This document shows, piece after piece, positions 1 to 64,000 of a DNA stretch of 64,000 bases (positions are counted from its first letter, which is position 1; the number at the start of each line of letters is the position of its first letter). The position numbers and the translations under genes are program-made. The notes beneath the pieces were generated by a model. It was not told the origin of the DNA, searched no databases, and was given only the letters and a program-made list of their open reading frames with translations. Source of the DNA: Chlorobium sp. (GTDB lineage: Bacteria; Bacteroidota; Chlorobiia; Chlorobiales; Chlorobiaceae); contig SZXX01000029.1 in the NCBI GenBank assembly GCA_005843825.1, positions 1-64,000 of the forward strand, written 5' to 3'.

Positions 1-1
1 A

Positions 2-220
2 GAGAATCTGATGCTGCGGGTTAAACGTCGCAGAAAAACAGCAGCCGATATTCGGGTTGCGCCGCCGAAACCGGAACGCAGGAATCAATGCTGGGCAATG
101 GACTTCATGAGTGACAACCTCTATAATGCCCGTCGATTCAGGGTTCTCAACGTTCTGGACAGTTACAGCAGAGATTATCTTGGCTTCGAAGTCGATACCT
201 CAATCAATGGCAATAGGGTA
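2..220 (+). pseudogene. IS3-family transposase OrfB fragment (cut by window edge)
   Basis: Reading in frame from the left edge gives a run of basic residues, then RNQCWAMDFMSDNL and RRFRVLNVLDSYSRDYLGFEVDTS, the start of the DDE (rve) catalytic domain of IS3-type OrfB; the D of WAMDF is the first catalytic Asp. Similarity stops near base 220 at the residues NGNRV; the plus-strand frame stays open to 319, but those residues no longer look like a transposase. The second Asp and the Glu are absent, so the piece cannot be active. It probably starts upstream of the window. It abuts a separate antisense transposase tail. Confidence 0.8.
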
Positions 221-263
221 TGCGGAATATGTCAACAAAGATGTCGCCGGTTTATAAAAAAAA

Positions 264-486
264 TCATTCAATTGTATCCGGGTTTAAGACTACTTCCCGG
301 GTCACACTCCATTGCTTAACAGGTCGAGATCCCCATCGTTCTGGATATGCCATGTGAGCCTCTCGCATCGTTGCATTTCTCCTCCTGAAAATTGCTTCTG
401 CCTGCCCTGTTCGCATCTGTTCCGGAGTCACATAACCGATTGATGAATGGAGATGCTCTTGAATATCCCATGACTTGTCTCCTCGA
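264..486 (-). pseudogene. IS3-family transposase C-terminal fragment
   Basis: The minus strand holds an uninterrupted stretch reading DIQEHLHSSIGYVTPEQM, then AIFRRRNATMREAH, YPERWG and REVVLNP, closed by TGA at 264-266. This is the usual C-terminal end of IS3-type OrfB (HSSIGYVTP block after the catalytic Glu, then the PERW and LNP tail). It has no start codon and no catalytic domain. It lies tail to tail with the plus-strand fragment at 2-220, so two different insertion-sequence remnants, or one inverted by rearrangement, meet here and mark the edge of the polysaccharide locus. Confidence 0.75.
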
Positions 487-542
487 TTGAGGCGACATCT
501 ATATTAACACATAGGGACAGAGATCAAATAGGGAAGAAAGAA

Positions 543-601
543 AGTTGGCAGTTGGCAATTTTCTTAATGCTGGGAAAGATAGTGCTGAGGGTTGGGGGGG
601 G
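543..601. repeat. Spacer repeat (TTGGCAGTTGGCA / GTGCTGAG family)
   Basis: The short motif TTGGCAGTTGGCAATT is followed by ATAGTGCTGAGG and a G-rich run. The same motifs recur in most non-coding gaps of this window. This copy sits directly after the stop of the EpsI-like gene. Confidence 0.8.
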
Positions 602-1264
602 TTAGAGGCCGGTCAGGAAGTGGCGGGTTTTTGGGGGAACGGATTGGAGGTAGGATTTGATGTAGTCGATGTGGACTGTGGAGGGTGGGTCGGTGGCGGA
701 ACGCCAGGTGGATACCCGGACCATGAGGTTGTTGGGGATGTCGCCTATGAGGATTCTTGGAACTTCTTTGAATCGCTGGGTCATGGAGATGTTTTCCTGG
801 AGGGCGGCATCGTGGATTCCTCCGGTGACTCTCCAATAGATGACGTCTTCGGTCATATCGCCATAACGGCCTTCGAATGTGACGACATCAAGCTTTTGGC
901 CTCCAAGAATCACTGAACTGTTTTTTGGGGTTGAGACAGTAAAGCCTTGTGAGTTATAGCAGACTTCCTGAGCGTGCCCAGCCCTGTGGAAGCCGTCGTA
1001 ACTCCAAGTCATAACGATGGAAGCTGCTTTGCCATCAGTACGTTTATAGATTTGTGAAGCAACCAGATCGTATGGGGAGTTGGTTCTGGGATCTACAGAT
1101 GAACCCGGTATAGGTTGCCAACCTTGTGGATGCTGCTTTATGATGTTTTGCAGGTCGGGTTTTGGGCCCTTAAATGGATGCTGCCTTATCTCCACAAATA
1201 TCTCAGAGGAAATGAGAACAAGGGAAAAGAGTATAGCGAGAAGGAAGTATTTAGTCAGCCGCAT
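602..1264 (-). CDS. epsI: EpsI-like exosortase-associated protein (DUF3485)
   Basis: A 220-residue protein with one N-terminal membrane segment (about residues 5-24) and a periplasmic region carrying the EpsI-type blocks: GWQPIPGSS near the start, then VCYNSQGF, and TFEGRYGDMTEDVIYWRVTGG further on. EpsI domains often follow, or are fused to, exosortases and help exopolysaccharide and PEP-CTERM export; the exact reaction is not known. The start overlaps the exosortase gene by 14 bp, so the two are translationally coupled, and it is the last gene of the epsD-exosortase-epsI unit. The C-terminus ends at the edge of spacer repeat DNA, so the last few residues may be repeat-derived. Confidence 0.8.
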   Translation of the reverse strand: MRLTKYFLLAILFSLVLISSEIFVEIRQHPFKGPKPDLQNIIKQHPQGWQPIPGSSVDPRTNSPYDLVASQIYKRTDGKAASIVMTWSYDGFHRAGHAQEVCYNSQGFTVSTPKNSSVILGGQKLDVVTFEGRYGDMTEDVIYWRVTGGIHDAALQENISMTQRFKEVPRILIGDIPNNLMVRVSTWRSATDPPSTVHIDYIKSYLQSVPPKTRHFLTGL

Positions 1265-2114
1265 GAGAACTCCCCTTCTTAGGCTTTACAATAGATGATG
1301 CAAAAAGCAGAAGCTTATCTATGAGTGTGAGAAGCAGAAGTGCCAGAACAAAGGCCACAACGCCAATGGTCTCGTGGAAAATGCTCTGGGCAAACCAATC
1401 ACCTACGTACCAAGTGGCAAGTACCACAAGCATTACCCTCATAAAATTCGTAATAACCGCAACGGGAAAGATACTGACAACCATCAAGGCAATATGCCAC
1501 GGTTTACGATTAACCCCTTCACGGAGGTAGAGAATAGAGAGTGCAGTTAAAGAAAATATGGAATTCATACCTGAACAGTCTTTAGTCACGGTAGCACTAT
1601 ATTGACCAAAATAAAGGGTCACTCCGTTTGCGACAACCGGTAGAATTGTGGCGCTGAGTACTTTGGCTGAAAGTGCAGCTAACGTAACAGCCAGTTCGGA
1701 CGATAAAAGCGAAGGACCAATAGAACCAAGAATCACAATAACGATACCGGCAAAAGCTATGAATAGCGCTGAACGAAGATAATTGGAGGGAGCAAAAGAG
1801 GCAACGAATCCTGCTGCGATAAAAAACAACCCTAAAACTTCAGCAACTAATGAAGGAGCTACCCCGCCAGCTACAGAGAAAAAAGATCCAACAATAAAAA
1901 GGACAAATCCCAAAACGGGATGCCCCAATGAAGTACTGTGAAAGGTTTCGAGAATGCTGTTGCGCTCCATCCATAAAACAGCCAAGAGTGTCGGATACAA
2001 CAACAAGAGATCAGGCTCAATCGAAGGCACAAGAGTGTACTTTACTCCCGAATGCAGCATAACAGCAGCAAAGAGAAGCCAAGGAAACCATGATGGCTGA
2101 GGTTTAAGGTTCAT
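1251..2114 (-). CDS. Exosortase (archaeosortase/exosortase family)
   Basis: A 287-residue polytopic membrane protein with about eight hydrophobic segments. The catalytic triad of exosortases is visible in the expected order: C180 in KDCSGMNS, R226 in NFMRVM and H247 in FHETIG. These enzymes cleave and anchor proteins with a PEP-CTERM-type tail in the cytoplasmic membrane and are encoded with exopolysaccharide genes in Gram-negative bacteria. The gene overlaps epsD upstream by 4 bp (ATGA) and the EpsI gene downstream by 14 bp. No protein with an obvious PEP-CTERM tail was seen in the window, so its substrates are probably encoded elsewhere. The subfamily cannot be assigned by eye. Confidence 0.9.
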   Translation of the reverse strand: MNLKPQPSWFPWLLFAAVMLHSGVKYTLVPSIEPDLLLLYPTLLAVLWMERNSILETFHSTSLGHPVLGFVLFIVGSFFSVAGGVAPSLVAEVLGLFFIAAGFVASFAPSNYLRSALFIAFAGIVIVILGSIGPSLLSSELAVTLAALSAKVLSATILPVVANGVTLYFGQYSATVTKDCSGMNSIFSLTALSILYLREGVNRKPWHIALMVVSIFPVAVITNFMRVMLVVLATWYVGDWFAQSIFHETIGVVAFVLALLLLTLIDKLLLFASSIVKPKKGSSHAAD

Positions 2115-3535
2115 AAACCGATAAGGCGCTTAGTCGCAATTACAACAGCAACGAGACAAAAAGAAAAGAATAGAATAGGCAAAAAACGCATATTCTGCGT
2201 CAACTTCTTAAAAGGAGAGAGAGAGAGTATCTGACTGAAAACAACACCAAGTAAAAGACCGGGGAGTACCGACAGAGCTACGATCCATTCAGGGGTTCTG
2301 CTCCAAACAAGGAACATCTGATAGCCAAGAGTGGACACAGCTACAGCGACATCAAAGAAAAGAAAATACCTTATGTAAACAGGTGGCTTATATGCCGTAT
2401 TCATTATTTCATCATCGTGATGATCTTCAGTATGGCCTTCAGCATCAACAGACTTGACCTCCTTCAACTTACGCGACATAAGAGGCTGCCAAAACTTACC
2501 AAGAAAAGCCCGCATCCAGAATGTCAACAATAACACAGCAAACGTATATGCCACTCCAATAGCAATGGCAACCTCAATTCTTCTTGACTCCTTTTCGGCA
2601 ATCATTTTGGTATCAACCGTCGGCAGAGGAACCAATTGCCCATCTCCTTTTTTACCAGCTGCACCAGGGGCAAAGGCACCGAAATAGGTAATTTTTGATG
2701 CATCAACAATACCCTTCATTTTTTTACCGAATTCCTGATTACGAAGCTGTGAGCTCGTAATATTGCGCGCGGTCTGTAGCGCTGCATTCCCCACAAGAGG
2801 AATAGGGAGAGCACTCCGCAACATCAAGACCATAGCAAACTTATTCTCAACACGCATAAGAATCGGCACATTCGGCTTTGCATTGCTCAAAATACGAGCT
2901 ATAGCGGGCTGCATCTGATCGGTTGACTGCGTCTGAGTAACCTGTTGAAACTGCAGCTTTTTAGCTTTGATTGAATCCACCAGTTGCGAAAGCGAAGCAC
3001 CTTTACCTGCTGCATCATTAAGAGTCTGAAGAAAGGGCACATCCACTACAGGCATCAATACTTGTTCATAAACAAGCAGCTTACGCTCCCCGAAAATAAG
3101 GGGATTTTGTTTAATTACAGATTGCAATGCCTCATCAGAGAGGGGCTTAACTGAAGCAAGCATGCTCTTTTCAGCCAAAACTGCCAGAACCTGACGACGT
3201 GCTTCGTACATTGTCAGCACAGACTCAGCAGATCGATCCAACTTCTCCGCCACCGCTTTTTGAGCAAGCAACTCACCTCTCACCAAACCAGCTAAAATAG
3301 CTCGCTCCTGATTACGCCTAACCTCTTCACTGACACCGGGAGTTGCAGTTCGTTCATACAGGGATGCAACTTCGCGCTGCGTAATTTCGACACCATTTAC
3401 AGTAGCCGCAATACGGCCAGCATCTTTCTTCTCAGTCTCAGGGGAGCACCCTAGAATGGTAAATGCAATAAGTAGAATGTAAAATAATGAACTCACGAAA
3501 TAACGACTTAAGTTTATTGAAACGTCCGTAAACAA
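2111..3535 (-). CDS. epsD: EpsD-like peptidyl-prolyl isomerase lipoprotein with extra C-terminal membrane region
   Basis: The 474-residue product starts with a signal sequence ending in ILGC (lipidated Cys at residue 30), then VNGVEITQREVASLYER, a SurA/EpsD-type opening, and an alpha-helical parvulin-like chaperone region to about residue 300. EpsD proteins are periplasmic PPIase-like lipoproteins of exopolysaccharide loci with exosortases. The oddity is the end: from about residue 320 there are four strongly hydrophobic segments separated by short loops, including a His/Asp-rich loop HTEDHHDDE near residue 370. EpsD is usually a soluble lipoprotein of about 300 residues, so this looks like a fusion to a small membrane domain. 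The stop overlaps the exosortase start by 4 bp. Confidence 0.75.
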   Translation of the reverse strand: MFTDVSINLSRYFVSSLFYILLIAFTILGCSPETEKKDAGRIAATVNGVEITQREVASLYERTATPGVSEEVRRNQERAILAGLVRGELLAQKAVAEKLDRSAESVLTMYEARRQVLAVLAEKSMLASVKPLSDEALQSVIKQNPLIFGERKLLVYEQVLMPVVDVPFLQTLNDAAGKGASLSQLVDSIKAKKLQFQQVTQTQSTDQMQPAIARILSNAKPNVPILMRVENKFAMVLMLRSALPIPLVGNAALQTARNITSSQLRNQEFGKKMKGIVDASKITYFGAFAPGAAGKKGDGQLVPLPTVDTKMIAEKESRRIEVAIAIGVAYTFAVLLLTFWMRAFLGKFWQPLMSRKLKEVKSVDAEGHTEDHHDDEIMNTAYKPPVYIRYFLFFDVAVAVSTLGYQMFLVWSRTPEWIVALSVLPGLLLGVVFSQILSLSPFKKLTQNMRFLPILFFSFCLVAVVIATKRLIGL

Positions 3536-4122
3536 AGTACAACAAAAAGACCATCTATACCCATAAGAACATTAATCATTGCCTTTCCGACTAACTACAC
3601 CCTGTTGATCAAACAGGGGTGATTAAGATTCATCCTTAGTATAACCCTTGATATGAAAGCCACTAAGGGAAATTATGTAAAAATATAGCATAACTTGTGC
3701 CAGAAGTACACATAAAGAAATTACAAGACCTTTTAAGAGCTTTTTTATATCCGATTAAAGACTCATGATTTTCATTTACACTAAGACCTAACGCGATTGT
3801 GAAAACACTGTTACGTCTCATAACGATACAATATCCGGTTCATCTGCATCAATGAATGACAACAATTGATCACACACTAACCGAAAAGGTAACTTCTGAG
3901 TTTAAGAAAAGGTTTCCCAATGAATGTCAATGAAAACAGTGGAAATAGGAATCTGTTGATTTTTACTGTAGCAAATTGCATTGAAGATTCTTATAAAAGC
4001 ACAAAATCTTATTTAAACTTAATATGATGATTAGTGATTAATTATAAATAAATTAAGCTAAGAATTAGTATTAAATATGTTTTTAAAAAAAAGTTCACTC
4101 CCCTCTTTTAAAAAAGAGTGTT
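3536..4122. other. AT-rich intergenic region upstream of epsD
   Basis: No convincing coding frame is seen. A short imperfect hairpin at 3598-3621 (CACCCTGTT / AACAGGGGTG) lies about 60 bp upstream of the epsD start, where a promoter or leader of the epsD-exosortase-epsI unit should be. The rest is AT-rich, with the terminator of the next gene at its right end. Confidence 0.5.
4085..4120 (-). terminator. Probable intrinsic terminator after the VirK/YbjX gene
   Basis: In the minus direction the sequence forms CACTCTTTT...AAAAGAGGGGAGTG, followed by AAC and eight T residues. It starts 3 bp after the stop codon at 4123. The stem is AT-rich with an imperfect middle. Confidence 0.5.
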
Positions 4123-4992
4123 TTAAAAGAATTTATTAATGGATAGGCAGGCTGAATTCTTGATTTTATTATTAAAAATTCTTTTTATTTTATTCCTGCG
4201 CCTATGAGTACTACTTACAATATTACTGTCTTTTTCTATATAAGGTAAGGGCAAGTGGAAATAATTATTATAATGAACACCGTTAAATGTTGACATAAAA
4301 TCATTATACGTCGCTTGAAAAGACAATAACCCTTTATCATTAGAAATTTGAGATTCCGCATCAACACAGACAATGTGATTGATTTTAAATTTTTCAGCAA
4401 TTCCGAAAAGGGAATAAAATAGATTTCGTTGAGGGGTAGTCTTAGAGTTGTTATTTATAGCGCACTGATATTGATGCTTTCTATTTTTTATTAATTGCAT
4501 ATTACTAATAAAAATTACATCCTTATTTAAAACGCCAAAGATATCCCCCGGAGCTATTGTAAATCCAATGGTAAATATAGTTTCTTCATTATATAAATAA
4601 TATAGGCGAAAAAAACCTTCCATTCCATGCGAAGCAAAGTCTAAGCGAATTTTAGAGGTATTTGTTGATTCATCTGAAATCCAAAGCCATAATTCTTTTT
4701 TTTGTAACTTATTTATAAATGTTATTGGAATTATTTTATTTATAAAAGTTAAATTACCGATTATTATTATTAGCCTCTGTTTTGATGAAAGATTTTTGGC
4801 TAATATTGCATAAATAAACTCACGGTACAATGTTTTATTATCCTGTGTTAAGGCATATATTTTATCTGCTAATAAAATCGTTTTGAGTCTTAAAACATTA
4901 TCAATATTAAATAACAAATCTTTGAACCTTGTGATTTTAAGAATTAAATTCTTTAATACGAAATTATTCATAAAGTGATTAATAATAGCCAA
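4123..4992 (-). CDS. VirK/YbjX (DUF535)-like protein
   Basis: A 289-residue soluble protein, Lys/Asn-rich and much more AT-rich than the genes on either side. The family pattern of VirK/YbjX (DUF535) proteins can be followed: GFFRLYYLYNEETIFTIGF, then FISNMQLIKNRKHQYQ, RNLFYSLFGIAEKF, and near the end YNDFMSTFNG followed by HLPLPYIEKD and a Lys/Arg-rich tail. Members are linked to outer-membrane and LPS-related stress phenotypes in enteric bacteria, but their biochemistry is unknown. It stands alone, with non-coding DNA on both sides and its own terminator, and its base composition suggests separate acquisition. The family match rests on pattern memory. Confidence 0.55.
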   Translation of the reverse strand: MAIINHFMNNFVLKNLILKITRFKDLLFNIDNVLRLKTILLADKIYALTQDNKTLYREFIYAILAKNLSSKQRLIIIIGNLTFINKIIPITFINKLQKKELWLWISDESTNTSKIRLDFASHGMEGFFRLYYLYNEETIFTIGFTIAPGDIFGVLNKDVIFISNMQLIKNRKHQYQCAINNNSKTTPQRNLFYSLFGIAEKFKINHIVCVDAESQISNDKGLLSFQATYNDFMSTFNGVHYNNYFHLPLPYIEKDSNIVSSTHRRRNKIKRIFNNKIKNSACLSINKFF

Positions 4993-5228
4993 TAATTTAA
5001 ATACTAAATCTAAAAGATATTTTTTGGGAGCGCCATCAAAATCCTATCATCAGTGTATAAAATCACTATTCTCGTATTAATACAGCGAAGTACCTTACTT
5101 CATAACCTATAAATCATTAGCGGCGAATACCTTAAAACAGAACTTGTAAAGATATTTCCCTTTTTGCAAATTATTTTGATTGCAAGCTTGGGCCCTTAGG
5201 GTCAACCGTTTGCTAATCATTACAGCGA

Positions 5229-5630
5229 TTATTTAAATGATAATTTTTTATGGCCAATATAGCTTGAAAAAATCGGCACAGCCAATCCGATGGCGTGGGC
5301 TATTTCGGGTACAAAATGTTGAACACCTAAATATGGGAGCGCATAATATGCAAGCCAGAGACTGATGAGCCATGTTTGGGCAACTGCGACAACATTTACC
5401 AGAACAAAGTAATAAGCAGATTGGGGAACAATCTGGCGACTCTCTTTGAAAACAAAAAGCCGGGCAAGAGTAAAGGCGGTAATCATGCCGGTGATATAGG
5501 CCAGAACAATGGCCGTTGAGTAAACGACAAACTGGCTATACCCGATCCTGCTTGCGAAGTTCACCAGAGCTGCAAGGCCCCCTGTCAAGAGGAAAAGAAA
5601 GAACTGCCTTGACATGAACTTTTTGATCAT
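5229..5630 (-). CDS. GtrA-like membrane protein
   Basis: A 133-residue protein with four hydrophobic segments and the GtrA opening FLLTGGLAALVNFASR, plus the short conserved R-x-F-V-F-K block (ARLFVFKE) between the second and third segments. GtrA-family proteins act in moving or using polyprenyl-phosphate-linked sugars; the mycobacterial member Rv3789 lies next to the DprE1/DprE2 genes of arabinose donor synthesis. Here it is last in a run that includes DprE1-, DprE2- and UbiA-like genes, so a role in handling the same kind of lipid-linked sugar is likely (inference). It overlaps the upstream FAD enzyme by 4 bp. Confidence 0.85.
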   Translation of the reverse strand: MIKKFMSRQFFLFLLTGGLAALVNFASRIGYSQFVVYSTAIVLAYITGMITAFTLARLFVFKESRQIVPQSAYYFVLVNVVAVAQTWLISLWLAYYALPYLGVQHFVPEIAHAIGLAVPIFSSYIGHKKLSFK

Positions 5631-6919
5631 TCCGTAACGTGTTTTGCAAGTTCCCTTCCAAAACCAATGCCTTCGGATATCCCCCGGTCTTCAGGATAGT
5701 AATACGATGTGTCGGCTACCCATAGTCCTTTTATGGGCAAGGAGGGAGATGGCACTCTGTCGAGATAGCCAGGCCCGCATATCGGCTGGGCATACCGGTA
5801 ACGGCTGACATGTATTTGCGTGATATCGCTGTCGGTGACAGCATGATTAATCGACTTGATGTATCGACTCACCTTGTTTTCATAGACCTGGTCATTTTCC
5901 TGGTATTTCGGATGTTCGCCCGGCATATAAAACGGAACATAGATAATATGCTCATCAGCGAGTGGCCTCAGGTTGGTGTATTCAACCAGACCGGGAATAT
6001 CCATGGCAGGATCATTCACGTTCAGCCAGAAATTTCCGGTGACCTGTTTTTTGAGTTTTACAATGACACAGACAACTGCAATATTTTTAACCGCTGCAAA
6101 TTTCTGCATAAGTTCAGGCGGCAGATCAGGTATCATCGCTGGAATGAAAGGAAGCGGAATAGTGCTGACCACACGAACAAAAGGATGGAACGCTCCATCG
6201 GTATGCACGCCTGTTACCATCCCTCCGCTGATTGCAACCTTTGTTACCGGGCTCTTCAGATGGAACTCACCTCCACCGCCCTCAATACAAGCCTTCATGG
6301 AGTTCAAGAGGGTTGATGATCCACCTTCGAGATAGCCAAGTTTTTCTCGGAATATATCGTAGCGGGAGCGCCCTATTCGCCTGATCCTGCTCCATATCCA
6401 TGCGGCCGAAAGCTCACAGCTGTAGTCATAAAACTTGTACTCAAAGAGTTTGCTCCACAGCACATCGTAAGCTTCATCTCCAACCCAGCGCTTTATCCAG
6501 CCGGTAGCTTCAACATGATCGAGGGCTTTCCACTCTTTTCGCCTGGTTGTCAAAAACGCATGAAGCCCGTAACGAAATTTTGCAGCCAGACTGAGGCCTG
6601 AAAAACGGAGCAAAGCCAGCGGGTTGCCCCAAGGCTTAAGCTTTTGTTGATAGTAAAAGCCCATGCTGGTGTGAACCCAATGCATCTTCTCCTCAAGGCC
6701 AAGCTCCTGGAGAACCTGAAAAAAAGCGCTGTCAGAGGTACAGTGAAAATGATAGTAGCGCTCTATCGGGAGACCACCGAAATCAAAGGTTGAGGTCATG
6801 CCTCCAATGCGGTCATCCGACTCGAACACAACCGGTATATATCCCTGCTGCACCAGTTGATAGGCTACACCAAGACCCATTGGCCCTGCGCCAATGACTG
6901 CAATACGTCTTTGCGTCAT
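5627..6919 (-). CDS. FAD-dependent oxidoreductase (amine-oxidase / protoporphyrinogen-oxidase-like fold)
   Basis: The 430-residue protein begins MTQRRIAVIGAGPMGLG with the Rossmann FAD motif GAGPMG, then an E for the FAD ribose and the RIGGMTSTF block. The C-terminal part has the usual last FAD contact (LWVADTSYYYPEDRGISEG). A longer frame open to 7027 overlaps the upstream gene, so the ATG at 6919, five bases after that gene's stop, was chosen. Close family members are described as flavin sugar mutase-like or desaturase-like enzymes in polysaccharide clusters. The substrate here is unknown; its place beside an epimerase and DprE-like enzymes suggests sugar or lipid-sugar chemistry. Confidence 0.75.
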   Translation of the reverse strand: MTQRRIAVIGAGPMGLGVAYQLVQQGYIPVVFESDDRIGGMTSTFDFGGLPIERYYHFHCTSDSAFFQVLQELGLEEKMHWVHTSMGFYYQQKLKPWGNPLALLRFSGLSLAAKFRYGLHAFLTTRRKEWKALDHVEATGWIKRWVGDEAYDVLWSKLFEYKFYDYSCELSAAWIWSRIRRIGRSRYDIFREKLGYLEGGSSTLLNSMKACIEGGGGEFHLKSPVTKVAISGGMVTGVHTDGAFHPFVRVVSTIPLPFIPAMIPDLPPELMQKFAAVKNIAVVCVIVKLKKQVTGNFWLNVNDPAMDIPGLVEYTNLRPLADEHIIYVPFYMPGEHPKYQENDQVYENKVSRYIKSINHAVTDSDITQIHVSRYRYAQPICGPGYLDRVPSPSLPIKGLWVADTSYYYPEDRGISEGIGFGRELAKHVTE

Positions 6920-6923
6920 CGGG

Positions 6924-7862
6924 TTAAAACTCCAGCGCAACCCTGCAGTACTCCGGGTCGTTAAAGGTTTCATGGATTGCCGTTGCAAACGGTGTCGGCT
7001 TGACGCTGAATATGGCCGGCCAGTCAATCACTTCAAATGCATCTCCGGCAGTGAGAGCTTTGAGTTGAGAGGCAGTAAACGGAGGATTGCTGTCGAAAAG
7101 AGCCCAAAATCGGAGCAGCAGGGAAAAAAGCAGATAAGGAATATGAACGATCTGGCACCTGGCATTGACAGCTTTTTTAATCTGGCGGATAATGTCGACA
7201 TAATCGACCTCTTCAAGCCCTGTGATATTGAACACCTTGCCTGCAATGCCTGATTCTATGCAACTGATGATGATGGCACAGAAATCGCCAACGTAGAGAG
7301 GCTGACGCATATATCTGCCATGGCCCGGGATTGGAAAAACCGGTACTTTATTCATGAATCGCGACAGCCAGCCAAGGTGTTTTCTGTCAAACCAGCCAAA
7401 CATCAGGGTTGGCCTGAGAACAACGCAATTGATAGCACTGGCGAGAACTATTTTTTCCTGCTCTTTTTTTGAGTTGGTGTAATGATCATCTGCTACAGAG
7501 GTGACAACCGAGGAGCTGATATGCACCGTATAGGGAATCTGGTACATCCTGATCAGATTGATGATGTGCTCTGTCGTTGTAATATTGTTCCTGATAAATG
7601 GATCCTCATGAAGATCACCTATCTGAGCCTGAAGCATCACAACCGCATCTGCATTTTTGAAATGCTCTACCCATAAACCAAGCACCGCCAAGTCAGCCTC
7701 CTCAATCGTAATATCGGGATGCATGCGACGCAATACTTCAAGATTCTTCTTATGCTTGTCGAGCACTACAAGATTGCGGTAGCCTTTTCGTTTAAGGAAT
7801 GCCACAAGATTCTGCCCGACAAGCCCTGCACCGCCAGGCAACAGTATTTTTTTATCTTTCAC
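6924..7862 (-). CDS. NAD(P)-dependent nucleotide-sugar epimerase/dehydratase-like protein
   Basis: A 312-residue extended short-chain dehydrogenase. The N-terminus has the NAD-binding motif GGAGLVG (residues 10-16) and D35 to bind the ribose. A catalytic S-Y-K set is visible as SSSVV and YTNSKKE (the usual YxxxK). The domain after it (LRPTLMFGW, YVGDFCAII, VFNITG) follows the epimerase fold. It ends four bases before the FAD oxidoreductase and starts 10 bases after the membrane protein gene, all in one operon. The substrate cannot be read from sequence. Confidence 0.8.
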   Translation of the reverse strand: MKDKKILLPGGAGLVGQNLVAFLKRKGYRNLVVLDKHKKNLEVLRRMHPDITIEEADLAVLGLWVEHFKNADAVVMLQAQIGDLHEDPFIRNNITTTEHIINLIRMYQIPYTVHISSSVVTSVADDHYTNSKKEQEKIVLASAINCVVLRPTLMFGWFDRKHLGWLSRFMNKVPVFPIPGHGRYMRQPLYVGDFCAIIISCIESGIAGKVFNITGLEEVDYVDIIRQIKKAVNARCQIVHIPYLLFSLLLRFWALFDSNPPFTASQLKALTAGDAFEVIDWPAIFSVKPTPFATAIHETFNDPEYCRVALEF

Positions 7863-7872
7863 TGAAAAATAT

Positions 7873-9534
7873 TCACAGGAATACAGAATTATATATAATC
7901 AACTTTTGCCGGAATTTTTTTCTATTTTTATATAAAATAAATCCTTCAAATAAGAAGAGCAAAATTCCAATAAAGAATAAGCCAATGCCAATGAGCAGAA
8001 ATACCTGCTTTGAATGCTCAGTATATAATCCAAGTCCTTTGTTACTATTTCGATTATTTACTTCAGGAGTAAGAATAGAGCTGATTGTTTTATTATCAAG
8101 AATTGATTTTAGACCTGCTACATCCGGATAAGGTATTTCCTGGCCAGGCGTTTTATTCTCCAGATATTCAAACAGAGAGTTTAAACGATCTCCATTAAAA
8201 TAAGGTATTCTCTGACCAGGAGTTTTGTCTTCCAAATATTCAAGTATCGATTTCAGTCTGTTTGATATCCCGCCTCCGGAATTGTAAAACAAAAAATTGA
8301 TATGAAGATAGGATGTACTTAAATGTGGTTTCTTTTGTAAAAAAGTATAGTCCCCAGAAGCAAGGTAGCCGTTAACATTATTCTTTTGACGAATACTTAC
8401 AGCGTATTTGTTCTCCAAAGATCTTAATGTAGACGGGATTATACCGACCAGCCCTCCGATTATAAGCAGAAACCAAATGATTGCAATTTTCTTAAATCTT
8501 CTACTGTTTCCATATTTCTGCAGCATAAACAAAATGCAATAACCATTAAGCAAGATACCTATTGACAAGATGTCAAGATACCTTGAAGTCAATATACCTG
8601 AACCCCTACTAAAGGCTGTGGCAAAGATTTGTGCTAAAACCCAAAGAGAGAGGGAAAAAACAAACCATGAATAATCGTCTGTGGATGGCTTCTTTTGAAG
8701 CTGCCGGATCATAAACAGAACTACAGGAGTGTAAAGAAGGCCACCGCCAGTAGCAAATGAAAGTGCTATGGTAAAATCTAGCAAAGATTTTGTTTCAGGT
8801 TTTGCAGAAGTAAAGTAAAGTCCAGTAAATAAAAAAATGGCGAGAACAATAATAAGCACAGCTGTCCATCGAGTTCTTTCAATTCCACAAATCCAGCGGA
8901 TCATTAATGTTCCAATACCGGCGGCAATGGTCAAGATACCAGAAGCGAGGGAGAAAAAGCTCATAAACCCTGAGAACACAATGACAAAAAACCAGTGATA
9001 ATAACCAGTTCTATACCGTGAAATTGACCATAAAAAAGGAAAGCTGAAGAGGAGCAGAAAATAGAACTGTGACTGAAATCCAGAAAGAGTGTTTTGATGT
9101 CCATAGGGAACTGCAAAAAGCAGGGTGGCAAAAGCAAAAAATTGTAACCGGGAACCTTGTGTCATACCTTTCTGAAGAAAGAAGAGCAAAAGAACTAATG
9201 AAATTGTGTGGATTGCTGCATTAGCGTACATCTGAACCATTGGATCCCATACTCCACTGTTGAGTTTAAACAGCAAGAGGTGAAGGACTTTTGTTGTAAA
9301 TATCCGGTGCTCGTTATGGCTTGAAAACAGGTCTGTCCATCGCAGTGTTCCGTCAATGAGTGGGCAATAGAGACCAAGTCCTTCGGCGCTCCATTGATCC
9401 CAGAACGGAACGGAACTGCCGAAATTCGAGATAATCACAGCTTTGGCACCGAACACAATAAAAATAAAAGCAAAATAAAGCCAGAGAGAGCTGCTTTTTA
9501 TTTGTGGCTCCCTCAGTTGCGGCCTCTCTTTCAT
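7873..9534 (-). CDS. Polytopic membrane protein, candidate GT-C glycosyltransferase
   Basis: The ATG at 9534, four bases after the DprE2-like gene, gives 553 residues; an upstream extension would lie inside that gene. There are about eleven hydrophobic segments. Between the first and second is an extra-cytoplasmic loop PFWDQWSAEG...HNEHR, with D46, E51 and E75, which resembles the acidic first loop of GT-C enzymes that use polyprenyl-phosphate sugars. Near the C-terminus is a 24-residue tandem repeat (LKSILEYLEDKTPGQRIPY, then LNSLFEYLENKTPGQEIPY, then a third partial copy), followed by a last membrane helix. In operon context it would be the arabinosyltransferase-like enzyme. The family could not be named with certainty. 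Confidence 0.6.
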   Translation of the reverse strand: MKERPQLREPQIKSSSLWLYFAFIFIVFGAKAVIISNFGSSVPFWDQWSAEGLGLYCPLIDGTLRWTDLFSSHNEHRIFTTKVLHLLLFKLNSGVWDPMVQMYANAAIHTISLVLLLFFLQKGMTQGSRLQFFAFATLLFAVPYGHQNTLSGFQSQFYFLLLFSFPFLWSISRYRTGYYHWFFVIVFSGFMSFFSLASGILTIAAGIGTLMIRWICGIERTRWTAVLIIVLAIFLFTGLYFTSAKPETKSLLDFTIALSFATGGGLLYTPVVLFMIRQLQKKPSTDDYSWFVFSLSLWVLAQIFATAFSRGSGILTSRYLDILSIGILLNGYCILFMLQKYGNSRRFKKIAIIWFLLIIGGLVGIIPSTLRSLENKYAVSIRQKNNVNGYLASGDYTFLQKKPHLSTSYLHINFLFYNSGGGISNRLKSILEYLEDKTPGQRIPYFNGDRLNSLFEYLENKTPGQEIPYPDVAGLKSILDNKTISSILTPEVNNRNSNKGLGLYTEHSKQVFLLIGIGLFFIGILLFLFEGFILYKNRKKFRQKLIIYNSVFL

Positions 9535-9538
9535 TGGC

Positions 9539-10279
9539 TTAAAGATTTTCTTTTTTAAACACAGCCGACGGCAGATGGATAATGCCGGCCATGATATATT
9601 TCCAGAACCACGGGGTGTAGAGTGTGTCTGTTTTCTTTTCAATTGCCCTGACAATATCAGCGGCAATCTGATCAGGCTCGGCAACAAGAAAACCCGGCAT
9701 GGAGAGCCCTTCGGTCATAGGCGTGGCAACCATACCCGGCTTGATAATGAGCACATGAACGCCGGAGTGGAACATTCGTGCCTGAAGCCCTTCGCAAAAT
9801 GTTGTTATGGCGGCTTTGGCTGTTCCGTAGACATAATTTGACGGTCGTCCTCTGTCGCCGGCAACAGAACTTATCACGGCAATAGTTCCCCCATGCTGCT
9901 TTTCAAAGAGATTGGAGAGCCTGGTAAGCAATGCTATGGTGCTGACGGCATTGGTCTCAAATTCAAGCAGCGCCCGGTCAACATCATCTTCACAGGCTTT
10001 CTGATCGCCAAGAGTGCCATGGGCAACAAGTGCAACATCAATGGTACCCAGTGTTTTGACAACCTCCTTAAGTACCTCTTCATAGCGCACTCTGTCATTA
10101 ACGTCAAGCAGGGCATACGCTGCAGATGATGCACCCCGGATTTTCAGGTCGGCCGCGAGCGAGGTAAGCCGCTCTTCATTTCGAGCAAGCAGATAAAGAC
10201 TCGCTCCTTCTTTTGCGAAACGCTGTGCCGTGGCCTCGGCTATGGCTGAAGTGGCACCGATAATGAGAATTTTTTTCAT
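9539..10279 (-). CDS. DprE2-like short-chain dehydrogenase
   Basis: A 246-residue SDR with the cofactor motif GATSAIAEA (residues 8-16), the AHG block in place of NAG, catalytic Ser in ISSVAGDRGR and YGTAK as the YxxxK. The AIAEA variant and the RGRPSNYVYGTAKA stretch are typical of DprE2-type enzymes. With DprE1 they epimerise polyprenyl-phosphoryl ribose to arabinose, DprE2 reducing the 2-keto intermediate with NADH. It overlaps the DprE1-like gene by 4 bp, the same gene pairing as in mycobacteria. That the sugar is a pentofuranose here is inference from the pairing and the nearby UbiA gene. Confidence 0.8.
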   Translation of the reverse strand: MKKILIIGATSAIAEATAQRFAKEGASLYLLARNEERLTSLAADLKIRGASSAAYALLDVNDRVRYEEVLKEVVKTLGTIDVALVAHGTLGDQKACEDDVDRALLEFETNAVSTIALLTRLSNLFEKQHGGTIAVISSVAGDRGRPSNYVYGTAKAAITTFCEGLQARMFHSGVHVLIIKPGMVATPMTEGLSMPGFLVAEPDQIAADIVRAIEKKTDTLYTPWFWKYIMAGIIHLPSAVFKKENL

Positions 10280-11598
10280 CTGTCAAGTCCTAATCGTCGT
10301 GATTGATAAGAGGCAAAAATACCTTTCGTTCCATTCTGCTCCCGAATTCCCTGAAATTGCTCCCATCGGGGGTAACTTTGCCTGAAGGTAGGAGCGCTCA
10401 TGCGCACATCTTTTGTCAGATAAATTTTGCCACCATAATCAAGCACAATGGCGTCGAGCCGGTCAAGCAAAGGAAACAGCCCCTCTTCAATCTTGAAGTC
10501 AAGGGCAAGGGTATAGCCTGCAAGTGGAAAAGAAAGAAGATTATCGTTTTGTTTTCCGAACACTTTCAACACAGCAAGAAATGAGCCTTTGCCTGACGCG
10601 GCAATTTCCTTTACTATTTTCGTCATGCCCTCCTGACCGGCCTCTTTGGGTATCACAAACTGGTATTGGGTAAATCCATTTTTTCCATAGAGCCTGTTCC
10701 AATGCTGAATGCCATCCAATGGATAAAAAAAGGGTTCATAGTGTACCCTGTTTGCAACCTCTTTTTTGGTTATCCGATTATAGTAGAGGGTATTGAACAA
10801 TTGAATCGAATAACGGTTCAGCAAACTTGAAGGCATCTCTACCGGAACAGTAATGGCATGTTTTGCAGGGCTCGAAAGAGAGTGGTCTGTTGCGTGTTCA
10901 CCAATCATAAGCAGTGAACGCCCGAGAGATGAACCGGTAGCAAGGCAGTCTATCCAAGCGACGGAATAGGTGCTCGCATAATTTTGCTCAAACAATTCGA
11001 GAGCCTCGGTGATGTTGACGGCCTTAATGGTTTTTTGGTCGATATAGGCACTGCTGACCGGCTTCAGTCGAAAACTGACTGAAAGAATAATGCCGGTTAA
11101 GCCCATCCCTCCGCACGTCGCATGAAAAAGTTCGGAATGACTGGTATTGGAGCACAAAAGAACATTGTCCGGACTGACAAGCAGCTCTATATGTTCAACA
11201 AAGTCACAAAAGCAGCCGCAGACATGATGGTTTTTACCATGCACATCACTGGCAACAGCTCCGCCAAGGGTTATGTGCTTTGTCCCCGGGGTTACCGGTA
11301 AAAACCACCCCAGAGGAACGAACACCTCAAGAATATCGGCCAGAGATATCCCTGCGTTACAGGTTACAATACCGGTGTTCTTGTCAAAATCAAGCAGATG
11401 GGTAAGGTGCCGGGTGTCGATAACATAGCTGGCAAGTGAGCCGTCTCCATAACTTCGGCCGAGACCCCTGGCAATCAGTCCATCCGCCCCACAGTTCTCA
11501 ACAGCACTTTTCACCCCGGAAACAACGAGTGGCACGTTGACCTCTGCCTCTATGATCGGATAACGACCCCAGCCATGAATACGTTGTATGGATTTCAT
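10276..11598 (-). CDS. DprE1-like FAD-binding oxidoreductase
   Basis: The 440-residue protein has an N-terminal FAD_binding_4 domain: ARGLGRSYGDGSL, LPVTPGTKHITLGGAVASDVHGKNHH and GGMGLTGIILS, then a C-terminal ALO-like domain ending in KDVRMSAPTFRQSYPRW. The DxHGKNHH motif is a hallmark of DprE1. The enzyme oxidises the 2-OH of polyprenyl-phosphoryl-beta-D-ribofuranose with FAD, and DprE2 then reduces the ketone to the arabino form. It starts with ATG about 45 bases downstream of the HAD-UbiA gene, and its 3' end overlaps the DprE2-like gene. Confidence 0.85.
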   Translation of the reverse strand: MKSIQRIHGWGRYPIIEAEVNVPLVVSGVKSAVENCGADGLIARGLGRSYGDGSLASYVIDTRHLTHLLDFDKNTGIVTCNAGISLADILEVFVPLGWFLPVTPGTKHITLGGAVASDVHGKNHHVCGCFCDFVEHIELLVSPDNVLLCSNTSHSELFHATCGGMGLTGIILSVSFRLKPVSSAYIDQKTIKAVNITEALELFEQNYASTYSVAWIDCLATGSSLGRSLLMIGEHATDHSLSSPAKHAITVPVEMPSSLLNRYSIQLFNTLYYNRITKKEVANRVHYEPFFYPLDGIQHWNRLYGKNGFTQYQFVIPKEAGQEGMTKIVKEIAASGKGSFLAVLKVFGKQNDNLLSFPLAGYTLALDFKIEEGLFPLLDRLDAIVLDYGGKIYLTKDVRMSAPTFRQSYPRWEQFQGIREQNGTKGIFASYQSRRLGLDR

Positions 11599-11642
11599 TC
11601 AATCCTTTTTGTGTCCATGGATGTAATGGAAAATGGCATATA

Positions 11643-13064
11643 CTATATTGCCAACCAGAAAATAATTCCAAAAATCAGACCTGAGAGAATACTGATTTTA
11701 TCAGTAACAGCATAGATCACCGGGTCGTCATGCATCTCCCCCCTATTGGTCAGCAGCCACAGCCTTGTAATCCAGAACAGCAGTACCGGACAGGCTGCCC
11801 AGATAATTTGCGGGTGGCGGTACATTGCCACTGTTGCGTGATCCTGGATATAGAGAGCAAGCACCATCACTGAAAGATAACCTGATGCCGCGCCAAGAGA
11901 AGAGATCATCTCAAGATCATCAGGGTAGTATCCTCGCCCCTTTGCTTTTTCATTATTACCATTCAAATGAGCCTCACGAAGCTCAGAATATCTTTTTACG
12001 AGGGCAAGGCTGAGAAAAATAAACATCGAAAATGCCAGCATCCAGAACGTAGGGATCAAAGTGCAGGCATAGACACCTGCCAGAATGCGAATAGTGTAAA
12101 GTAAAGAGAGAACAATAATATCAGCTGCAGTAACTTTCTTTAAACCAACAGAATACGCAAGTGTTGTAACATAATATATACCCAGAACAAGGCTGAAGCG
12201 CCAAGGCATAAACAACAACGAACCGGCAAAGGGAACAAGCAGCAGCAGGGGCAGGGAAAGCATGCCTTTTTTAATGGATAAGGCTCCAGAAGCAAACACG
12301 CGGTTGCGTTTTTTTGGATGAAGACGATCATCCTCTATATCCAGCAGGTCATTGAGGACATAAACGCTCGAAGCGCAGAGTGAAAAAAAAACAAACGCAA
12401 GCAACCCGCTCAAGAGAGCAACACTATTGATAAGCTCATGAGCAGCAAGAAGTGGCACAAAAATCAGCAGGTTCTTCATCCACTGGTAAGGACGCAATGC
12501 CTTGAACCATAACCCTAACTGATTGGATGGACTCTTGATAATACGCTCAACATTACCTTTTTTGAGGGCTCGCTTTTCCACCCCGCGCTCAGGATTGACA
12601 AGATAGGCTTTGCCGGCCGATTCCCATACCGGGATATCGGCATGGGAGTTTCCGGCATAATCAAATCCGCCATTACCAAATTCTTCTACAAGAAAATCCC
12701 TTTTTGCATGGGAAGAATTATTATGGCTGCCATCCGTAGCAATAACCCGGTCAAAAAGCTTCAGATGCCCAGCAATCTGATCAGCATATAATTTATGGCT
12801 TCCTGTCGCAAGAATAACCTGACGGTGTTTTGCTCTTTCACCCTCAATCAAAGCAATAACTGCAGGGTCATACGGCAAAAAAGAAACATCGATAGTGATT
12901 CGATTGGCAAGCTCGGTTTTTAAATGAGACTTTCCCTTTGCAAGCCAGAAAAACGGAGCTAAAAGCTGAAGCGGCGACTGCTTAATAAACGAAAATAATG
13001 ACTGATACAACAGATCAGTTCGTATGAGGGTGCCATCAAGATCAACGACAAGAGGTTTTAGCAT
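11643..13064 (-). CDS. HAD phosphatase fused to UbiA-type polyprenyl phosphoribosyltransferase
   Basis: The ATG at 13064 gives 473 residues; a longer frame begins at 13088 without added similarity. Residues 1-190 form a HAD domain (DLDGTLIRT with D8 and D10; AGNSHADIPVWE as the last motif). From about 200 there is a UbiA prenyltransferase with NDLLDIEDDRLHPKKRNR (NDxxDxxxD) and about nine membrane helices. In mycobacteria the equivalent activities are separate: Rv3806c joins PRPP to decaprenyl phosphate and Rv3807c removes the 5-phosphate. The fusion would give polyprenyl-phosphoryl-ribose, the substrate of the neighbouring DprE1/DprE2-like pair. Similar fusions (NoeC type) serve arabinosylation of Nod factors in Azorhizobium. 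Confidence 0.8.
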   Translation of the reverse strand: MLKPLVVDLDGTLIRTDLLYQSLFSFIKQSPLQLLAPFFWLAKGKSHLKTELANRITIDVSFLPYDPAVIALIEGERAKHRQVILATGSHKLYADQIAGHLKLFDRVIATDGSHNNSSHAKRDFLVEEFGNGGFDYAGNSHADIPVWESAGKAYLVNPERGVEKRALKKGNVERIIKSPSNQLGLWFKALRPYQWMKNLLIFVPLLAAHELINSVALLSGLLAFVFFSLCASSVYVLNDLLDIEDDRLHPKKRNRVFASGALSIKKGMLSLPLLLLVPFAGSLLFMPWRFSLVLGIYYVTTLAYSVGLKKVTAADIIVLSLLYTIRILAGVYACTLIPTFWMLAFSMFIFLSLALVKRYSELREAHLNGNNEKAKGRGYYPDDLEMISSLGAASGYLSVMVLALYIQDHATVAMYRHPQIIWAACPVLLFWITRLWLLTNRGEMHDDPVIYAVTDKISILSGLIFGIIFWLAI

Positions 13065-13123
13065 GCAGCTATACTCCACTCTACACAAATAATCATTTAT
13101 GATTCACAGTTTTACCCGTATCC

Positions 13124-13879
13124 TTACCGTAACGTCAATCCCCCATCAATGGTCAGCAGTGTTCCAGTGAGCCATTTTGTAGCATCAGACAACAAATAGA
13201 TGGCGGCATAGGCTATTTCTTCGGGTGTACCGTATCTGCCTAAAGGATATCGATTAACATCTTTTTCAATTTCTGAATCTGAAATTAAAACGGTTAGTTT
13301 TGTTTTTACCATACCAGGTTGAACAGCATTTGCTCTGATTCCTGATGATGCAAGCTCAAGGGCTATACCTTTCATGAATGAATTGAGTGCTCCTTTTGAT
13401 GCCATATACATGATATTGCCAAGCGATGCAAATGACGAGGCTACTGAAGAAATAAAAACAATAGAGGCCTCATTTGTCAGAAGTTGCTTTTTATAAAGAT
13501 AACGTGTCAATAATGCTGGTGCTATAAAATTGATCTGCATTAGCTCAGCAAGATTTGCTTCATTGACAAATTTCAAGGGTAATCTCTTGAGAACACCTGC
13601 CGAATGAACAACTCCATCCAATGGAGGGAGAGCCGCAACCAATATCTCACGACCTTCACTAATCGCTATATCAGCCCGCACTATAGAGTGACCTTTGCCA
13701 TCCATCGCTGAGAGTGTTTCTTGCAACCGATCTTGGTTTCGACCAGTAATAATCACTTTAGCACCTAGTCGTGAACACTCAATTGCTGTTGCTCTTCCTA
13801 TACCAGATGAGGCGCCGGTTACAAGGATGGTTTTACTCCTTAAAGAAAACGGATTATAGGTCATAGCCATACTTTTCAA
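13124..13879 (-). CDS. FabG-like 3-ketoacyl reductase (SDR)
   Basis: A 251-residue classical SDR: TGASSGIG cofactor motif (residues 21-28), SSVAS with the catalytic Ser, YMASKGALN as YxxxK, and the C-terminal block GRYGTPEEIAYAAIYLLSD ending in LLTIDGG, all typical of FabG. It overlaps the KAS III gene by 4 bp and shares an operon with two KAS III enzymes and an ACP. The simplest reading is reduction of a 3-oxoacyl group on that ACP to a 3-hydroxyacyl group. The sugar or lipid that receives the acyl group is not shown by the sequence. Confidence 0.8.
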   Translation of the reverse strand: MKSMAMTYNPFSLRSKTILVTGASSGIGRATAIECSRLGAKVIITGRNQDRLQETLSAMDGKGHSIVRADIAISEGREILVAALPPLDGVVHSAGVLKRLPLKFVNEANLAELMQINFIAPALLTRYLYKKQLLTNEASIVFISSVASSFASLGNIMYMASKGALNSFMKGIALELASSGIRANAVQPGMVKTKLTVLISDSEIEKDVNRYPLGRYGTPEEIAYAAIYLLSDATKWLTGTLLTIDGGLTLR

Positions 13880-14931
13880 ATTTCAACGAGATCACTGACG
13901 AAACAGTCGCCAAGTTGTATCACAGAGGTTGCCCAAGTCATTCCAACGCCAAAACCTGAAAGAAGCACCTTTTTGCCTGACAGTTTTCCCTGCATTTCAG
14001 AGACCATCGTCAACGGTATAGAGACAGACGAAGTATTACCAAACTTTGCAATGGTGGCTGGTACTTTTTCAGGATCAAGCTTCAGCTTTCGGGCAAGGTA
14101 GGAGTTGATAAAGTCGTTGGCCTGATGAAATAGAAAATAGTCGAGACTGGCTACTTCAGAACCTGAGTAACCCATCACCCTTTTGATATCTGCGGGAATT
14201 CTGCTGATGACAAAATTAAAAACATCGCTCCCATTCATATACCCATGCTCATCACTGCGAATATTACCAAACTCATCAACAACGCGCTCCTTGAGAGTTT
14301 CCTCTGTTGTGGGATTACGATACCCTCCGGCATTGATCTTGATCAACTCCTCTTTTGAGCCATCAGAATTAAGAGAAAAAAAGCTTTCTCCATAACTATC
14401 ATCCCGTTCAATAAGAGCTGCTGCGCCGGCATCACCAAAAATAAATGCTGTTTTTCTGTCCTTAGGAGAATAGATTCTCGAACGAGTTTCTCCATCAAGC
14501 AACAAGGCCCTACGAAGCCCACTGCGCTCCATCATGGCATAGATGACCGACATGCCATAGATAAACCCTGAACATCCAAGGTTCAAATCAAACGCAATAG
14601 TATTTTCTGAAAGTCCAAGCCTGTGCTGAAGAAGAATCGAGGTCGCAGGCATACGGTAATCAGGCGTCTGTGACACAAATACAAGAAGATCAATCTCTTC
14701 ACGAGGTACCGAGAGATCAGTAAGGAGCTTTTCTGCTGCTGCAAAGCATAAATCAGAAGAACAGATATGAGGATCGGCAAATCGGCGTTCAACAATGCCG
14801 ATTTTATCGACCACTTGTTTTACCTCCTCGGCAGGGAAATAGGTTGTGTACTCATAGTTTTTGATGACATTACGCGGCACTGCAGCTGCAAGTCCGCGAA
14901 TGCCAACTCCGGTATACTTTAACAGGGCCAT
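13876..14931 (-). CDS. 3-oxoacyl-ACP synthase III (KAS III) paralogue A
   Basis: The 351-residue thiolase-fold protein has the KAS III triad: C120 in LGCSGFIYG, H269 in FHQAND and N299 in GNTSS. Glycine-rich C-terminal GFGVGMTWA is in place. KAS III condenses an acyl-CoA with malonyl-ACP. It is clearly related to the gene at 15443-16528 (same triad spacing, shared VSQTPDY, LQHRLGLS and FHQAN blocks), so the two arose by duplication. About 209 bases of repeat-containing DNA separate it from the ACP gene. Its stop overlaps the FabG-like start, which ties the two reactions together. Confidence 0.88.
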   Translation of the reverse strand: MALLKYTGVGIRGLAAAVPRNVIKNYEYTTYFPAEEVKQVVDKIGIVERRFADPHICSSDLCFAAAEKLLTDLSVPREEIDLLVFVSQTPDYRMPATSILLQHRLGLSENTIAFDLNLGCSGFIYGMSVIYAMMERSGLRRALLLDGETRSRIYSPKDRKTAFIFGDAGAAALIERDDSYGESFFSLNSDGSKEELIKINAGGYRNPTTEETLKERVVDEFGNIRSDEHGYMNGSDVFNFVISRIPADIKRVMGYSGSEVASLDYFLFHQANDFINSYLARKLKLDPEKVPATIAKFGNTSSVSIPLTMVSEMQGKLSGKKVLLSGFGVGMTWATSVIQLGDCFVSDLVEI

Positions 14932-14935
14932 GTTA

Positions 14936-15010
14936 GAAAGGGATGCTGAGTTCTGAGTGTTGAGTTCTGAGTGCCGAGCGAAAGCAAGAGATTTGGCAAT
15001 TGGCAGTTAG
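14936..15010. repeat. Spacer repeats (CTGAGTGTTGAG and TTGGCAATTGGCAG)
   Basis: Variants of the CTGAGTGCTGAG motif are followed by TTTGGCAATTGGCAGTTAGC, both families of spacer repeat that recur in the window. They lie between the ACP and KAS III A genes, so they interrupt what is otherwise a tight operon. Confidence 0.8.
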
Positions 15011-15072
15011 CATATTTATGGACGTTAAGATGTTTGGCAATAAGATGAAAAGAACTATCGCTTTCGGGACAT

Positions 15073-15097
15073 GTTGGGGTTCAGGAATCACCCCAAC
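15073..15097. repeat. REP-like hairpin GTTGGGGT / ACCCCAAC
   Basis: Perfect 8-base arms (15073-15080 and 15090-15097) with a 9-base loop, extended as CCTAC on the right. Hairpins of this general form (GTAGGTTGGGGT...ACCCCAAC) are widespread dispersed repeats. It lies in the gap between the ACP and KAS III A genes and could act as an mRNA stabiliser or weak attenuator. Confidence 0.6.
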
Positions 15098-15140
15098 CTA
15101 CAATGTGCGGAGTAAAATTAACTAGAGGCGACTTTGTGTG

Positions 15141-15365
15141 TTATGAGCGGTTTTTGATTTCGTTGATAACGTCGGCTACGGTGATCAGTTTTATGAAATC
15201 GTTGCCTTCGATTACTACATCGTACTCTTCGTCGATCATGGCTATTACCGATAAGAATGCGAGGGAGTCCCATTGGGGGAGCTTGCGAAATTCTGTGTCG
15301 AGCTGAACGGAATCATCAGTGATTTCAAGGGTTTCCTTGAAAAGATCAATAAATTTCTCAGACAT
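15141..15365 (-). CDS. Acyl carrier protein
   Basis: A 74-residue acidic protein with the ACP fold pattern and the phosphopantetheine site QWDSLAFLSV (Ser34 of the DSL motif), followed by IDEEYDVVI and a final helix. It would carry acyl chains as thioesters. It sits between two KAS III genes and upstream of a FabG-like gene, so it is a dedicated ACP for a small acyl-building set rather than the housekeeping one, which is normally in a fab cluster. The upstream bases contain AGGAG (minus strand), a good ribosome site. Confidence 0.88.
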   Translation of the reverse strand: MSEKFIDLFKETLEITDDSVQLDTEFRKLPQWDSLAFLSVIAMIDEEYDVVIEGNDFIKLITVADVINEIKNRS

Positions 15366-15412
15366 AAGAGTCTCCTGTTAATGGTTAAAGGATAATGTAA
15401 AACGACCAGGGA

Positions 15413-15433
15413 GGGCGACCACAAGGGGCGCCC
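15413..15433. repeat. REP-like palindrome GGGCGACC / GGGCGCCC
   Basis: Near-perfect 8-base arms around ACAAG, extended as CCTAC. It has the same form and the same ACAAG loop as the palindrome at 22858-22878, so the two belong to one dispersed family. It lies 10 bases after the stop of the KAS III B gene, where it may protect the mRNA end. Confidence 0.7.
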
Positions 15434-15442
15434 CTACATTTA

Positions 15443-16528
15443 TTACGGAATTGTTTTCTGTGACGCGCTTAGCAAAATGACATCTGGGCATACCAAGTCG
15501 CTTGTATCGAAGACAACACTTGCCCAAGACAACCCCACCCCGAATGCTGAGGCGAGGATGCGGTGATGGCCCTTTTTTAATACGGAAGCCAATTCGGCAA
15601 CAATTGTAAGAGGAATAGAGGCCGAAGAGGTATTGCCGTATTCCTGCAAGGAGTATGGTACTTTTGAAGGATCGATTTTTAACTTTGAGCGGATTTTTTC
15701 GTTCATCATCAAATTTGCCTGATGAAAGACAAAATAATCAATGTCATCCTTGCTGAGTTGGAAATGTTCAAGCAAAGTATTGACACTTCGCGGTGCTTTA
15801 GTAATACCAAACGTAAAAACTGCCGGGCCATTCAGGATGCTTTGAAGGCGGTTACGATAGATTCCCGGCTCAACTTCTTCAGTTTGTAATGAGTGTTCAT
15901 TGTAAAAGTTGCGGAACCCTCCGTCGGGAATCATAATGGAATCAAAACCTTTGCCGTCAGTACCCATGTGGAACATTATACTTCCGCTACCTTCAGTATA
16001 CTCTAGTGCTGTAGCAGTGCCTGCATCACCAAATAAGGGGTAGGTGCTTTTATCTCTTGGTGACTTGGTTACTGTTGTTGTATCCCCAGTCAAAAGCAAC
16101 CCCTTTTTCATCGTCCCGGATGCCATAAGGGAGGCTATAGTTGAAAGACCGTATACCCAACCTGAACAACCAAGCGATATGTCTATGGCAAAACAATCCG
16201 TGGATAACCCAAGCCTATGCTGCAAAATACAAGATGTAGCCGGAAGAATGTAGTCGGGTGTCTGCGAAACAAAAATCAAGCAATCCACCTCATCACTCCC
16301 CCACTCTAGTTCTTTCAGTAAACGATCAGCAGCTTCAAAACAAAGATCTGAAGTACAAAGACCGGTTCCATTAACAGTGTGGCGAAATTCTACACCTGTG
16401 GTTCCAATAAACCGCTCGGCTTCATCACTACCACCAAGCAATGACAGGGTCTTATTATCTTCGATGTGCTCAGGAACACAAGCTGCTATTCCTTTAATAG
16501 CCACATTATTACAATGTACTATTGCCAT
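15443..16528 (-). CDS. 3-oxoacyl-ACP synthase III (KAS III) paralogue B
   Basis: The 361-residue protein has C121 (LGCSGWVYG), H269 (FHQANL) and N299 (GNTSS), the full KAS III triad, and the C-terminal SAFGVGLSWA loop. Its close resemblance to the KAS III at 13876-14931 suggests tandem duplication with the ACP gene caught between. Two KAS III enzymes with one ACP and one ketoreductase could start two different acyl chains, or one may work as a acyl transferase to a sugar or other acceptor, as some KAS III homologues do. The last residues (SQKTIP) lie beside a REP-like palindrome. Confidence 0.88.
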   Translation of the reverse strand: MAIVHCNNVAIKGIAACVPEHIEDNKTLSLLGGSDEAERFIGTTGVEFRHTVNGTGLCTSDLCFEAADRLLKELEWGSDEVDCLIFVSQTPDYILPATSCILQHRLGLSTDCFAIDISLGCSGWVYGLSTIASLMASGTMKKGLLLTGDTTTVTKSPRDKSTYPLFGDAGTATALEYTEGSGSIMFHMGTDGKGFDSIMIPDGGFRNFYNEHSLQTEEVEPGIYRNRLQSILNGPAVFTFGITKAPRSVNTLLEHFQLSKDDIDYFVFHQANLMMNEKIRSKLKIDPSKVPYSLQEYGNTSSASIPLTIVAELASVLKKGHHRILASAFGVGLSWASVVFDTSDLVCPDVILLSASQKTIP

Positions 16529-16562
16529 GCTATCAAACTCCTTTCAAATTTACCTACTATAA

Positions 16563-17204
16563 TCACATTTTAACCCTTTTTGCTGGATTACCGTAATAGA
16601 GAGAGTTATTTTTAGTATTTCGAATAATTACAGAATTAGGACCAATCCTTGTATGATCGCCTATCTTCAAGCCTTGAAGAACAATAGACTGAACACCAAA
16701 TAAGTTACTATCACCTATTATAGCGTTACCCGAAACCCTTGTAGAAGGTCCAAGAACATTGAAACTTCCCATCGTCACATCATGACCTAAGGAGACAAAG
16801 CCATTAAAAAGATTAAAATCACCTATTTGAACGTCACAACTTACCCTGCATCCGAAAAATAAGACATTCCCTTTTCCAATCGAAAATGATTCTTGATCAA
16901 AGACATTTACATTAGGGGCAATAATGTTTGGATAAGTTAGAAAAGGATTTGTAATAGAGGAAATAAGTGAATGCAATATATTGGGAGAAGCGATTGAAAA
17001 AACTACAGCTGTATTTTTTGAAATGCTGTTTAAAATTGATAGACCACCAAGAACACTACCATACCTATTAGAAAGGCCAGGTTCAATACCATCATCAATA
17101 AAACCTAAAAGATTCCACTTTTGAATATCCTTATTAAGGGCCTTAATAAGACAAGCTATTTCTCGACCAAACCCACCTGCGCCATAAATCAACAAATCGG
17201 ACAT
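16563..17204 (-). CDS. PglD/NeuD-like sugar O- or N-acyltransferase
   Basis: The 213-residue protein has an N-terminal Rossmann-like part (LLIYGAGGFGREIACLI) and a C-terminal left-handed beta-helix of hexapeptide repeats (for example IGDFNLFNGFVSLGHDVTMG), ending YYGNPAKRVKM. This two-part build is that of PglD/NeuD acyltransferases, where a His in the GHD motif is the base. PglD acetylates the 4-amino group of UDP-4-amino sugars on the way to bacillosamine. It lies directly before a PglC-like transferase, as in Campylobacter pgl loci. Its neighbours KAS III, ACP and FabG hint that a 3-hydroxyacyl group, not just acetyl, may be moved (inference). Confidence 0.82.
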   Translation of the reverse strand: MSDLLIYGAGGFGREIACLIKALNKDIQKWNLLGFIDDGIEPGLSNRYGSVLGGLSILNSISKNTAVVFSIASPNILHSLISSITNPFLTYPNIIAPNVNVFDQESFSIGKGNVLFFGCRVSCDVQIGDFNLFNGFVSLGHDVTMGSFNVLGPSTRVSGNAIIGDSNLFGVQSIVLQGLKIGDHTRIGPNSVIIRNTKNNSLYYGNPAKRVKM

Positions 17205-17210
17205 ATATAT

Positions 17211-17819
17211 CTATTCTAAATTTCCACGAAAAGGATGCATTGTATTTTCAATCCCGGAATTAATGCTTTCTCTGGTAAGAACTTTACCAAGAGTTATAAA
17301 CAGAATCTTGATGTCTAAAAAGAATGAAAGGTTGTCAACATACCAAACATCGAGTTCAAATTTTTCACTCCAAAGCAATGAGTTGCGTCCATTTATCTGG
17401 GCCCATCCAGTCATGCCAGGGCGAACTTCATGCCGTCTTGACTGTCGGGGATTATAAAGAAGGAGATAACTAACCAGTAAAGGGCGAGGGCCGATTAGAC
17501 TCATGTCACCTCTAATGACGTTTATCAACTGTGGAAATTCATCAAGGGATAAGGAACGCATAAACCTACCAATCTTTGTAAGACGTTGGGCATCAGGGAG
17601 CAAATTACCTGTGATATCACGTCGATCGGACATAGTTTTAAATTTAATCAACTTAAATATCTTAGCATTTTTACCAGGTCTTTCCTGCAGATATATTGGA
17701 GACGTATGATAAGTGCAAAATAAAATAAAACTAATAACAAAGAATAAAGGTAAACAAATAATTATCCCAACAACTGAGAAGATTAAATCAAATAATCGTT
17801 TAAAAAGTAATAAATACAT
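17211..17819 (-). CDS. PglC-type initiating phosphoglycosyl transferase
   Basis: A 202-residue monotopic enzyme: one hydrophobic re-entrant helix at residues 5-35, then KLIKFKTMSD, the catalytic Asp-Glu pair in SLDEFPQLINV, RGDMSLIGPRPLL, and RPGMTGWAQINGRN. Small PGTs like this move a phospho-sugar from a UDP-diacetamido sugar to undecaprenyl phosphate in the inner membrane, the first membrane step of the polysaccharide or glycoprotein glycan. The size (about 200 residues) fits PglC rather than the larger WbaP. It starts 17 bases after the glycosyltransferase gene and ends just before the PglD-like gene. Confidence 0.88.
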   Translation of the reverse strand: MYLLLFKRLFDLIFSVVGIIICLPLFFVISFILFCTYHTSPIYLQERPGKNAKIFKLIKFKTMSDRRDITGNLLPDAQRLTKIGRFMRSLSLDEFPQLINVIRGDMSLIGPRPLLVSYLLLYNPRQSRRHEVRPGMTGWAQINGRNSLLWSEKFELDVWYVDNLSFFLDIKILFITLGKVLTRESINSGIENTMHPFRGNLE

Positions 17820-17836
17820 ATAAATTTAAGACATTA

Positions 17837-18826
17837 TCAAGAAAATATATCATAAACCCAAGATTGTAATGAATATTTACTATAAATATAAGATTTGACA
17901 GGGTTATATGGAGTGTAAAGAAATTCTTTATCAATTACAGGAGAATTCCTGTCAATAATCAAAATATTATTTTCATCATAAAAGTCGTAGTTTTTAATAT
18001 TTTTATTTGTAGTAATTAATTTCCGTCTTGCTCCAAGCATTTCAATAGGTCTTAATGTCAAACCAGTTTGAACTGGATGTTGTATATCAAGTGAAGCACG
18101 ATGAGTAGATACTATATGTAAGGTCTGCTCAAGATCAAGGATAATAAAGTTAAATTCAGTAATATTTTTTGGTCGAAATTTAGAGTCAAATAAATATTTC
18201 TTATAAAACATAATTTTACCAGGAAAGAACATGTATGTATACATAGACATTCCATTTTCAAATAAGCTTTTATTAATAGATTGTAAAATCATGTATCTAT
18301 CGGAATGTATGGTGCCAATAAAAAAGATATCTGATAAATTATTAAAATTATTTTGTGTAATATTACGATATTGGTCTAGATAAAATGTGGGGCGATATTG
18401 AAGAAGGGAATTATTAGATACATCAAATGGATCATAGGAAAAAGCCTTGTCAAAATAAGGTATTATTTTCTTAGTGTCTGTGTTATTTATTGAATCCCAA
18501 AGATATAATATGAATTTTGCATTAGGAAAAGCGTGTCTCAATAACTTAATTGATGATGGGTGAAAAGACTCTGCTCGTATAACAAGCAAATAATCAAATT
18601 TGATATTTCTATTTTCATGAATTATTTTATTTATATAAGTATTAAACGGTATATCTGATATATTTTTAGAAACTCTTGTAAATATTTTACCTATAACAGA
18701 TGATGACGGCCTTTCGTTATATACTTTAATAAACGCACCTTGATTTTCAATTTTTTTCTTAATTTCAGTTCCATATATCCCTTGACCTCCTGGAACGAAA
18801 AGCAATACTTTCTTATCTTTTAACAT
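17837..18826 (-). CDS. Probable glycosyltransferase (GT-B-like), unassigned family
   Basis: The ATG at 18826, four bases after the previous stop, gives 329 residues beginning MLKDKKVLLFVPGGQG. Visible features are KFILYLWDS and a C-terminal TLRPIEMLGARRKLITTNKNI, the usual position of the nucleotide-sugar site in GT-B proteins (E near GA). No membrane segments. The sequence is AT-rich, like its upstream neighbours. It resembles proteins annotated as lipopolysaccharide biosynthesis or CgeB-like glycosyltransferases. The acceptor and donor are unknown. Confidence 0.5.
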   Translation of the reverse strand: MLKDKKVLLFVPGGQGIYGTEIKKKIENQGAFIKVYNERPSSSVIGKIFTRVSKNISDIPFNTYINKIIHENRNIKFDYLLVIRAESFHPSSIKLLRHAFPNAKFILYLWDSINNTDTKKIIPYFDKAFSYDPFDVSNNSLLQYRPTFYLDQYRNITQNNFNNLSDIFFIGTIHSDRYMILQSINKSLFENGMSMYTYMFFPGKIMFYKKYLFDSKFRPKNITEFNFIILDLEQTLHIVSTHRASLDIQHPVQTGLTLRPIEMLGARRKLITTNKNIKNYDFYDENNILIIDRNSPVIDKEFLYTPYNPVKSYIYSKYSLQSWVYDIFS

Positions 18827-18830
18827 TAGC

Positions 18831-19976
18831 TTAACGAATAGCAATTTCCTCACATATATTTAAATATTTTATAGCTCTGGTGCTCGGAGAATCAAATTCT
18901 TTTACTTTATTTTCACCTTTTTTAATTAAATCTTTTCGTAATAGTTTATCATTAATAATCATAGCGATTTTTATAGCTATATCTTCTGGATTCAATGGGT
19001 CAAAATATAATGCTGCATCACCACATACTGCTTTTGCAAATGGCAAATCTGAAGTTAATATTGGCTTGCGCATAATCATGGCTTCAGGATAATTAGCTGA
19101 AAAACATTCTAATAATGTAGGGAGGAATAGAGCATCGCACTCTGAATAAAGCTGGGGACATTTACCTACTGAAACTCTTCCGAGGTTTATAATTGATTTT
19201 TTTGCTTCTAATGTAAATGATTGATTATAATTATCTTCATCAATTGTTAGTAGAAATAGTATTTTAAGATCAGGTAAAGTATTTTTTAAAACTGGGACAA
19301 GTGAATTTATTATTTTTAAGTTCTTGTGTGACATATATGAACATAAAGACAGTAAACGAAACTCATTAGATTGTTTTTCAGGCAATAATATATCTCTATG
19401 ATTGCTGCGATCATAGTAAACAGAACTACAGGTATTTGTAACTGTAAATACATATGAATTAGGAATATCAAATAAAACTGAAACTCTATTGGAAATATCA
19501 CTTGTTTCACATACAAAATATTTTCCACATTTTTTGAAGGCTTTTATGTGAATATAGCGTATAAAGGCCCACTTGATTCTTTTATATAAAGTTAAGTGTT
19601 GAAAAAACGGAGAGTCGGGATATACATAGTGTGGTTGAGCATAACCTTGAAGATGAGGACATTCAGGAATCCAGTATGATGGACCAAAAACAGAGAACAC
19701 GACATCAGGTTTAATTTTTATTGCAAGATTTTTTAGTAATCTCCTTGATAGAAATGAATGTAGTATGCCATCATGCATAGGATGCCAAAGGATTTCATAA
19801 AAAATAAAATTAGGTGGATAATTACTCTGATTAATTTCTTTTGAAACTGTTTTGCTTAAAAAAACATGATATTCGTTATTTTTATAAGCTATACATTCAT
19901 GTAAAAAAGATATAACAACTTGTGTAGGTCCAGTAGCACAAATTCCAGCAGCGTTAATAATTAACTTCATTGACAC
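18831..19976 (-). CDS. GT4-family glycosyltransferase
   Basis: A 381-residue GT-B enzyme. The C-terminal half has the GT4 pattern: SLCSYMSHKNL at the start of the second domain, the acid-rich motif ECFSANYPEAMIMRKPILTSD (E-x7-E), then ALYFDPLNPEDIA. These enzymes keep the sugar configuration and transfer from a nucleotide sugar at the cytoplasmic face of the membrane. The first ATG is at 19976, one base into the neighbouring stop, so it is coupled to the gene upstream. Base composition is AT-rich. Confidence 0.85.
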   Translation of the reverse strand: MSMKLIINAAGICATGPTQVVISFLHECIAYKNNEYHVFLSKTVSKEINQSNYPPNFIFYEILWHPMHDGILHSFLSRRLLKNLAIKIKPDVVFSVFGPSYWIPECPHLQGYAQPHYVYPDSPFFQHLTLYKRIKWAFIRYIHIKAFKKCGKYFVCETSDISNRVSVLFDIPNSYVFTVTNTCSSVYYDRSNHRDILLPEKQSNEFRLLSLCSYMSHKNLKIINSLVPVLKNTLPDLKILFLLTIDEDNYNQSFTLEAKKSIINLGRVSVGKCPQLYSECDALFLPTLLECFSANYPEAMIMRKPILTSDLPFAKAVCGDAALYFDPLNPEDIAIKIAMIINDKLLRKDLIKKGENKVKEFDSPSTRAIKYLNICEEIAIR

Positions 19977-21073
19977 TAAATCTTAGCCTTTTTTGGAGCG
20001 CCTAAAATAAAATTATAATATCCCTTACCAATAAGATTAACGGAATATTTATGGATACTTTCTTTTCCATTATATCCAAATTCATCACGTAGTTCAACGC
20101 TATTCATAAGAATTAAAAGCTTTTCTTTAAAGATTTTATAATCAAATAACGGAACAAGATACCCATTAATTTCATCTCTAATCATATCAGAAGGACCGGC
20201 CATGCAATCAAATGCGACAACAGGTAACCCAGCTGACATTGCCTCACCGATTACATTTGGAAACCCTTCTGAACTTGAGGTAAAAGCAAAGATTTTACTC
20301 ATCAGATAATATTGATCAACGTCTTGACTTTTACCGATCAATACAACTTTATTATGAGCATCAAGTTCCTTAATAAGTATCTGTAAGCGCTCGAAATTAT
20401 TCTGCTTTAAAGCATCACCGCCAACAACTACAAGTTTCCAATCAGGCTTATTAATGCTCACAAACAACCTGATAAGTTCATCATGGTGCTTAGACTTTAT
20501 TAAACGTCCTACAGTAAGTACTATATTTTCCTTTTGTATTTCTGGATTAACATTGATAAATCTAATTGGATTGCCTATAGTTTGAATATTAGATTGCTTA
20601 AATATTTCCCTGTAATGATTTTCTGCTTTTTTTGTTTGTGTGATAATCCCCTTGGCTTTAGGATAAAGCCATTGACGAAGCATATTATGTACCAGGCCAT
20701 AAGTCTTATCCGGCTGACACCGATCTGAAATAAATATAGGAAATGGCAATCTATATAGTGCAAGCAAAATAAAACTGTTCCAATATTCACCAAAGCTTAA
20801 AATAGAATCTGGCTTGAGTGCCTTAACTGTGCGACGAATAAAATATAGTGTTTTTAGTGAGTACCACGCTCTTTTTTGATTATTAAACTCAAAGTATGGT
20901 TTGTGAACTATTACATTGGAAGGAATGTGATAAAATATATCACGATTCATACCATAAATGACAAGATGCACTTCGATCTCTGGGTCTTGAACAAAATATG
21001 TTGCAAGCTCTGCCATAACTCGCTCCATACCTCCAAGGCCAAGGCAAGGAATAACTAGTGCAAGACGTTTCAT
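19976..21073 (-). CDS. GT4-family glycosyltransferase
   Basis: The ATG at 21073 gives a 365-residue protein starting MKRLALVIPCLGLGGMERV, the usual N-terminus of GT4 enzymes (GGMERV). The second domain has VGRLIKSKHHDELI and the catalytic motif EGFPNVIGEAMSAGLPVVAFD. It starts one base after the stop of the ATP-grasp gene. A longer start at 21112 would overlap that gene. It adds one sugar to the growing lipid-linked repeat unit; the sugar cannot be told from the sequence. Confidence 0.88.
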   Translation of the reverse strand: MKRLALVIPCLGLGGMERVMAELATYFVQDPEIEVHLVIYGMNRDIFYHIPSNVIVHKPYFEFNNQKRAWYSLKTLYFIRRTVKALKPDSILSFGEYWNSFILLALYRLPFPIFISDRCQPDKTYGLVHNMLRQWLYPKAKGIITQTKKAENHYREIFKQSNIQTIGNPIRFINVNPEIQKENIVLTVGRLIKSKHHDELIRLFVSINKPDWKLVVVGGDALKQNNFERLQILIKELDAHNKVVLIGKSQDVDQYYLMSKIFAFTSSSEGFPNVIGEAMSAGLPVVAFDCMAGPSDMIRDEINGYLVPLFDYKIFKEKLLILMNSVELRDEFGYNGKESIHKYSVNLIGKGYYNFILGAPKKAKI

Positions 21074-21074
21074 T

Positions 21075-22088
21075 TTATACTGATTTAAGCAATCCGTCAA
21101 CCATCCATGCATAAGGATTAAATCTACCTTCGTACCAGTTCATATTCTTATCCCAATATCCAACACATGGATCATATACTTCTGCAGAAAATCCATAACT
21201 AATTTCGACTACTAGTGGCTTTTCATTTTGATACACATAATCAAAAGCAACACATTGAGTTTGAAGTTTTTTTGCTAAATCAAATGACAATCTTATAGTT
21301 GCATCATTGAAATTATTTTTTTCATAGGATATATTTCCACTACCAGAGGCTTTAAAATCATTTTTTCTATTAATTCGCTTTATAGCAAATGCTTTTTCAT
21401 AGATAACAATAACACGTATATCACAATCATTATTTTCTATGTAATCCTGAAAGTAAACATACCCTCGTTCACGTCCAATATTTGCGGAGTACTCAGGCTC
21501 TTTAACTATTCTTAAAAAAGTTTTCAACATTGAGGTTGAATCTATTAAGCCCAAATTATACTTTCTCCATTGTTCTTTTATAACAGGAAAAGATCGATAC
21601 TGCCTAAATCCTTTTCCAAAGGCAATATTGAGTACCTTTAATGCGTTTCTTTTATTATTTATGAGCGATACATTACATGAACCAGCTCCCCTCCGAAGCT
21701 TGAATACTTTTGGAAATATAGCTTTGCTTATCCACTCATATGCTTCTTTTTTGGTATAAAAAATATATGAAGGGACTAAAGGCATTCCCATTGATTCTAA
21801 TAAATACTTTTGTCCAAGCTTATCATCAAAATGCCAATTAGTTTTAAAGTCAGGGAAAACTATTTTACCAGAATGTTCTAAAGAAAAAAGCAACTGTTTT
21901 GCAAAAAGAATGTCTTTCGGGCTCATATGGTGATGATGCCACATTATAATATCACAGTTTTTTATTTGGTCAATAACATCATTTTTATAGCAATCGATAA
22001 CCTTATATTTAATACATTGATTTTCACAATACTCAATCCATCGCTTACTAAATGACTGATCATTTCTATGACTAACAATACCAATCAT
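21075..22088 (-). CDS. ATP-grasp domain protein
   Basis: A 337-residue protein with an N-terminal pre-ATP-grasp fold and, from about residue 90, a RimK-like ATP-grasp region: FPKVFKLRRGAGSCNVSL (glycine-rich loop after a Lys), FQDYIENNDCDIRVIVI, AFAIKR and FDYVYQNEKPLVVEIS (metal-binding E). ATP-grasp enzymes make acyl-phosphates and ligate an amine or thiol. In polysaccharide loci they usually attach an amino acid to a sugar carboxylate or amine. It begins 4 bases after an acetyltransferase gene. The partner substrate is unknown. Confidence 0.75.
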   Translation of the reverse strand: MIGIVSHRNDQSFSKRWIEYCENQCIKYKVIDCYKNDVIDQIKNCDIIMWHHHHMSPKDILFAKQLLFSLEHSGKIVFPDFKTNWHFDDKLGQKYLLESMGMPLVPSYIFYTKKEAYEWISKAIFPKVFKLRRGAGSCNVSLINNKRNALKVLNIAFGKGFRQYRSFPVIKEQWRKYNLGLIDSTSMLKTFLRIVKEPEYSANIGRERGYVYFQDYIENNDCDIRVIVIYEKAFAIKRINRKNDFKASGSGNISYEKNNFNDATIRLSFDLAKKLQTQCVAFDYVYQNEKPLVVEISYGFSAEVYDPCVGYWDKNMNWYEGRFNPYAWMVDGLLKSV

Positions 22089-22092
22089 TTTA

Positions 22093-22683
22093 CTATTGAT
22101 TATTTACATTTTTAATAATTTGCGAAATATTCATGTTTTTAATCTTTATTGCTGGGACACCGCCAATTAATATATTTTCTTCAAGAAATGATTTATTAAC
22201 TGCGGCATTAGCAGCTGTAGCTATATTATTAGCAAGTATAATATTGCCGTATATCTTTACGCCTGGGGCAATATAACAATTATCCCCAATTTGTGGAGCT
22301 AGGGAATATCCTCCAGATGCACCAATACAAGTTGATGGATGGATTCTACAATTTGATCCAACCTTGGCATTTGCATTAACAACTATAGTACCATAATGAA
22401 CAATTGCTAATCCCGGGCCAAATACATTTAATGGAATTGAAAAACCAAGATTTTTAGATATCTTATAGTATTTTTGGTAAATATATATAAAATATATTTT
22501 ACCAAAAATACTCTTTTTACAATTTTTATAATATTCACATTTCCTCAGGAGTCCTTCAAACCTTAATATATAATTAGGTAATATTATATTTTTTAATTTG
22601 GACTTATAATTTGATTGAGAAATCCCAAGTGCAACTTTATCTTCAAGTAAATACTTTTTATAATCTTGTTTTGATTGAATCAT
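22093..22683 (-). CDS. Serine-acetyltransferase-like hexapeptide acyltransferase
   Basis: The 196-residue protein has a basic helical N-terminus and, from about residue 85, a left-handed beta-helix: IVHYGTIVVNANAKVG, CRIHPSTCIGA, CYIAPGVKIYGN and VNKSFLEENILIGGVPAIKI. The H in IVHYG and the Gly-rich loop fit CysE/NodL-like O-acetyltransferases acting on sugars. It follows about 240 bases after larB, across the partial larB duplication. It likely O-acetylates a sugar of the same polysaccharide. Confidence 0.8.
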   Translation of the reverse strand: MIQSKQDYKKYLLEDKVALGISQSNYKSKLKNIILPNYILRFEGLLRKCEYYKNCKKSIFGKIYFIYIYQKYYKISKNLGFSIPLNVFGPGLAIVHYGTIVVNANAKVGSNCRIHPSTCIGASGGYSLAPQIGDNCYIAPGVKIYGNIILANNIATAANAAVNKSFLEENILIGGVPAIKIKNMNISQIIKNVNNQ

Positions 22684-22787
22684 ATTAATATTGGATCATT
22701 AAACAATATTATTACACTAATAAAGTCTTTGTATTCATACGGATACACTAAATATATCAGCTATCTTAAGTGTTTTATTTAACCCTG

Positions 22788-22850
22788 CTATGGAATTGAA
22801 AGCATGCGAGCAGCCGCACTAGCAGCTCCAAATCCATTGTCGATGTTTAC
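22788..22850 (-). pseudogene. Second larB 3' tail (fragment)
   Basis: On the minus strand this reads VNIDNGFGAASAAARMLSIP and TAG. The first 18 codons equal the end of the intact larB (22920-23630), where the same residues are followed by a different C-terminus. Over those 54 bases there are five differences, and every one is a synonymous third-position change (for example ATC/ATT, CGC/CGA, CTT/CTC). That pattern points to a tail from a second, once-selected larB rather than a recent duplicate. The matching parts are exactly 150 bases apart, with a REP-like palindrome between them. Confidence 0.85.
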
Positions 22851-22857
22851 TACAGGA

Positions 22858-22878
22858 GGGTGACCACAAGGGTCACCC
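22858..22878. repeat. REP-like palindrome GGGTGACC / GGTCACCC
   Basis: Perfect 8-base arms around ACAAG, followed by CTACGG. It lies between the two larB 3' tails and belongs to the same family as 15413-15433. It may have been the recombination point that joined the second larB tail here. Confidence 0.75.
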
Positions 22879-22919
22879 CTACGGCACAATAATGGCTAAT
22901 CTGTTTTATGTTGGGCATG

Positions 22920-23630
22920 TTATATTACGGAATCCTTGTCTAGCATTGAGAGCATTCGCGCGGCCGCACTAGCAGCTCCAAATCCATTGTCAATGTTTAC
23001 GACTGTTATCCCCTGCGCACATGAAGACAGAGAAGCATTCAGTGCGGTCTGCCCTTGAAAAGCAGCGCCATAGCCTGTGGACGTTGGAATTGCAATAATT
23101 GGTTGATGAAAATATCCGCCACATACAGAAACTAACGCTGCATCCATCCCTGCTACGACGAGAATAATTTTAGCAAGAGAGATGGCATCTGCTGCATCAA
23201 AAAATCGCTGAATACCAGCAACACCAATATCGGGAAAAATGCGGGACTGTATTCCAAAGTATGCCAGTGTGAGTGCCGCTTCATTACAAACACGAAAGTC
23301 GGATGATCCACCGCTTACAATAGATACCTGATACTTCTCTGCACTATGAACTCGAGAATAACGCTCTAGAGTCTCACCATTATTGATTAACAAGCAGGCT
23401 GCACTTTCAATCCATTTCGCGGATGTATAATTTTCCGCAAGATAAACCCCATCAATCGGAATAATTCTTGTAAACAGTGCTTCTTCAGCAGATTCTTTAC
23501 AGATGTCGCAGATAGTTTCAAGCTGGAGCCTGGATTTGTTTTCCGCAAGAACTACTTCCTGTTGCCCAATTCGCTCAAACCGCTGTGTGTCGATATTTAG
23601 ATGCATTTTTATTGATTCAAACGTAACCAT
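22920..23630 (-). CDS. larB: LarB, NPN cofactor biosynthesis carboxylase/hydrolase
   Basis: The 236-residue protein has a PurE-like C-terminal domain: VSGGSSDFRVCNEAALT (residues 105-121), VVAGMDAALVSVCGGYFHQP and IPTSTGYGAAFQGQTALNASL, with C204 in SLSSCAQGI where the catalytic Cys of L. plantarum LarB lies. LarB carboxylates C5 of nicotinic acid adenine dinucleotide and cleaves the phosphoanhydride, giving the dicarboxylated mononucleotide, the first step to the nickel-pincer nucleotide (NPN). The start overlaps larE by 14 bases. No larA is nearby. The C-terminus (MLDKDSVI) differs from that of the adjacent larB remnant. Confidence 0.9.
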   Translation of the reverse strand: MVTFESIKMHLNIDTQRFERIGQQEVVLAENKSRLQLETICDICKESAEEALFTRIIPIDGVYLAENYTSAKWIESAACLLINNGETLERYSRVHSAEKYQVSIVSGGSSDFRVCNEAALTLAYFGIQSRIFPDIGVAGIQRFFDAADAISLAKIILVVAGMDAALVSVCGGYFHQPIIAIPTSTGYGAAFQGQTALNASLSSCAQGITVVNIDNGFGAASAAARMLSMLDKDSVI

Positions 23631-24429
23631 TACCCCTCTGATACGTGCCCACTAAGATATCATGTGGAGTAAGACCAAAGAGTTCACCAACAGAATTTTT
23701 CAGTTCATCCTTGAACTCATCATTTATCAGATTTCGTTTGACTGGGTCAATTTCCAAAACAACCCTTCCAGTGCCGAAACGGCATCGGTGGTTACCAATA
23801 CCAATTGCTGCTGTGAGAAGTTCCTCCACCTCCTCAATTTTGCCGAGCACAACCGAGCTGATTCGAGTCCCAGTAAAAATACGACTTGACAGACAAGGTG
23901 AGGATGGTGCTGACGCAAGTTCAGATAGGCCCAAGATTCTGGCTAGTAAACGAATCTCATTTTTTCCGTATCCAGCCTCGATAAAAGGATGCCGAACATT
24001 AAAGTCTGCTGCCGCTTTCAATCCAGGACGAAAATCATCCAAATCGTCTCGATTTGCGCCAGTAAGGACAATTGCTTCTGGAAAATTACGTCTGATTTCT
24101 TCAAAAAGATTAGACTTACAATAGAAGCAGCGATCAATTGTATTTTCAAGATAGCGCTCATCCTGAAATTCAGATGGTGTGATAATATTCAGATCAGCTC
24201 CTGCGTCATGAGCAATTGCCTTAAGCTGCTCGGTGTGCTTCTTTGGTACAGCAGGAGTCTTGGCGTGTGCCCAAACCAGCTTGTCTTTATCTATCGAGAG
24301 ACGATGGAGCAGAAGGACAAGTGAGGTACTGTCGACTCCACCCGATACTGCGACAACAATAGTTTGCGGTTGCGAAAGGTATTCCTGAAATATTTGAAGA
24401 TTGTCAAGTAAACTTATTTCAGACATCAT
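23617..24429 (-). CDS. larE: LarE, ATP-dependent sulfur transferase of NPN synthesis
   Basis: The 270-residue PP-loop protein has SGGVDST (residues 29-35), the RCFYCKSNLF motif with C101 and C104, TGANRDDLDDFRPGL, and C179 in SSPCLSSRI, the position of the sacrificial Cys (C176 in L. plantarum). LarE adenylates the carboxylates of the LarB product and converts them to thiocarboxylates, giving up its Cys sulfur each time in the sacrificial type. It overlaps larC by 11 bases and larB by 14, so the three are coupled. The order larC-larE-larB suits making the whole cofactor from one mRNA. Confidence 0.92.
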   Translation of the reverse strand: MMSEISLLDNLQIFQEYLSQPQTIVVAVSGGVDSTSLVLLLHRLSIDKDKLVWAHAKTPAVPKKHTEQLKAIAHDAGADLNIITPSEFQDERYLENTIDRCFYCKSNLFEEIRRNFPEAIVLTGANRDDLDDFRPGLKAAADFNVRHPFIEAGYGKNEIRLLARILGLSELASAPSSPCLSSRIFTGTRISSVVLGKIEEVEELLTAAIGIGNHRCRFGTGRVVLEIDPVKRNLINDEFKDELKNSVGELFGLTPHDILVGTYQRGNGYV

Positions 24430-25636
24430 TTCTATCCTCTTTATCGTAAAACATGGTTTTTATTTTTGAAGTGAGCACTTCAGATTCGCGAAAGTTTAAG
24501 CCAATTAAAGCATCACTCTCAGGTTTTACCGTTGTCCCTGATGGGCGGTTGATAATCTTTACCGGAAGATCTGCAATCGTGTCCATTTTTCGCTTGAGAA
24601 CCTGTCGGCTGACACCACGCAGTCTGATGCCAATAGTTGATGTAAGATCAAAGCACAGACAACAAACATGCTCAACCTTTGCCGATTCCACAATTAGACG
24701 TACTGAGATAGCGATACGCGCCTTTTTACCAAGCACAGAGTAACTGACCAGATCGATGACCCCAGGCGCTTTGCGCAACGATTCCAGCCCAAGCGCCAAA
24801 GACTCTGAAGTCATGTCGTCCACTTCAAAACAAATCTCCTGAATATACTCAGCTAACTCATTATAATCTGGCATCCCTCCCCTATCATCTTCAAACAAGT
24901 CTAGAAAAAGAACATTCGGTCGGTCTTTTCGCTCTCGAGTACCCATGCCTGAGCCGGAATACCTTAGCGTTCCTCCTTGCCAGTTATTTATTTTATCGGG
25001 CTTCAGGTATGAAAGTATTGCTGCTCCTGTCGGGGTTATGCATTCACCTGCATTAACACCCGGAGCAAAATCGAATCCATGGAGAAGGAGTCTCACTGCA
25101 GGAGCAAATGCCGGGTATTCTCCATGACTCATGCTTATTGTTCCAACAGAGAGTGGTAACGGATGGTAGAACCAGTTTGAATCTCCAAGACGATCAATAA
25201 TAAAGCTAGCAGCGGCAATATCGAATATTGAATCTAAGGACCCTACCTCATGGAAGTGAATCAATTCGGGAGTGATCCCATGTACGCGAGCCTCTGCATC
25301 GGCAAGTATTGAGAATATAGCTGCGTAAATGTCCTTCTGATTCTGGGTCCAGTCGCTTTTACGAGCGTAGTCAAGAACCTCATCAATATGATGGTGATGG
25401 TGATCTTCGGAATGATCTTCCTCGTTAACGTCGAGCTTAAGCTGAGTTGCAGATATACCAACTGTTGTTTTTTCAGAAAAACTGAATGAGATTCCATGAA
25501 GCGGAGAAGTGTTTATGAATTCCATCAGTTCATCAACAGTAAAAACCTGAGCGGAATAAGCAGCACAAAGAAACATGTCACCGCTGATACCGCCTAAGGG
25601 GTTTAGTATTTTGGAATAAGTATGTTGATGGGGCAT
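24419..25636 (-). CDS. larC: LarC, nickel insertion enzyme of NPN synthesis
   Basis: The ATG at 25636 gives 405 residues; a TTG five codons upstream (25651) is the alternative start. The protein opens with LNPLGGISGDMFLCA, has a His cluster (SEDHHHHHIDEV, about residues 76-86) that can hold nickel, HEVGSLDSIFDIAAASF, and CITPTGAAIL, all typical of LarC. It is a single uninterrupted gene, unlike the L. plantarum larC1/larC2 pair joined by a programmed frameshift. LarC is a CTP-dependent cyclometallase that puts nickel into the pincer ligand. About 75 bases of repeats separate it from the DUF362 gene upstream. Confidence 0.92.
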   Translation of the reverse strand: MPHQHTYSKILNPLGGISGDMFLCAAYSAQVFTVDELMEFINTSPLHGISFSFSEKTTVGISATQLKLDVNEEDHSEDHHHHHIDEVLDYARKSDWTQNQKDIYAAIFSILADAEARVHGITPELIHFHEVGSLDSIFDIAAASFIIDRLGDSNWFYHPLPLSVGTISMSHGEYPAFAPAVRLLLHGFDFAPGVNAGECITPTGAAILSYLKPDKINNWQGGTLRYSGSGMGTRERKDRPNVLFLDLFEDDRGGMPDYNELAEYIQEICFEVDDMTSESLALGLESLRKAPGVIDLVSYSVLGKKARIAISVRLIVESAKVEHVCCLCFDLTSTIGIRLRGVSRQVLKRKMDTIADLPVKIINRPSGTTVKPESDALIGLNFRESEVLTSKIKTMFYDKEDRNDV

Positions 25637-25651
25637 AAAATCAGTGGGCAA

Positions 25652-25729
25652 GGGAAGAAAATAGTTGGCAATTGGCAGTCTTCAGTTGGCAATGGAAGAA
25701 AGAGAGTTGGCTGTAAGATGAAAAGAGCG
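25652..25729. repeat. Spacer repeat between larC and the DUF362 gene
   Basis: GTTGGCAATTGGCAGTC, GTTGGCAATGGAAGAAAGAGAGTTGGC: the GGCAGT repeat family with the linker GAAGAAAGAGAG seen elsewhere. It lies in the gap between the DUF362 gene and larC, which otherwise read as one operon. Confidence 0.85.
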
Positions 25730-27229
25730 CTAATGAATATTATTGGTGATTCCGCATCGTTTCCAGTGTTTTGGAAGTTTGAAGTTGGATGACGGGACTT
25801 CGGAAAGGGGGACTTGCCTAGGTGAATCGTGGGTCACATCAAGGAAACGTGCTGGACCGCGCAGGCCAATGTTGAATTTACTTCTTACATCATAGAGGGC
25901 TGCGGACACAGATTTGATTCTCGCTGTATTGTATCCTATTAATTTTAAGCTAAGCATTTCAACAGCTGCAGGGTTAAATCCACCGTAAAGCATACCTATC
26001 GGTTTGGGTGTCGGAGATAATGGGCCCTCACCCTGACCAGCAATGACGGCATCGACTATTGTGATCACAGGTCGCACGGGAAGATCGTTCAAAGAGTCAG
26101 TGACGGGATCGTAAAAATAGAGGATGTGATTGAGATCAATGATAGTTCTCCACAAAGTATCGTTGCCTGACCATCCACCTCCGGTGATCTTGTCAGCACT
26201 CAACATCCCGGACAGCTTCCATCCAAGACCGAGGGTCTTGCTCAGAAGTGCTCTTATAACGGGGGAAAAACGGTTCGGATCTTTCCAATACCACTCATCC
26301 ATTTCTTCAACGGATGACTTAAAACTCGAACCTGAGTAAAAATTGTCGCCACCGTTCTCATATCCCCCTTTACAATGATGCGGCAGATATTCCTTATGGC
26401 CATTAATACCTACCAAATTTTTGAGGGCGCCAGTAACGCCTGCTTTCATGTGAGTTTTAAGAACTGGGATATTAATAATCAAATTCGCCTCAAATATGCG
26501 TTTAGTGACAAGGTACTTATGGTGGCCACCTGTATGGTGGGGCAACATCAATGATGGATCATAACATGTTACGCGAAATTGCTCTGCGTAGTCTTCTATA
26601 TCTGTCAGAAAACTTCTCTCTGCCAGATCAACAACTTTACAGCGTGACTCATCCCCTTGATTCAAGCGCAGCCCCGCAGCTCTGCCAACAAAGCGCTGCC
26701 TGTCCATAACGGTTAATCGCCAATCTTCGATAATAAACCGGATATTCGGATAACGTGGCTGCAGGAAATTAATCAGTTCGTCAATACGTGTAACCTGTCG
26801 TAATTGCTTAAAGTCGCAACTCTGCAGTGGAGCATCGGCGATGACAATTGTGCCATCGTACTCTAACGCTTTAGCTACGTAGTCAATAAGCGGACGAATC
26901 ACACTGGTATGGGTCAAAAGAGAGTCTGTGCCTGCTGAATGATTAGCATTGTAATCCATTACCCAGTTGGGCTTTAGCAGCACCATATCGCACCGAGATA
27001 CGAAACCGGCAAAAGGATTCCACCGTTCTGTTCCAACATTTGCAGAATCAAGACCAAGACCTGCGAGGATGCTACGGACAGAACTATAGACTTCGTTGGA
27101 TATACAGCCGGGGTTGTGCTTGTCAGCAGAATTAATTTTGATGAGTTCAGGAAAGGACTCAGATGGCTCATAAGGAAAAGAGGGATATTCACTATCTCCT
27201 TTGGTGTAGGCTACGTCAGAGTTCATCAT
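25730..27229 (-). CDS. DUF362 protein, candidate nickel-pincer-cofactor enzyme
   Basis: A 499-residue soluble protein with the DUF362 signature: VLLKPNWV (K86), LLTHTSVIRPLIDY, IVIADAPLQ, then INIPVLKTHMKAGVTGALKN (residues 252-271) and VGINGHKEYLPHHC. Other parts fit the family, including DPVTDSL and a last GGFNPAAVEM. There is no CxxCxxC ferredoxin site, which some DUF362 proteins have. H260, K270 ten residues on, and H284/H285 match the spacing recalled for LarA (H174, K184 that holds the cofactor covalently, H200). Further His pairs at 231-232 and 236-237. The gene overlaps the second deacetylase by 14 bases and precedes larC. A role as the user of NPN is inference. Confidence 0.75.
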   Translation of the reverse strand: MMNSDVAYTKGDSEYPSFPYEPSESFPELIKINSADKHNPGCISNEVYSSVRSILAGLGLDSANVGTERWNPFAGFVSRCDMVLLKPNWVMDYNANHSAGTDSLLTHTSVIRPLIDYVAKALEYDGTIVIADAPLQSCDFKQLRQVTRIDELINFLQPRYPNIRFIIEDWRLTVMDRQRFVGRAAGLRLNQGDESRCKVVDLAERSFLTDIEDYAEQFRVTCYDPSLMLPHHTGGHHKYLVTKRIFEANLIINIPVLKTHMKAGVTGALKNLVGINGHKEYLPHHCKGGYENGGDNFYSGSSFKSSVEEMDEWYWKDPNRFSPVIRALLSKTLGLGWKLSGMLSADKITGGGWSGNDTLWRTIIDLNHILYFYDPVTDSLNDLPVRPVITIVDAVIAGQGEGPLSPTPKPIGMLYGGFNPAAVEMLSLKLIGYNTARIKSVSAALYDVRSKFNIGLRGPARFLDVTHDSPRQVPLSEVPSSNFKLPKHWKRCGITNNIH

Positions 27230-28376
27230 GTGTGATTACTTCTTTTTTTCCTGAAACCAGATCGGCTAACTGATCAGATGAGAGGAACTCTACATCTGGC
27301 CAGCGGTTTGTAATTGCAAGCAACAACCTCTTAAGGTGATTAAGATTTTGTTCTCTATTTGAGGGATTTAAAAAACCCATAAAATTCAGACGGTGAGTAG
27401 AGATGATGGTGGGTTTATGCCATGCAAACGCAGTCTGGATTCGAGCAAGGCAGTTAGGTACCGGATCAAGACCGACTGTTAGTGATGGTTCAAAAAAGCA
27501 GTTCCTAACAATATAGTACTGCGCTCGATGGTTACGTTGCCCGGTATAATGATACCTTTTTTTGTATGAACCGCCATTTCCAAAAATTGGCATATACTGT
27601 AATTGTATCCCCTGTAATGCTCGAACTCCATTATCAGAAAGAATATCTTCAACCTCTCTGTTCCATGTGTAACATGGCGGAATAGACGTTAGTGATGAGT
27701 AACCCATTAACTGATGAAAAAGTTGTAACCCATCAATAAGTATTGTTTTTAACTGCAAAAGCTCTTCTGAACTTTCAGCGGCAAAAGCATCACAATACTC
27801 ACTGCGACAACTTGAGTTAATACCAGTATGCAAAGTGAACATATTCGAATTAAAAGCCATTAGAGCGTAATCATCCCCGCCCTGCAATGCTCGCATCCAA
27901 CGTGCAACATTCAAATGCTCTCTTCCATGAAACTGAGGTTTGAAAAGCTTCTCGCTTATCCCTTTCTTATAAAGGCTATAAACCTGATCATGAACTGGAT
28001 AACGGTCCAGTGTTTTAGTAAACGGTTCATAATAGTATTTCTGAAATCCACTCTCGCGAATCTTTTCAAAATCAGGATTTGCCATTACAGAATTCGCCGT
28101 CAGTAGTGCAGGATTACCGTATAAATCTTTAACAGCTCCAAGCACATCAAACAACCGCAAAAGATCATCGTTGCACTCAAGAGCATCGAAACTATTGTAT
28201 GGACATTTATCTACAGGGAACCCTTTTTTGAGAAAATAATTATAAGCCTCCTTTGAGGCCATACGTATACTTCCCCAGTCATCAGACTCAATAACTACAA
28301 TTTTCCTTTTAGTGCGCCAACCTGGAATATTGAGAAAATTGCGGGTAAATGAAGACTTTATGTTATTAAAACTCAT
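27216..28376 (-). CDS. Polysaccharide deacetylase-like protein, paralogue 2
   Basis: The 386-residue protein has a NodB-like metal site: SDDWGSIRM (D32, D33), H150-x3-H154 in QFHGREHLNVARWM and STHRLNF near the end. These residues are expected to hold a divalent metal and remove acetyl groups from N-acetyl sugars. It starts with MSFNN directly after its paralogue; the two share the same motif order and about the same length, so they are a tandem duplicate. It overlaps the DUF362 gene at its 3' end, which ties the pair to that protein. The acetylated substrate is unknown. Confidence 0.75.
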   Translation of the reverse strand: MSFNNIKSSFTRNFLNIPGWRTKRKIVVIESDDWGSIRMASKEAYNYFLKKGFPVDKCPYNSFDALECNDDLLRLFDVLGAVKDLYGNPALLTANSVMANPDFEKIRESGFQKYYYEPFTKTLDRYPVHDQVYSLYKKGISEKLFKPQFHGREHLNVARWMRALQGGDDYALMAFNSNMFTLHTGINSSCRSEYCDAFAAESSEELLQLKTILIDGLQLFHQLMGYSSLTSIPPCYTWNREVEDILSDNGVRALQGIQLQYMPIFGNGGSYKKRYHYTGQRNHRAQYYIVRNCFFEPSLTVGLDPVPNCLARIQTAFAWHKPTIISTHRLNFMGFLNPSNREQNLNHLKRLLLAITNRWPDVEFLSSDQLADLVSGKKEVITHDEL

Positions 28377-29491
28377 TAGGACTGTCCCATCAATTCACCT
28401 AGATCTACGGAGCTAAGAAATTCAACATCGGGCCATATCTTAAGAGCTCTATCTAAAAGTAGTCTAAGCTGCTGCAAACCGTTGGATCTATTTGTGACAT
28501 CAAGCGCACCAATGTAATTAACACGATGTGAACTGATAACAGCAGGTTTATGACAACGAAAAGCACTATTAATATCATTCATACAGCTGTCAACCCAGTC
28601 TTTTCCAAGCTCACTTGGCTCAAAAAAACAATTCCGAGAGATATAATACTGGCCATGCTGATTGAGCTGACCAGGATAATGATATCTTTTTTTCATCCTC
28701 CCTTCACCAATGGGCTCATTTTGAATTTTTTCAGCAAAGATAAAACGAATGCCCTCAGAAGCAGCAACCGACTCAAGTTGGTTGTTGAAGGGGCCATTAG
28801 GAGGAACAAAATATGATGCACTGTATCCAAATAACTGCTTAAAAAGTCTCAAGCCATCTTTAATAATTTCGACTTGAAAAGGAAGTTGTTTTTGATGATC
28901 AAGATCAAAAGCAGCCAAATACGAAATACCAAAAGGATGCGAATTGTTAAACCCCCATAACCCCTGATCAAAAGCAAAGCGAGCGTCGACATCATTCATC
29001 TTAAGAGCCTTCATCCAAACAGCAACGTTCAGATGTTCTCGACCGTGAAACTGAGGTAAAAATATTTTATTTTGAATTCCTTCTAACCACAAAGGAAACG
29101 GAGTATCAGAACCGTAATAACGCTCCAAGGTCTTAGTAAATGGTTCGTAATGATATTCATTGAATTCACTATCACGAATCTTATTAAAGTCAGGATTAGC
29201 AACAATAGTAAGAGCTGTAATTATAGGGCAATTGTCGTTCACATCGCGAAATGTAGATAACACTTCAAACAAAAGTGATAAATCATCTTTATTTGCAAGG
29301 GTATCATATTGGTTGTAACGAAGGGAATAACCTGAAGAATCAAGTCCTTTTTTTAATATAGCATCAAAAGCATGCGTTGAAGGCATTCTTATTGCACCCC
29401 AATCATCTGACTCTATAATAATAATTTTTCTGTTAGTCGTCCATCCAATACTATTTCTGATAAAAGCACGAAGGTTGTTATTAAAACTCAT
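28376..29491 (-). CDS. Polysaccharide deacetylase-like protein, paralogue 1
   Basis: The ATG at 29491 makes an ATGA overlap with the polymerase gene and gives the same MSFNN opening as the second copy; a start at 29503 adds only four residues. The 371-residue protein has SDDWGAIRM (D29, D30), QFHGREHLNVAVWMKAL with H149 and H153, and SSHRVNY. The two copies share the order and spacing of all metal-site motifs but differ in the middle, as expected if each now has its own sugar target. It is the first gene of the run leading through DUF362 to larB. Confidence 0.75.
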   Translation of the reverse strand: MSFNNNLRAFIRNSIGWTTNRKIIIIESDDWGAIRMPSTHAFDAILKKGLDSSGYSLRYNQYDTLANKDDLSLLFEVLSTFRDVNDNCPIITALTIVANPDFNKIRDSEFNEYHYEPFTKTLERYYGSDTPFPLWLEGIQNKIFLPQFHGREHLNVAVWMKALKMNDVDARFAFDQGLWGFNNSHPFGISYLAAFDLDHQKQLPFQVEIIKDGLRLFKQLFGYSASYFVPPNGPFNNQLESVAASEGIRFIFAEKIQNEPIGEGRMKKRYHYPGQLNQHGQYYISRNCFFEPSELGKDWVDSCMNDINSAFRCHKPAVISSHRVNYIGALDVTNRSNGLQQLRLLLDRALKIWPDVEFLSSVDLGELMGQS

Positions 29492-30768
29492 AGATGAAAC
29501 CATCTAAATATGGTATTAAACAAAGAAATATGGATATTATAATATGATAGAATAATGGTAAAAGGAAAGAACAAAATTATATTTAAAGATTCAGAACCTT
29601 GCCTTAAGACAATAATAAAATTTAAAATAAATATAAGAACCCCAATGTAGTTTATTAGGAATAAACGACGAGAAAGAATGCCTGAATTAATAATAGAGAG
29701 ATAAGTATTTGCAAATAAATAGAAAAGTATTTTAAATCTTCCGCCTGATGGAATAACAGAAAAAAAATTAACAAAAGATAATAAAAAGATAATAAACGAA
29801 TACAATCTACGAAGAGACTTGCTTTGCTTTATATTCCTTGCTAGCCGCAAATAATATATAGTCGCAATAATAAAATACCAGTAAAGAGCATACCCGATAA
29901 ATTGCAATTCAAATCTGAGTGAATTTTTAGATTCTTTTACATATTGAACGTAATCATCGTTGACATAGGAAGAGACATGAGAAGAAATGCCTAAAGAAAA
30001 ATAAGAAAGAATTTTATTGATATTATTAAATATAAATTCAGGGAACAAAAAAGATAATAAAAGAAGGAAATAATAAAATATATTTTTCTCACCTATAATT
30101 AAAAAAAGTAATAAAAGTAAATTAAGAGGAAAGTATGAGAAGTGAATAAAAGCTGAAAAAAAAGATAAAAGGATGTAGTTATATTTTTTTAAATAAACAC
30201 AAAAATATGAAGCATAAAAGAAAATATATGTAGCTAACCAAAACCTAATACCATTAATATTACTAATGGGAAGTATAGTTAAAAATGATAATAGAAAAAA
30301 AAGTGAATTTTTACTTTTATTTTTATTATAAAAATAAAAAATAATGTTAACACTTAGAATTAAATAAAAACCAAATATTATCGATAATATTGCATAAAGT
30401 ATATAGGGATTATCAGTGAATCTTGATAAAATAAATGCGATAATAGGAATGACAAAATCTAAGGACCCCGAATCTTCTGATTGAAATGATTTGATGCTAC
30501 TAAAAAAACCTGTTATATCGGTGGATGACATATTAATGAAGGATTTGGCATATGAAATTGAATCAGTACCCTCAATAAAAATATATGTATATCCATATAA
30601 CCCTAAAAACAAAAGAATTAATATCTTAGAATGAAGATATTTGAATTGTTTAACTGAATTAATAAAAGACAAAAAAGGCCATACTATAAATAATAAATAA
30701 TTTCGCTTATGAAACTCATTAGCTTTATTCTTATTGATATATGTCAGTTTATTGTTTTTTTCTAACAT
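29488..30768 (-). CDS. EpsG/Wzy-type polysaccharide polymerase
   Basis: The 426-residue very hydrophobic protein has about eleven membrane segments, with the EpsG-like stretch GYTYIFIEGTDSISYAKSF in an external loop and NINGIRFWLATYIFFYASYF after the mid-region (R-x-W-L-A as in EpsG). EpsG/Wzy proteins join lipid-linked repeat units at the outer face of the inner membrane. It overlaps the GT4 gene upstream by 7 bases and the deacetylase downstream by 4. It is AT-rich with long runs of Ile, Phe and Lys. Confidence 0.8.
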   Translation of the reverse strand: MLEKNNKLTYINKNKANEFHKRNYLLFIVWPFLSFINSVKQFKYLHSKILILLFLGLYGYTYIFIEGTDSISYAKSFINMSSTDITGFFSSIKSFQSEDSGSLDFVIPIIAFILSRFTDNPYILYAILSIIFGFYLILSVNIIFYFYNKNKSKNSLFFLLSFLTILPISNINGIRFWLATYIFFYASYFCVYLKKYNYILLSFFSAFIHFSYFPLNLLLLLFLIIGEKNIFYYFLLLLSFLFPEFIFNNINKILSYFSLGISSHVSSYVNDDYVQYVKESKNSLRFELQFIGYALYWYFIIATIYYLRLARNIKQSKSLRRLYSFIIFLLSFVNFFSVIPSGGRFKILFYLFANTYLSIINSGILSRRLFLINYIGVLIFILNFIIVLRQGSESLNIILFFPFTIILSYYNIHISLFNTIFRWFHL

Positions 30769-31868
30769 AAACTTAGAAATTTCGCTGCAACATTCTTTAT
30801 ATTATAAATTTGTATATTTGGAATAATTGTGGATTGATGATAATTGCCATCTAGAAACTGATTGACAATATCGCAATTAAGAGAACCTGTTGTAACCGAT
30901 AAAACTGGACGTTTTGTAAGCGCGTAGTCTATTAGCTTACTAGGTGTTTGAATGACTGTATTGTTCTCAAAATTAACCAGAAAATCCATCTTACTTAAAT
31001 TATACAGGAGTTCATTTCGATTTATATACTGCCTTAGTTCAATCTTTCTTTTATCAAGTATTTTCCAATGTTTGTTAATCATTTCATGTTGAGAAGTATA
31101 AATAATAAATTTAAATTCACGTTTTAATGAATATAAATAATCAAAGAATTCTTTAGGATCTCTTTTTTTAGGTATAAAACTTCCAGCATAGGCAAATGTT
31201 GGGATTGTATTTTTGATTTCACCAGAATATATTGAAATGTCTTCAAAATTGAATCCTTGAGGTATAACTCTTATTTTGTTTTGAAATTGGCGAAAATAAC
31301 CATTTTTAGAAGCTTCAGTTGGTACAGTTATATAATCAGCATACTTGCAGAATCTTTTTTCTAAAACACTAAAATATGGCATTTTTTTAAAATGTGAAGT
31401 ATCACAAAACATAAATGGATCTCCGCAATCTGCAATCCATATAGCCGTTCTTTTTTTAATATTCTTAGCTAAGAAAGATACACCCCAATGAATACTGTGA
31501 GGAACAGCAATTGAAATCAACATATCATAAACTGATTCTTTTCTAAGAATAGAGTTGACTTTAAATGCATATTCAATATCAGGATATTCAAAAAATTGTA
31601 ATAAAGTTCTGTTAAGTATTTTTTTTAATAATCTGTATACAGAGTTTCCCGTTATATTAATTTGTTTAAAATATAAATGGCCGTAGTCTTTTATAGTTAA
31701 TTTATGAGTGACTTCAAATTGTTTATAATCATACATTCCTTTCGATATATATACCACAACTTCGTGACCTTGCCTTGAAAGTTCTTTTGCAAGTTCAGTA
31801 GTCCTAAATGAACGGGGCGAATTATCGGGAAAAAATGAAGCGGATAAGATAAGTATTCTTTTTTTCAT
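30762..31868 (-). CDS. GT4-like glycosyltransferase
   Basis: A 368-residue GT-B protein starting KKRILILSASFFPDNSPRSFRTTELAKELSRQGHEVVVY, the usual GT4 N-terminus. The second domain has FAYAGSFIPKKRDPKEF, but the E-x7-E motif is replaced by TPSKLIDYALTKRPVLSVT, as in some divergent GT4 enzymes. It overlaps the polymerase gene and lies one base after the WecB gene. Confidence 0.8.
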   Translation of the reverse strand: MKKRILILSASFFPDNSPRSFRTTELAKELSRQGHEVVVYISKGMYDYKQFEVTHKLTIKDYGHLYFKQINITGNSVYRLLKKILNRTLLQFFEYPDIEYAFKVNSILRKESVYDMLISIAVPHSIHWGVSFLAKNIKKRTAIWIADCGDPFMFCDTSHFKKMPYFSVLEKRFCKYADYITVPTEASKNGYFRQFQNKIRVIPQGFNFEDISIYSGEIKNTIPTFAYAGSFIPKKRDPKEFFDYLYSLKREFKFIIYTSQHEMINKHWKILDKRKIELRQYINRNELLYNLSKMDFLVNFENNTVIQTPSKLIDYALTKRPVLSVTTGSLNCDIVNQFLDGNYHQSTIIPNIQIYNIKNVAAKFLSLC

Positions 31869-31869
31869 C

Positions 31870-32958
31870 TCATGGAAGTTGGGTTAATATATCAACTATT
31901 CTTTCAGAGGCTTTTCCATCCCACTTATCAGGAATAGCTCCATTCTTCCATTTTCCATTAAATAAAGTATCAAAGGTTGGTTTTATTCTTGATATGTTTG
32001 CACCAATAAGTTCATTTGTTCCTATTGTAACAGTTTCAGGTCGTTCAGTATTATCACGCAATGTTATACACGGAACCCCCATGACAGTCGCTTCTTCTGT
32101 TATACCACCAGAATCTGTAACAACAGCAAGAGAGTTTTTTACTAAATAAATAAATTCATGATAACCCTGAGGGTCAATTGTATATAAATTTTCTGGTATA
32201 TCTATTAACTTATCAAGAATATTATTTGTTCTAGGATGAACTGGGAATATAACTGGAAGATTATTTACGTTTTCAGTAATTGCTATCAGGTAATTTATAA
32301 GCTTAAATGGGTCATCAACATTATCAGGACGATGAAGGGTAAGAACAATATATTGTTTTTCACGAATTCCAAGATGATCTAAAAGGAGTGGCTTTTTAAT
32401 AAAGGGCATGTTGGCATACAGTGTATCTATCATAACATTACCAACAAAATATATTTTATCACTAGAAACCCCTATATTTCTAAGATTTGAATTTGCTGTT
32501 TCACTCGTTGTAAAAAAATAATCAGTAATGCTATCAGTTACCATTCTATTAATTTCTTCTGGCATAGATAGATCAAATGATCGAATTCCAGCTTCCACAT
32601 GAGCAACTTTACTTTTTAGCTTTTTTGCAACAATTGAGCAAGCGAGAGTGGATGTAACATCACCAACAACAAGAACAACATCCGCTGGATATTCCATCAA
32701 CTCTTTTTCAAAAGCAACCATAATGGCTGCTGTTTGTTCAGCCTGGCTTCCTCCACCACACTCAAGATTAATGTTTGGTTCGGGTATACAAAGTTGCTGA
32801 AAAAAAGAGTGGCTCATGAGCTTGTCATAGTGCTGACCGGTATGAACTAATCTATAATCAAAATTATTTGAATATTTTTTTGACTTATCTATTGCATGGA
32901 TAATAGGGGCAATCTTCACAAAATTAGGCCTAGCGCCTGCAACTATTGTTATTAGCAT
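31870..32958 (-). CDS. wecB: UDP-N-acetylglucosamine 2-epimerase (non-hydrolysing)
   Basis: The 362-residue protein has all WecB blocks: VAGARPNFVKIAPI, TGQHYD, GDVTSTLAC, VEAGIRSFD, MPEEINR and DSGGITEEA. It converts UDP-GlcNAc to UDP-ManNAc for a ManNAc-containing sugar. Length fits the bacterial family. It starts one base after the SAM-dependent methyltransferase gene and is followed by a GT4 gene. UDP-ManNAc could be used by that enzyme; no ManNAc dehydrogenase (WecC) was found in the window. Confidence 0.92.
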   Translation of the reverse strand: MLITIVAGARPNFVKIAPIIHAIDKSKKYSNNFDYRLVHTGQHYDKLMSHSFFQQLCIPEPNINLECGGGSQAEQTAAIMVAFEKELMEYPADVVLVVGDVTSTLACSIVAKKLKSKVAHVEAGIRSFDLSMPEEINRMVTDSITDYFFTTSETANSNLRNIGVSSDKIYFVGNVMIDTLYANMPFIKKPLLLDHLGIREKQYIVLTLHRPDNVDDPFKLINYLIAITENVNNLPVIFPVHPRTNNILDKLIDIPENLYTIDPQGYHEFIYLVKNSLAVVTDSGGITEEATVMGVPCITLRDNTERPETVTIGTNELIGANISRIKPTFDTLFNGKWKNGAIPDKWDGKASERIVDILTQLP

Positions 32959-32959
32959 T

Positions 32960-33616
32960 TTATCGTAATATTAAGACAGAATGGGGTGAATTATTCTTAA
33001 ATTGTATTTCATCAAATTCAATGATTTCAGCCCAACGTTTAATAATATCCCGTTCTTCTATTCGTATTGTATCATCAACAATAATTACAGCTCCTAAGGA
33101 AAGAGACTCTTTCATAATGGGTAAAAACCCATATCTACCACCTTTAGTTTTAGAGGGTGGACCATCACATATAACAAGGTTAAATGAAGGTGTTTTTTTA
33201 AAATCAGGATTATACCACTCATATTCCCCATAATCTTTTAATGGATTAATTATTACTATATTGTCTAATTTATATTTGTCGATCAATTTAATAATATTAT
33301 CACCCCATTTTAAATCATTTTCGAGTGACGTCATTTCAATATTTTTTTTCTTAGCTATAATACCTATAATAAGTGTTGACAAACCTGAACCTAGTTCTAG
33401 TATCGGACCATTGCAATCTATAGCGTACTTAATGCAAGTCAATAAATATTCAGGCTTAGCTGACCAACCACAATTTCCAAAATAATAATATAATTTGCTT
33501 ATAGTCTCAATATCAGTCATTTCTGTAAAATTTAATTTTGAGAACCCTCTCAAAATACGATTAAAAATAAATGACTTATACCTATTAATTATTGATGTTT
33601 TTAAATTAGCGAACAT
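32960..33616 (-). CDS. Class I SAM-dependent methyltransferase-like protein
   Basis: A 218-residue protein with motif I as LELGSGLSTLIIG, then MTSLENDLKWGDNI and the Asp of motif IV in VICDGPPSK. Similar proteins are annotated as class I methyltransferases (O-methyltransferase type) in polysaccharide clusters. It may methylate a sugar hydroxyl or the chain end. Start ATG, no other start fits better. Confidence 0.65.
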   Translation of the reverse strand: MFANLKTSIINRYKSFIFNRILRGFSKLNFTEMTDIETISKLYYYFGNCGWSAKPEYLLTCIKYAIDCNGPILELGSGLSTLIIGIIAKKKNIEMTSLENDLKWGDNIIKLIDKYKLDNIVIINPLKDYGEYEWYNPDFKKTPSFNLVICDGPPSKTKGGRYGFLPIMKESLSLGAVIIVDDTIRIEERDIIKRWAEIIEFDEIQFKNNSPHSVLILR

Positions 33617-33701
33617 TTAATTATATTTTTAAATGAATTTATTAATAATTTATCAATAATTAGAATTTATTGTCTTTTGACTTGTGCATACAGAAAAAAT
33701 C

Positions 33702-35111
33702 TTATCTCGGGATTTCAATATTATTAGAAATTAATAGCTTCAAAATTTCAATTTTTAAGTCAATATAATCAAGATTCTCAACAATCTCTGATGTTAAAAG
33801 ATTATTATTTGATGATACTGAATATAAGATAGAACTTTTTAAGTAATTAACCGCTTCACTGACTATTGATTCATGATTTATACCGTAAATACAATCATGT
33901 ATAAACTTTCTCAATAATTCATTGTTTTGATAATAATGAACTCCTATTAATTTATCTATAATTTTTATCCCGAAATATATCACAGGTTTTCCTCTTAGCA
34001 ATGATTCAAGCCCTACAGTTCCAGTCAATGTAACTGTCGCTATTGATGAATCTATTAAGGAAAAAGAATCAATTTCTAATTTCACTAATGAAACTCCATC
34101 AATAGAATTGATATCTTTATAAAATGTCGGGTGTCTTTGAGATGAGGAACAATATTCAGTAAATGTAGCAGGATGCTCTTTTACATATATATTAATGTCT
34201 CGTGGTGTACATATTCGCAAACATTTAATTGCAATTATTTGCTGAGTAAATCCATACCCTTCCGGCAAACTTGTTTGTTCGGGTTGATATTGCAAATAAA
34301 ATATTAAATATTTTTTATTTGATTCAGGGATTATTGAAATTTTTTTATATTCTGAATAACAAATATATTTATTATAAATATCATGAGGCCTTTTTTTCCA
34401 TATTAGTACATCCTGCCAAAAATTATAGTATTTCTTTTTATTTTTATTTATACTTATTTTTAAATAGTATGGCATACCATCTGCATAGTCACCCTGAGTT
34501 TTAGATATATATTTTTCTACATATGCATAGCTTTTATCTAAATCGATAGCATTAAATTCTTTTTTAATAGCGCATATCTTTCTATCTTTCTTAAATCCAA
34601 TAGTTAAATACCCAAACAATTGTAATGGCCTAACTTCAAAAACCAAAACATCAATACCTAAATAATCAGCAACCATACAACGAACCCAAGACCTTATTTC
34701 ATGAGGCGTTGAAGCGGAAAATATATAGTCAGGCATAGTTTGTTTATAGTATGCCAAATATTCACATACGAAACCTGATATTAACCGATAAAAATTATTA
34801 ATCCCTATTCCATATCTTGGCATTAAGGTTGTTCGATCATAAAATAGAGCTGTATTTTCATTATTAAGTATATAATGAATTACATCAGTATATTCATCAA
34901 GAACATCAGAATTAGTATAAGTAATTTCATTATTGGGTATTCTATAATGAATTTTAATTGCTCCTTCTTTTTCTAATGAAATATATTGATTATATAATTC
35001 TTTATTTGACGTGCTAACAATAAGACAAATATCTTCATGAATTATATTTCCTAATAAGAATATATCCTCATAACGATAACTCTCTAATGGGATTTCAATA
35101 TTTAACGTCAT
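33702..35111 (-). CDS. Capsule-synthesis-like protein (GT-B fold)
   Basis: The 469-residue protein has no clear membrane span. Its C-terminal half shows IYVKEHPATF, then SFSLIDSSIATVTLTGTVGLESLLRGKPVIYFG. The pattern (KEHP, then a Ser/Thr-rich GTVGLE loop) is that of capsule-synthesis KpsC/KpsS-type and related GT-B proteins that act on lipid-linked glycans. The N-terminal half is unique and AT-rich. Which glycan it adds is unknown. There are 88 bases between it and the GNAT gene at 35200. Confidence 0.6.
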   Translation of the reverse strand: MTLNIEIPLESYRYEDIFLLGNIIHEDICLIVSTSNKELYNQYISLEKEGAIKIHYRIPNNEITYTNSDVLDEYTDVIHYILNNENTALFYDRTTLMPRYGIGINNFYRLISGFVCEYLAYYKQTMPDYIFSASTPHEIRSWVRCMVADYLGIDVLVFEVRPLQLFGYLTIGFKKDRKICAIKKEFNAIDLDKSYAYVEKYISKTQGDYADGMPYYLKISINKNKKKYYNFWQDVLIWKKRPHDIYNKYICYSEYKKISIIPESNKKYLIFYLQYQPEQTSLPEGYGFTQQIIAIKCLRICTPRDINIYVKEHPATFTEYCSSSQRHPTFYKDINSIDGVSLVKLEIDSFSLIDSSIATVTLTGTVGLESLLRGKPVIYFGIKIIDKLIGVHYYQNNELLRKFIHDCIYGINHESIVSEAVNYLKSSILYSVSSNNNLLTSEIVENLDYIDLKIEILKLLISNNIEIPR

Positions 35112-35199
35112 ACTCGATTTTAATTTGTGAACGTATCATGTAACAAGACGTTAAGAGGCCTTTCGGCTAGGAATCAGTAGTAAACAAAAAATAATAATA

Positions 35200-35736
35200 T
35201 CAGTCTTGCCTGAATTTCGCGTAATAAAGAAGATCCACCGGCACCCCGGCCACTAACTCCTGCTCTTTACGCACAGCTTCAAGGGTCATCCCTGAACGCT
35301 CCATCAGTTTAATCATGCCGTAATTTACAGATGTCGTTCCTGCGGTCAGCTTTCGAATGCCTTTCTGCTTGAGCAACCAGATCGTTAACGTGTTCCATGC
35401 ATCCTGCCCATATCCCTGACCCCAGACAGATTTATCACCGATCATAATACCAACATCTATCGTTCCATGATGCAGAGACAGATATGCGGTCAATGTGCCT
35501 AGTTGCCGGTGATCACTCATCGCACGAGCACTAAGAAAAAAATTTCCTGTTCCGGAAAATGAGCTAAGGTACCTCATAGAACTCTCCCTGTCGTGCTTCC
35601 TGAAGCGCTGATTGCTCAAGCGCACAACAGCAGGATCATTAAGCCAGCCGATATATCTATCATCTATATCGGCCTGTGTGAATGGCCTAAGCAAAACCTT
35701 TTCGCCAAACAACAACGGCATTTCATCTGAAAGCAT
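35200..35736 (-). CDS. GNAT acetyltransferase (RimJ/RimL-like; possible PseH)
   Basis: A 178-residue GNAT protein: LLRPFTQADIDDRYIGWLNDP at the start, VGIMIGDKSVWGQGYGQDAWN as the acetyl-CoA loop (motif A, GQGYG) and KLTAGTTSVNYGMIKLMERSGM. PseH and LegH enzymes, which N-acetylate the 4-amino sugar in nonulosonic-acid paths, belong to this group and size. Here a pseudaminic-acid-type set begins nearby, but a second GNAT domain is fused to PseG at 41202, so either may supply PseH activity. A start at 35721 is also possible. Confidence 0.75.
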   Translation of the reverse strand: MLSDEMPLLFGEKVLLRPFTQADIDDRYIGWLNDPAVVRLSNQRFRKHDRESSMRYLSSFSGTGNFFLSARAMSDHRQLGTLTAYLSLHHGTIDVGIMIGDKSVWGQGYGQDAWNTLTIWLLKQKGIRKLTAGTTSVNYGMIKLMERSGMTLEAVRKEQELVAGVPVDLLYYAKFRQD

Positions 35737-35910
35737 ATTTCATGATAAATATTTTCTACGTTTTGAAGTTTGTTTGAATATGTTGAAAAATTAGAGTGTA
35801 GTTGTGAACGTTGCTGCATTCATGAAGGTCTTGGGTAATCTTGAGTTGCATTGCCAACAGCAATCCCAGTACCCATTTCCGCTTCCAATGCACTAGTGTC
35901 AGTGCTAACC

Positions 35911-37068
35911 TTATGGTTGTGGCGTTGAGCGATGTCCATTAATACTATTATCGAGTATATTCTCAAGTAACAAAACTGTGCGCACAACCGACTCATTAAC
36001 AAATACATCATTGACAGAAGAGTACAATGGTCTTCCTGAATTCAGAAGATGCTTTAGCTCTTTTCGGAGCCTAATAGAACTATAAACGCATGGTATTCTG
36101 CTTTTCAAAGGAAAAGGAAGCCATTTCATTTCAAACTCACGTGGAATTACGGAAAGCACATTACATCCCAGCAGAGCTGCCTCCAAAAGCGACATGGAGG
36201 TCATGCCAACAACCAAATCTGCCGCATAAAGCATTTCATGCGGTTCCCCACCAAAGCTGACCATATTCAATTCAGCTCGATATTGCTCGTAATCATTTGC
36301 ATCATCTTTTGGATGGGCACGCAATACGACATAGGGCGTATCATCGAACAATTTAGCGGCATCAAGAAGCTCTTCAAGAATAATTTCAGTTCTACCTTTT
36401 GCAGAGCCTCGACCTGAAAATGTGTAATCCTTGATTACCTCTGCTTTGAGCGGATCAAGACGCGCTGAGACTTCGCTGAGAAATATTATTACTTTCTGGT
36501 CTGGTTTCAGGTCTGGAAAAAGACGTGTCCGTATAGTGCTCCTCTCCTTTTTTGCAAACTTCATTCCCAGTTCCCGAACAAAGTCATAATGTGGATGACC
36601 GCATTCAATCACACTGTCGGTTGATGCGCCCAAATCAACAAACTTTTTTTTTATCGAACCGTCAGGAACGAGAATCCAGTCAGGAGCATGAAACAATGCA
36701 TCGTCCGAACGCCCGCTGAACCTCTTTTCATGGTTCATGGCGGCATCGATGCAACCGACGCTCTGAATGCCAGCATCCCTTGCGGCATGAATCAGGGGAA
36801 ATGCGAATGTATCGGGATTGCACGCCGTCCCTACAACAAGAAGGCGAGGTGCATACTCATTTATAACATCTGCTGCCGACATTCCTGGCGAAATCGGCTC
36901 ATTGGCGATTCCCCGCAGTGTAAGGTGATCCCTTGCAATTCCATCGGTGAGAACCTTTATCCCTAAACCCTTGTCAATTATTCCTTTTACAAGAGGAGCG
37001 ACATAATTTGCCGCACCGGGGTCCTGAACAAAAATCAGAATATCTATTGAGTTATTCAAGGGTACCAC
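35911..37068 (-). CDS. Probable glycosyltransferase, nonulosonic-acid locus type (GT-B fold)
   Basis: A 385-residue protein with a GTG start (37068), four bases after the upstream aminotransferase stop. It begins IDILIFVQDPGAANYVAPL, has HPHYDF, RAHPKDD and YAADLVVGMTSMSLLEAALLGCNVLSV, a Ser-rich motif next to an Ala/Leu loop as in CDP-sugar and GT-B sialyl-type transferases. The position at the end of the nonulosonic-acid genes makes transfer of the CMP-sugar a reasonable guess. No single family was recognised. Confidence 0.55.
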   Translation of the reverse strand: MVPLNNSIDILIFVQDPGAANYVAPLVKGIIDKGLGIKVLTDGIARDHLTLRGIANEPISPGMSAADVINEYAPRLLVVGTACNPDTFAFPLIHAARDAGIQSVGCIDAAMNHEKRFSGRSDDALFHAPDWILVPDGSIKKKFVDLGASTDSVIECGHPHYDFVRELGMKFAKKERSTIRTRLFPDLKPDQKVIIFLSEVSARLDPLKAEVIKDYTFSGRGSAKGRTEIILEELLDAAKLFDDTPYVVLRAHPKDDANDYEQYRAELNMVSFGGEPHEMLYAADLVVGMTSMSLLEAALLGCNVLSVIPREFEMKWLPFPLKSRIPCVYSSIRLRKELKHLLNSGRPLYSSVNDVFVNESVVRTVLLLENILDNSINGHRSTPQP

Positions 37069-37071
37069 GAC

Positions 37072-38352
37072 CTACTTTTGCTCCCGCAGAACATCCAGAT
37101 TTACCCAAATCTTTTGAAAAGCCTGAACTATAAGATCAATCTGGCGATCAGTATAGTAATACTCACACATACCTATGCCCATGTATCCACCATCATTGAG
37201 CGCCTCAGCCACGGGGCAGATCCCCTTCTCGTATGAAACCGACCCCTTATAGAAAGGGGCAGACCAGGGAAATCCCTTTGTCCCGTAAGCCTGCTTCCTT
37301 TGATACATCGGCAAAAGATGCAGATTTATATAGCTATTGCTGATCGACACCCCTTCAGCGGCAAGCGCATCAACTATCTGGTTTCTGCTGACACCATTCT
37401 GCTTCGCATCGTACAAAAGTGGGTACACATAATAGACATGGGTACAATCAGGTTTGACAACTGGCGGCGTCAAACCTGTCAGCCCCGAAATTCCAGCCGA
37501 AAGACGGTTGGCGGCATGAATCCTCTCGTTAACCAGATCTTTCAACTTCTTCAACTGCTCGATACCGATGGCTGCTTCGATTTCCGTCATCCTGAAATTG
37601 AACCCGATCATGTTGGACAGGTCGGTCACCCCCTTGTCTCCGACAACGGACTCCGCATGGTTCCGTATGAGTTGCATTCTTTCGGCCAATGCGTCATCAT
37701 TGGTAACGCATACCCCACCTTCACCAGTATGGATGTGTTTGTGGTAGTTCAGGCTAAAAACACCGATATCGGCAATCGTACCGACATACTTCCCCTTATA
37801 GCGGGCTCCTGGTGCCTGTGCACAGTCTTCAATAACCCTGAGACCATGCCGATGCGCGATTTTCATAATTTCATCGAGATCAGCAGCCTGTCCGAAGATA
37901 TCCGTAACAACTATTGCCTTTGTAAGGGGTGTAATCCGTTTTTCTATGGATGCAGGATAAAGATTGAAGGTCTCACGGTCGATATCCGCAAATACAGGAA
38001 TACCGTTCCACACAAGTATCGCCGTCGCGGTAGCACTCATGGTCCAGGGGCTGACAATCACCTCATCGCCAGGTTCGATGCCAATCGCACCGATCGCAGC
38101 CATAATCCCAGAAGTATTTGAATTTACAGTAACGGCATGCCTTACATCAAAATACTGTGCCCATGCCTTTTCGAAAGCCTGAACCTTTTCTCCGCCATAA
38201 AAATCAGCATCCCAGCAACCGAGGAATTTGGATAGCACACCACTCTTCATAACCTCCTGAACCGCAGCAGCCTCCTCGCCACCTATGGAATTGTACCTTG
38301 CGAAAGATTCCGTTATCGTTTTGGGGCCGCCAAACAGCGCAAGCTCATTCAT
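37072..38352 (-). CDS. DegT/DnrJ/EryC1-type sugar aminotransferase
   Basis: The 426-residue PLP enzyme opens with NELALFGGPKTITESF and has VNSNTSGIMAAIGAIGIEPGDEVIV, IEDCAQAPGARYKGKYVG, and the PLP-Lys loop FSLNYHKHIHTGEGGV. These make 3- or 4-amino sugars from keto-sugars with Glu as amino donor. It lies with an oxidoreductase (38365) and a cytidylyltransferase (39330), which together may change a second position of the nonulosonic acid or its precursor. It is distinct from PseC at 46914. Confidence 0.85.
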   Translation of the reverse strand: MNELALFGGPKTITESFARYNSIGGEEAAAVQEVMKSGVLSKFLGCWDADFYGGEKVQAFEKAWAQYFDVRHAVTVNSNTSGIMAAIGAIGIEPGDEVIVSPWTMSATATAILVWNGIPVFADIDRETFNLYPASIEKRITPLTKAIVVTDIFGQAADLDEIMKIAHRHGLRVIEDCAQAPGARYKGKYVGTIADIGVFSLNYHKHIHTGEGGVCVTNDDALAERMQLIRNHAESVVGDKGVTDLSNMIGFNFRMTEIEAAIGIEQLKKLKDLVNERIHAANRLSAGISGLTGLTPPVVKPDCTHVYYVYPLLYDAKQNGVSRNQIVDALAAEGVSISNSYINLHLLPMYQRKQAYGTKGFPWSAPFYKGSVSYEKGICPVAEALNDGGYMGIGMCEYYYTDRQIDLIVQAFQKIWVNLDVLREQK

Positions 38353-38364
38353 ATAATTTCTGAT

Positions 38365-39333
38365 TCAGAGTTGATTGCATATTTCTTCAATTGTAACAAG
38401 AGAGGCCAATGCACTTTGACCGTCGGATGCAAGAGGAGTCCCTGCTGTCAGATGACTGTAGAGACCCTCAAGCACATGCCACTGATATCGATAAATGTCG
38501 GTCGGAATAGAAAACTTGTTGCGGGTCAAGTTGAAATATCCTTTATAAACGGGATCCAGCTCGACTTTCTGATAATCAATGACCCTTCCTCCGTCACTGT
38601 ATCTGACAACACCACCTGTGCCGACAAGTTCAATATCAGCCATTGAAAAACAGTCATGTCTTCCTGCAAGAAAAACAATATCGGCTTTACCAATCCGGAT
38701 GCAGACATCAGGCTCTGGATCATCGTTCTGAAACTTCCCTCCCTTGTTAAGGATTCTGAAACAAACGACATCTCCTAGAAGAAATCTTAGAAGATCAAGG
38801 AAGTGAGAGCCGTTATTCAGAAAACCTTTGGTATACCACACAGTCCCTTTGTAAATATCTCCAATAGAACCGTCATCTATCGCTTGCTTCAGAGTTAAAA
38901 CTCCGGGCTCAAAACGTCTGATAAAATTCACAAGAAGCGAACATCTGGAGTGTTGAGCTAAATCAACCATTTTTTCGGCATCAGTCACGCTCCCCGCGAT
39001 AGGCTTCTCACACAATACAGCCAAGGGACGATCGAATACTACCCTCTGAAAAACATCATAATGGTGTTTTGTAGGAACGGCAATTGAAACGACTGAAGGC
39101 TGAACATGGTCATAAAGATCGTCTATCGTAGCAAAGGCCGGGCACTTGAATTTTTCAACAAAACAGCGTCGCTGTTTCTCGTCAGCATCAACCCCTCCAA
39201 CCAAATCAAATCCTGGATGGTGTAAAAACCCACCCGCGTGAGTCATGATCTGAGAACCGTCCTGATCGTCATAATCGAACTCTTGACCTATCTTTCCCAG
39301 CCCAATAACTGCAGCGGCAAACCTGTTGCTCAT
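38365..39333 (-). CDS. Gfo/Idh/MocA-family oxidoreductase
   Basis: The 322-residue protein has an N-terminal Rossmann fold (VIGLGKIGQEFDYDD) and the EKP motif of the family as CEKPIAGSVTDAEKM. The C-terminal domain is typical. It would oxidise or reduce a sugar hydroxyl with NAD(P). It overlaps the cytidylyltransferase gene by 4 bases and precedes the DegT-type aminotransferase by 12 bases, so an oxidation-then-transamination pair (making an extra amino group) is plausible. Confidence 0.82.
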   Translation of the reverse strand: MSNRFAAAVIGLGKIGQEFDYDDQDGSQIMTHAGGFLHHPGFDLVGGVDADEKQRRCFVEKFKCPAFATIDDLYDHVQPSVVSIAVPTKHHYDVFQRVVFDRPLAVLCEKPIAGSVTDAEKMVDLAQHSRCSLLVNFIRRFEPGVLTLKQAIDDGSIGDIYKGTVWYTKGFLNNGSHFLDLLRFLLGDVVCFRILNKGGKFQNDDPEPDVCIRIGKADIVFLAGRHDCFSMADIELVGTGGVVRYSDGGRVIDYQKVELDPVYKGYFNLTRNKFSIPTDIYRYQWHVLEGLYSHLTAGTPLASDGQSALASLVTIEEICNQL

Positions 39334-40064
39334 GTATCGTACTTCCTCTTAACTTCCATGTTGATTGCCCGCCATTCCACGTTCTCCCTTAGTAGTTTGA
39401 TAATATCAGCACAGGTAAACAAGGGATTTACTTCTCCAAAATGCTCTATCACATTCCTTATAAGTTCATAATCCTTCGGTTCATCCAGGGTCAAATGCAA
39501 ATCAGGCCATGTAAGTTCAGGAGGTGCGATTAAGTACAAATGTTTGAAGATTCCGGGATTCTTTCTGATATGAAGAGTGACATGTTCATGATCAAGCGCA
39601 TCATCAGTCATGGTCGCAGACTTTTTCAACGTGCTTAAGCGATAAACCTGGGTATCCATCCCGCCGGGATAACTCTCAATTTGGGCGTTGGTGATATAAT
39701 CGCAATCATTATGAAGAAACATTCTTATATGATGTTCTATAATCTGAGGATCGATAACAGGGCAATCTCCCGTTATTTCCACCACGATTTCAGCTTGAAC
39801 TGAATCTGCTGCTCCAATAACCCTAGCCATGACATCATTTTCACTTCCTCGATAACAGGCAACTCCTTTTTTACTGGCAACTTCGACCAAACAATCATCA
39901 GAGGAATTGACCGTTGTTGCCAAAACTATTTCGTTGAGAGATGGCACGCTCATCAATCGATTGATCAAATGTTCCAACATTGGCTTCCCGTTTGCTGGCA
40001 ATAAAACCTTACCCGGCAAGCGGCTCGATGTCATACGAGCTTCGATAGTAGCCACAATTTTCAT
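39330..40064 (-). CDS. SpsF/PseF-like cytidylyltransferase
   Basis: A 244-residue protein opening MKIVATIEARMTSSRLPGKVLLP, with VEITGDCPVIDP and LDEPKDYELIRNV. It is a nucleotidyltransferase of the SpsF type, expected to activate a nonulosonic acid with CTP or a related sugar. It is the second such domain in this locus; the first is the N-terminal half of the fusion protein at 42719-44746. The ATG start leaves an 80-base gap after the pseI gene. Confidence 0.82.
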   Translation of the reverse strand: MKIVATIEARMTSSRLPGKVLLPANGKPMLEHLINRLMSVPSLNEIVLATTVNSSDDCLVEVASKKGVACYRGSENDVMARVIGAADSVQAEIVVEITGDCPVIDPQIIEHHIRMFLHNDCDYITNAQIESYPGGMDTQVYRLSTLKKSATMTDDALDHEHVTLHIRKNPGIFKHLYLIAPPELTWPDLHLTLDEPKDYELIRNVIEHFGEVNPLFTCADIIKLLRENVEWRAINMEVKRKYDT

Positions 40065-40143
40065 AAAAATAAGTCTTTTTTTAAGGGATGATTTCTCTAC
40101 GAATTAAATAGCTAAACTGAATGTGAAGCGACCATAAGCTTGA

Positions 40144-41205
40144 TTATCCTAATAATTCAAACTTGATCGCTGTCCCTCGAACCACATCCAGCTTAACAAT
40201 CCTCCCCAGAATAATATCCAAATACTTTGGAGGTAACCCCAAGCCCGGACGAATCGCTTGCACGTTGTCTTTAGTGAGCACCTCACCAGCTTTCATATTC
40301 TGCACAATATAGAGAGAACGACGATACTGCAGTGACATTTGCTCTGCATCAGTGATCCCATAACTTACGTGACCAAGGGACTGCCATGCTCGTTCTGTTT
40401 CTAAAACAAGTTGAGTCATTTCTACCGGCTCCATTGAAAATGCGCTATCTACGCCACCTGCGGCACGATTAAGGGTGAAGTGTTTCTCGATAATTGATGC
40501 GCCCAATGCGACACTGGCAACAGATACTCCAACGCCCAGGGTGTGGTCGGAAAGTCCGACTTCGCAACGGAACAGATCACGCAGGTGAGGAATAGTCAAT
40601 ATATTAGTATTGTCTGCCGTTGCGGGATACGTGCTTGTACACTTGAGCAGAATAAGATCTTTGCAACCCGCATCCCGGGCTGCACGAACTGTTTCATCAA
40701 GTTCAGCAACTGTTGCCATCCCTGTTGAAATAATCAAGGGCTTCCCGGTGGCAGCCACCCGACGAATAAGCGGCAAGTCTGTATTCTCAAACGAGGCTAT
40801 CTTATAGCACGGCACATCCAGACTTTCGAGAAAGTCGACTGCGGTATCATTGAAGGGAGTACTGAATGCAATCATGCCCAGTTTACGAGCGCGCTCAAAA
40901 ATTGGCTTATGCCACTCCCATGGAGTATAGGCTTCACTGTAAAGCTTGTATAGCGAAGTGCCAGTCCATAAACTATTGGGATCACTGATATGAAACTCCC
41001 GTTCATCCAGATCAAGAGTCATCGTGTCAGGAGTATAGGTCTGTATTTTAAGTGCATGAGCACCAGACTTAGCTGCCGCTGCAACGATTTCTAGTGCTCG
41101 TTCAAGCGACTGATTATGGTTGCCGGACATTTCTGCTATGATGAAAGGTGGATGGTTTTTCCCTATCATTCTGCCGCCTATTTTGAACCCGTCAATCATA
41201 GTCAT
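40144..41205 (-). CDS. pseI: PseI/NeuB-family nonulosonic-acid synthase
   Basis: The 353-residue enzyme has an N-terminal TIM barrel: PFIIAEMSGNHNQS, ALKIQTYTPDTMTL, FSTPFNDTAVDFL, KIASFENTDLPLI, STGMATVAELDE, LSDHTLG and EKHFTLNR; the C-terminal SAF (antifreeze-like) domain starts near residue 300. It condenses a 6-deoxy-diacetamido-hexose with phosphoenolpyruvate to pseudaminic acid. The PseI type is suggested by the adjacent PseG and PseB/PseC genes and by the MSGNHNQS start. It overlaps pseG by 4 bases. Confidence 0.88.
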   Translation of the reverse strand: MTMIDGFKIGGRMIGKNHPPFIIAEMSGNHNQSLERALEIVAAAAKSGAHALKIQTYTPDTMTLDLDEREFHISDPNSLWTGTSLYKLYSEAYTPWEWHKPIFERARKLGMIAFSTPFNDTAVDFLESLDVPCYKIASFENTDLPLIRRVAATGKPLIISTGMATVAELDETVRAARDAGCKDLILLKCTSTYPATADNTNILTIPHLRDLFRCEVGLSDHTLGVGVSVASVALGASIIEKHFTLNRAAGGVDSAFSMEPVEMTQLVLETERAWQSLGHVSYGITDAEQMSLQYRRSLYIVQNMKAGEVLTKDNVQAIRPGLGLPPKYLDIILGRIVKLDVVRGTAIKFELLG

Positions 41206-42707
41206 GCAAGTTCTTTAATGTATGAGGTTGACTCAACCCGATAGCCTGCCCCCAAAAACAGATGGTTGGAACGTCCGTTATCACCGAGAACACAAGCTAC
41301 AATCTTTCGTATTTCAGGATAATGAATTGAAAACCAATGTTCAGCGCACTGCAACAAGTCTCCCCCAACTCCAGATTCTTTTAAACCAGGAACAAGATAG
41401 ATCGAAACTTCAGCTTCATCATCCTTGTTATCGAATCGAACGACTCCTACCGGCTCGCTATTACTATACCCTATAAGCAACACATTGTCAGGAGATGTCA
41501 GGACTTTAGCAAACCATTTTCCATGATCCTCCCAACTGATTACCTCTCTGTTGCGAGATACAGCCCTGATTTTTGGGTGATTACGCCACTCGAAAATCAT
41601 CTTCGAGTCACCTTTGCCTGCAACTCGCATTTCAATCCCACTGCACCCCATGCCTCTCATGACTCGCAAAACACCTCTACCATCAACAGCCTGCAAGTCA
41701 TTATTTGAGATGAATTTTATCAAGTTACTATTGTCTATGAGTGCAGGTAAATGACGATTAATAAAAGTCTTTAAGTCGCCATTTATTTCAGGTGCGTACA
41801 GCAACCCGCAGCTTGCAGCATCGGCAACCTGCTTACTCTGATTTGAAGCTGTGCTGATTGCAAATGCTGGCAACCCTAAACAACACCGCTCCCAAGTAGC
41901 TGAACCTCCGGCACCAATAGCAAGATCAGCTTTTGCCATCAACTCCGCCATTCGATCAGTTTGTACATAACAGGAAAGCAAATATTCTGAACACGCTGAT
42001 TCAATCTGTTCGCGATAAGGATGTTGTGCGCCTATGACTACATCAATATGCAACCCGCTCATACCAAGACCAGCCAGTTCTTCAATGGTTAATCCTGTGA
42101 AGTTATCGGCATCAACGCCACCAAAAAACACAAGAATTCTTTTTACTGGTCCCGTGCGAGGTCTAACCTGCTGACGCCATTGACGGAATTCTTCACGAAG
42201 AAGAGCATAATGCGGCCCAAGCAATAATTGGCAGTTTACAGGAACCTTACCTGTGTAGCGAGTTTCCATGTCCGCATAATAATTCTGATCGAGCAGTATA
42301 TCGCAGTCATGCAAGCGGTCAGCAATGTCGTCAATGACCAAAATAGTTTTGACTATTTGCCGAAGTTTAGACTCCCAACGAGCATCTAATGCGTAATGAT
42401 CAACCACCAACCAATCCCAGATTCTATCTGAGAGGAGTTGAAACGCCTCTTCTGCATCGCTTCGCTGAGAAGTACCCAGCCAATGAGAATGAGCCAAGTC
42501 ATCAACATTTTCATTTGCCTGATTCTCAAGCATCATAAATTCATAACCCTTATTCAGCAACAAACCCTGCAAGTGCTCTAGCAAATGACGGCTTATAAAT
42601 CGAATTTGTGCCCCTCGCTGGCTCAACACATCTGCTAAAGTTAAGCAACGCATAAAATGTCCAGTTCCGATTTGGCTTGATGCATCAACACGGAAGGCAA
42701 TGTTCAT
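41202..42707 (-). CDS. pseG: PseG UDP-sugar hydrolase fused to a PseH-like GNAT domain
   Basis: The ATG at 42707 gives 501 residues; a TTG at 42722 is the alternative. The N-terminal part (1-345) is PseG: FRVDASSQIGTGHFMRCLTL with the conserved His, a middle ILVFFGGVDADNFT, and GAGGSATWERCCLGLPAFA. It releases UDP from the altrose-type sugar. From about residue 350 a GNAT domain (MIFEWRNHPKIRAVSRN, YLVPGLKESGVGGDLL, LGAGY) could do the PseH step. This puts two successive steps in one chain. It lies between the fusion transferase and pseI. Confidence 0.85.
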   Translation of the reverse strand: MNIAFRVDASSQIGTGHFMRCLTLADVLSQRGAQIRFISRHLLEHLQGLLLNKGYEFMMLENQANENVDDLAHSHWLGTSQRSDAEEAFQLLSDRIWDWLVVDHYALDARWESKLRQIVKTILVIDDIADRLHDCDILLDQNYYADMETRYTGKVPVNCQLLLGPHYALLREEFRQWRQQVRPRTGPVKRILVFFGGVDADNFTGLTIEELAGLGMSGLHIDVVIGAQHPYREQIESACSEYLLSCYVQTDRMAELMAKADLAIGAGGSATWERCCLGLPAFAISTASNQSKQVADAASCGLLYAPEINGDLKTFINRHLPALIDNSNLIKFISNNDLQAVDGRGVLRVMRGMGCSGIEMRVAGKGDSKMIFEWRNHPKIRAVSRNREVISWEDHGKWFAKVLTSPDNVLLIGYSNSEPVGVVRFDNKDDEAEVSIYLVPGLKESGVGGDLLQCAEHWFSIHYPEIRKIVACVLGDNGRSNHLFLGAGYRVESTSYIKELA

Positions 42708-42718
42708 TATATAGGCAT

Positions 42719-44746
42719 TCAATTCAAGCGCTTAAACCCGCCATGACATATAGGCCCTTTGAGTAGGCTAATCACATCCTTACCCTCTTCACACTCTTTA
42801 ACAAGAGCAAATATTGGATCAAGTGCTTCAAAGAAATCAGCCACTACATCAGGAGTGTGTTCAGTGCAAACATACACGCTGTTTCCCGCCAAATAGCCTT
42901 TAGCAAGCATTTCCTGGGTTATAAGTGTCTTGTAAGCTAGCGCATTTGCTCCCTGGAAAGAAAACCCAGTAAGCGCAGGTAATCCCCAATGATCAATCTG
43001 TATATCGTGCTTGTCGGCAAGTTGCTGCCACCCTTGCCGGATATTCAAACCGGTTTTGGTGATTGTGTCCCAGGATTTGACCCGTTCCATAACTTCAAGT
43101 GTTTTGAGCGCGGCAGTGGGGCCGATGCGCTCTGTCCAGAAGGTGCTGCTAATGAATGTGGTTTGTGCAGCTTCCATAACTTCGCGTCTGCCTATTGTAG
43201 CGGTAATGGCATAACCATTACCCAAGGCTTTGCCGAACATAGCCATATCTGGCTCAACCCCATACTTCTTATGCAGGCCTCCATAAGTTTCGCGGAAACC
43301 TGAAGTGCACTCATCGAAAATCAGCACAATACCTCGGTCAGTTGCAAGCTGACGCACTTTCTGCAGGAAGTTGTTTTCAGGTCCAGCGTTGCGAACCACT
43401 TCCATCTTGATCACACCGATATCATGTGTGTTAACCAGCGCTTCAAGTTGAGCAAAGTTGTTGTAATTGAAGGGGAAAACCGTACCTCGCAAGCTTCTTG
43501 GAACACCATTAGGCTCAAGCCCTGGGAGCAAGTGACCATCCAGACTTTTGTCGTCACCGAGATTTGCAGAGAGATACCAGTCGTGCCAACCGTGGTAGCC
43601 ACAAATAGCTACTTTATCTTTGCCTGAAGCTGCACGAGCTATACGAATTGCTATTGCATTGGCTTCGCCCCCTGAACGGGCAAGGCGAGCCATGTCAGCC
43701 CAAGGATGCAGCTCAATCAACTTCTCTGCCAAATAGACCTCTTCCGGACAATTAAAGGTTGACATGTTACCGGCATCAATAGTGGAGCGCACTGCATCAT
43801 CAACTTCCGGATGGCCATAGCCAAGAATGTTGGTACCAATTCCCATGATGGACATATCAACGAATTCATTACCATCCAAATCCCAAACCTTGCAACCTTT
43901 TGCCTTACTGAAATAGGCTGGCCATTGGTCAGGAAGGAACATTTCAGCTCGTTTGGAAAGCAACATGTTTCCACCTGGGATGATTTGTTTGGCGCGTTTC
44001 CATAATTTCTGACCGGTACCCATAGTCGCTCCTTCGTTACGAATGGTATTCTTGTTAATGCTGAATATTTCTGGCTGTTGACGCTGGAGATCAAGCACTT
44101 CCTTCCATGTGAAATCCGTGCGCGGATGAAAATGCCGGAACACACTTTCAATTACAACAAAGTCTACAGGATCATCAACAGTCCAGCGCAGTGAAGACAA
44201 ATCCTCGAGATGCTCCATTGAAGCAATATTGAAAAAAGCGGACTTGCGCAGATAAGGAGTAACATGCTCACGTTCAAATGGCTCCCGGGCTTCCTTTGCC
44301 GCCTTTTCAAGAGCTTTATAACTGAAAACCTCTACATCAAGACCATCTGGATATGAGGGGGGATTGGTATTGCTATAGTAATCAACTCCGGCCGCCTTGA
44401 ACCCGCGAATACATTCGTCAACAAGCGCTGGATCGACCAACGGGCAGTCACCTGTTATCCGGACAACCACATCCGCATTGTGGGCTTTAGCTGCCTCTAC
44501 ATAGCGGTCGAGAACGTCATTTTCACTTCCCTGCTCACAGGCATAGCCCAGATGACGAACATATTCGACCAATGGTTTATTGCGTTCAGCTGTTGAAGTC
44601 GCGACCACAACCTGATCAACTTCACTCGAAGCAGACAAGCGCCTCAGAAGCAGTTCGATCATAGGCACGCCACCAATTGGTTTCATTACCTTATTTGGCA
44701 GACGTGTAGAGCCCATACGGGCCTGAACAAGGGCAACGATTTTCAT
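42719..44746 (-). CDS. Fusion: PseF/SpsF cytidylyltransferase + class III aminotransferase
   Basis: A 675-residue protein in two parts. Residues 1-235 form a SpsF/PseF nucleotidyltransferase: ALVQARMGSTRLPNKVMKP, VRITGDCPLVDP and TVDDPVDFVVIE. From M241 there is an aminotransferase of the glutamate-1-semialdehyde aminomutase type: KRAKQIIPGGNMLLSKR, FDECTSGFRETYGG and the PLP Lys in MFGKALGNGYAI. The first domain would add CMP to the nonulosonic acid. The second would add an amino group by PLP chemistry. Such fusions occur in some nonulosonic-acid loci and suggest an extra amino group on the final sugar, not a standard Pse5Ac7Ac (inference). Confidence 0.85.
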   Translation of the reverse strand: MKIVALVQARMGSTRLPNKVMKPIGGVPMIELLLRRLSASSEVDQVVVATSTAERNKPLVEYVRHLGYACEQGSENDVLDRYVEAAKAHNADVVVRITGDCPLVDPALVDECIRGFKAAGVDYYSNTNPPSYPDGLDVEVFSYKALEKAAKEAREPFEREHVTPYLRKSAFFNIASMEHLEDLSSLRWTVDDPVDFVVIESVFRHFHPRTDFTWKEVLDLQRQQPEIFSINKNTIRNEGATMGTGQKLWKRAKQIIPGGNMLLSKRAEMFLPDQWPAYFSKAKGCKVWDLDGNEFVDMSIMGIGTNILGYGHPEVDDAVRSTIDAGNMSTFNCPEEVYLAEKLIELHPWADMARLARSGGEANAIAIRIARAASGKDKVAICGYHGWHDWYLSANLGDDKSLDGHLLPGLEPNGVPRSLRGTVFPFNYNNFAQLEALVNTHDIGVIKMEVVRNAGPENNFLQKVRQLATDRGIVLIFDECTSGFRETYGGLHKKYGVEPDMAMFGKALGNGYAITATIGRREVMEAAQTTFISSTFWTERIGPTAALKTLEVMERVKSWDTITKTGLNIRQGWQQLADKHDIQIDHWGLPALTGFSFQGANALAYKTLITQEMLAKGYLAGNSVYVCTEHTPDVVADFFEALDPIFALVKECEEGKDVISLLKGPICHGGFKRLN

Positions 44747-45627
44747 AAACAGGACCAGCGTGCAGGATTAATCAGGTTTTCTGCCTCACAATAAAGATCA
44801 GGAAGATTGTCAGGAAGTGTCAAGCGCGAAGCTTTAATGATTTGATCAAGCTGATTGATGCTGTCAGCACCAACTATAACCCGATCTATTTCGGGAAAGG
44901 AGAGTGAAAATGCGAGACAAGCATGAAGTGCAGAGACATGGTGTTCAGCCTGCCAAGTATGCCATCTCTGAAATAAATCACTCCAGGGAGTGAATTTTGA
45001 CGGCAGGTTCTCTTCCGGCATAAGTAGCAAACCCTGCAAAAAAGCTGATCGGGTATGAATTTCAACCTCATCATCCTTGAGCCGCTGAAGCCAGCCTGCC
45101 CGATAGAGACGACTATCAATAATATTAAAGGGAGCTTGCACAAGATCAAAATGAAATAGTCGGGTCAGTGCATCCAGTTCAAGAGGGTTGTAAATGGAAA
45201 CACCGACTTTTTGCACTTTGCCGCGCTCTTTCAAGGCATATAATGCTTCATACAACTCTTTTCCATGCGGACCAAGCAGTTGCTCCGGACGATGCAGCAA
45301 CAAAGCATAAACAGAGCTTACCCCGAGACGGGTAAATGAGGCGTCCACCTGCTCCATAACCCAAGAGATAACATCAAGACAGTCATCCGGCAGTGCCGGC
45401 AGCTTTGTCACCACATTGAAACCCTGAGTACCTGCCTGGCCAAGAGCAACTTCACTCTCTCCATAGGCAATCGCCGTATCAAGGGTATCAATACCATTGG
45501 ATACCGCAAGTTGCAGCATCGCAGAGACCTCCTTCCTGCTAACCTGGCCGGCTTGATTAGCAATACCGTACGGCAAACCAAATTGGGCTGTACCAAGGGC
45601 AAGCCTTGTCTGATCATAAACTGTCAC
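44743..45627 (-). CDS. Aldo/keto reductase
   Basis: The 294-residue AKR has the family tetrad: DTAIAYGES (D and Y), TKLPALP (K) and LLHRPEQLL (H). The start codon is GTG at 45627. It ends with a 4-base overlap with the PseF/aminotransferase fusion, so it is coupled to it. Aldo/keto reductases in these loci can reduce keto-sugar intermediates or supply an aldehyde/keto switch before transamination. The exact step is not known. Confidence 0.85.
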   Translation of the reverse strand: MTVYDQTRLALGTAQFGLPYGIANQAGQVSRKEVSAMLQLAVSNGIDTLDTAIAYGESEVALGQAGTQGFNVVTKLPALPDDCLDVISWVMEQVDASFTRLGVSSVYALLLHRPEQLLGPHGKELYEALYALKERGKVQKVGVSIYNPLELDALTRLFHFDLVQAPFNIIDSRLYRAGWLQRLKDDEVEIHTRSAFLQGLLLMPEENLPSKFTPWSDLFQRWHTWQAEHHVSALHACLAFSLSFPEIDRVIVGADSINQLDQIIKASRLTLPDNLPDLYCEAENLINPARWSCL

Positions 45628-45665
45628 CTAACTGTATCCGTAACTTATTTTAAAAGCAATTTTAC

Positions 45666-45803
45666 TCAGAGTAATGCCCCTTGCTGTCGATCGACTAAAA
45701 CTGCTTGTAACAATGATGACGAAATATCCTGATGAATCGGTAGCGGGGCAACACTTACAAGTGTCGCCTCAATATCCGATGCAGAAATCCTTGGGCCAAA
45801 CAT
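45666..45803 (-). CDS. Short hypothetical reading frame
   Basis: A 45-residue frame (MFGPRISASDIEATLVSVAP, then LPIHQDISSSLLQAVLVDRQ and QGALL) from ATG at 45803 to TGA at 45666 in the 235-base gap between the aldo/keto reductase and FemAB-like genes. The frame is open a few codons further upstream. No motif or ribosome site was recognised, so it may be a remnant or the tail of a lost gene. Nothing else was seen in the gap. Confidence 0.2.
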   Translation of the reverse strand: MFGPRISASDIEATLVSVAPLPIHQDISSSLLQAVLVDRQQGALL

Positions 45804-45862
45804 AAAACGGCTGAAACTTGAACTATGTTTAGGTTATAGAAAATGTGAGTCCATCTTTAGGC

Positions 45863-46921
45863 TCATACCTCTTGTTGTTGAACAAGCCTGTGTGTCAGGC
45901 GATAGTGCGGAAAACAGTGGGATGAGAAACCCTGCTTGAACTCTCCAATTGATATTTCCTTCTCAGTGGGTTTTGGATTGTCTGAAGCATAGGGTCTAAC
46001 ACCTATTTTATACCAGCTTACATTGCGTTTTTTCAGCTCTTCAATGGCTCTATATTGAACAACATGCCCCAAAGGTTTATCAAAAAGGGTACGATCATAT
46101 GCCCCAACGGCATAAACTCCCTCATCATCCGTAAAGTTAAAAAGTCCTCCCCCTACCATTTCACCACAGCTGTTTCTTAACCAGACCAAAAAAGCACGCC
46201 CGAATAGAATATCCTGATATTGCATCATCCATGTTTCATCAGATCGGGTGACTCTGCCTGAGACCTTATGGTGCAAATCACGAAACTCTGACCATATCTC
46301 CCCATCATTCTGGCCATCAAGAACACCGACCGCCCATAACTTAGAACCGGAAACAACAAGTGATTTAAATCTTTTACGAAAATTTCTTTTTATTTCGGCA
46401 ATATCTAACCCAAGGTCAATATAAAGTTCATGAAACACATGGCAGAGAGAGTCTCTTCCCATGGATTGAATATGCCATTCGCTCATGCCGATTGAACGGG
46501 AAAATGATTCGCCACTTTCCCATTCGCTTATTTTATAAGCAATTGCAAGAGCATTAGCTAGTTCAATGCAAATTTTTATAATCCGCTTGCGGGACACGGC
46601 CGGACAATCCGCAAGAAAAACCGGAGCCAAAACAGGACTACCCTGAGATGTCAATCTTGCCGCATTATCTTTTATTGAGATAGTCAGAGGCCATAAAGCG
46701 ACCGGTTTATTATCCGAATAAATAACTGACGAAAAATCAAACCAGCTCCCGCCATGCCCCTGCTGATATGCTAACTGATAATCAAGGCTGGTATTCGAGT
46801 ATGCAACCGACTTATAAGGTAGGCTGTTGAAAGTCTGATCCCATAATTCCTTACAGCCGATACGACTGTTAATTATCATCCCAGCTGAGCCGGGGATGTT
46901 GCTTAACAACTTATTAATCAT
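45863..46921 (-). CDS. FemAB/GNAT-fold acyltransferase-like protein
   Basis: A 352-residue protein with the FemAB-type double GNAT pattern: KRNFRKRFKSLVVSG near the middle (the basic stretch before the second half), MVGGGLFNFTDDEGVYAVGAYD and LGHVVQYRAIEELKKRN followed by KIGVRPYA. These occur beside nonulosonic-acid genes and in exopolysaccharide loci, and may transfer an acyl or aminoacyl group. The start ATG overlaps the PseC gene by 8 bases. The substrate is unknown. Confidence 0.6.
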   Translation of the reverse strand: MINKLLSNIPGSAGMIINSRIGCKELWDQTFNSLPYKSVAYSNTSLDYQLAYQQGHGGSWFDFSSVIYSDNKPVALWPLTISIKDNAARLTSQGSPVLAPVFLADCPAVSRKRIIKICIELANALAIAYKISEWESGESFSRSIGMSEWHIQSMGRDSLCHVFHELYIDLGLDIAEIKRNFRKRFKSLVVSGSKLWAVGVLDGQNDGEIWSEFRDLHHKVSGRVTRSDETWMMQYQDILFGRAFLVWLRNSCGEMVGGGLFNFTDDEGVYAVGAYDRTLFDKPLGHVVQYRAIEELKKRNVSWYKIGVRPYASDNPKPTEKEISIGEFKQGFSSHCFPHYRLTHRLVQQQEV

Positions 46922-48101
46922 GATTATCCTGACCATTTAACGCATTTTCAATTACTGTCACCACATAATCCTGCTGAAGCTCGCTAAGTCCCGGATACAT
47001 AGGCAGGCTAATCGCCTCTGAATAATATTGCTCCGCTTCAGCACAGTAACCCGCACAAAATCCCATTTGCTCATAATATGGCTGGCGATAAACAGGTATA
47101 TAATGAAGGTTAACGAGTACCCCTGCAGCCCTGAGCATCTCATAGACTTCCCTGTGTGTCTTGTTGATTTCATCAAGCTTCAAGCGAATAACATAAAGAT
47201 GGAAGCTTGAATAGCTATCAGGATGCTGCCAGGGCTGAACCACTGGCAAGGCAGATAACATTTGATTGTATCGCTTTGCGATAGCATGACGCACGGTAAC
47301 AAATTCATTAAGCCGTTGCATTTGACTTAGCCCTAACGCTGCCTGAATATCTGTCATGCGGTAGTTATACCCGAGATTTATCTGTTGGTAATTCCAAAGT
47401 TCTCCCTCAGGCCGAGGATGCATATCTGAAGTATCAGTTGTGATGCCATGAGAACGCAAGAGGCGCATGCTTTTTGCTAACTGATTATTATTGGTTAGAG
47501 CAAGCCCCCCCTCGCCTGTTGTGATTATTTTGACTGGGTGAAAACTGAAAACGATGATATCGCTGTATTGGCAATTACCTACTGGTTCATCTTTATAGCG
47601 TCCGCCAATGGCATGTGAGGCATCTTCTATGATTTTAAAGCCATATTGCTGACTTAATGCATTTATGCCGGACATATCACTAGGTTGACCGCAGAGATGG
47701 ACTGGAATAACGACTTTTGGTAATCTCCCAGCCTTTTCTGCCAGTATCAGCTTTTCTTTTAAGCGATCGACGCTAAGGTTATACGTTTGCGGATCAATAT
47801 CAACAAAATCCACCTCAGCTCCGCAATAGAGTGCGCAATTGGCGCTCGCAACAAAAGTTATTGGTGATGTCCAGACGATATCCCCTTTTCCGACTCCTAA
47901 CGACAAGCAGGCAATATGTAACGCACTGGTCGCACTATTTACAGCAACAGCATGATTTGCTTGGCAATAAGCCGCAACAGCTTTTTCAAATTCTGGAACT
48001 ACAGCGCCTTGAGTTAAAAAGTCAGAGCGCAAGACTTCAACAACTGCATCAATATCAGTCTGGTTAATATTCTGTCGTCCGTAGGGAATCATAGTTGTCA
48101 T
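46914..48101 (-). CDS. pseC: PseC-type UDP-4-amino-sugar transaminase
   Basis: A 395-residue PLP enzyme of the DegT group: IPYGRQNINQTDIDAVVEVL (PseC opening), NSATSALHIACLSLGVGKGDIVWTS, IEDASHAIGG, the PLP Lys in FSFHPVKIITTGEGG and NLGYNYRMTDIQAALGL. PseC puts an amino group on C4 of UDP-2-acetamido-2,6-dideoxy-L-arabino-4-hexulose. It lies just after PseB with a 4-base overlap, as in standard pse loci. That order is strong support for the assignment. Confidence 0.9.
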   Translation of the reverse strand: MTTMIPYGRQNINQTDIDAVVEVLRSDFLTQGAVVPEFEKAVAAYCQANHAVAVNSATSALHIACLSLGVGKGDIVWTSPITFVASANCALYCGAEVDFVDIDPQTYNLSVDRLKEKLILAEKAGRLPKVVIPVHLCGQPSDMSGINALSQQYGFKIIEDASHAIGGRYKDEPVGNCQYSDIIVFSFHPVKIITTGEGGLALTNNNQLAKSMRLLRSHGITTDTSDMHPRPEGELWNYQQINLGYNYRMTDIQAALGLSQMQRLNEFVTVRHAIAKRYNQMLSALPVVQPWQHPDSYSSFHLYVIRLKLDEINKTHREVYEMLRAAGVLVNLHYIPVYRQPYYEQMGFCAGYCAEAEQYYSEAISLPMYPGLSELQQDYVVTVIENALNGQDNHD

Positions 48102-49096
48102 ATTTTGCCAATATGTGCTCGGTTCTCATGAATCCATGCCTGCAATTTATCAATGCTCATCCATTCAGTGTTATTATCTGAACAGTAGGTAAAATCGAGA
48201 GCAACTGGTTTACCTCCATTTATACGCTCGGGGTCGTGGCTCCAGTCATTGATTGCAGGAAGTATTTTGTAATGGTCATCATATTCATAGGTATGTTTGG
48301 CATCCTCAAAACTGATCATTTGCTCATGGAGTTTTTCTCCTGGTCGAATACCAACTATATCATGTGAAGCATTGGGTGCGACTGCGCGGGCAATATCCAG
48401 CAATGTCATGGAAGGGATCTTTTTTACATAGATTTCACCACCGACCATATCCTCGAAGGCATGCCAAACAAGATCGACGCCCTCTTCCAGCGTAATCATA
48501 AAGCGAGTCATGCGCTCATCAGTAATCGGTAACACCCCCTGATCTGCACGGGATAGAAAAAAAGGAATAACTGAACCCCGCGAGCCCATAACGTTGCCGT
48601 AACGCACTACTGAAAAGCGAGTGTCGGCACCGCCAGAATACGAGTTACCTGCAATAAAAAGTTTGTCAGAGGTCAGCTTGGTGGCTCCATACAGATTAAC
48701 CGGACTACTTGCTTTATCGGTCGAAAGGGCGACAACGCGCTTAACACCATGGTCAATGCAGGCGTCAATGAGATTCATGGCGCCGAAAACATTGGTTTTA
48801 ACGCATTCAAAGGGGTTGTATTCGGCTGTGGGGACGATTTTGGTTGCTGCTGCATGGACAACATAATCAATTCCTGTGAGTGCGCGGGCAAGGCGGTCTT
48901 TGTCACGAACGTCGCCAATGAAGAAGCGGACTCTCGGATCGTTGCCGTATAGCTTCGCCATTTCCCATTGTTTCATTTCGTCACGGGAGTAGATGACTAG
49001 ACGGCGGGGATTGTATTTGGCGAGTGTGAGGGGAACGAAGGTATGGCCGAAGGAGCCGGTGCCGCCGGTGATCAGGATAGAGGAGTTGGTTAACAT
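48098..49096 (-). CDS. pseB: PseB, UDP-GlcNAc 4,6-dehydratase (inverting)
   Basis: The 332-residue short-chain dehydrogenase has GGTGSFG (residues 11-17), the catalytic STDKAS followed by PVNLYGATKLTSDKLF, and GIRPGEKLHEQMISFED near the end. These are the PseB marks. It removes water from UDP-GlcNAc and inverts C5 to give the L-arabino-4-keto sugar. It is the first gene of the pseudaminic-acid operon; about 200 bases of spacer repeats precede it, where its promoter must lie. Confidence 0.92.
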   Translation of the reverse strand: MLTNSSILITGGTGSFGHTFVPLTLAKYNPRRLVIYSRDEMKQWEMAKLYGNDPRVRFFIGDVRDKDRLARALTGIDYVVHAAATKIVPTAEYNPFECVKTNVFGAMNLIDACIDHGVKRVVALSTDKASSPVNLYGATKLTSDKLFIAGNSYSGGADTRFSVVRYGNVMGSRGSVIPFFLSRADQGVLPITDERMTRFMITLEEGVDLVWHAFEDMVGGEIYVKKIPSMTLLDIARAVAPNASHDIVGIRPGEKLHEQMISFEDAKHTYEYDDHYKILPAINDWSHDPERINGGKPVALDFTYCSDNNTEWMSIDKLQAWIHENRAHIGKI

Positions 49097-49301
49097 GTGA
49101 AGAAAATATCAGTTGGCAAGTGAAGAAAGTTGGCAGTCTTCAAAGTGATGAGAAAGATAGTGCTGAGACGCGAGTGCTGAGTGCTGAGTGCTGAGTGCTG
49201 AAAGAAAGTACTGAGTAGACAATGCTGAGTGCCGAGTGGAAGGAAGAGAGTTGGCAGTTGGCAACTTTTTGAGTGCTGAGTTCTGAGGAAAAATGAGATA
49301 T
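49097..49301. repeat. Long spacer repeat block upstream of pseB
   Basis: The block holds AAAGTTGGCAGTC, then AGTGCTGAGTGCTGAGTGCTG copies, then TTGGCAGTTGGCAAC and TGAGTGCTGAG. Both the GGCAGT and the TGCTGAG families are present in several copies. Any promoter for pseB would have to lie inside it. Open frames across it are made of repeat units only. Confidence 0.9.
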
Positions 49302-49916
49302 TCAGGATGTTTCAACTGCTTTCTGTAGGTAGCCGATCTTGTTATCGTAGTCAGTTTTATTTATATATCCAACTGAACCATTTTGTGATATCACTTTTCC
49401 CGGAATGCCAACAACTACAGAATTGTCAGGAATATCTTTTGTCACAACACAATTTGCTCCAATTGCGACATTATTTCCAATTTTAACCGCACCAATAATC
49501 TTTGCTCCGGGTCCTATGTAAATATTATTTCCTAATATTGAACATCCTTTATTTTTCCCGCGATTCCCCTGACCTATCGTGACACCATGAGAGATATTAC
49601 AATTTTTGCCAATCACACTCTCCGCATTAACAACGATTCCTCCAAAATGTCCAATATGAAAGCCACTACCAATTTTGGTTGAACTGGGAATTTGAATTCC
49701 TAACTTGTAGACTATGTGGCGAAGTATAAGCTTTGCGATTGGGTGTATGGTATATTTTAGTATTACATTTGATCTCGTATAAAAACATGTTCGCATCCAG
49801 AAGTTGTATTTATATAAACCAAATATAATGGAACGTAAAAATGACAGAATTTTAATATCTCCTGTAATTCGATAAAGATCTGAGAGAATTAAATACCTGT
49901 ATTCAGAATATTTCAT
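49302..49916 (-). CDS. Serine-acetyltransferase-like hexapeptide acyltransferase
   Basis: The 204-residue protein has a basic N-terminal helix region and a left-handed beta-helix: GFHIGHFGGIVVNAESVIG, NCNISHGVTIGQGNRGKNKG, IGAVKIGNNVAIGANCVV, ending VGIPGKVISQNG. It looks like a sugar O-acetyltransferase and resembles the one at 22093-22683. Repeat arrays lie on both sides (49097-49301 and 49917-50032), so it is not tightly coupled to a neighbour. It most likely acetylates a sugar of this polysaccharide. Confidence 0.8.
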   Translation of the reverse strand: MKYSEYRYLILSDLYRITGDIKILSFLRSIIFGLYKYNFWMRTCFYTRSNVILKYTIHPIAKLILRHIVYKLGIQIPSSTKIGSGFHIGHFGGIVVNAESVIGKNCNISHGVTIGQGNRGKNKGCSILGNNIYIGPGAKIIGAVKIGNNVAIGANCVVTKDIPDNSVVVGIPGKVISQNGSVGYINKTDYDNKIGYLQKAVETS

Positions 49917-50032
49917 TTAGATTGAAGGCAGTTGGATGTTGGCAGTCTTTTAATTGCCGATTTTCTTAGTGATGAGGAAAGAAAGTACTGAGTATTCAGG
50001 GCTGAGCGAAAACCGAAAAAGTTGGCAGTTTT
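49917..50032. repeat. Spacer repeat block
   Basis: AGTTGGATGTTGGCAGTC, GAAAGAAAGTACTGAGTA and AGTTGGCAG motifs lie between the acetyltransferase and ABC exporter genes. The array continues into the last codons of the ABC exporter gene. Confidence 0.85.
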
Positions 50033-51874
50033 CTATGTGCTGAGATTTTTTACTTTTAGTTGGTTGTCCTCACCTACTATTTCTTGATAGGTACCGATTC
50101 GTTTTATGCCGCCGTCTGCTAGTTCAACTATTTGGGTGCAGTTTTTCAATGTAGTGAGACGATGCGCTATAATAAGTATGGTAAGGTCTTGGCCCAGGGA
50201 TTCTATGGATTGCATTACGGCTTGTTCGGTTTTGTTGTCGAGGGCGCTGGTGGCTTCGTCGAAGATGATAACATCAGTTCTTTTATACAGTGCTCTTGCT
50301 ATGCCTATTCTTTGGCGTTGTCCTCCTGAGAGGCGGATGCCTCGTTCGCCTACGAATGTTTGGTATTTTTTTGACCAGGTTTCTATAATGTCGTCGATTT
50401 TGGCTTGTTGGGCTGCTTGTTTGACCAGGGCGTGGTCAATTTTATTTATGGGGACTCCAAAGGCTATGTTTTCCTGGATGGTGCTGTCGGCCAGGAAGAT
50501 GGCCTGAGGAACGTGGGCTATATGGGCCTGCCAGTTGCGGGTGTTGTGGGTTGTGATTTTTTGATTATCGATTTCAAGGGTTCCTTCGTTGGGCTGGAGC
50601 AGTCCCATGACTATATCGAGGAGGGTGCTTTTGCCGCTCCCGGTAAGGCCGATGAAGCCGATGCGGCTGCCTTTTGGAATGGAAAGGTCGAGGTTTTTGA
50701 GTATCCAAGGTGTTTGGGGGGTATATCGAAATGAGATTTGCTTTAAGGTTATCTGCTGCTGAAACGGGATTGGTTTTGCGGGTGGCTGGTCGACATATTC
50801 GGGGAGTGGCTGGTCGAGCAGTTCGAGGGTGTCTTTTAAAGAGACCTGTCCGCTTTGAATGCTGCTCCATGAAGCATATCCTGCCTGCAGTACTGGCAAC
50901 AAACGCTGAGCGCCAAGGGCTAAGGCGCCAAGGACCGGGATCGCTTTGGTTATTCCATCGGGCTGGCGGGCAAGCGCATAAGCCAACATAGCGATAAGCA
51001 TCATTCCGAGTGCTTCGATGCCAAATCGTGGACTTTGACTGATAAAAGTGCTATTGGCTTGGGCCCGGCGCAAAGGAAGATCGGCGTTGCGGTATATATT
51101 GCAGTAGACTGCCTGGCAGCCGTCGATCAGGACATCGCGTATACCACCCAGACCTTCCTGTAAAGATTTGATGAGCTGTGTTGATTCGCGGGCCATACTT
51201 TGACTGTTGAACAACATTCTGCCATTGGTAAGCTTTATAATGATGGCGTATATCAAGCCAAATCCTCCAAAGGCGGCTAAAGCGATTACCGGGTCAATAG
51301 ATATAAGAGCTATGAGGATTACAATTAGCATGATTGCTGAACTAATGAGTGTCAAGCTAGGTATTATGATCGACCCTATTACGCTGTTCGCTTTACCTGA
51401 AATACCGTTTATGACTTCACTGCTGTTTCGGGCGGCATGTATTGAGTATGGCTGGTAGAGTGTTCTGCGGTAAATGCTGATACTTAGGTCTGCAAGTGTT
51501 GCAAAGGAGATGCGGGTGCTGGCCCAGAGGAGCAGAAGGCGCATGGCGCCGCTTATTAAGGCTGCGAGGGCGAAGGTGAAGGTTAGAATAAAGAGAAAAT
51601 CAGTTGGCAGTAGGCAGTTGGCAGTCGGCACTGCGTGAGTTGGCAGTGAAGAGTTAAGAGTTGTATAGCCAAATGTGTGGATCAGGGATTGGGTTGTGGG
51701 GTGGTTTATGATTTTTTCTGGGTTGGTCAGGACGGCTAGAAATGGGAGGACTGCTCCTATGCTTAGGATTTCGGCGAATGAGGCGGCGAACATCAGGATT
51801 AAGAGGAGAAATACCTGGGTTCTTCGCCTTTTTGATATATGGGACCAGAGACGGAGGAGAAGGGGGAAGATCAT
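50033..51874 (-). CDS. ABC exporter (MsbA/PglK-like), candidate lipid-linked glycan flippase
   Basis: The ATG at 51874 gives 613 residues; the frame further upstream is repeat DNA. Six membrane segments fill residues 10-300. The nucleotide-binding domain has GLTGSGKST (Walker A), LSGGQRQR, VIIFDEATSALD (Walker B) and IAHR. It resembles PglK, which flips lipid-linked glycans with ATP. Residues about 72-92 (SSLPTHAVPTANCLLPTD), in the outer loop between helices 1 and 2, are encoded by GGCAGT-repeat DNA in frame. The C-terminus (KNLST) also ends in a repeat. No Wzx was found, so it may be the locus flippase. Confidence 0.85.
   Translation of the reverse strand: MIFPLLLRLWSHISKRRRTQVFLLLILMFAASFAEILSIGAVLPFLAVLTNPEKIINHPTTQSLIHTFGYTTLNSSLPTHAVPTANCLLPTDFLFILTFTFALAALISGAMRLLLLWASTRISFATLADLSISIYRRTLYQPYSIHAARNSSEVINGISGKANSVIGSIIIPSLTLISSAIMLIVILIALISIDPVIALAAFGGFGLIYAIIIKLTNGRMLFNSQSMARESTQLIKSLQEGLGGIRDVLIDGCQAVYCNIYRNADLPLRRAQANSTFISQSPRFGIEALGMMLIAMLAYALARQPDGITKAIPVLGALALGAQRLLPVLQAGYASWSSIQSGQVSLKDTLELLDQPLPEYVDQPPAKPIPFQQQITLKQISFRYTPQTPWILKNLDLSIPKGSRIGFIGLTGSGKSTLLDIVMGLLQPNEGTLEIDNQKITTHNTRNWQAHIAHVPQAIFLADSTIQENIAFGVPINKIDHALVKQAAQQAKIDDIIETWSKKYQTFVGERGIRLSGGQRQRIGIARALYKRTDVIIFDEATSALDNKTEQAVMQSIESLGQDLTILIIAHRLTTLKNCTQIVELADGGIKRIGTYQEIVGEDNQLKVKNLST
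51600..51662. repeat. GGCAGT repeats inside the ABC exporter gene
   Basis: AGTTGGCAGTAGGCAGTTGGC, then AGTCGGCACTGCG and TTGGCAGTGAAGAG, the same family as the spacer repeats, lie within the exporter gene. They keep the reading frame and encode about 20 residues of an outer loop. Confidence 0.85.
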
Positions 51875-51879
51875 TGAAG

Positions 51880-52054
51880 AAAGAGAGTTGGCAGTTTGCA
51901 ATTGGCAGTCGGCAATTGAAGAAAGATAGTTGGCAATTCGCAGTCAGCTGACGAAAACAAGAAAGTGGGCAGTTGGCAGTTGGCGGTTTTTCAATTTCTT
52001 CACTTGCCTTCTGTATTCTTCGATTGCCAACTGCTGACTGCAGACTGCCAACTA
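51880..52054. repeat. Spacer repeat block (right side of the ABC exporter gene)
   Basis: GAAAGAGAGTTGGCAGTTTGC, then AATTGGCAGTCGGC, AGTTGGCAGTTGGCGG and, near the four-helix-bundle gene, complementary copies such as GCCAACTGCTGACTGC, which point the other way. Both orientations therefore occur here. Confidence 0.85.
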
Positions 52055-52429
52055 TTAAGATTTAAGGGCGTATTTTTCAGGGTGTTGGGTCATGTGGTTG
52101 AGCATTCGGCCTACTTCGAGTCCTTTTGTTGTGAGATTTTGGTGTATTTCAGTAGTTATATATTCACAATTAAGGGCGAAATCAATCCACACTCCTGTTT
52201 CGCTGTTTTCCATATCAGCGTCTGATATTTTGGATAGAAAATGTGCTTTGTACTGTCTTTTCCGATAGCTTTCAGCAAGATTCGAACAAACAGCTCTTGA
52301 AGATCGCCTTACCTGGTCGGTTAATGAATATTTTTCTTCTACTGGAAAAAACTTGGTGATCCTAAAGATTTCCATAGCCATTTGAAAGGCTTTCTTGTAT
52401 ACGGTAAGATCTTTGAAACACGTATCCAT
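52055..52429 (-). CDS. Four-helix-bundle protein (23S rRNA-intervening-sequence / S23 family)
   Basis: The 124-residue all-helical protein has the family pattern: FKDLTVYKKAFQMAMEIFRI (LxVYKKA), FPVEEKYSLTDQVRRSSRAV (YxLxxQxRRSS), SNLAESYRKR and a last long helix. Members occur within rRNA intervening sequences or alone; distant relatives are the Avd accessory proteins of diversity-generating retroelements, but no reverse transcriptase is present here. Spacer repeats enclose it on both sides, so the gene and repeats may have moved as a unit. Function is unknown. Confidence 0.85.
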   Translation of the reverse strand: MDTCFKDLTVYKKAFQMAMEIFRITKFFPVEEKYSLTDQVRRSSRAVCSNLAESYRKRQYKAHFLSKISDADMENSETGVWIDFALNCEYITTEIHQNLTTKGLEVGRMLNHMTQHPEKYALKS

Positions 52430-52655
52430 TTATTGAAGAAAGAGAGTTGGCAAGTGAAGAAAAAAAGTTGGCAATTGGCAGTCTGCAGTTGGCCATTGAA
52501 ATCAAGAGAGTTGGCAGTTGGTAGTTGGCTGAGAAAGAGAGGGAATAGGGCCTATAGGACTAATGGGACTACTTATAATGACTCTGGGCTGGGACTCTCT
52601 TTCTTGACTGCCGACTGCAGACTGCCAACTACTTTCTTCGATTGCCTACTGCCTA
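52430..52655. repeat. Spacer repeat block with GGACTTATA-type copy
   Basis: GAAAGAGAGTTGGCAAG, TTGGCAATTGGCAGTCTGC and AGTTGGCAGTTGGTAGTTGGC are followed by GGGAATAGGGCCTATAGGAC, TAATGGGAC and CTTATAATG (the CTATAGGACTTATA family), then the complement GCCGACTGCAGACTGCC and GCCTACTGCCTACT. Both repeat families meet in this 226-base gap. Confidence 0.85.
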
Positions 52656-54626
52656 CTAGTTTTTCTGCTGGGGGGTTATGGGTAATTTTTTTGTTGTGCT
52701 TTCGGCTTCGCGTTGGAGGTGGTCGGTGGTGGCTATGCTGGGCTGGTATTCGGGAATCAATTTTTTGAGTATCTGCTTTATGCCTGTGATGTTGTCGGTT
52801 TTGATGTATTGCATAAGGTTGTTTAGTTCCGGCTCGAGTATGGGCCAGGGTATGAAGTGGTCGTTGGCCTTAAAGATTCGGGGGTGAGCTGTGGGTGAGG
52901 GGTTGTTGCCGATAAGCAGTTCTTCGTAGAGTTTTTCGCCGGGACGCAGGCCTGTGACTTTGATTTCGATATCACCGTGGGGGGTTTGGTGGTCGCGAAC
53001 CAAGAGGCCTGAGAGAGTGACCATGCGATGGGCCAGATCGATGATTTTAACCGGGTCGCCCATATCAAGCAGATAGACCTCGCCTCCCCTGCCCATGCTA
53101 CCGGCATGGATAACGAGCTGGGCTGCTTCGGGGATGGTCATGAAGTAACGGGTAATCTCTTTATGCGTGATAGTGATTGGTCCTCCCTGGCTGATCTGGG
53201 TGCGAAAGAGTGGAACGACTGAACCACTGCTACCGAGGACGTTGCCGAAGCGAACCATACTTAAGCTGGTGGTGTTGCCGGATTCAGCGGAGAATGCCTG
53301 AAGAATGAGTTCACAGAGGCGTTTGCTGGCTCCCATGACGTTAGTTGGGCGGACTGCTTTGTCGGTGCTGACAAGTATCAGAGCCGGTGTTCTATGCTGA
53401 CGGACAGCTTTGGCAAGGCTGAGGGTACCGAGAACGTTGTTGCGAACCCCCTGGGAAATATTGTATTCAACCATCGGGACATGCTTGTAGGCTGCGGCAT
53501 GGTAGATGACAGATGGCTGGTAGATGCGAATGATATTGGAAATATGTGCCTCATTTGTGACGTCAGCGAGGAGAGGGACGATGAGTGTGCCAAAATCATT
53601 TTTCAGGTTCAGCTCAATCAGGCTGTTGTGAATATTAAAGAGGTTGTATTCTGCATTATCAACAAGAAGCAGTTTGGCGGGTTGAAGGGCAAGCAGCTGC
53701 AGGGAGAGTTCACTTCCAATGCTGCCTCCTGCACCGGTTACCATAATGACTTTACCGGTAATGGAGTTTATGGTCAGTTGATCGCTGAGTGGCGTGGTAT
53801 CGCGACCAAGGAGATCTTCGATATCTATTTTTTTGATTTCGGTGATGGTGATTTTACCTTCGGTGAGGTCCTGAATGTTTGGCAGGAAGCGAAGATTTAC
53901 AGGATAGTTCTTGAAGTGTTCGACAATCTCCAGCCTACGGAAACGAGTAATTTTAGGGCTGGCCAGGAGAATGTTTTTAATGTTATGTCGTTGAATGACC
54001 GGCAGGGCATCGCTTGGGCTATAGACCATGTGCCCGTTGATGGTGCGCCCATATAAAGAGGGGTCGTCGTCAATGAAACCCGCAATATTGAGATTGGGAA
54101 GGCTTGAAATGACATTCTGCACCTGTAAGCCTGATAAACAGGCTCCATAGATGAGTATTTGTTCAGAGGAGGAGCTGTTTTTTTTGTCATTGTTTTTGTT
54201 GTTGTGCAACGAAAACCAGTAGCGAATATAACCCCTGCTGAACAGTGTTATAAGGAGAATAATGATTGGCTGCAGGAAGACAATCGACCGGGGAATATCC
54301 GGGGTATTGAGTAATAAATGTGCCACGATCAAGAAAAAAGCGTAGATAACTACCGCTTTGAGGATGGTGATAAAAGCCGCAAGTCCATGATAGCGATAAA
54401 TTGCACGGTAGAGGCCTTTTTTTATAAAAATCGGCAGCATAAGGAGCGGGGCAAGAAGGTATATAACCCACTCCTGCCCCGTAGGAAGACGAACAGAGTC
54501 GTACCGGAATGAGAATGCAAGCCAAACACTGCACAGAGATGCCGTGAGGTCAAAAAGGAGAGCAAGAGCCTTTTTTTGACCTTGAGAGAGACTCAATATA
54601 CTTTTTTGGATTTTAGTTTTGTCCAT
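52656..54626 (-). CDS. PglF/WbpM-like nucleotide-sugar 4,6-dehydratase with membrane domain
   Basis: The ATG at 54626 gives 656 residues. Four N-terminal membrane helices (about residues 20-130) precede a CapD-like region: ASLCSVWLAFSFRYD, then IYGACLSGLQV, the second Rossmann VTGAGGSIGSELSLQL, STDKAVRPTNVMGASKR (MxxxK) and RFGNVLGSSGSVVPLF. PglF and WbpM convert UDP-GlcNAc to the 4-keto-6-deoxy sugar that PglE aminates. It overlaps the Wzc gene by 14 bases. Its C-terminus (PQQKN) lies at a repeat edge. Confidence 0.88.
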   Translation of the reverse strand: MDKTKIQKSILSLSQGQKKALALLFDLTASLCSVWLAFSFRYDSVRLPTGQEWVIYLLAPLLMLPIFIKKGLYRAIYRYHGLAAFITILKAVVIYAFFLIVAHLLLNTPDIPRSIVFLQPIIILLITLFSRGYIRYWFSLHNNKNNDKKNSSSSEQILIYGACLSGLQVQNVISSLPNLNIAGFIDDDPSLYGRTINGHMVYSPSDALPVIQRHNIKNILLASPKITRFRRLEIVEHFKNYPVNLRFLPNIQDLTEGKITITEIKKIDIEDLLGRDTTPLSDQLTINSITGKVIMVTGAGGSIGSELSLQLLALQPAKLLLVDNAEYNLFNIHNSLIELNLKNDFGTLIVPLLADVTNEAHISNIIRIYQPSVIYHAAAYKHVPMVEYNISQGVRNNVLGTLSLAKAVRQHRTPALILVSTDKAVRPTNVMGASKRLCELILQAFSAESGNTTSLSMVRFGNVLGSSGSVVPLFRTQISQGGPITITHKEITRYFMTIPEAAQLVIHAGSMGRGGEVYLLDMGDPVKIIDLAHRMVTLSGLLVRDHQTPHGDIEIKVTGLRPGEKLYEELLIGNNPSPTAHPRIFKANDHFIPWPILEPELNNLMQYIKTDNITGIKQILKKLIPEYQPSIATTDHLQREAESTTKKLPITPQQKN

Positions 54627-57027
54627 AGTAATTGCCCCTATTGCCATACCCATATTTGTGGTGACCGTATTTGCCGTAGCCATAGCTATTCTTGAGGGAG
54701 CCAATGAGGGCGACACCAATGATGTTGGAGAAAATCAGATGGTCATCGGCAAGATCTTTCAGTGGTTTGCGTGGAGTGTGGTTCAAGCGTGCTGCAATCA
54801 GGATGCCATCGACAGTTTGGGCCAGCTGGGCTGCATCGCTGAGAAATAGCGGAGGACTATCAATAAGGACTAGATCAAATTTTGTTTCAAGGTATAAAAT
54901 GAGATCCTGCATTTTTTGGGACGAGAGGAACTCGTTGGGATTCGGAATTTTTTTACCCGCGGTAATGACGCTCAGATTAGCGACATGGGTGGACTTAATA
55001 AAACTGTCATCGATGGTTTTAAGATCGCTATAGAGATAGTCGGTAAGGCCAACTTCCCGTTTTATTTTAAAGATGTTGTGCTGGGAAGCGAGGCGGAGGT
55101 CGCAGTCGATGATGATGACTCTTCGACCATTGAGGGCAAGGGCCATACCAAGATTGGTACAAACGGAGGATTTGCCTTCAGCTATTGAAACACCTGAGAT
55201 AATAAGAGAGCGTATGGGGTTGTCTATAGAGCAATAACTGATTGCTGTTCTAAGGGTACGAAAACTTTCGGCATACCAGGAGGAGAGGCGGTCGGTAATC
55301 AGTGGGACAGTGTTGCGTTGATCAGTGCTGAGTTGATCAGTCTCCTTTATGTAATTACCCAAGGTTGCCTTCGAGCCATCGGGCGTGTTGGTAACATAAG
55401 GGATTTGTGATAGAACCGTGAAGCCCTGGTTTTTTAAACTGATTTCGTCTTTGATGCTGTCGTCCAGAAATTCGCTAATTAAGGTGTAGATGGATGCCAT
55501 TACTCCGCCGATAAGAAGGCCGATAAGCATACTTTTCAGGGGGCTGGAATTTGCGGGGAAGAAGGGGCGAAAAGCGCTACCGATTATGGAGACGTTGCCA
55601 ACTTCAGAACCGAGCAGGATGCGGCTTTCATCGAGCTTTTCTTTGAGGAATGTGTAGGTTTTTCCGGCAACATCGCGGTCACGCTGGAGTTTGGCGTAGT
55701 CCTGCTGTTTTTTGGGAAGAAGGTTGACCCTGGCTTCGTAGCCCTGTTTAAGCTTCTCATATTCAATAGCGCTGTTACTGAGGAGGTTGAGCTTGCGTTC
55801 TGTTTCTAGTTTTTCAGCAATGAGGTCGAAGCTATATTTTTTTGTTCTGCCGGTGTAGTTGATTTCTCCTGCTATCTGGCTACGACTGAGGTTTTCGTAA
55901 CGTGATTGTGCAGCATCGAGCTGCTGCTTTTTGTTTCTGGTGTCGGCGTCATCTACACCTTTTTCGGCAATGAGCTGAACGTATTGTTTCTGCTGATTTT
56001 TAATATCCTCGAGGATGGCTGAGAGCTTGGCGTTTACTGTTTTGGCTATACGAGTACTGAGGATCCGGTCGGCCTCGGTGAGTTTTGACTGGAGAAAGTC
56101 GAGACTGTTTTGAGTTATACGGCTTTCTGTTTTGAGTTCGTTGACTTTGGATTCGATCTCTGTGACTTTTGAGAGAAGCTGCCCTACATTGCCGGAATTC
56201 TCATACATTTTGTTGCTCTCCATGTACCTGGAGAGGGTGCTGTCGGTTTGGGCAACGAATTTCTGCTGATTGTGGAGCATTTCGGCAATGAACGTGCTCG
56301 ACTGCTTGTATTTTTCGGATTTGCGGTTAATATCGGCGTTTTTATAGGCATTGCAGAGCGTGTTGGTAAGATAGACGGCTTCATCCTGGAAAGGGCTGGC
56401 AACAGAGACTTTGATGAGAGATGTTTCGCGCACCGGGTCTACCTTGATACGAACACTGAGCTTCATGGCGTTTATCCGGATAAAATCATCCGGGTATTCA
56501 GGCCCATTGAGGTTCATGGTTTGCGCTGAGCGCTTGTCAGAGAAGGGCGAAACCAAGGTGATGAGGTCGTCGAAGGATGAACGGTATTGCCGTTTACCGA
56601 AGAATTCGAGGGAGTCGCGCTTAGTGGTTTTAAGCAGTTCGCGGACGGCGAGCTGGGTAATGGGCATCGAGGTTAAGAGCTCTACATCTTTTTTTACCGC
56701 TTTGGCATCGGACTCACCTGTGGTGCCAAGAGCTGCGTCAACGGGGTTGTTGCCGAAGGGATTGTCTATCAGCATTATGGATTCTGCATAATAGGCGGGC
56801 TCTTCGGCCTTATGAAATAGCCAGGCGAGAGCGACAGAAATAATGAGAAAGAAAATGATGCCGTATTTGCGGCGGTTGAGGACATTGAAGAGTTCTCTAA
56901 TGTCAATTTCCTTCATAGGCTCGCCGAAGTACTCCTGAATTTTTGGCTGCTGCTGACCCTTATTGGGAGAGGGGTTAGAGGCTCTATTCAGGTTGTTGTC
57001 AGTGCCGGGCGGCTGAGTATCTGGCAT
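54613..57027 (-). CDS. wzc: Wzc-type polysaccharide co-polymerase and tyrosine autokinase
   Basis: The 804-residue protein has a Wzz domain from about residue 40 with two membrane segments (YGIIFFLIISVALAWLF; LKSMLIGLLIGGVMASIYTL) around a long periplasmic coiled coil. The C-terminal BY-kinase has Walker A GVSIAEGKSS, where AEGKSS replaces the usual GEGKST, and Walker A' IIIDCDLRLASQ, then LVLIDSPPLF. The tail (NSYGYGKYGHHKYGYG, then NYYGQN) has seven Tyr, the usual autophosphorylation cluster. It controls chain length. The tail overlaps the PglF-like start. Confidence 0.92.
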   Translation of the reverse strand: MPDTQPPGTDNNLNRASNPSPNKGQQQPKIQEYFGEPMKEIDIRELFNVLNRRKYGIIFFLIISVALAWLFHKAEEPAYYAESIMLIDNPFGNNPVDAALGTTGESDAKAVKKDVELLTSMPITQLAVRELLKTTKRDSLEFFGKRQYRSSFDDLITLVSPFSDKRSAQTMNLNGPEYPDDFIRINAMKLSVRIKVDPVRETSLIKVSVASPFQDEAVYLTNTLCNAYKNADINRKSEKYKQSSTFIAEMLHNQQKFVAQTDSTLSRYMESNKMYENSGNVGQLLSKVTEIESKVNELKTESRITQNSLDFLQSKLTEADRILSTRIAKTVNAKLSAILEDIKNQQKQYVQLIAEKGVDDADTRNKKQQLDAAQSRYENLSRSQIAGEINYTGRTKKYSFDLIAEKLETERKLNLLSNSAIEYEKLKQGYEARVNLLPKKQQDYAKLQRDRDVAGKTYTFLKEKLDESRILLGSEVGNVSIIGSAFRPFFPANSSPLKSMLIGLLIGGVMASIYTLISEFLDDSIKDEISLKNQGFTVLSQIPYVTNTPDGSKATLGNYIKETDQLSTDQRNTVPLITDRLSSWYAESFRTLRTAISYCSIDNPIRSLIISGVSIAEGKSSVCTNLGMALALNGRRVIIIDCDLRLASQHNIFKIKREVGLTDYLYSDLKTIDDSFIKSTHVANLSVITAGKKIPNPNEFLSSQKMQDLILYLETKFDLVLIDSPPLFLSDAAQLAQTVDGILIAARLNHTPRKPLKDLADDHLIFSNIIGVALIGSLKNSYGYGKYGHHKYGYGNRGNYYGQN

Positions 57028-57072
57028 GATGGTCTATAGAGTGAGTTGTAACCTGTTACTAGCTGATCCACA

Positions 57073-57612
57073 TTAATACTTGCTGATCTGCTTCAAAATG
57101 TAATAGGAATTGAATCCGCCTGAGATGAGGCTAATAACCTGGGAGATTGTTGCCAGGGAGATGCCATTATCTTCGGGAATGATGACTGTGTCGTTCGGTT
57201 TGAGGACCACGAATGAGGAGCGGTCGCCGTTTTTCAAGAATTTTTTGAAGTTTACTTTGTAGAACTGGGTGCCGTCAGGGTCGGGGTATTTGCGGATTAC
57301 TATGATTTTTTTCGGGTTGGCATTAGGGCTTATGCCACCTACCGTAGTGATAAGGGTGGCAAGATCGGCATCTTCTTGAACAATGACTTGACCAGAATGG
57401 TTGGCCTGACCGAGTACGTTGATGGTCATGAGAATGTTACCAAAGTCGTCGGTGAAGTAGGAGTCTTGGACTAGGGGGTAGCTAGGGCCGTTAACACCTT
57501 TGAAGCTCTCTGATTTATCGCGAATTGCGCTTGGTTCGGCAGCGGAAGATATAGATGAAAGGGTGGTAAGCAACAGGCACTGTATTGATAGGAAGAGGAT
57601 TAGGCGTTTCAT
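57073..57612 (-). CDS. SLBB-domain polysaccharide export protein (short Wza-like)
   Basis: A 179-residue protein with an N-terminal signal sequence (about residues 1-24, LILFLSIQCLLLTTLSSISSA) and an SLBB domain: MTINVLGQANHSGQVIV, ATLITTVGGISPNA and VLKPNDTVIIPE. There is no Wza lipobox, and the poly-export (PES) domain and C-terminal helix of full Wza are missing, so it is a reduced form. It would be in the periplasm, linking Wzc to an outer-membrane exit. It lies 45 bases before the Wzc gene in the same direction. Confidence 0.8.
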   Translation of the reverse strand: MKRLILFLSIQCLLLTTLSSISSAAEPSAIRDKSESFKGVNGPSYPLVQDSYFTDDFGNILMTINVLGQANHSGQVIVQEDADLATLITTVGGISPNANPKKIIVIRKYPDPDGTQFYKVNFKKFLKNGDRSSFVVLKPNDTVIIPEDNGISLATISQVISLISGGFNSYYILKQISKY

Positions 57613-57990
57613 AGAGTGCTGATTTTCTTAGTGCTGAGTGCTGAGGTGAAAGTGCTGAGTGAAGTCAAGATAAGTTGGCTGTTGGCAATGAAAAAAAATA
57701 TGCATGCGCCGATTTTAACAGTAATATAGGGATTTTGTTAATTTTTTCGGCTTGGGGTTTTTATTTGGGCTTGCTGGCTTTCATTCGAGAGTGTTGGCAA
57801 TGCTGTGACAGAGAGAGAATAGGACCTATAGGGCTTATATGCTGTAGGGTTATAACAAGAGTGTGAAATCAGGGAAAGTTGGCAATTGGCAGTCAGCAGT
57901 TGAAGTCTGGGGACAGTTGGCAACTTTCTAAGTGCTGAGTGCTGAGGTGAAAGTGCTGAGTTAAGAATTGAAATAGTGGGCAGTGGGCAG
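57613..57990. repeat. Repeat-rich spacer upstream of the SLBB gene
   Basis: The gap has AGTGCTGAGTGCTGAGG at both ends, AGTTGGCTGTTGGC and AGTTGGCAATTGGCAGTC, and the AGGACCTATAGGGCTTATA family (57817-57862). One low-complexity AT-rich stretch (57680-57780) has no gene. Reading frames in it are repeat units. Confidence 0.85.
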
Positions 57991-59175
57991 TCACGTCTCG
58001 GCACTTAGTGCTTTCGTTTTGGGTTGGACTTTGGTTATGGCTTTCAGGATTGTTTCGGCTACGTATTCTCTTTGGGTGTTGGTCATTAGTGATCCGGAGG
58101 GGAGGCAGAGGCCCTGGTTGAAGAGGGATTCTGAGACTCCGCTCGTGTAACTAGGATATGGTGCGAATATTGGTTGAAGGTGCATTGGTTTCCATAGGAG
58201 TCGGGCTTCTATTTGGTGCTGCTTCAGGTGGTGATACAATTCTTCATGGTTGATGCCGGTTTCTGCGGGGTTAATCAGTATTGTGGTTAACCAGTAGTTT
58301 GAGAAGTAGCGCCGGGAGGGTTCGGTCAGGAATGTGAGCTCTTCTATGTTTTGAAATGCTTCGCGGTAAAAGGAGTTGTTTTCGCGCCTTTTGGCGACTC
58401 TTTCGTCAAGTATTTCCATCTGGCCTAGGCCGATACCAGCGCAGATGTTGCTCATCCGGTAGTTGTAGCCGATTTGTGAATGCTGGTAGTGCGGGGCTTC
58501 GTCCCTAGCCTGGGTTGCAAGAAACGTGGCCTGGCTGCAAAGTGATTTATTGGCAGAGACAAGCGCTCCTCCACCGGAAGTAGTTATGATTTTGTTGCCA
58601 TTGAAAGAGTATACACCCATTTCACCATAGGTACCGCAGTGGTTTCCGTCATAGGTGGAACCGAGGGCTTCGGCGGCATCTTCAAGAACAGGTATGTCGA
58701 ACTCTTTTGAGACGGCCATAATGCCTTCTATATCGGCGGGCATTCCGTAGAGGTGGACGAGTAGAATCAGTTTAGGTTTTTTTCCGGTTTTACGGATCCT
58801 TTCCTGAATGGCCTGCCTGAGCAGGTTGGGGTCCATGTTCCAGGTTGAAGGTTCTGAATCTATAAAGACCGGTATTGCATGGAGGTAAACAATCGGATTG
58901 GCTGAGGCGGCAAAAGTGAAGGTTGAACAAAGTACTTCGTCGCCCGGCTTGACTCCGAGTATGATTAGGGCAAGGTGGATGGCTGCTGTGCCTGATGAGA
59001 GGCATGAGCAGGCGGTTGCTGCAGTATAGGAGCGAAGTGCTTCTTCAAAGTCTGCGACATTCTGACCGAGGGGGAATACCTGATTGTGCTCTATTGCATC
59101 TATGACATATTTCATTTCATTGCCGCTCATGTGAGGGGATGAGAGGCGGATGAGGCCGATGGGATCAGGGGACAT
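57991..59175 (-). CDS. PglE-like DegT/DnrJ/EryC1 aminotransferase
   Basis: The ATG at 59175 (SPDPIGLIRLSSPHMSGNE) gives 394 residues; a longer frame to 59253 runs into repeat DNA. The PLP enzyme has GTAAIHLALIILGVKPGDEV, LEDAAEALGSTYDG, the Lys in FNGNKIITTSGGG and IGYNYRMSNICAGIGLGQM. PglE and LegC enzymes have the same build and make UDP-4-amino sugars. With the PglF-like dehydratase near it and the PglD/PglC-like genes at 16.6-17.8 kb, a bacillosamine-type path is complete. The last residues (KALSAET) come from a repeat copy. Confidence 0.85.
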   Translation of the reverse strand: MSPDPIGLIRLSSPHMSGNEMKYVIDAIEHNQVFPLGQNVADFEEALRSYTAATACSCLSSGTAAIHLALIILGVKPGDEVLCSTFTFAASANPIVYLHAIPVFIDSEPSTWNMDPNLLRQAIQERIRKTGKKPKLILLVHLYGMPADIEGIMAVSKEFDIPVLEDAAEALGSTYDGNHCGTYGEMGVYSFNGNKIITTSGGGALVSANKSLCSQATFLATQARDEAPHYQHSQIGYNYRMSNICAGIGLGQMEILDERVAKRRENNSFYREAFQNIEELTFLTEPSRRYFSNYWLTTILINPAETGINHEELYHHLKQHQIEARLLWKPMHLQPIFAPYPSYTSGVSESLFNQGLCLPSGSLMTNTQREYVAETILKAITKVQPKTKALSAET

Positions 59176-60133
59176 AGAAAGATAGTGCTGAGACGTGAGT
59201 GCTGAGGGCCGAGGGAAATCGAGAGCGCTGGGAAAGGAAAAACAAAGGGCCAATTGAGGCGCATATTGGATTTTTAGCTAAAGCTTCGCTACTCTCAGTC
59301 ACAGGAATTACAGTTCTATATATATCGTATCATTCTTTTTTGTAAGCACTTATGACGCGCAGGGTCATTTCGAGTACAACTATAGAGATAACCCCTTCTA
59401 TAACAGATGGCCTTTTATTATGGCCGTTAACTCTAAATCTTTTATTACTTCGATGTTGTAAGCTAAGAAAAAGAGAGATTAATCAATAACATGTAGCACA
59501 TAACTACATATGAAATATGTAAATAATATACAATTATTACAACAAAAAGCACAAATAGGGGTATGGAGGTAAATGATACTCTTAAATGTTCAGCACAGCG
59601 AATTCATCAACTTTTTTATTCCAGCCTATAGACTTCAAACGGCAAAAAAAGTTAGATAAACTCCTGCGTATAAAAATACTTAATAGAATACGCTGAAAAA
59701 CAACTTTGAATTATGCTTAAACAGCTAACTCCAATTAGTAAAGGAAGATATGCAATTTTCATACCAGACTTTTTGAACGCATAAAGATAAAATGATAACC
59801 ACAATATTTATAAGCAGTTAGCGCCTCAGAAATATCGTTTGACCATTTCACTTATATCATTTCGATTAAAACCATAAACTTGAGTGTGTTTTATAATGAT
59901 ATCTATCGCCTCAAAATGAGACTATGTGTCTTTGTATGGTGTGGTAATATCAACAATCCTTCTGGTGTTGGTTGTGAATAAATATGGGTTGCTGACTGGC
60001 TAACGACAGCGGACTGACGAAGATAAGATCAAACCAGTTGAGCAACGGGACGACCTGTATAGGGTAATAATCAATTGCAAGAATATAGCGGCTACAGGAG
60101 TACTTTAGCATTACAATGGGTTGTGCGACTGGT
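59176..60133. other. AT-rich intergenic region without a recognised gene
   Basis: About 950 bases between the aminotransferase and a small secreted protein. The left end (59180-59230) has AGTGCTGAGACGTGAGTGC repeats. The rest shows no convincing gene. A 53-residue minus-strand frame (59950-60111, MLKYSCSRYI and so on) has no ribosome site or family. Its length and composition suggest it holds the promoter of the left-reading genes or decayed DNA. Confidence 0.5.
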
Positions 60134-60180
60134 CAGTGCTGAATAAAACGTTGCTCTTATACAACGTTTATTCAGCACTG
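60134..60180. terminator. Long inverted repeat after the small secreted protein
   Basis: CAGTGCTGAATAAAACGTTG (60134-60153) pairs with CAACGTTTATTCAGCACTG (60162-60180), an almost perfect 19-20-base stem with one extra A and an 8-base loop. It lies 16 bases after the stop at 60197, so it may end transcription. No T-run follows, so it could instead be a remnant of a small mobile element. Confidence 0.5.
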
Positions 60181-60196
60181 AGTTATCCAACATCTT

Positions 60197-60439
60197 TTAG
60201 TTACGGGCTGCCCTTTGCAGTACATACTCGTTATTCACTGGCGGTGGCGCCTCTGCTAATTGCTGCGTAGGGGCAGGGGCCGGAGCTGGCGTTACCGATG
60301 GAATTCTGGGAGTGGCGGGTGGAACATAAATAACAGGTCTAAAATTATCTGAACCATTAAAAGCCGCATTGGCTGATGCTGAAGAAAATAAACCCAGAAG
60401 AAGAGCTCCAGCTATGAGGGTATTAATCTTTTTGTACAT
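60197..60439 (-). CDS. Small secreted Pro-rich protein
   Basis: An 80-residue protein with an N-terminal signal sequence (KKINTLIAGALLLGLFSSASANA, cleavage near A24-A25 expected), then a Pro/Ala-rich part (VPPATPRIPSVTPAPAPAPT) and a short tail. It lies 10 bases after the larger secreted protein gene, in the same direction, so the pair is probably one operon. The Pro-rich part may link it to a cell-surface partner. No known family was recognised. Confidence 0.6.
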   Translation of the reverse strand: MYKKINTLIAGALLLGLFSSASANAAFNGSDNFRPVIYVPPATPRIPSVTPAPAPAPTQQLAEAPPPVNNEYVLQRAARN

Positions 60440-60449
60440 AGTACGTATG

Positions 60450-61295
60450 TTATAAAGTTATTCCTGTTCCAACTCCAACCATGAAGCGCACTCCATCTCC
60501 AGAGAATCCGGTAAGATCTAACGCACCTGCTGAGAAAGCGAGAGGAATGTTGTTTATGTAAAATGTTTTTGAAACACCGGTGTTCACATTTAAGCCATTC
60601 CACTCCCCAATGACGTTAAATGAGTTAAACAGTTCATAAGCAAAATTTCCGAACACATAGGTTCCATTAGCTCCTTTTCCTGTAAGGGCATCTAGCTGAC
60701 TTTTTTCGCTATATTCTCCCTTCCCTACGCCTATACTGTAATGAAGCCGTGTTGTCCCATTTGCTCTGTTAATGAATGGTGAAGCAAGAACTCCCTGACT
60801 GTATACAATATAATAGCTTGGAACGGAATCAGTTCCAGAACTTATCATAATATTTTGAGCTCCAACAGCAAAAGCATTCGCTGAGCCGAGATTACGGTGA
60901 AGCTGATATGACATACCATATCGACCTATAGAGCTAAGGTCGTATATGGTAAGAACTGCCTGCAAGCCAACAAACTCTACCGGGTTCCCAATTCCAAAAC
61001 CTACAGCAGCAGATCCATCTCCCACACCATTAGTGAAAGCAGGGCCATGGAGATAAGCTGCGCGTGATTCAATGCCTACACCCGCAAAGACAGATCCATA
61101 AGCACTACCCCATGCTGATGGAGTGGTAAGGGATTTGCCATTACTATTGGGCGTAATCCCAATCGTCGAAACAAGAGCGCTACGCTGGACATCGCCAGAG
61201 CCTAAAGAAACGGGAAGCTCTGCATACACGGCACCTGATGCTTGAGTAATAATTCCTATTATTACAGCGATGATATATATCTTTATCAGATTCAT
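60450..61295 (-). CDS. Secreted or outer-membrane protein, hypothetical
   Basis: A 281-residue protein with a signal sequence (LIKIYIIAVIIGIITQASGAVYA, cleavage around residue 25). The rest is rich in Gly, Ser, Asn and aromatic residues with beta-strand-like alternation (for example FAVGAQNIMISSGTDS, YVFGNFAYELF, VRFMVGVGTGITL at the end), as in small outer-membrane beta-barrels. Its end VGTGITL lacks a C-terminal aromatic residue. It is followed by the small secreted protein. Function is not known. Confidence 0.6.
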   Translation of the reverse strand: MNLIKIYIIAVIIGIITQASGAVYAELPVSLGSGDVQRSALVSTIGITPNSNGKSLTTPSAWGSAYGSVFAGVGIESRAAYLHGPAFTNGVGDGSAAVGFGIGNPVEFVGLQAVLTIYDLSSIGRYGMSYQLHRNLGSANAFAVGAQNIMISSGTDSVPSYYIVYSQGVLASPFINRANGTTRLHYSIGVGKGEYSEKSQLDALTGKGANGTYVFGNFAYELFNSFNVIGEWNGLNVNTGVSKTFYINNIPLAFSAGALDLTGFSGDGVRFMVGVGTGITL

Positions 61296-61756
61296 ACTTC
61301 TGCAATTTTAACCACCTTATTCATCGCATATGTAAGTGTAAATTTGAACTAACTAAAAATTTTCTACTGTGTAAGTTTACAAATTTTTATGTGATTATAA
61401 TATTACAAAGTTGTAAAATTTAAAAAAGGGGAAATAGAGGCTATAGGACTTATAATGAGTTTTTGCTTTGGTTGGTTTTAAGATGGATCACACACAGGAG
61501 TTCGAGATGACGCGAAAAGAGATGATGTGGAGTGAATAGGTGGGCAGTAGGCAAGTTGATGAGAGAGAAGAGTTTTAAGTCAGCATTAAGAATTGGGCTG
61601 TGGGCCGGGGATAGAGACAAAACTCTGCTTTGTATGAGAAGAAATGAAAATGGCGAGGGCTGAGTTAGAAGAGTTGGCTGTTGGCAACTCTATGAGTGCG
61701 GAGGGGTGAAAATGAAATTATAGGTTTTTTCTATTTTTTAAAATTTGACTTTTTGG
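61296..61756. other. Divergent intergenic region with repeats
   Basis: This gap separates the minus-strand secreted protein from the plus-strand phosphatase, so it should hold promoters for both. The left part is AT-rich with GTGTAAATTTGAAC and CTGTGTAAGTTTACAAATT (possible operator-like halves). The rest has copies of CTATAGGACTTATAATG (61440), AGGAGTTCGAGATGACG (61498-61512) and GGCAGTAGGCAAG with TTGGCTGTTGGCAAC (61540-61700). Confidence 0.6.
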
Positions 61757-62452
61757 ATGCAACCTATTATATCTGAACATCGTCGGATTATTGCTATTGG
61801 TGATATTCATGGGTGCATTGCATCCTTGAAGAAGCTGATTGAGATTATTGATCCTGAACCGTTTGAACAACTGGTTTTTCTCGGAGATTATATTGATCGG
61901 GGGAATCATTCCAAAGAGGTTGTAGATTATCTGATTGAACTCGGAAGGAGCTACTCATGCCATTTTATTATGGGTAATCATGAGCTGATGTTTCTTGATC
62001 ATCTTAAAGGCCATCGCACTAAAGAATGGCTTGCCAACGGCGGCAAAGCAACTATTAAATCCTATCAAAAAAGTCCTTCCGGACTTTATTTCTCTCAGGA
62101 ACATCGGGCTTTCTTTAACAACTGCCATCTTTTTATTGAAACAGAAAACTATTTTTTTGCTCACGGAGGGCTTGATCCTGAACTTACCGTAAAGGATAAC
62201 CTAATGTATTACAAGCATGAGGATTTTTGCTGGCAGCGAATGCATATGCGCACCAACTTTCTTGAAAGCAAGGAGTATAAGTGGGAGAAGACAGTTGTCT
62301 GCGCACACACAGCCATCAGCGAGCCGATTATGCTTGATAAGCTTATTGCGATTGATACGGGATGTGTCTATAAGGAGGAGCCACTACTTGGGAAGTTGAC
62401 GGCTGTTATTCTCCCGGAAAGGAGGTTTGTACAAACAGAGAACGTGGATTGA
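61757..62452 (+). CDS. PPP-family serine/threonine phosphatase-like metallophosphoesterase
   Basis: The ATG at 61757 gives 231 residues; a TTG at 61745 is the alternative. The metal-site motifs of PPP phosphatases are clear: GDIHGCIAS, GDYIDRGNHS, and GNHELMFLDH, with FAHGGLDPEL and AHTAISEP at the C-terminal side. It would remove phosphate from Ser/Thr or Tyr (bacterial PPPs act on both). It is the only intact gene on the plus strand and stands near the Wzc tyrosine kinase locus, so it could act on the kinase, but that is a guess. Confidence 0.88.
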   Translation: MQPIISEHRRIIAIGDIHGCIASLKKLIEIIDPEPFEQLVFLGDYIDRGNHSKEVVDYLIELGRSYSCHFIMGNHELMFLDHLKGHRTKEWLANGGKATIKSYQKSPSGLYFSQEHRAFFNNCHLFIETENYFFAHGGLDPELTVKDNLMYYKHEDFCWQRMHMRTNFLESKEYKWEKTVVCAHTAISEPIMLDKLIAIDTGCVYKEEPLLGKLTAVILPERRFVQTENVD

Positions 62453-62572
62453 GCTTGGGCGGGAAGACTAAGGAATCGGGCTTATTGTAACCTATTGGAC
62501 TTATAGGACTTATAAAGAAGTTGGGGTTGGATCCCTCACAGAGTTCGGGATGACGGGAAAAGTGCTGAGTAC
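62453..62572. repeat. Mixed spacer repeats
   Basis: CTATTGGACTTATAGGACTT (62491-62510), GGATCCCTCACAGAGTTCGG with GATGACGGGAAAA (62529-62560), and AGTGCTGAGTACTCAGTGC in one 120-base gap. The second of these matches the copy at 61483-61520. The array overlaps the stop of the GT2 gene. Confidence 0.85.
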
Positions 62573-63448
62573 TCAGTGCTGAGAAGGAAACGTGTGTATG
62601 GGGAGTTGAGAGCTTGATGTTGCGAAGAGTTTGAAGCCCATGAGGCTGGTCATTGACTGGATGGCGCAGTTGATTTTGCCGATGAAGAGATCGAGGTCGG
62701 TGACTTGGTGGCGTTCGTCGGTGGCGGCTTGTTCCATAAATTCGAGAAACTGCTTGTAGCGCAACTCCCCTATCCTTGATGACCAGGAGAGGTCGGAGAT
62801 GCGGAAAGCGCATAGTGGTTCGTCTATGACATAAAGGTCGCCATGCTTGAGCATCTGAAGCCAGAAGTCGAGGTCGATGGTGTAGGGAACTGTGGCGCTG
62901 TAGCCTGTGGTTTTTGCAATAAGCTCTGCCGGGTAGAGGCCGCAGACTGGTTCGCCGATGATGTTGGTGCCCATGCGGATCATTTTGCGGGTGACTTCAA
63001 CCAAGCCTTTACGACCTCCATTGACAAAATTCACCTTTTTAATCAGTGTCTTGCCTTCGGGGTCAATGATGGTCCTCTGGCTGCTTACGAGGCTGACTCC
63101 CCTGTTGAGCGGATCCTGAAATGCTGCCAACTGTTTTTCGAGACACTGGGGGAAAAGGATGTCGTCGCCGCAAACGAGCTTGACGTACCTGCCCCGTACC
63201 TGGCTGATTGCCTTGTTCCAGTTGCCTTCGGGGCCGAGGTTACCGGAGTTCCTGTAGAGCTTAATCCGGGGGTCGGTAAATGATGCTGCGATGTCGAATG
63301 AGAGGTCTGTGGAATGATCGTCATAAATCAAAAGCTCAAAATCAGGAAAGGTCTGCGTGAGAACAGAGGTTATCGTTTGAGCTATAAACCGGGCGTTATT
63401 GTACATCGGTATTGCGACGGTCACCAATGGCTGATTTATAGCTGGCAT
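62573..63448 (-). CDS. GT2-family glycosyltransferase
   Basis: The 291-residue protein has the GT-A fold: [18 protein letters not shown], then the nucleotide-binding YDDHSTD and the DxD-type [15 protein letters not shown], and [12 protein letters not shown] before the end. It inverts configuration. No membrane helix is seen. The last residues (TFPSQH) lie at the edge of repeat DNA, so the C-terminus may be repeat-made. Function in the same polysaccharide is inferred. Confidence 0.88.
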
Positions 63449-63459
63449 ATTGTTTCTCT

Positions 63460-63999
63460 TTACTCCACCCGGGAGAGTTCAGACTGAAGGTTGAGCTGCA
63501 GGAAATAGACTGAACTTCCAAAAACGAATCCGCTGACGCTGAGCATGACCCCGTTTTGAAGAAAAAAAGCGACTATTATAGCTGTTGCTGCCAATAAGAG
63601 CATGGTCAACTGCCGGAATGCTTTTTTTCTGGTATTTTCGCTCAGGATTGCGGAGAGTACTTTGTCGCTCCGGAGGGGGGCAAGGGAGTCGGCACGGACA
63701 ATTGATGGTATGACGATGTAGATCATGCCTATAAATGAGCAGGTTATCCAGCCTAGCAGCGCTGCATGAGTATGCGCGTGGTAGATCCACATACGATCAA
63801 TATGTAATGGGGGAAGTGTGCCGAAGGCTACCCCTTTGAGGTAGTAGATGTTCATTATGCCGAAGCCGCTGGTGGCAAAGAGCAAGGCAAGTCCGCTGAG
63901 GAGAAATGCAAGTGCCGGATGATGGAAGTTATGTTTGAAAAAGTTGTATAGGTATACGGTGAAGCTGCCGAGGAGCGCCATGACACCGAAGAGCAGGAT
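63460..63999 (-). CDS. Cytochrome oxidase subunit I-like membrane protein (partial, 3' end only)
   Basis: A frame open to the right edge of the window (ILLFGV precedes the first in-frame Met at 63981), so the gene is probably cut. Visible are hydrophobic segments: [33 protein letters not shown], a His-rich [27 protein letters not shown], then two helices. The [11 protein letters not shown] motif and IVIP resemble heme-copper oxidase subunit I-like or NnrS-like proteins. Its full length and role cannot be read here. Confidence 0.5.
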
Positions 64000-64000
64000 A

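Follow-up and report, generated by a model that had tools for sequence, protein, structure and literature searches.

Our analyses suggest that the DUF362 protein encoded immediately upstream of larC, larE, and larB in the genome of a green sulfur bacterium (Chlorobium sp.) is probably the nickel-pincer nucleotide (NPN)-dependent enzyme of this lar operon. The window, i.e. the whole stretch of 64,000 nucleotides analyzed here (contig SZXX01000029.1, positions 1 to 64,000), carries the operon within a Chlorobiaceae glycan locus, and the initial annotation had proposed that the cofactor is made for a glycan-editing enzyme encoded next door. The part of this proposal that stands is that a neighboring gene provides the best candidate user, namely the DUF362 protein; the part that does not is the inclusion of the adjacent deacetylases as NPN partners. 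LarA is the only enzyme known to depend on this rare nickel cofactor. Because the DUF362 protein combines a LarA fold, LarA-like residues, and the operon slot of larA, its candidacy is stronger than adjacency would make it. The best-supported description is that of a protein belonging to the LarA superfamily by fold and lying outside Lar_N by profile, which would act in a LarA-like manner.

The lar operon and its setting in a glycan locus

The source genome is a 2.55-Mb draft in 57 contigs (97.95% complete), and all coordinates of the initial annotation hold. On the minus strand, the gene order is deacetylase-like gene 1 (28376..29503), deacetylase-like gene 2 (27216..28376), the DUF362 gene (25730..27229), larC (24419..25651), larE (23617..24429), larB (22920..23630), a hexapeptide acyltransferase gene, and a RimK-like ATP-grasp gene (21075..22088), a member of a family found again next to DUF362 in 11 of 80 related loci. 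The three lar genes overlap within 22920-25651 (14 bp for larB/larE and 11 bp for larE/larC), as do DUF362 and deacetylase-like gene 2 (14 bp) and the two deacetylase-like genes (1 bp), so that the gap of ~90 bp between DUF362 and larC is the sole break in a run of neighbors overlapping by 1-14 bp. For larC, a start at the ATG at 25636 is more likely than at the TTG at 25651. The surrounding locus encodes glycosyltransferases, EpsG, and a UDP-GlcNAc 2-epimerase, and farther along lie NeuB-type, cytidylyltransferase, DegT, and 4,6-dehydratase genes, as is typical for nonulosonic acids.

The lar set is complete, as had been claimed, consisting of three contiguous genes with products that all score above the curated NCBIfam cut-offs and are predicted to form an NPN-cofactor biosynthesis set. 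LarB, of the NaAD carboxylase/hydrolase family, matches NF033503 with 218.8 bits (cut-off 175); LarE, the sulfur insertase, matches TIGR00268 with 200.8 bits (cut-off 150); and LarC, the CTP-dependent nickel insertase, matches the LarC1 and LarC2 families with 141 bits (cut-off 90) and 76 bits (cut-off 50), respectively; PF01969, TIGR00299, and NF052512 are among the family models that match it. LarE keeps the ATP motif SGGVDS and the sulfur-donating cysteines C101, C104, and C179, in the CXXC-C arrangement of the [4Fe-4S]-type LarE (PMC9283937). The set is divergent, LarC reaching 252 bits against PF01969 compared with ~450 bits typically, and being 30-33% (about 32%) identical to the nearest larC product in the sampled genomes and up to 36.5% identical to plasmid-borne ones. 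A search for a closer source in plasmids, viral contigs, and 394 Bacteroidota genomes yielded, apart from the sister genome G141, no sequence more than ~37% identical; G141 belongs to the same genus and carries the same cassette. In G141, larE has no in-frame start codon near its N terminus; the cause could be a genuine frameshift or faulty assembly.

The initial annotation described the two genes upstream of DUF362 as tandem NodB-like deacetylases. Their tandem arrangement is clear (48% identity between the two products), and the NodB-like assignment, which rests on the motifs ESDDWGS, HGREH, and SxHR, is plausible rather than proven: neither product has a Pfam match above cut-off, gene 1 yields a weak GH57-clan match below cut-off, and the AF2 model is poor (pLDDT 52). 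Locus L010 of G091, the genome of a related member of the Bacteroidota, contains both deacetylases, an ATP-grasp gene, EpsG, and a DUF362 gene with a product 31% identical to that of the window, and this genome has neither larC nor larB anywhere; the deacetylases are therefore best read as glycan genes rather than as demonstrable members of an NPN system.

Relationship of the DUF362 protein to LarA

The product of 25730..27229 matches PF04015 with 87.5 bits (cut-off 24), which places it in DUF362, and it is the only PF04015 match in the genome. An AF2 model built from an alignment of 67 homologs reached a pLDDT of 91.4 and a pTM of 0.93. When this model was compared with the PDB by Foldseek, all ten matches at E <=1e-3 were LarA-family structures, and VIA returned 12 LarA entries with Z scores of 15.2-16.4 over 220-246 residues, the next fold having a Z score of 6.0. 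The predicted structure thus adopts the fold of the N-terminal, NPN-binding domain of LarA and identifies the protein as a member of the LarA superfamily (clan CL0471), a remote LarA relative rather than an unrelated neighbor. It has no match to the Lar_N profile PF09861 and thus falls outside the LarA family proper, and its C-terminal part does not match the LarA substrate domain. DUF362 and DUF2088 share the Pfam clan CL0471 (PMC11770544), so that the novelty lies in cofactor use and not in homology; in the literature on DUF362, PF04015, or COG2006 in connection with NPN, we found only its use as an outgroup of LarA trees.

Residue comparison points in the same direction. Numbering from the Met at 27226, hhalign pairs His259 (codon 26450..26452), Lys269 (26420..26422), and His284 (which with His283 occupies 26375..26380) with the LarA catalytic His174, the NPN tether Lys184, and the nickel ligand His200, respectively, placing KTH259-MKAGVTGAL-K269 on LarA H174-x9-K184 with weak statistics (E 0.009, probability 4%). 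The spacing of 10 between His259 and Lys269 is the same as in LarA, the pattern H-x9-K-x15-H also occurs in LarA proteins of other genomes, and His259, Lys269, and His283 are invariant among the 67 homologs (67/67), with His284 present in 63/67. The lysine and nickel-ligand histidine thus occupy LarA positions, although they are not diagnostic, being kept in genomes lacking larC. By alignment, LarA His108 has no evident counterpart, and the mechanism may therefore rely on a single histidine or on some other residue as the second base.

The DUF362 protein of the window also differs from LarA racemases and epimerases in having KPN in place of the D-x-x-R region, a different C-terminal part, and a setting in a glycan locus, whereas the predicted NPN-domain fold, the H-x9-K motif with a downstream histidine, and the larC-larE-larB order are common to both. 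Like the single-histidine LarA_Sp/LarA_Bw subfamily, for which a role in carbohydrate metabolism has been proposed, it would have one catalytic histidine, a tether lysine, and a nickel-binding histidine; LarA_Sp/LarA_Bw, however, keep His108 and lose His174, whereas the window protein keeps the equivalent of His174 (PMC12611868). The 4Fe-4S DUF362 proteins, on the other hand, carry ferredoxin motifs that are missing here, and their form of the H-x9-K motif, HExxGFGGALKN, is intermediate between LarA and the window protein.

Taken as a self-contained NPN enzyme cassette, the operon would work as follows. LarB, LarE, and LarC would make the nickel-pincer nucleotide. Lys269 of the DUF362 protein would accept this cofactor, and the fourth nickel ligand would be His284 (or His283). 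With His259 as acid/base, hydride transfer could then interconvert a hydroxy-acid or sugar-acid precursor, and the product would serve the surface glycan that the flanking genes produce. On this view, the DUF362 protein would probably isomerize a glycan precursor that is either a hydroxyacid or a sugar acid.

Linkage and co-occurrence of DUF362 and lar genes

The gene order DUF362-larC-larE-larB mirrors the overlapping larA-larC-larE-larB operon of a Rhizobium plasmid, with DUF362 in the larA slot. The recurring linkage to lar genes that the initial annotation proposed to look for did not materialize for window-type DUF362 genes: lar genes lie within 10 kb in 1 of 80 related loci, and that one belongs to the sister genome, which rules out a strong recurring association. 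Most window-type DUF362 genes are glycan-locus genes without lar neighbors. A different, shorter subfamily (~310 aa) is linked to larC in three genomes. In G066, it lies upstream of two ferredoxin-type genes followed by larC-larE-larB, and in G151 and G192, it adjoins larC; in these genomes, larC comes with larE and, in one of them, with larB. These shorter proteins resemble that of the window in their Pfam DUF362 match, their H-x9-K motif (HGGAxLTxxMKN), and their lar linkage, but differ in having polyferredoxin genes alongside (G066 and G151) and in their surroundings, where no glycan locus was apparent. A general linkage is rare, DUF362 being near larC in 3 of the 33 neighborhoods where the ORF scan recovered larC and in none of 60 further ones. 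In the neighborhoods examined, larC was mostly alone, unlinked even to larB or larE.

DUF362 and larC also co-occur at the genome level. Among 148 Bacteroidota genomes, 12 have larC, and a DUF362 gene is present in 10 of these 12 versus 14 of the other 136. Counted by genus with the window genus left out, the figures are 8/10 versus 11/71 (p = 8e-5), and the co-occurrence persists by family (p = 0.0017). Across the 50 genomes with a window-type DUF362, 37 have larC and 13 do not, and in 25 of these 37, no Lar_N match exceeds 100 bits. The proportion 37/50 is suggestive, but lineage acts as a confounder, since 76/120 genomes of one Lachnospiraceae family sample and 186/246 of a Planctomycetota sample have larC. 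Within Lachnospiraceae, the association (5/5 versus 76/120 overall) is not significant. The 37/50 figure also rules out a strict requirement of DUF362 for larC. For example, G091 and G131, the latter with a window-type DUF362 in a glycan locus, lack both larC and larB, and G165, a single chromosome, has a window-type DUF362 and no larC. A Phycisphaerae-rich clade is mostly larC-negative. Because the His-Lys-His motif is kept in genomes without larC and larB, possession of these residues is not in itself proof of NPN use, and members of DUF362 that carry the motif can occur where the cell makes no NPN of its own; either these members rely on something other than NPN, or the motif does not mark NPN use.

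Alternative readings and wider implications

The explanation competing most directly with NPN use by the DUF362 protein is that the lar genes supply another, unrecognised protein, in the locus or elsewhere, and that DUF362 is an independent glycan-locus enzyme with a LarA-like fold binding something else. We regard this as rather unlikely. It would accommodate the frequency of same-subfamily DUF362 genes in glycan loci without nearby lar genes and in genomes lacking larB and larC, as well as the finding that DUF2088 proteins resembling LarA carry this His-Lys-His motif in Bacteroidota that lack larC; however, it leaves unexplained why the sole PF04015 gene of a genome with no PF09861 gene found lies here, in the operon position of larA, and why the only two members of the sampled genus with larC, both carrying the cassette, are also the only ones with DUF362, both genes being absent from the others.

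A larA hidden in the ~2% missing from the 57-contig draft, with DUF362 being incidental, is highly improbable. The PF09861 search returned no match in the window genome, in keeping with the initial annotation, which had named a larA elsewhere in the genome as a finding that would count against its proposal, and it also returned none in G141, which is listed as 100% complete; an overlooked larA can thus be set aside. It is also improbable, though less so, that larB, larE, and larC are passengers of recombination in the glycan locus, either decaying or without function. LarB, LarE, and LarC each lose 8-10 of 41-47 near-invariant columns, and the start codon missing from larE of G141 would fit such decay, but the reading frames in the window are intact, the [4Fe-4S] LarE motif is kept, and dN/dS between the two species is 0.09 for larB, 0.13 for larE, and 0.16 for larC, with 0.19 for DUF362, so the lar genes are under purifying selection despite their divergence.

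Under our preferred reading, in which the DUF362 protein uses the NPN made by its neighbors, the operon offers a concrete candidate NPN user that has the LarA fold and yet is missed by Lar_N searches. A system for co-expression in Escherichia coli exists in which this candidate can be tested, and the DUF362 family would gain its first function if the outcome were positive. A broader claim, which we advance only tentatively and consider doubtful as it stands, though open to direct test, is that enzymes dependent on NPN include, besides LarA, a second and widespread class formed by DUF362 proteins; it bears on the open question stated in PMC11796402. If true, DUF362 would account for many genomes with larB, larE, and larC but no larA, including those of cyanobacteria and haloarchaea, and the window operon would be one instance of this, self-contained and connected with glycan synthesis. 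The three biosynthetic genes occur without larA in ~15% of surveyed genomes. In the control genomes of Synechococcus elongatus and Haloferax volcanii, where no larA match was obtained, larC and DUF362 are both present.

DUF362 genes with and without lar neighbours

A natural control for the hypothesis that the window DUF362 protein uses the nickel-pincer nucleotide is provided by G091, in which a near-parallel glycan locus (L010:2030-9759) carries both deacetylases, the ATP-grasp gene, DUF362, and EpsG without lar genes. Shorter DUF362 genes are also linked to lar genes; for example, G066 encodes one of ~310 aa together with two ferredoxin-type genes, followed by larC-larE-larB (L215:6648-11970), and a Lar_N search of this genome gave no match. 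Shorter DUF362 genes also adjoin larC in a Bacteroidales MAG (L219:4928-9460), where a polyferredoxin gene lies beside the pair, and in a Thermoguttaceae MAG (L233:6586-8844).

larC and DUF2088 in other lineages

Across Planctomycetota, larC occurs in 186 of 246 genomes and is mostly solitary (loci L300-L359), with larB, larE, and larA not nearby. A divergent DUF2088 clade (L110-L116 and L172; e.g. L111:766-2037, minus strand) shows the motif HEVVGMANYNKNxFVGxGGxxGINKSH and retains the His-Lys-His pattern. Its Bacteroidota hosts (G031, G051, G062, G093, and G124) lack larC and have no LarB above the cut-off.

Variation in the window and the sister genome

Identity to the sister genome drops from 99% in the glycosyltransferase (19976-21112) to just 61% in the adjoining ATP-grasp gene, so window 19976-22088 is a mosaic locus in which recombination has swapped alleles. 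In the sister-genome larE (L008:14300-14765), no in-frame start codon was found close to the N terminus, and codons further downstream are conserved (dN/dS 0.13). At the window edge (11-319, plus strand), a short ORF resembles, by eye, the beginning of an IS3-type transposase.
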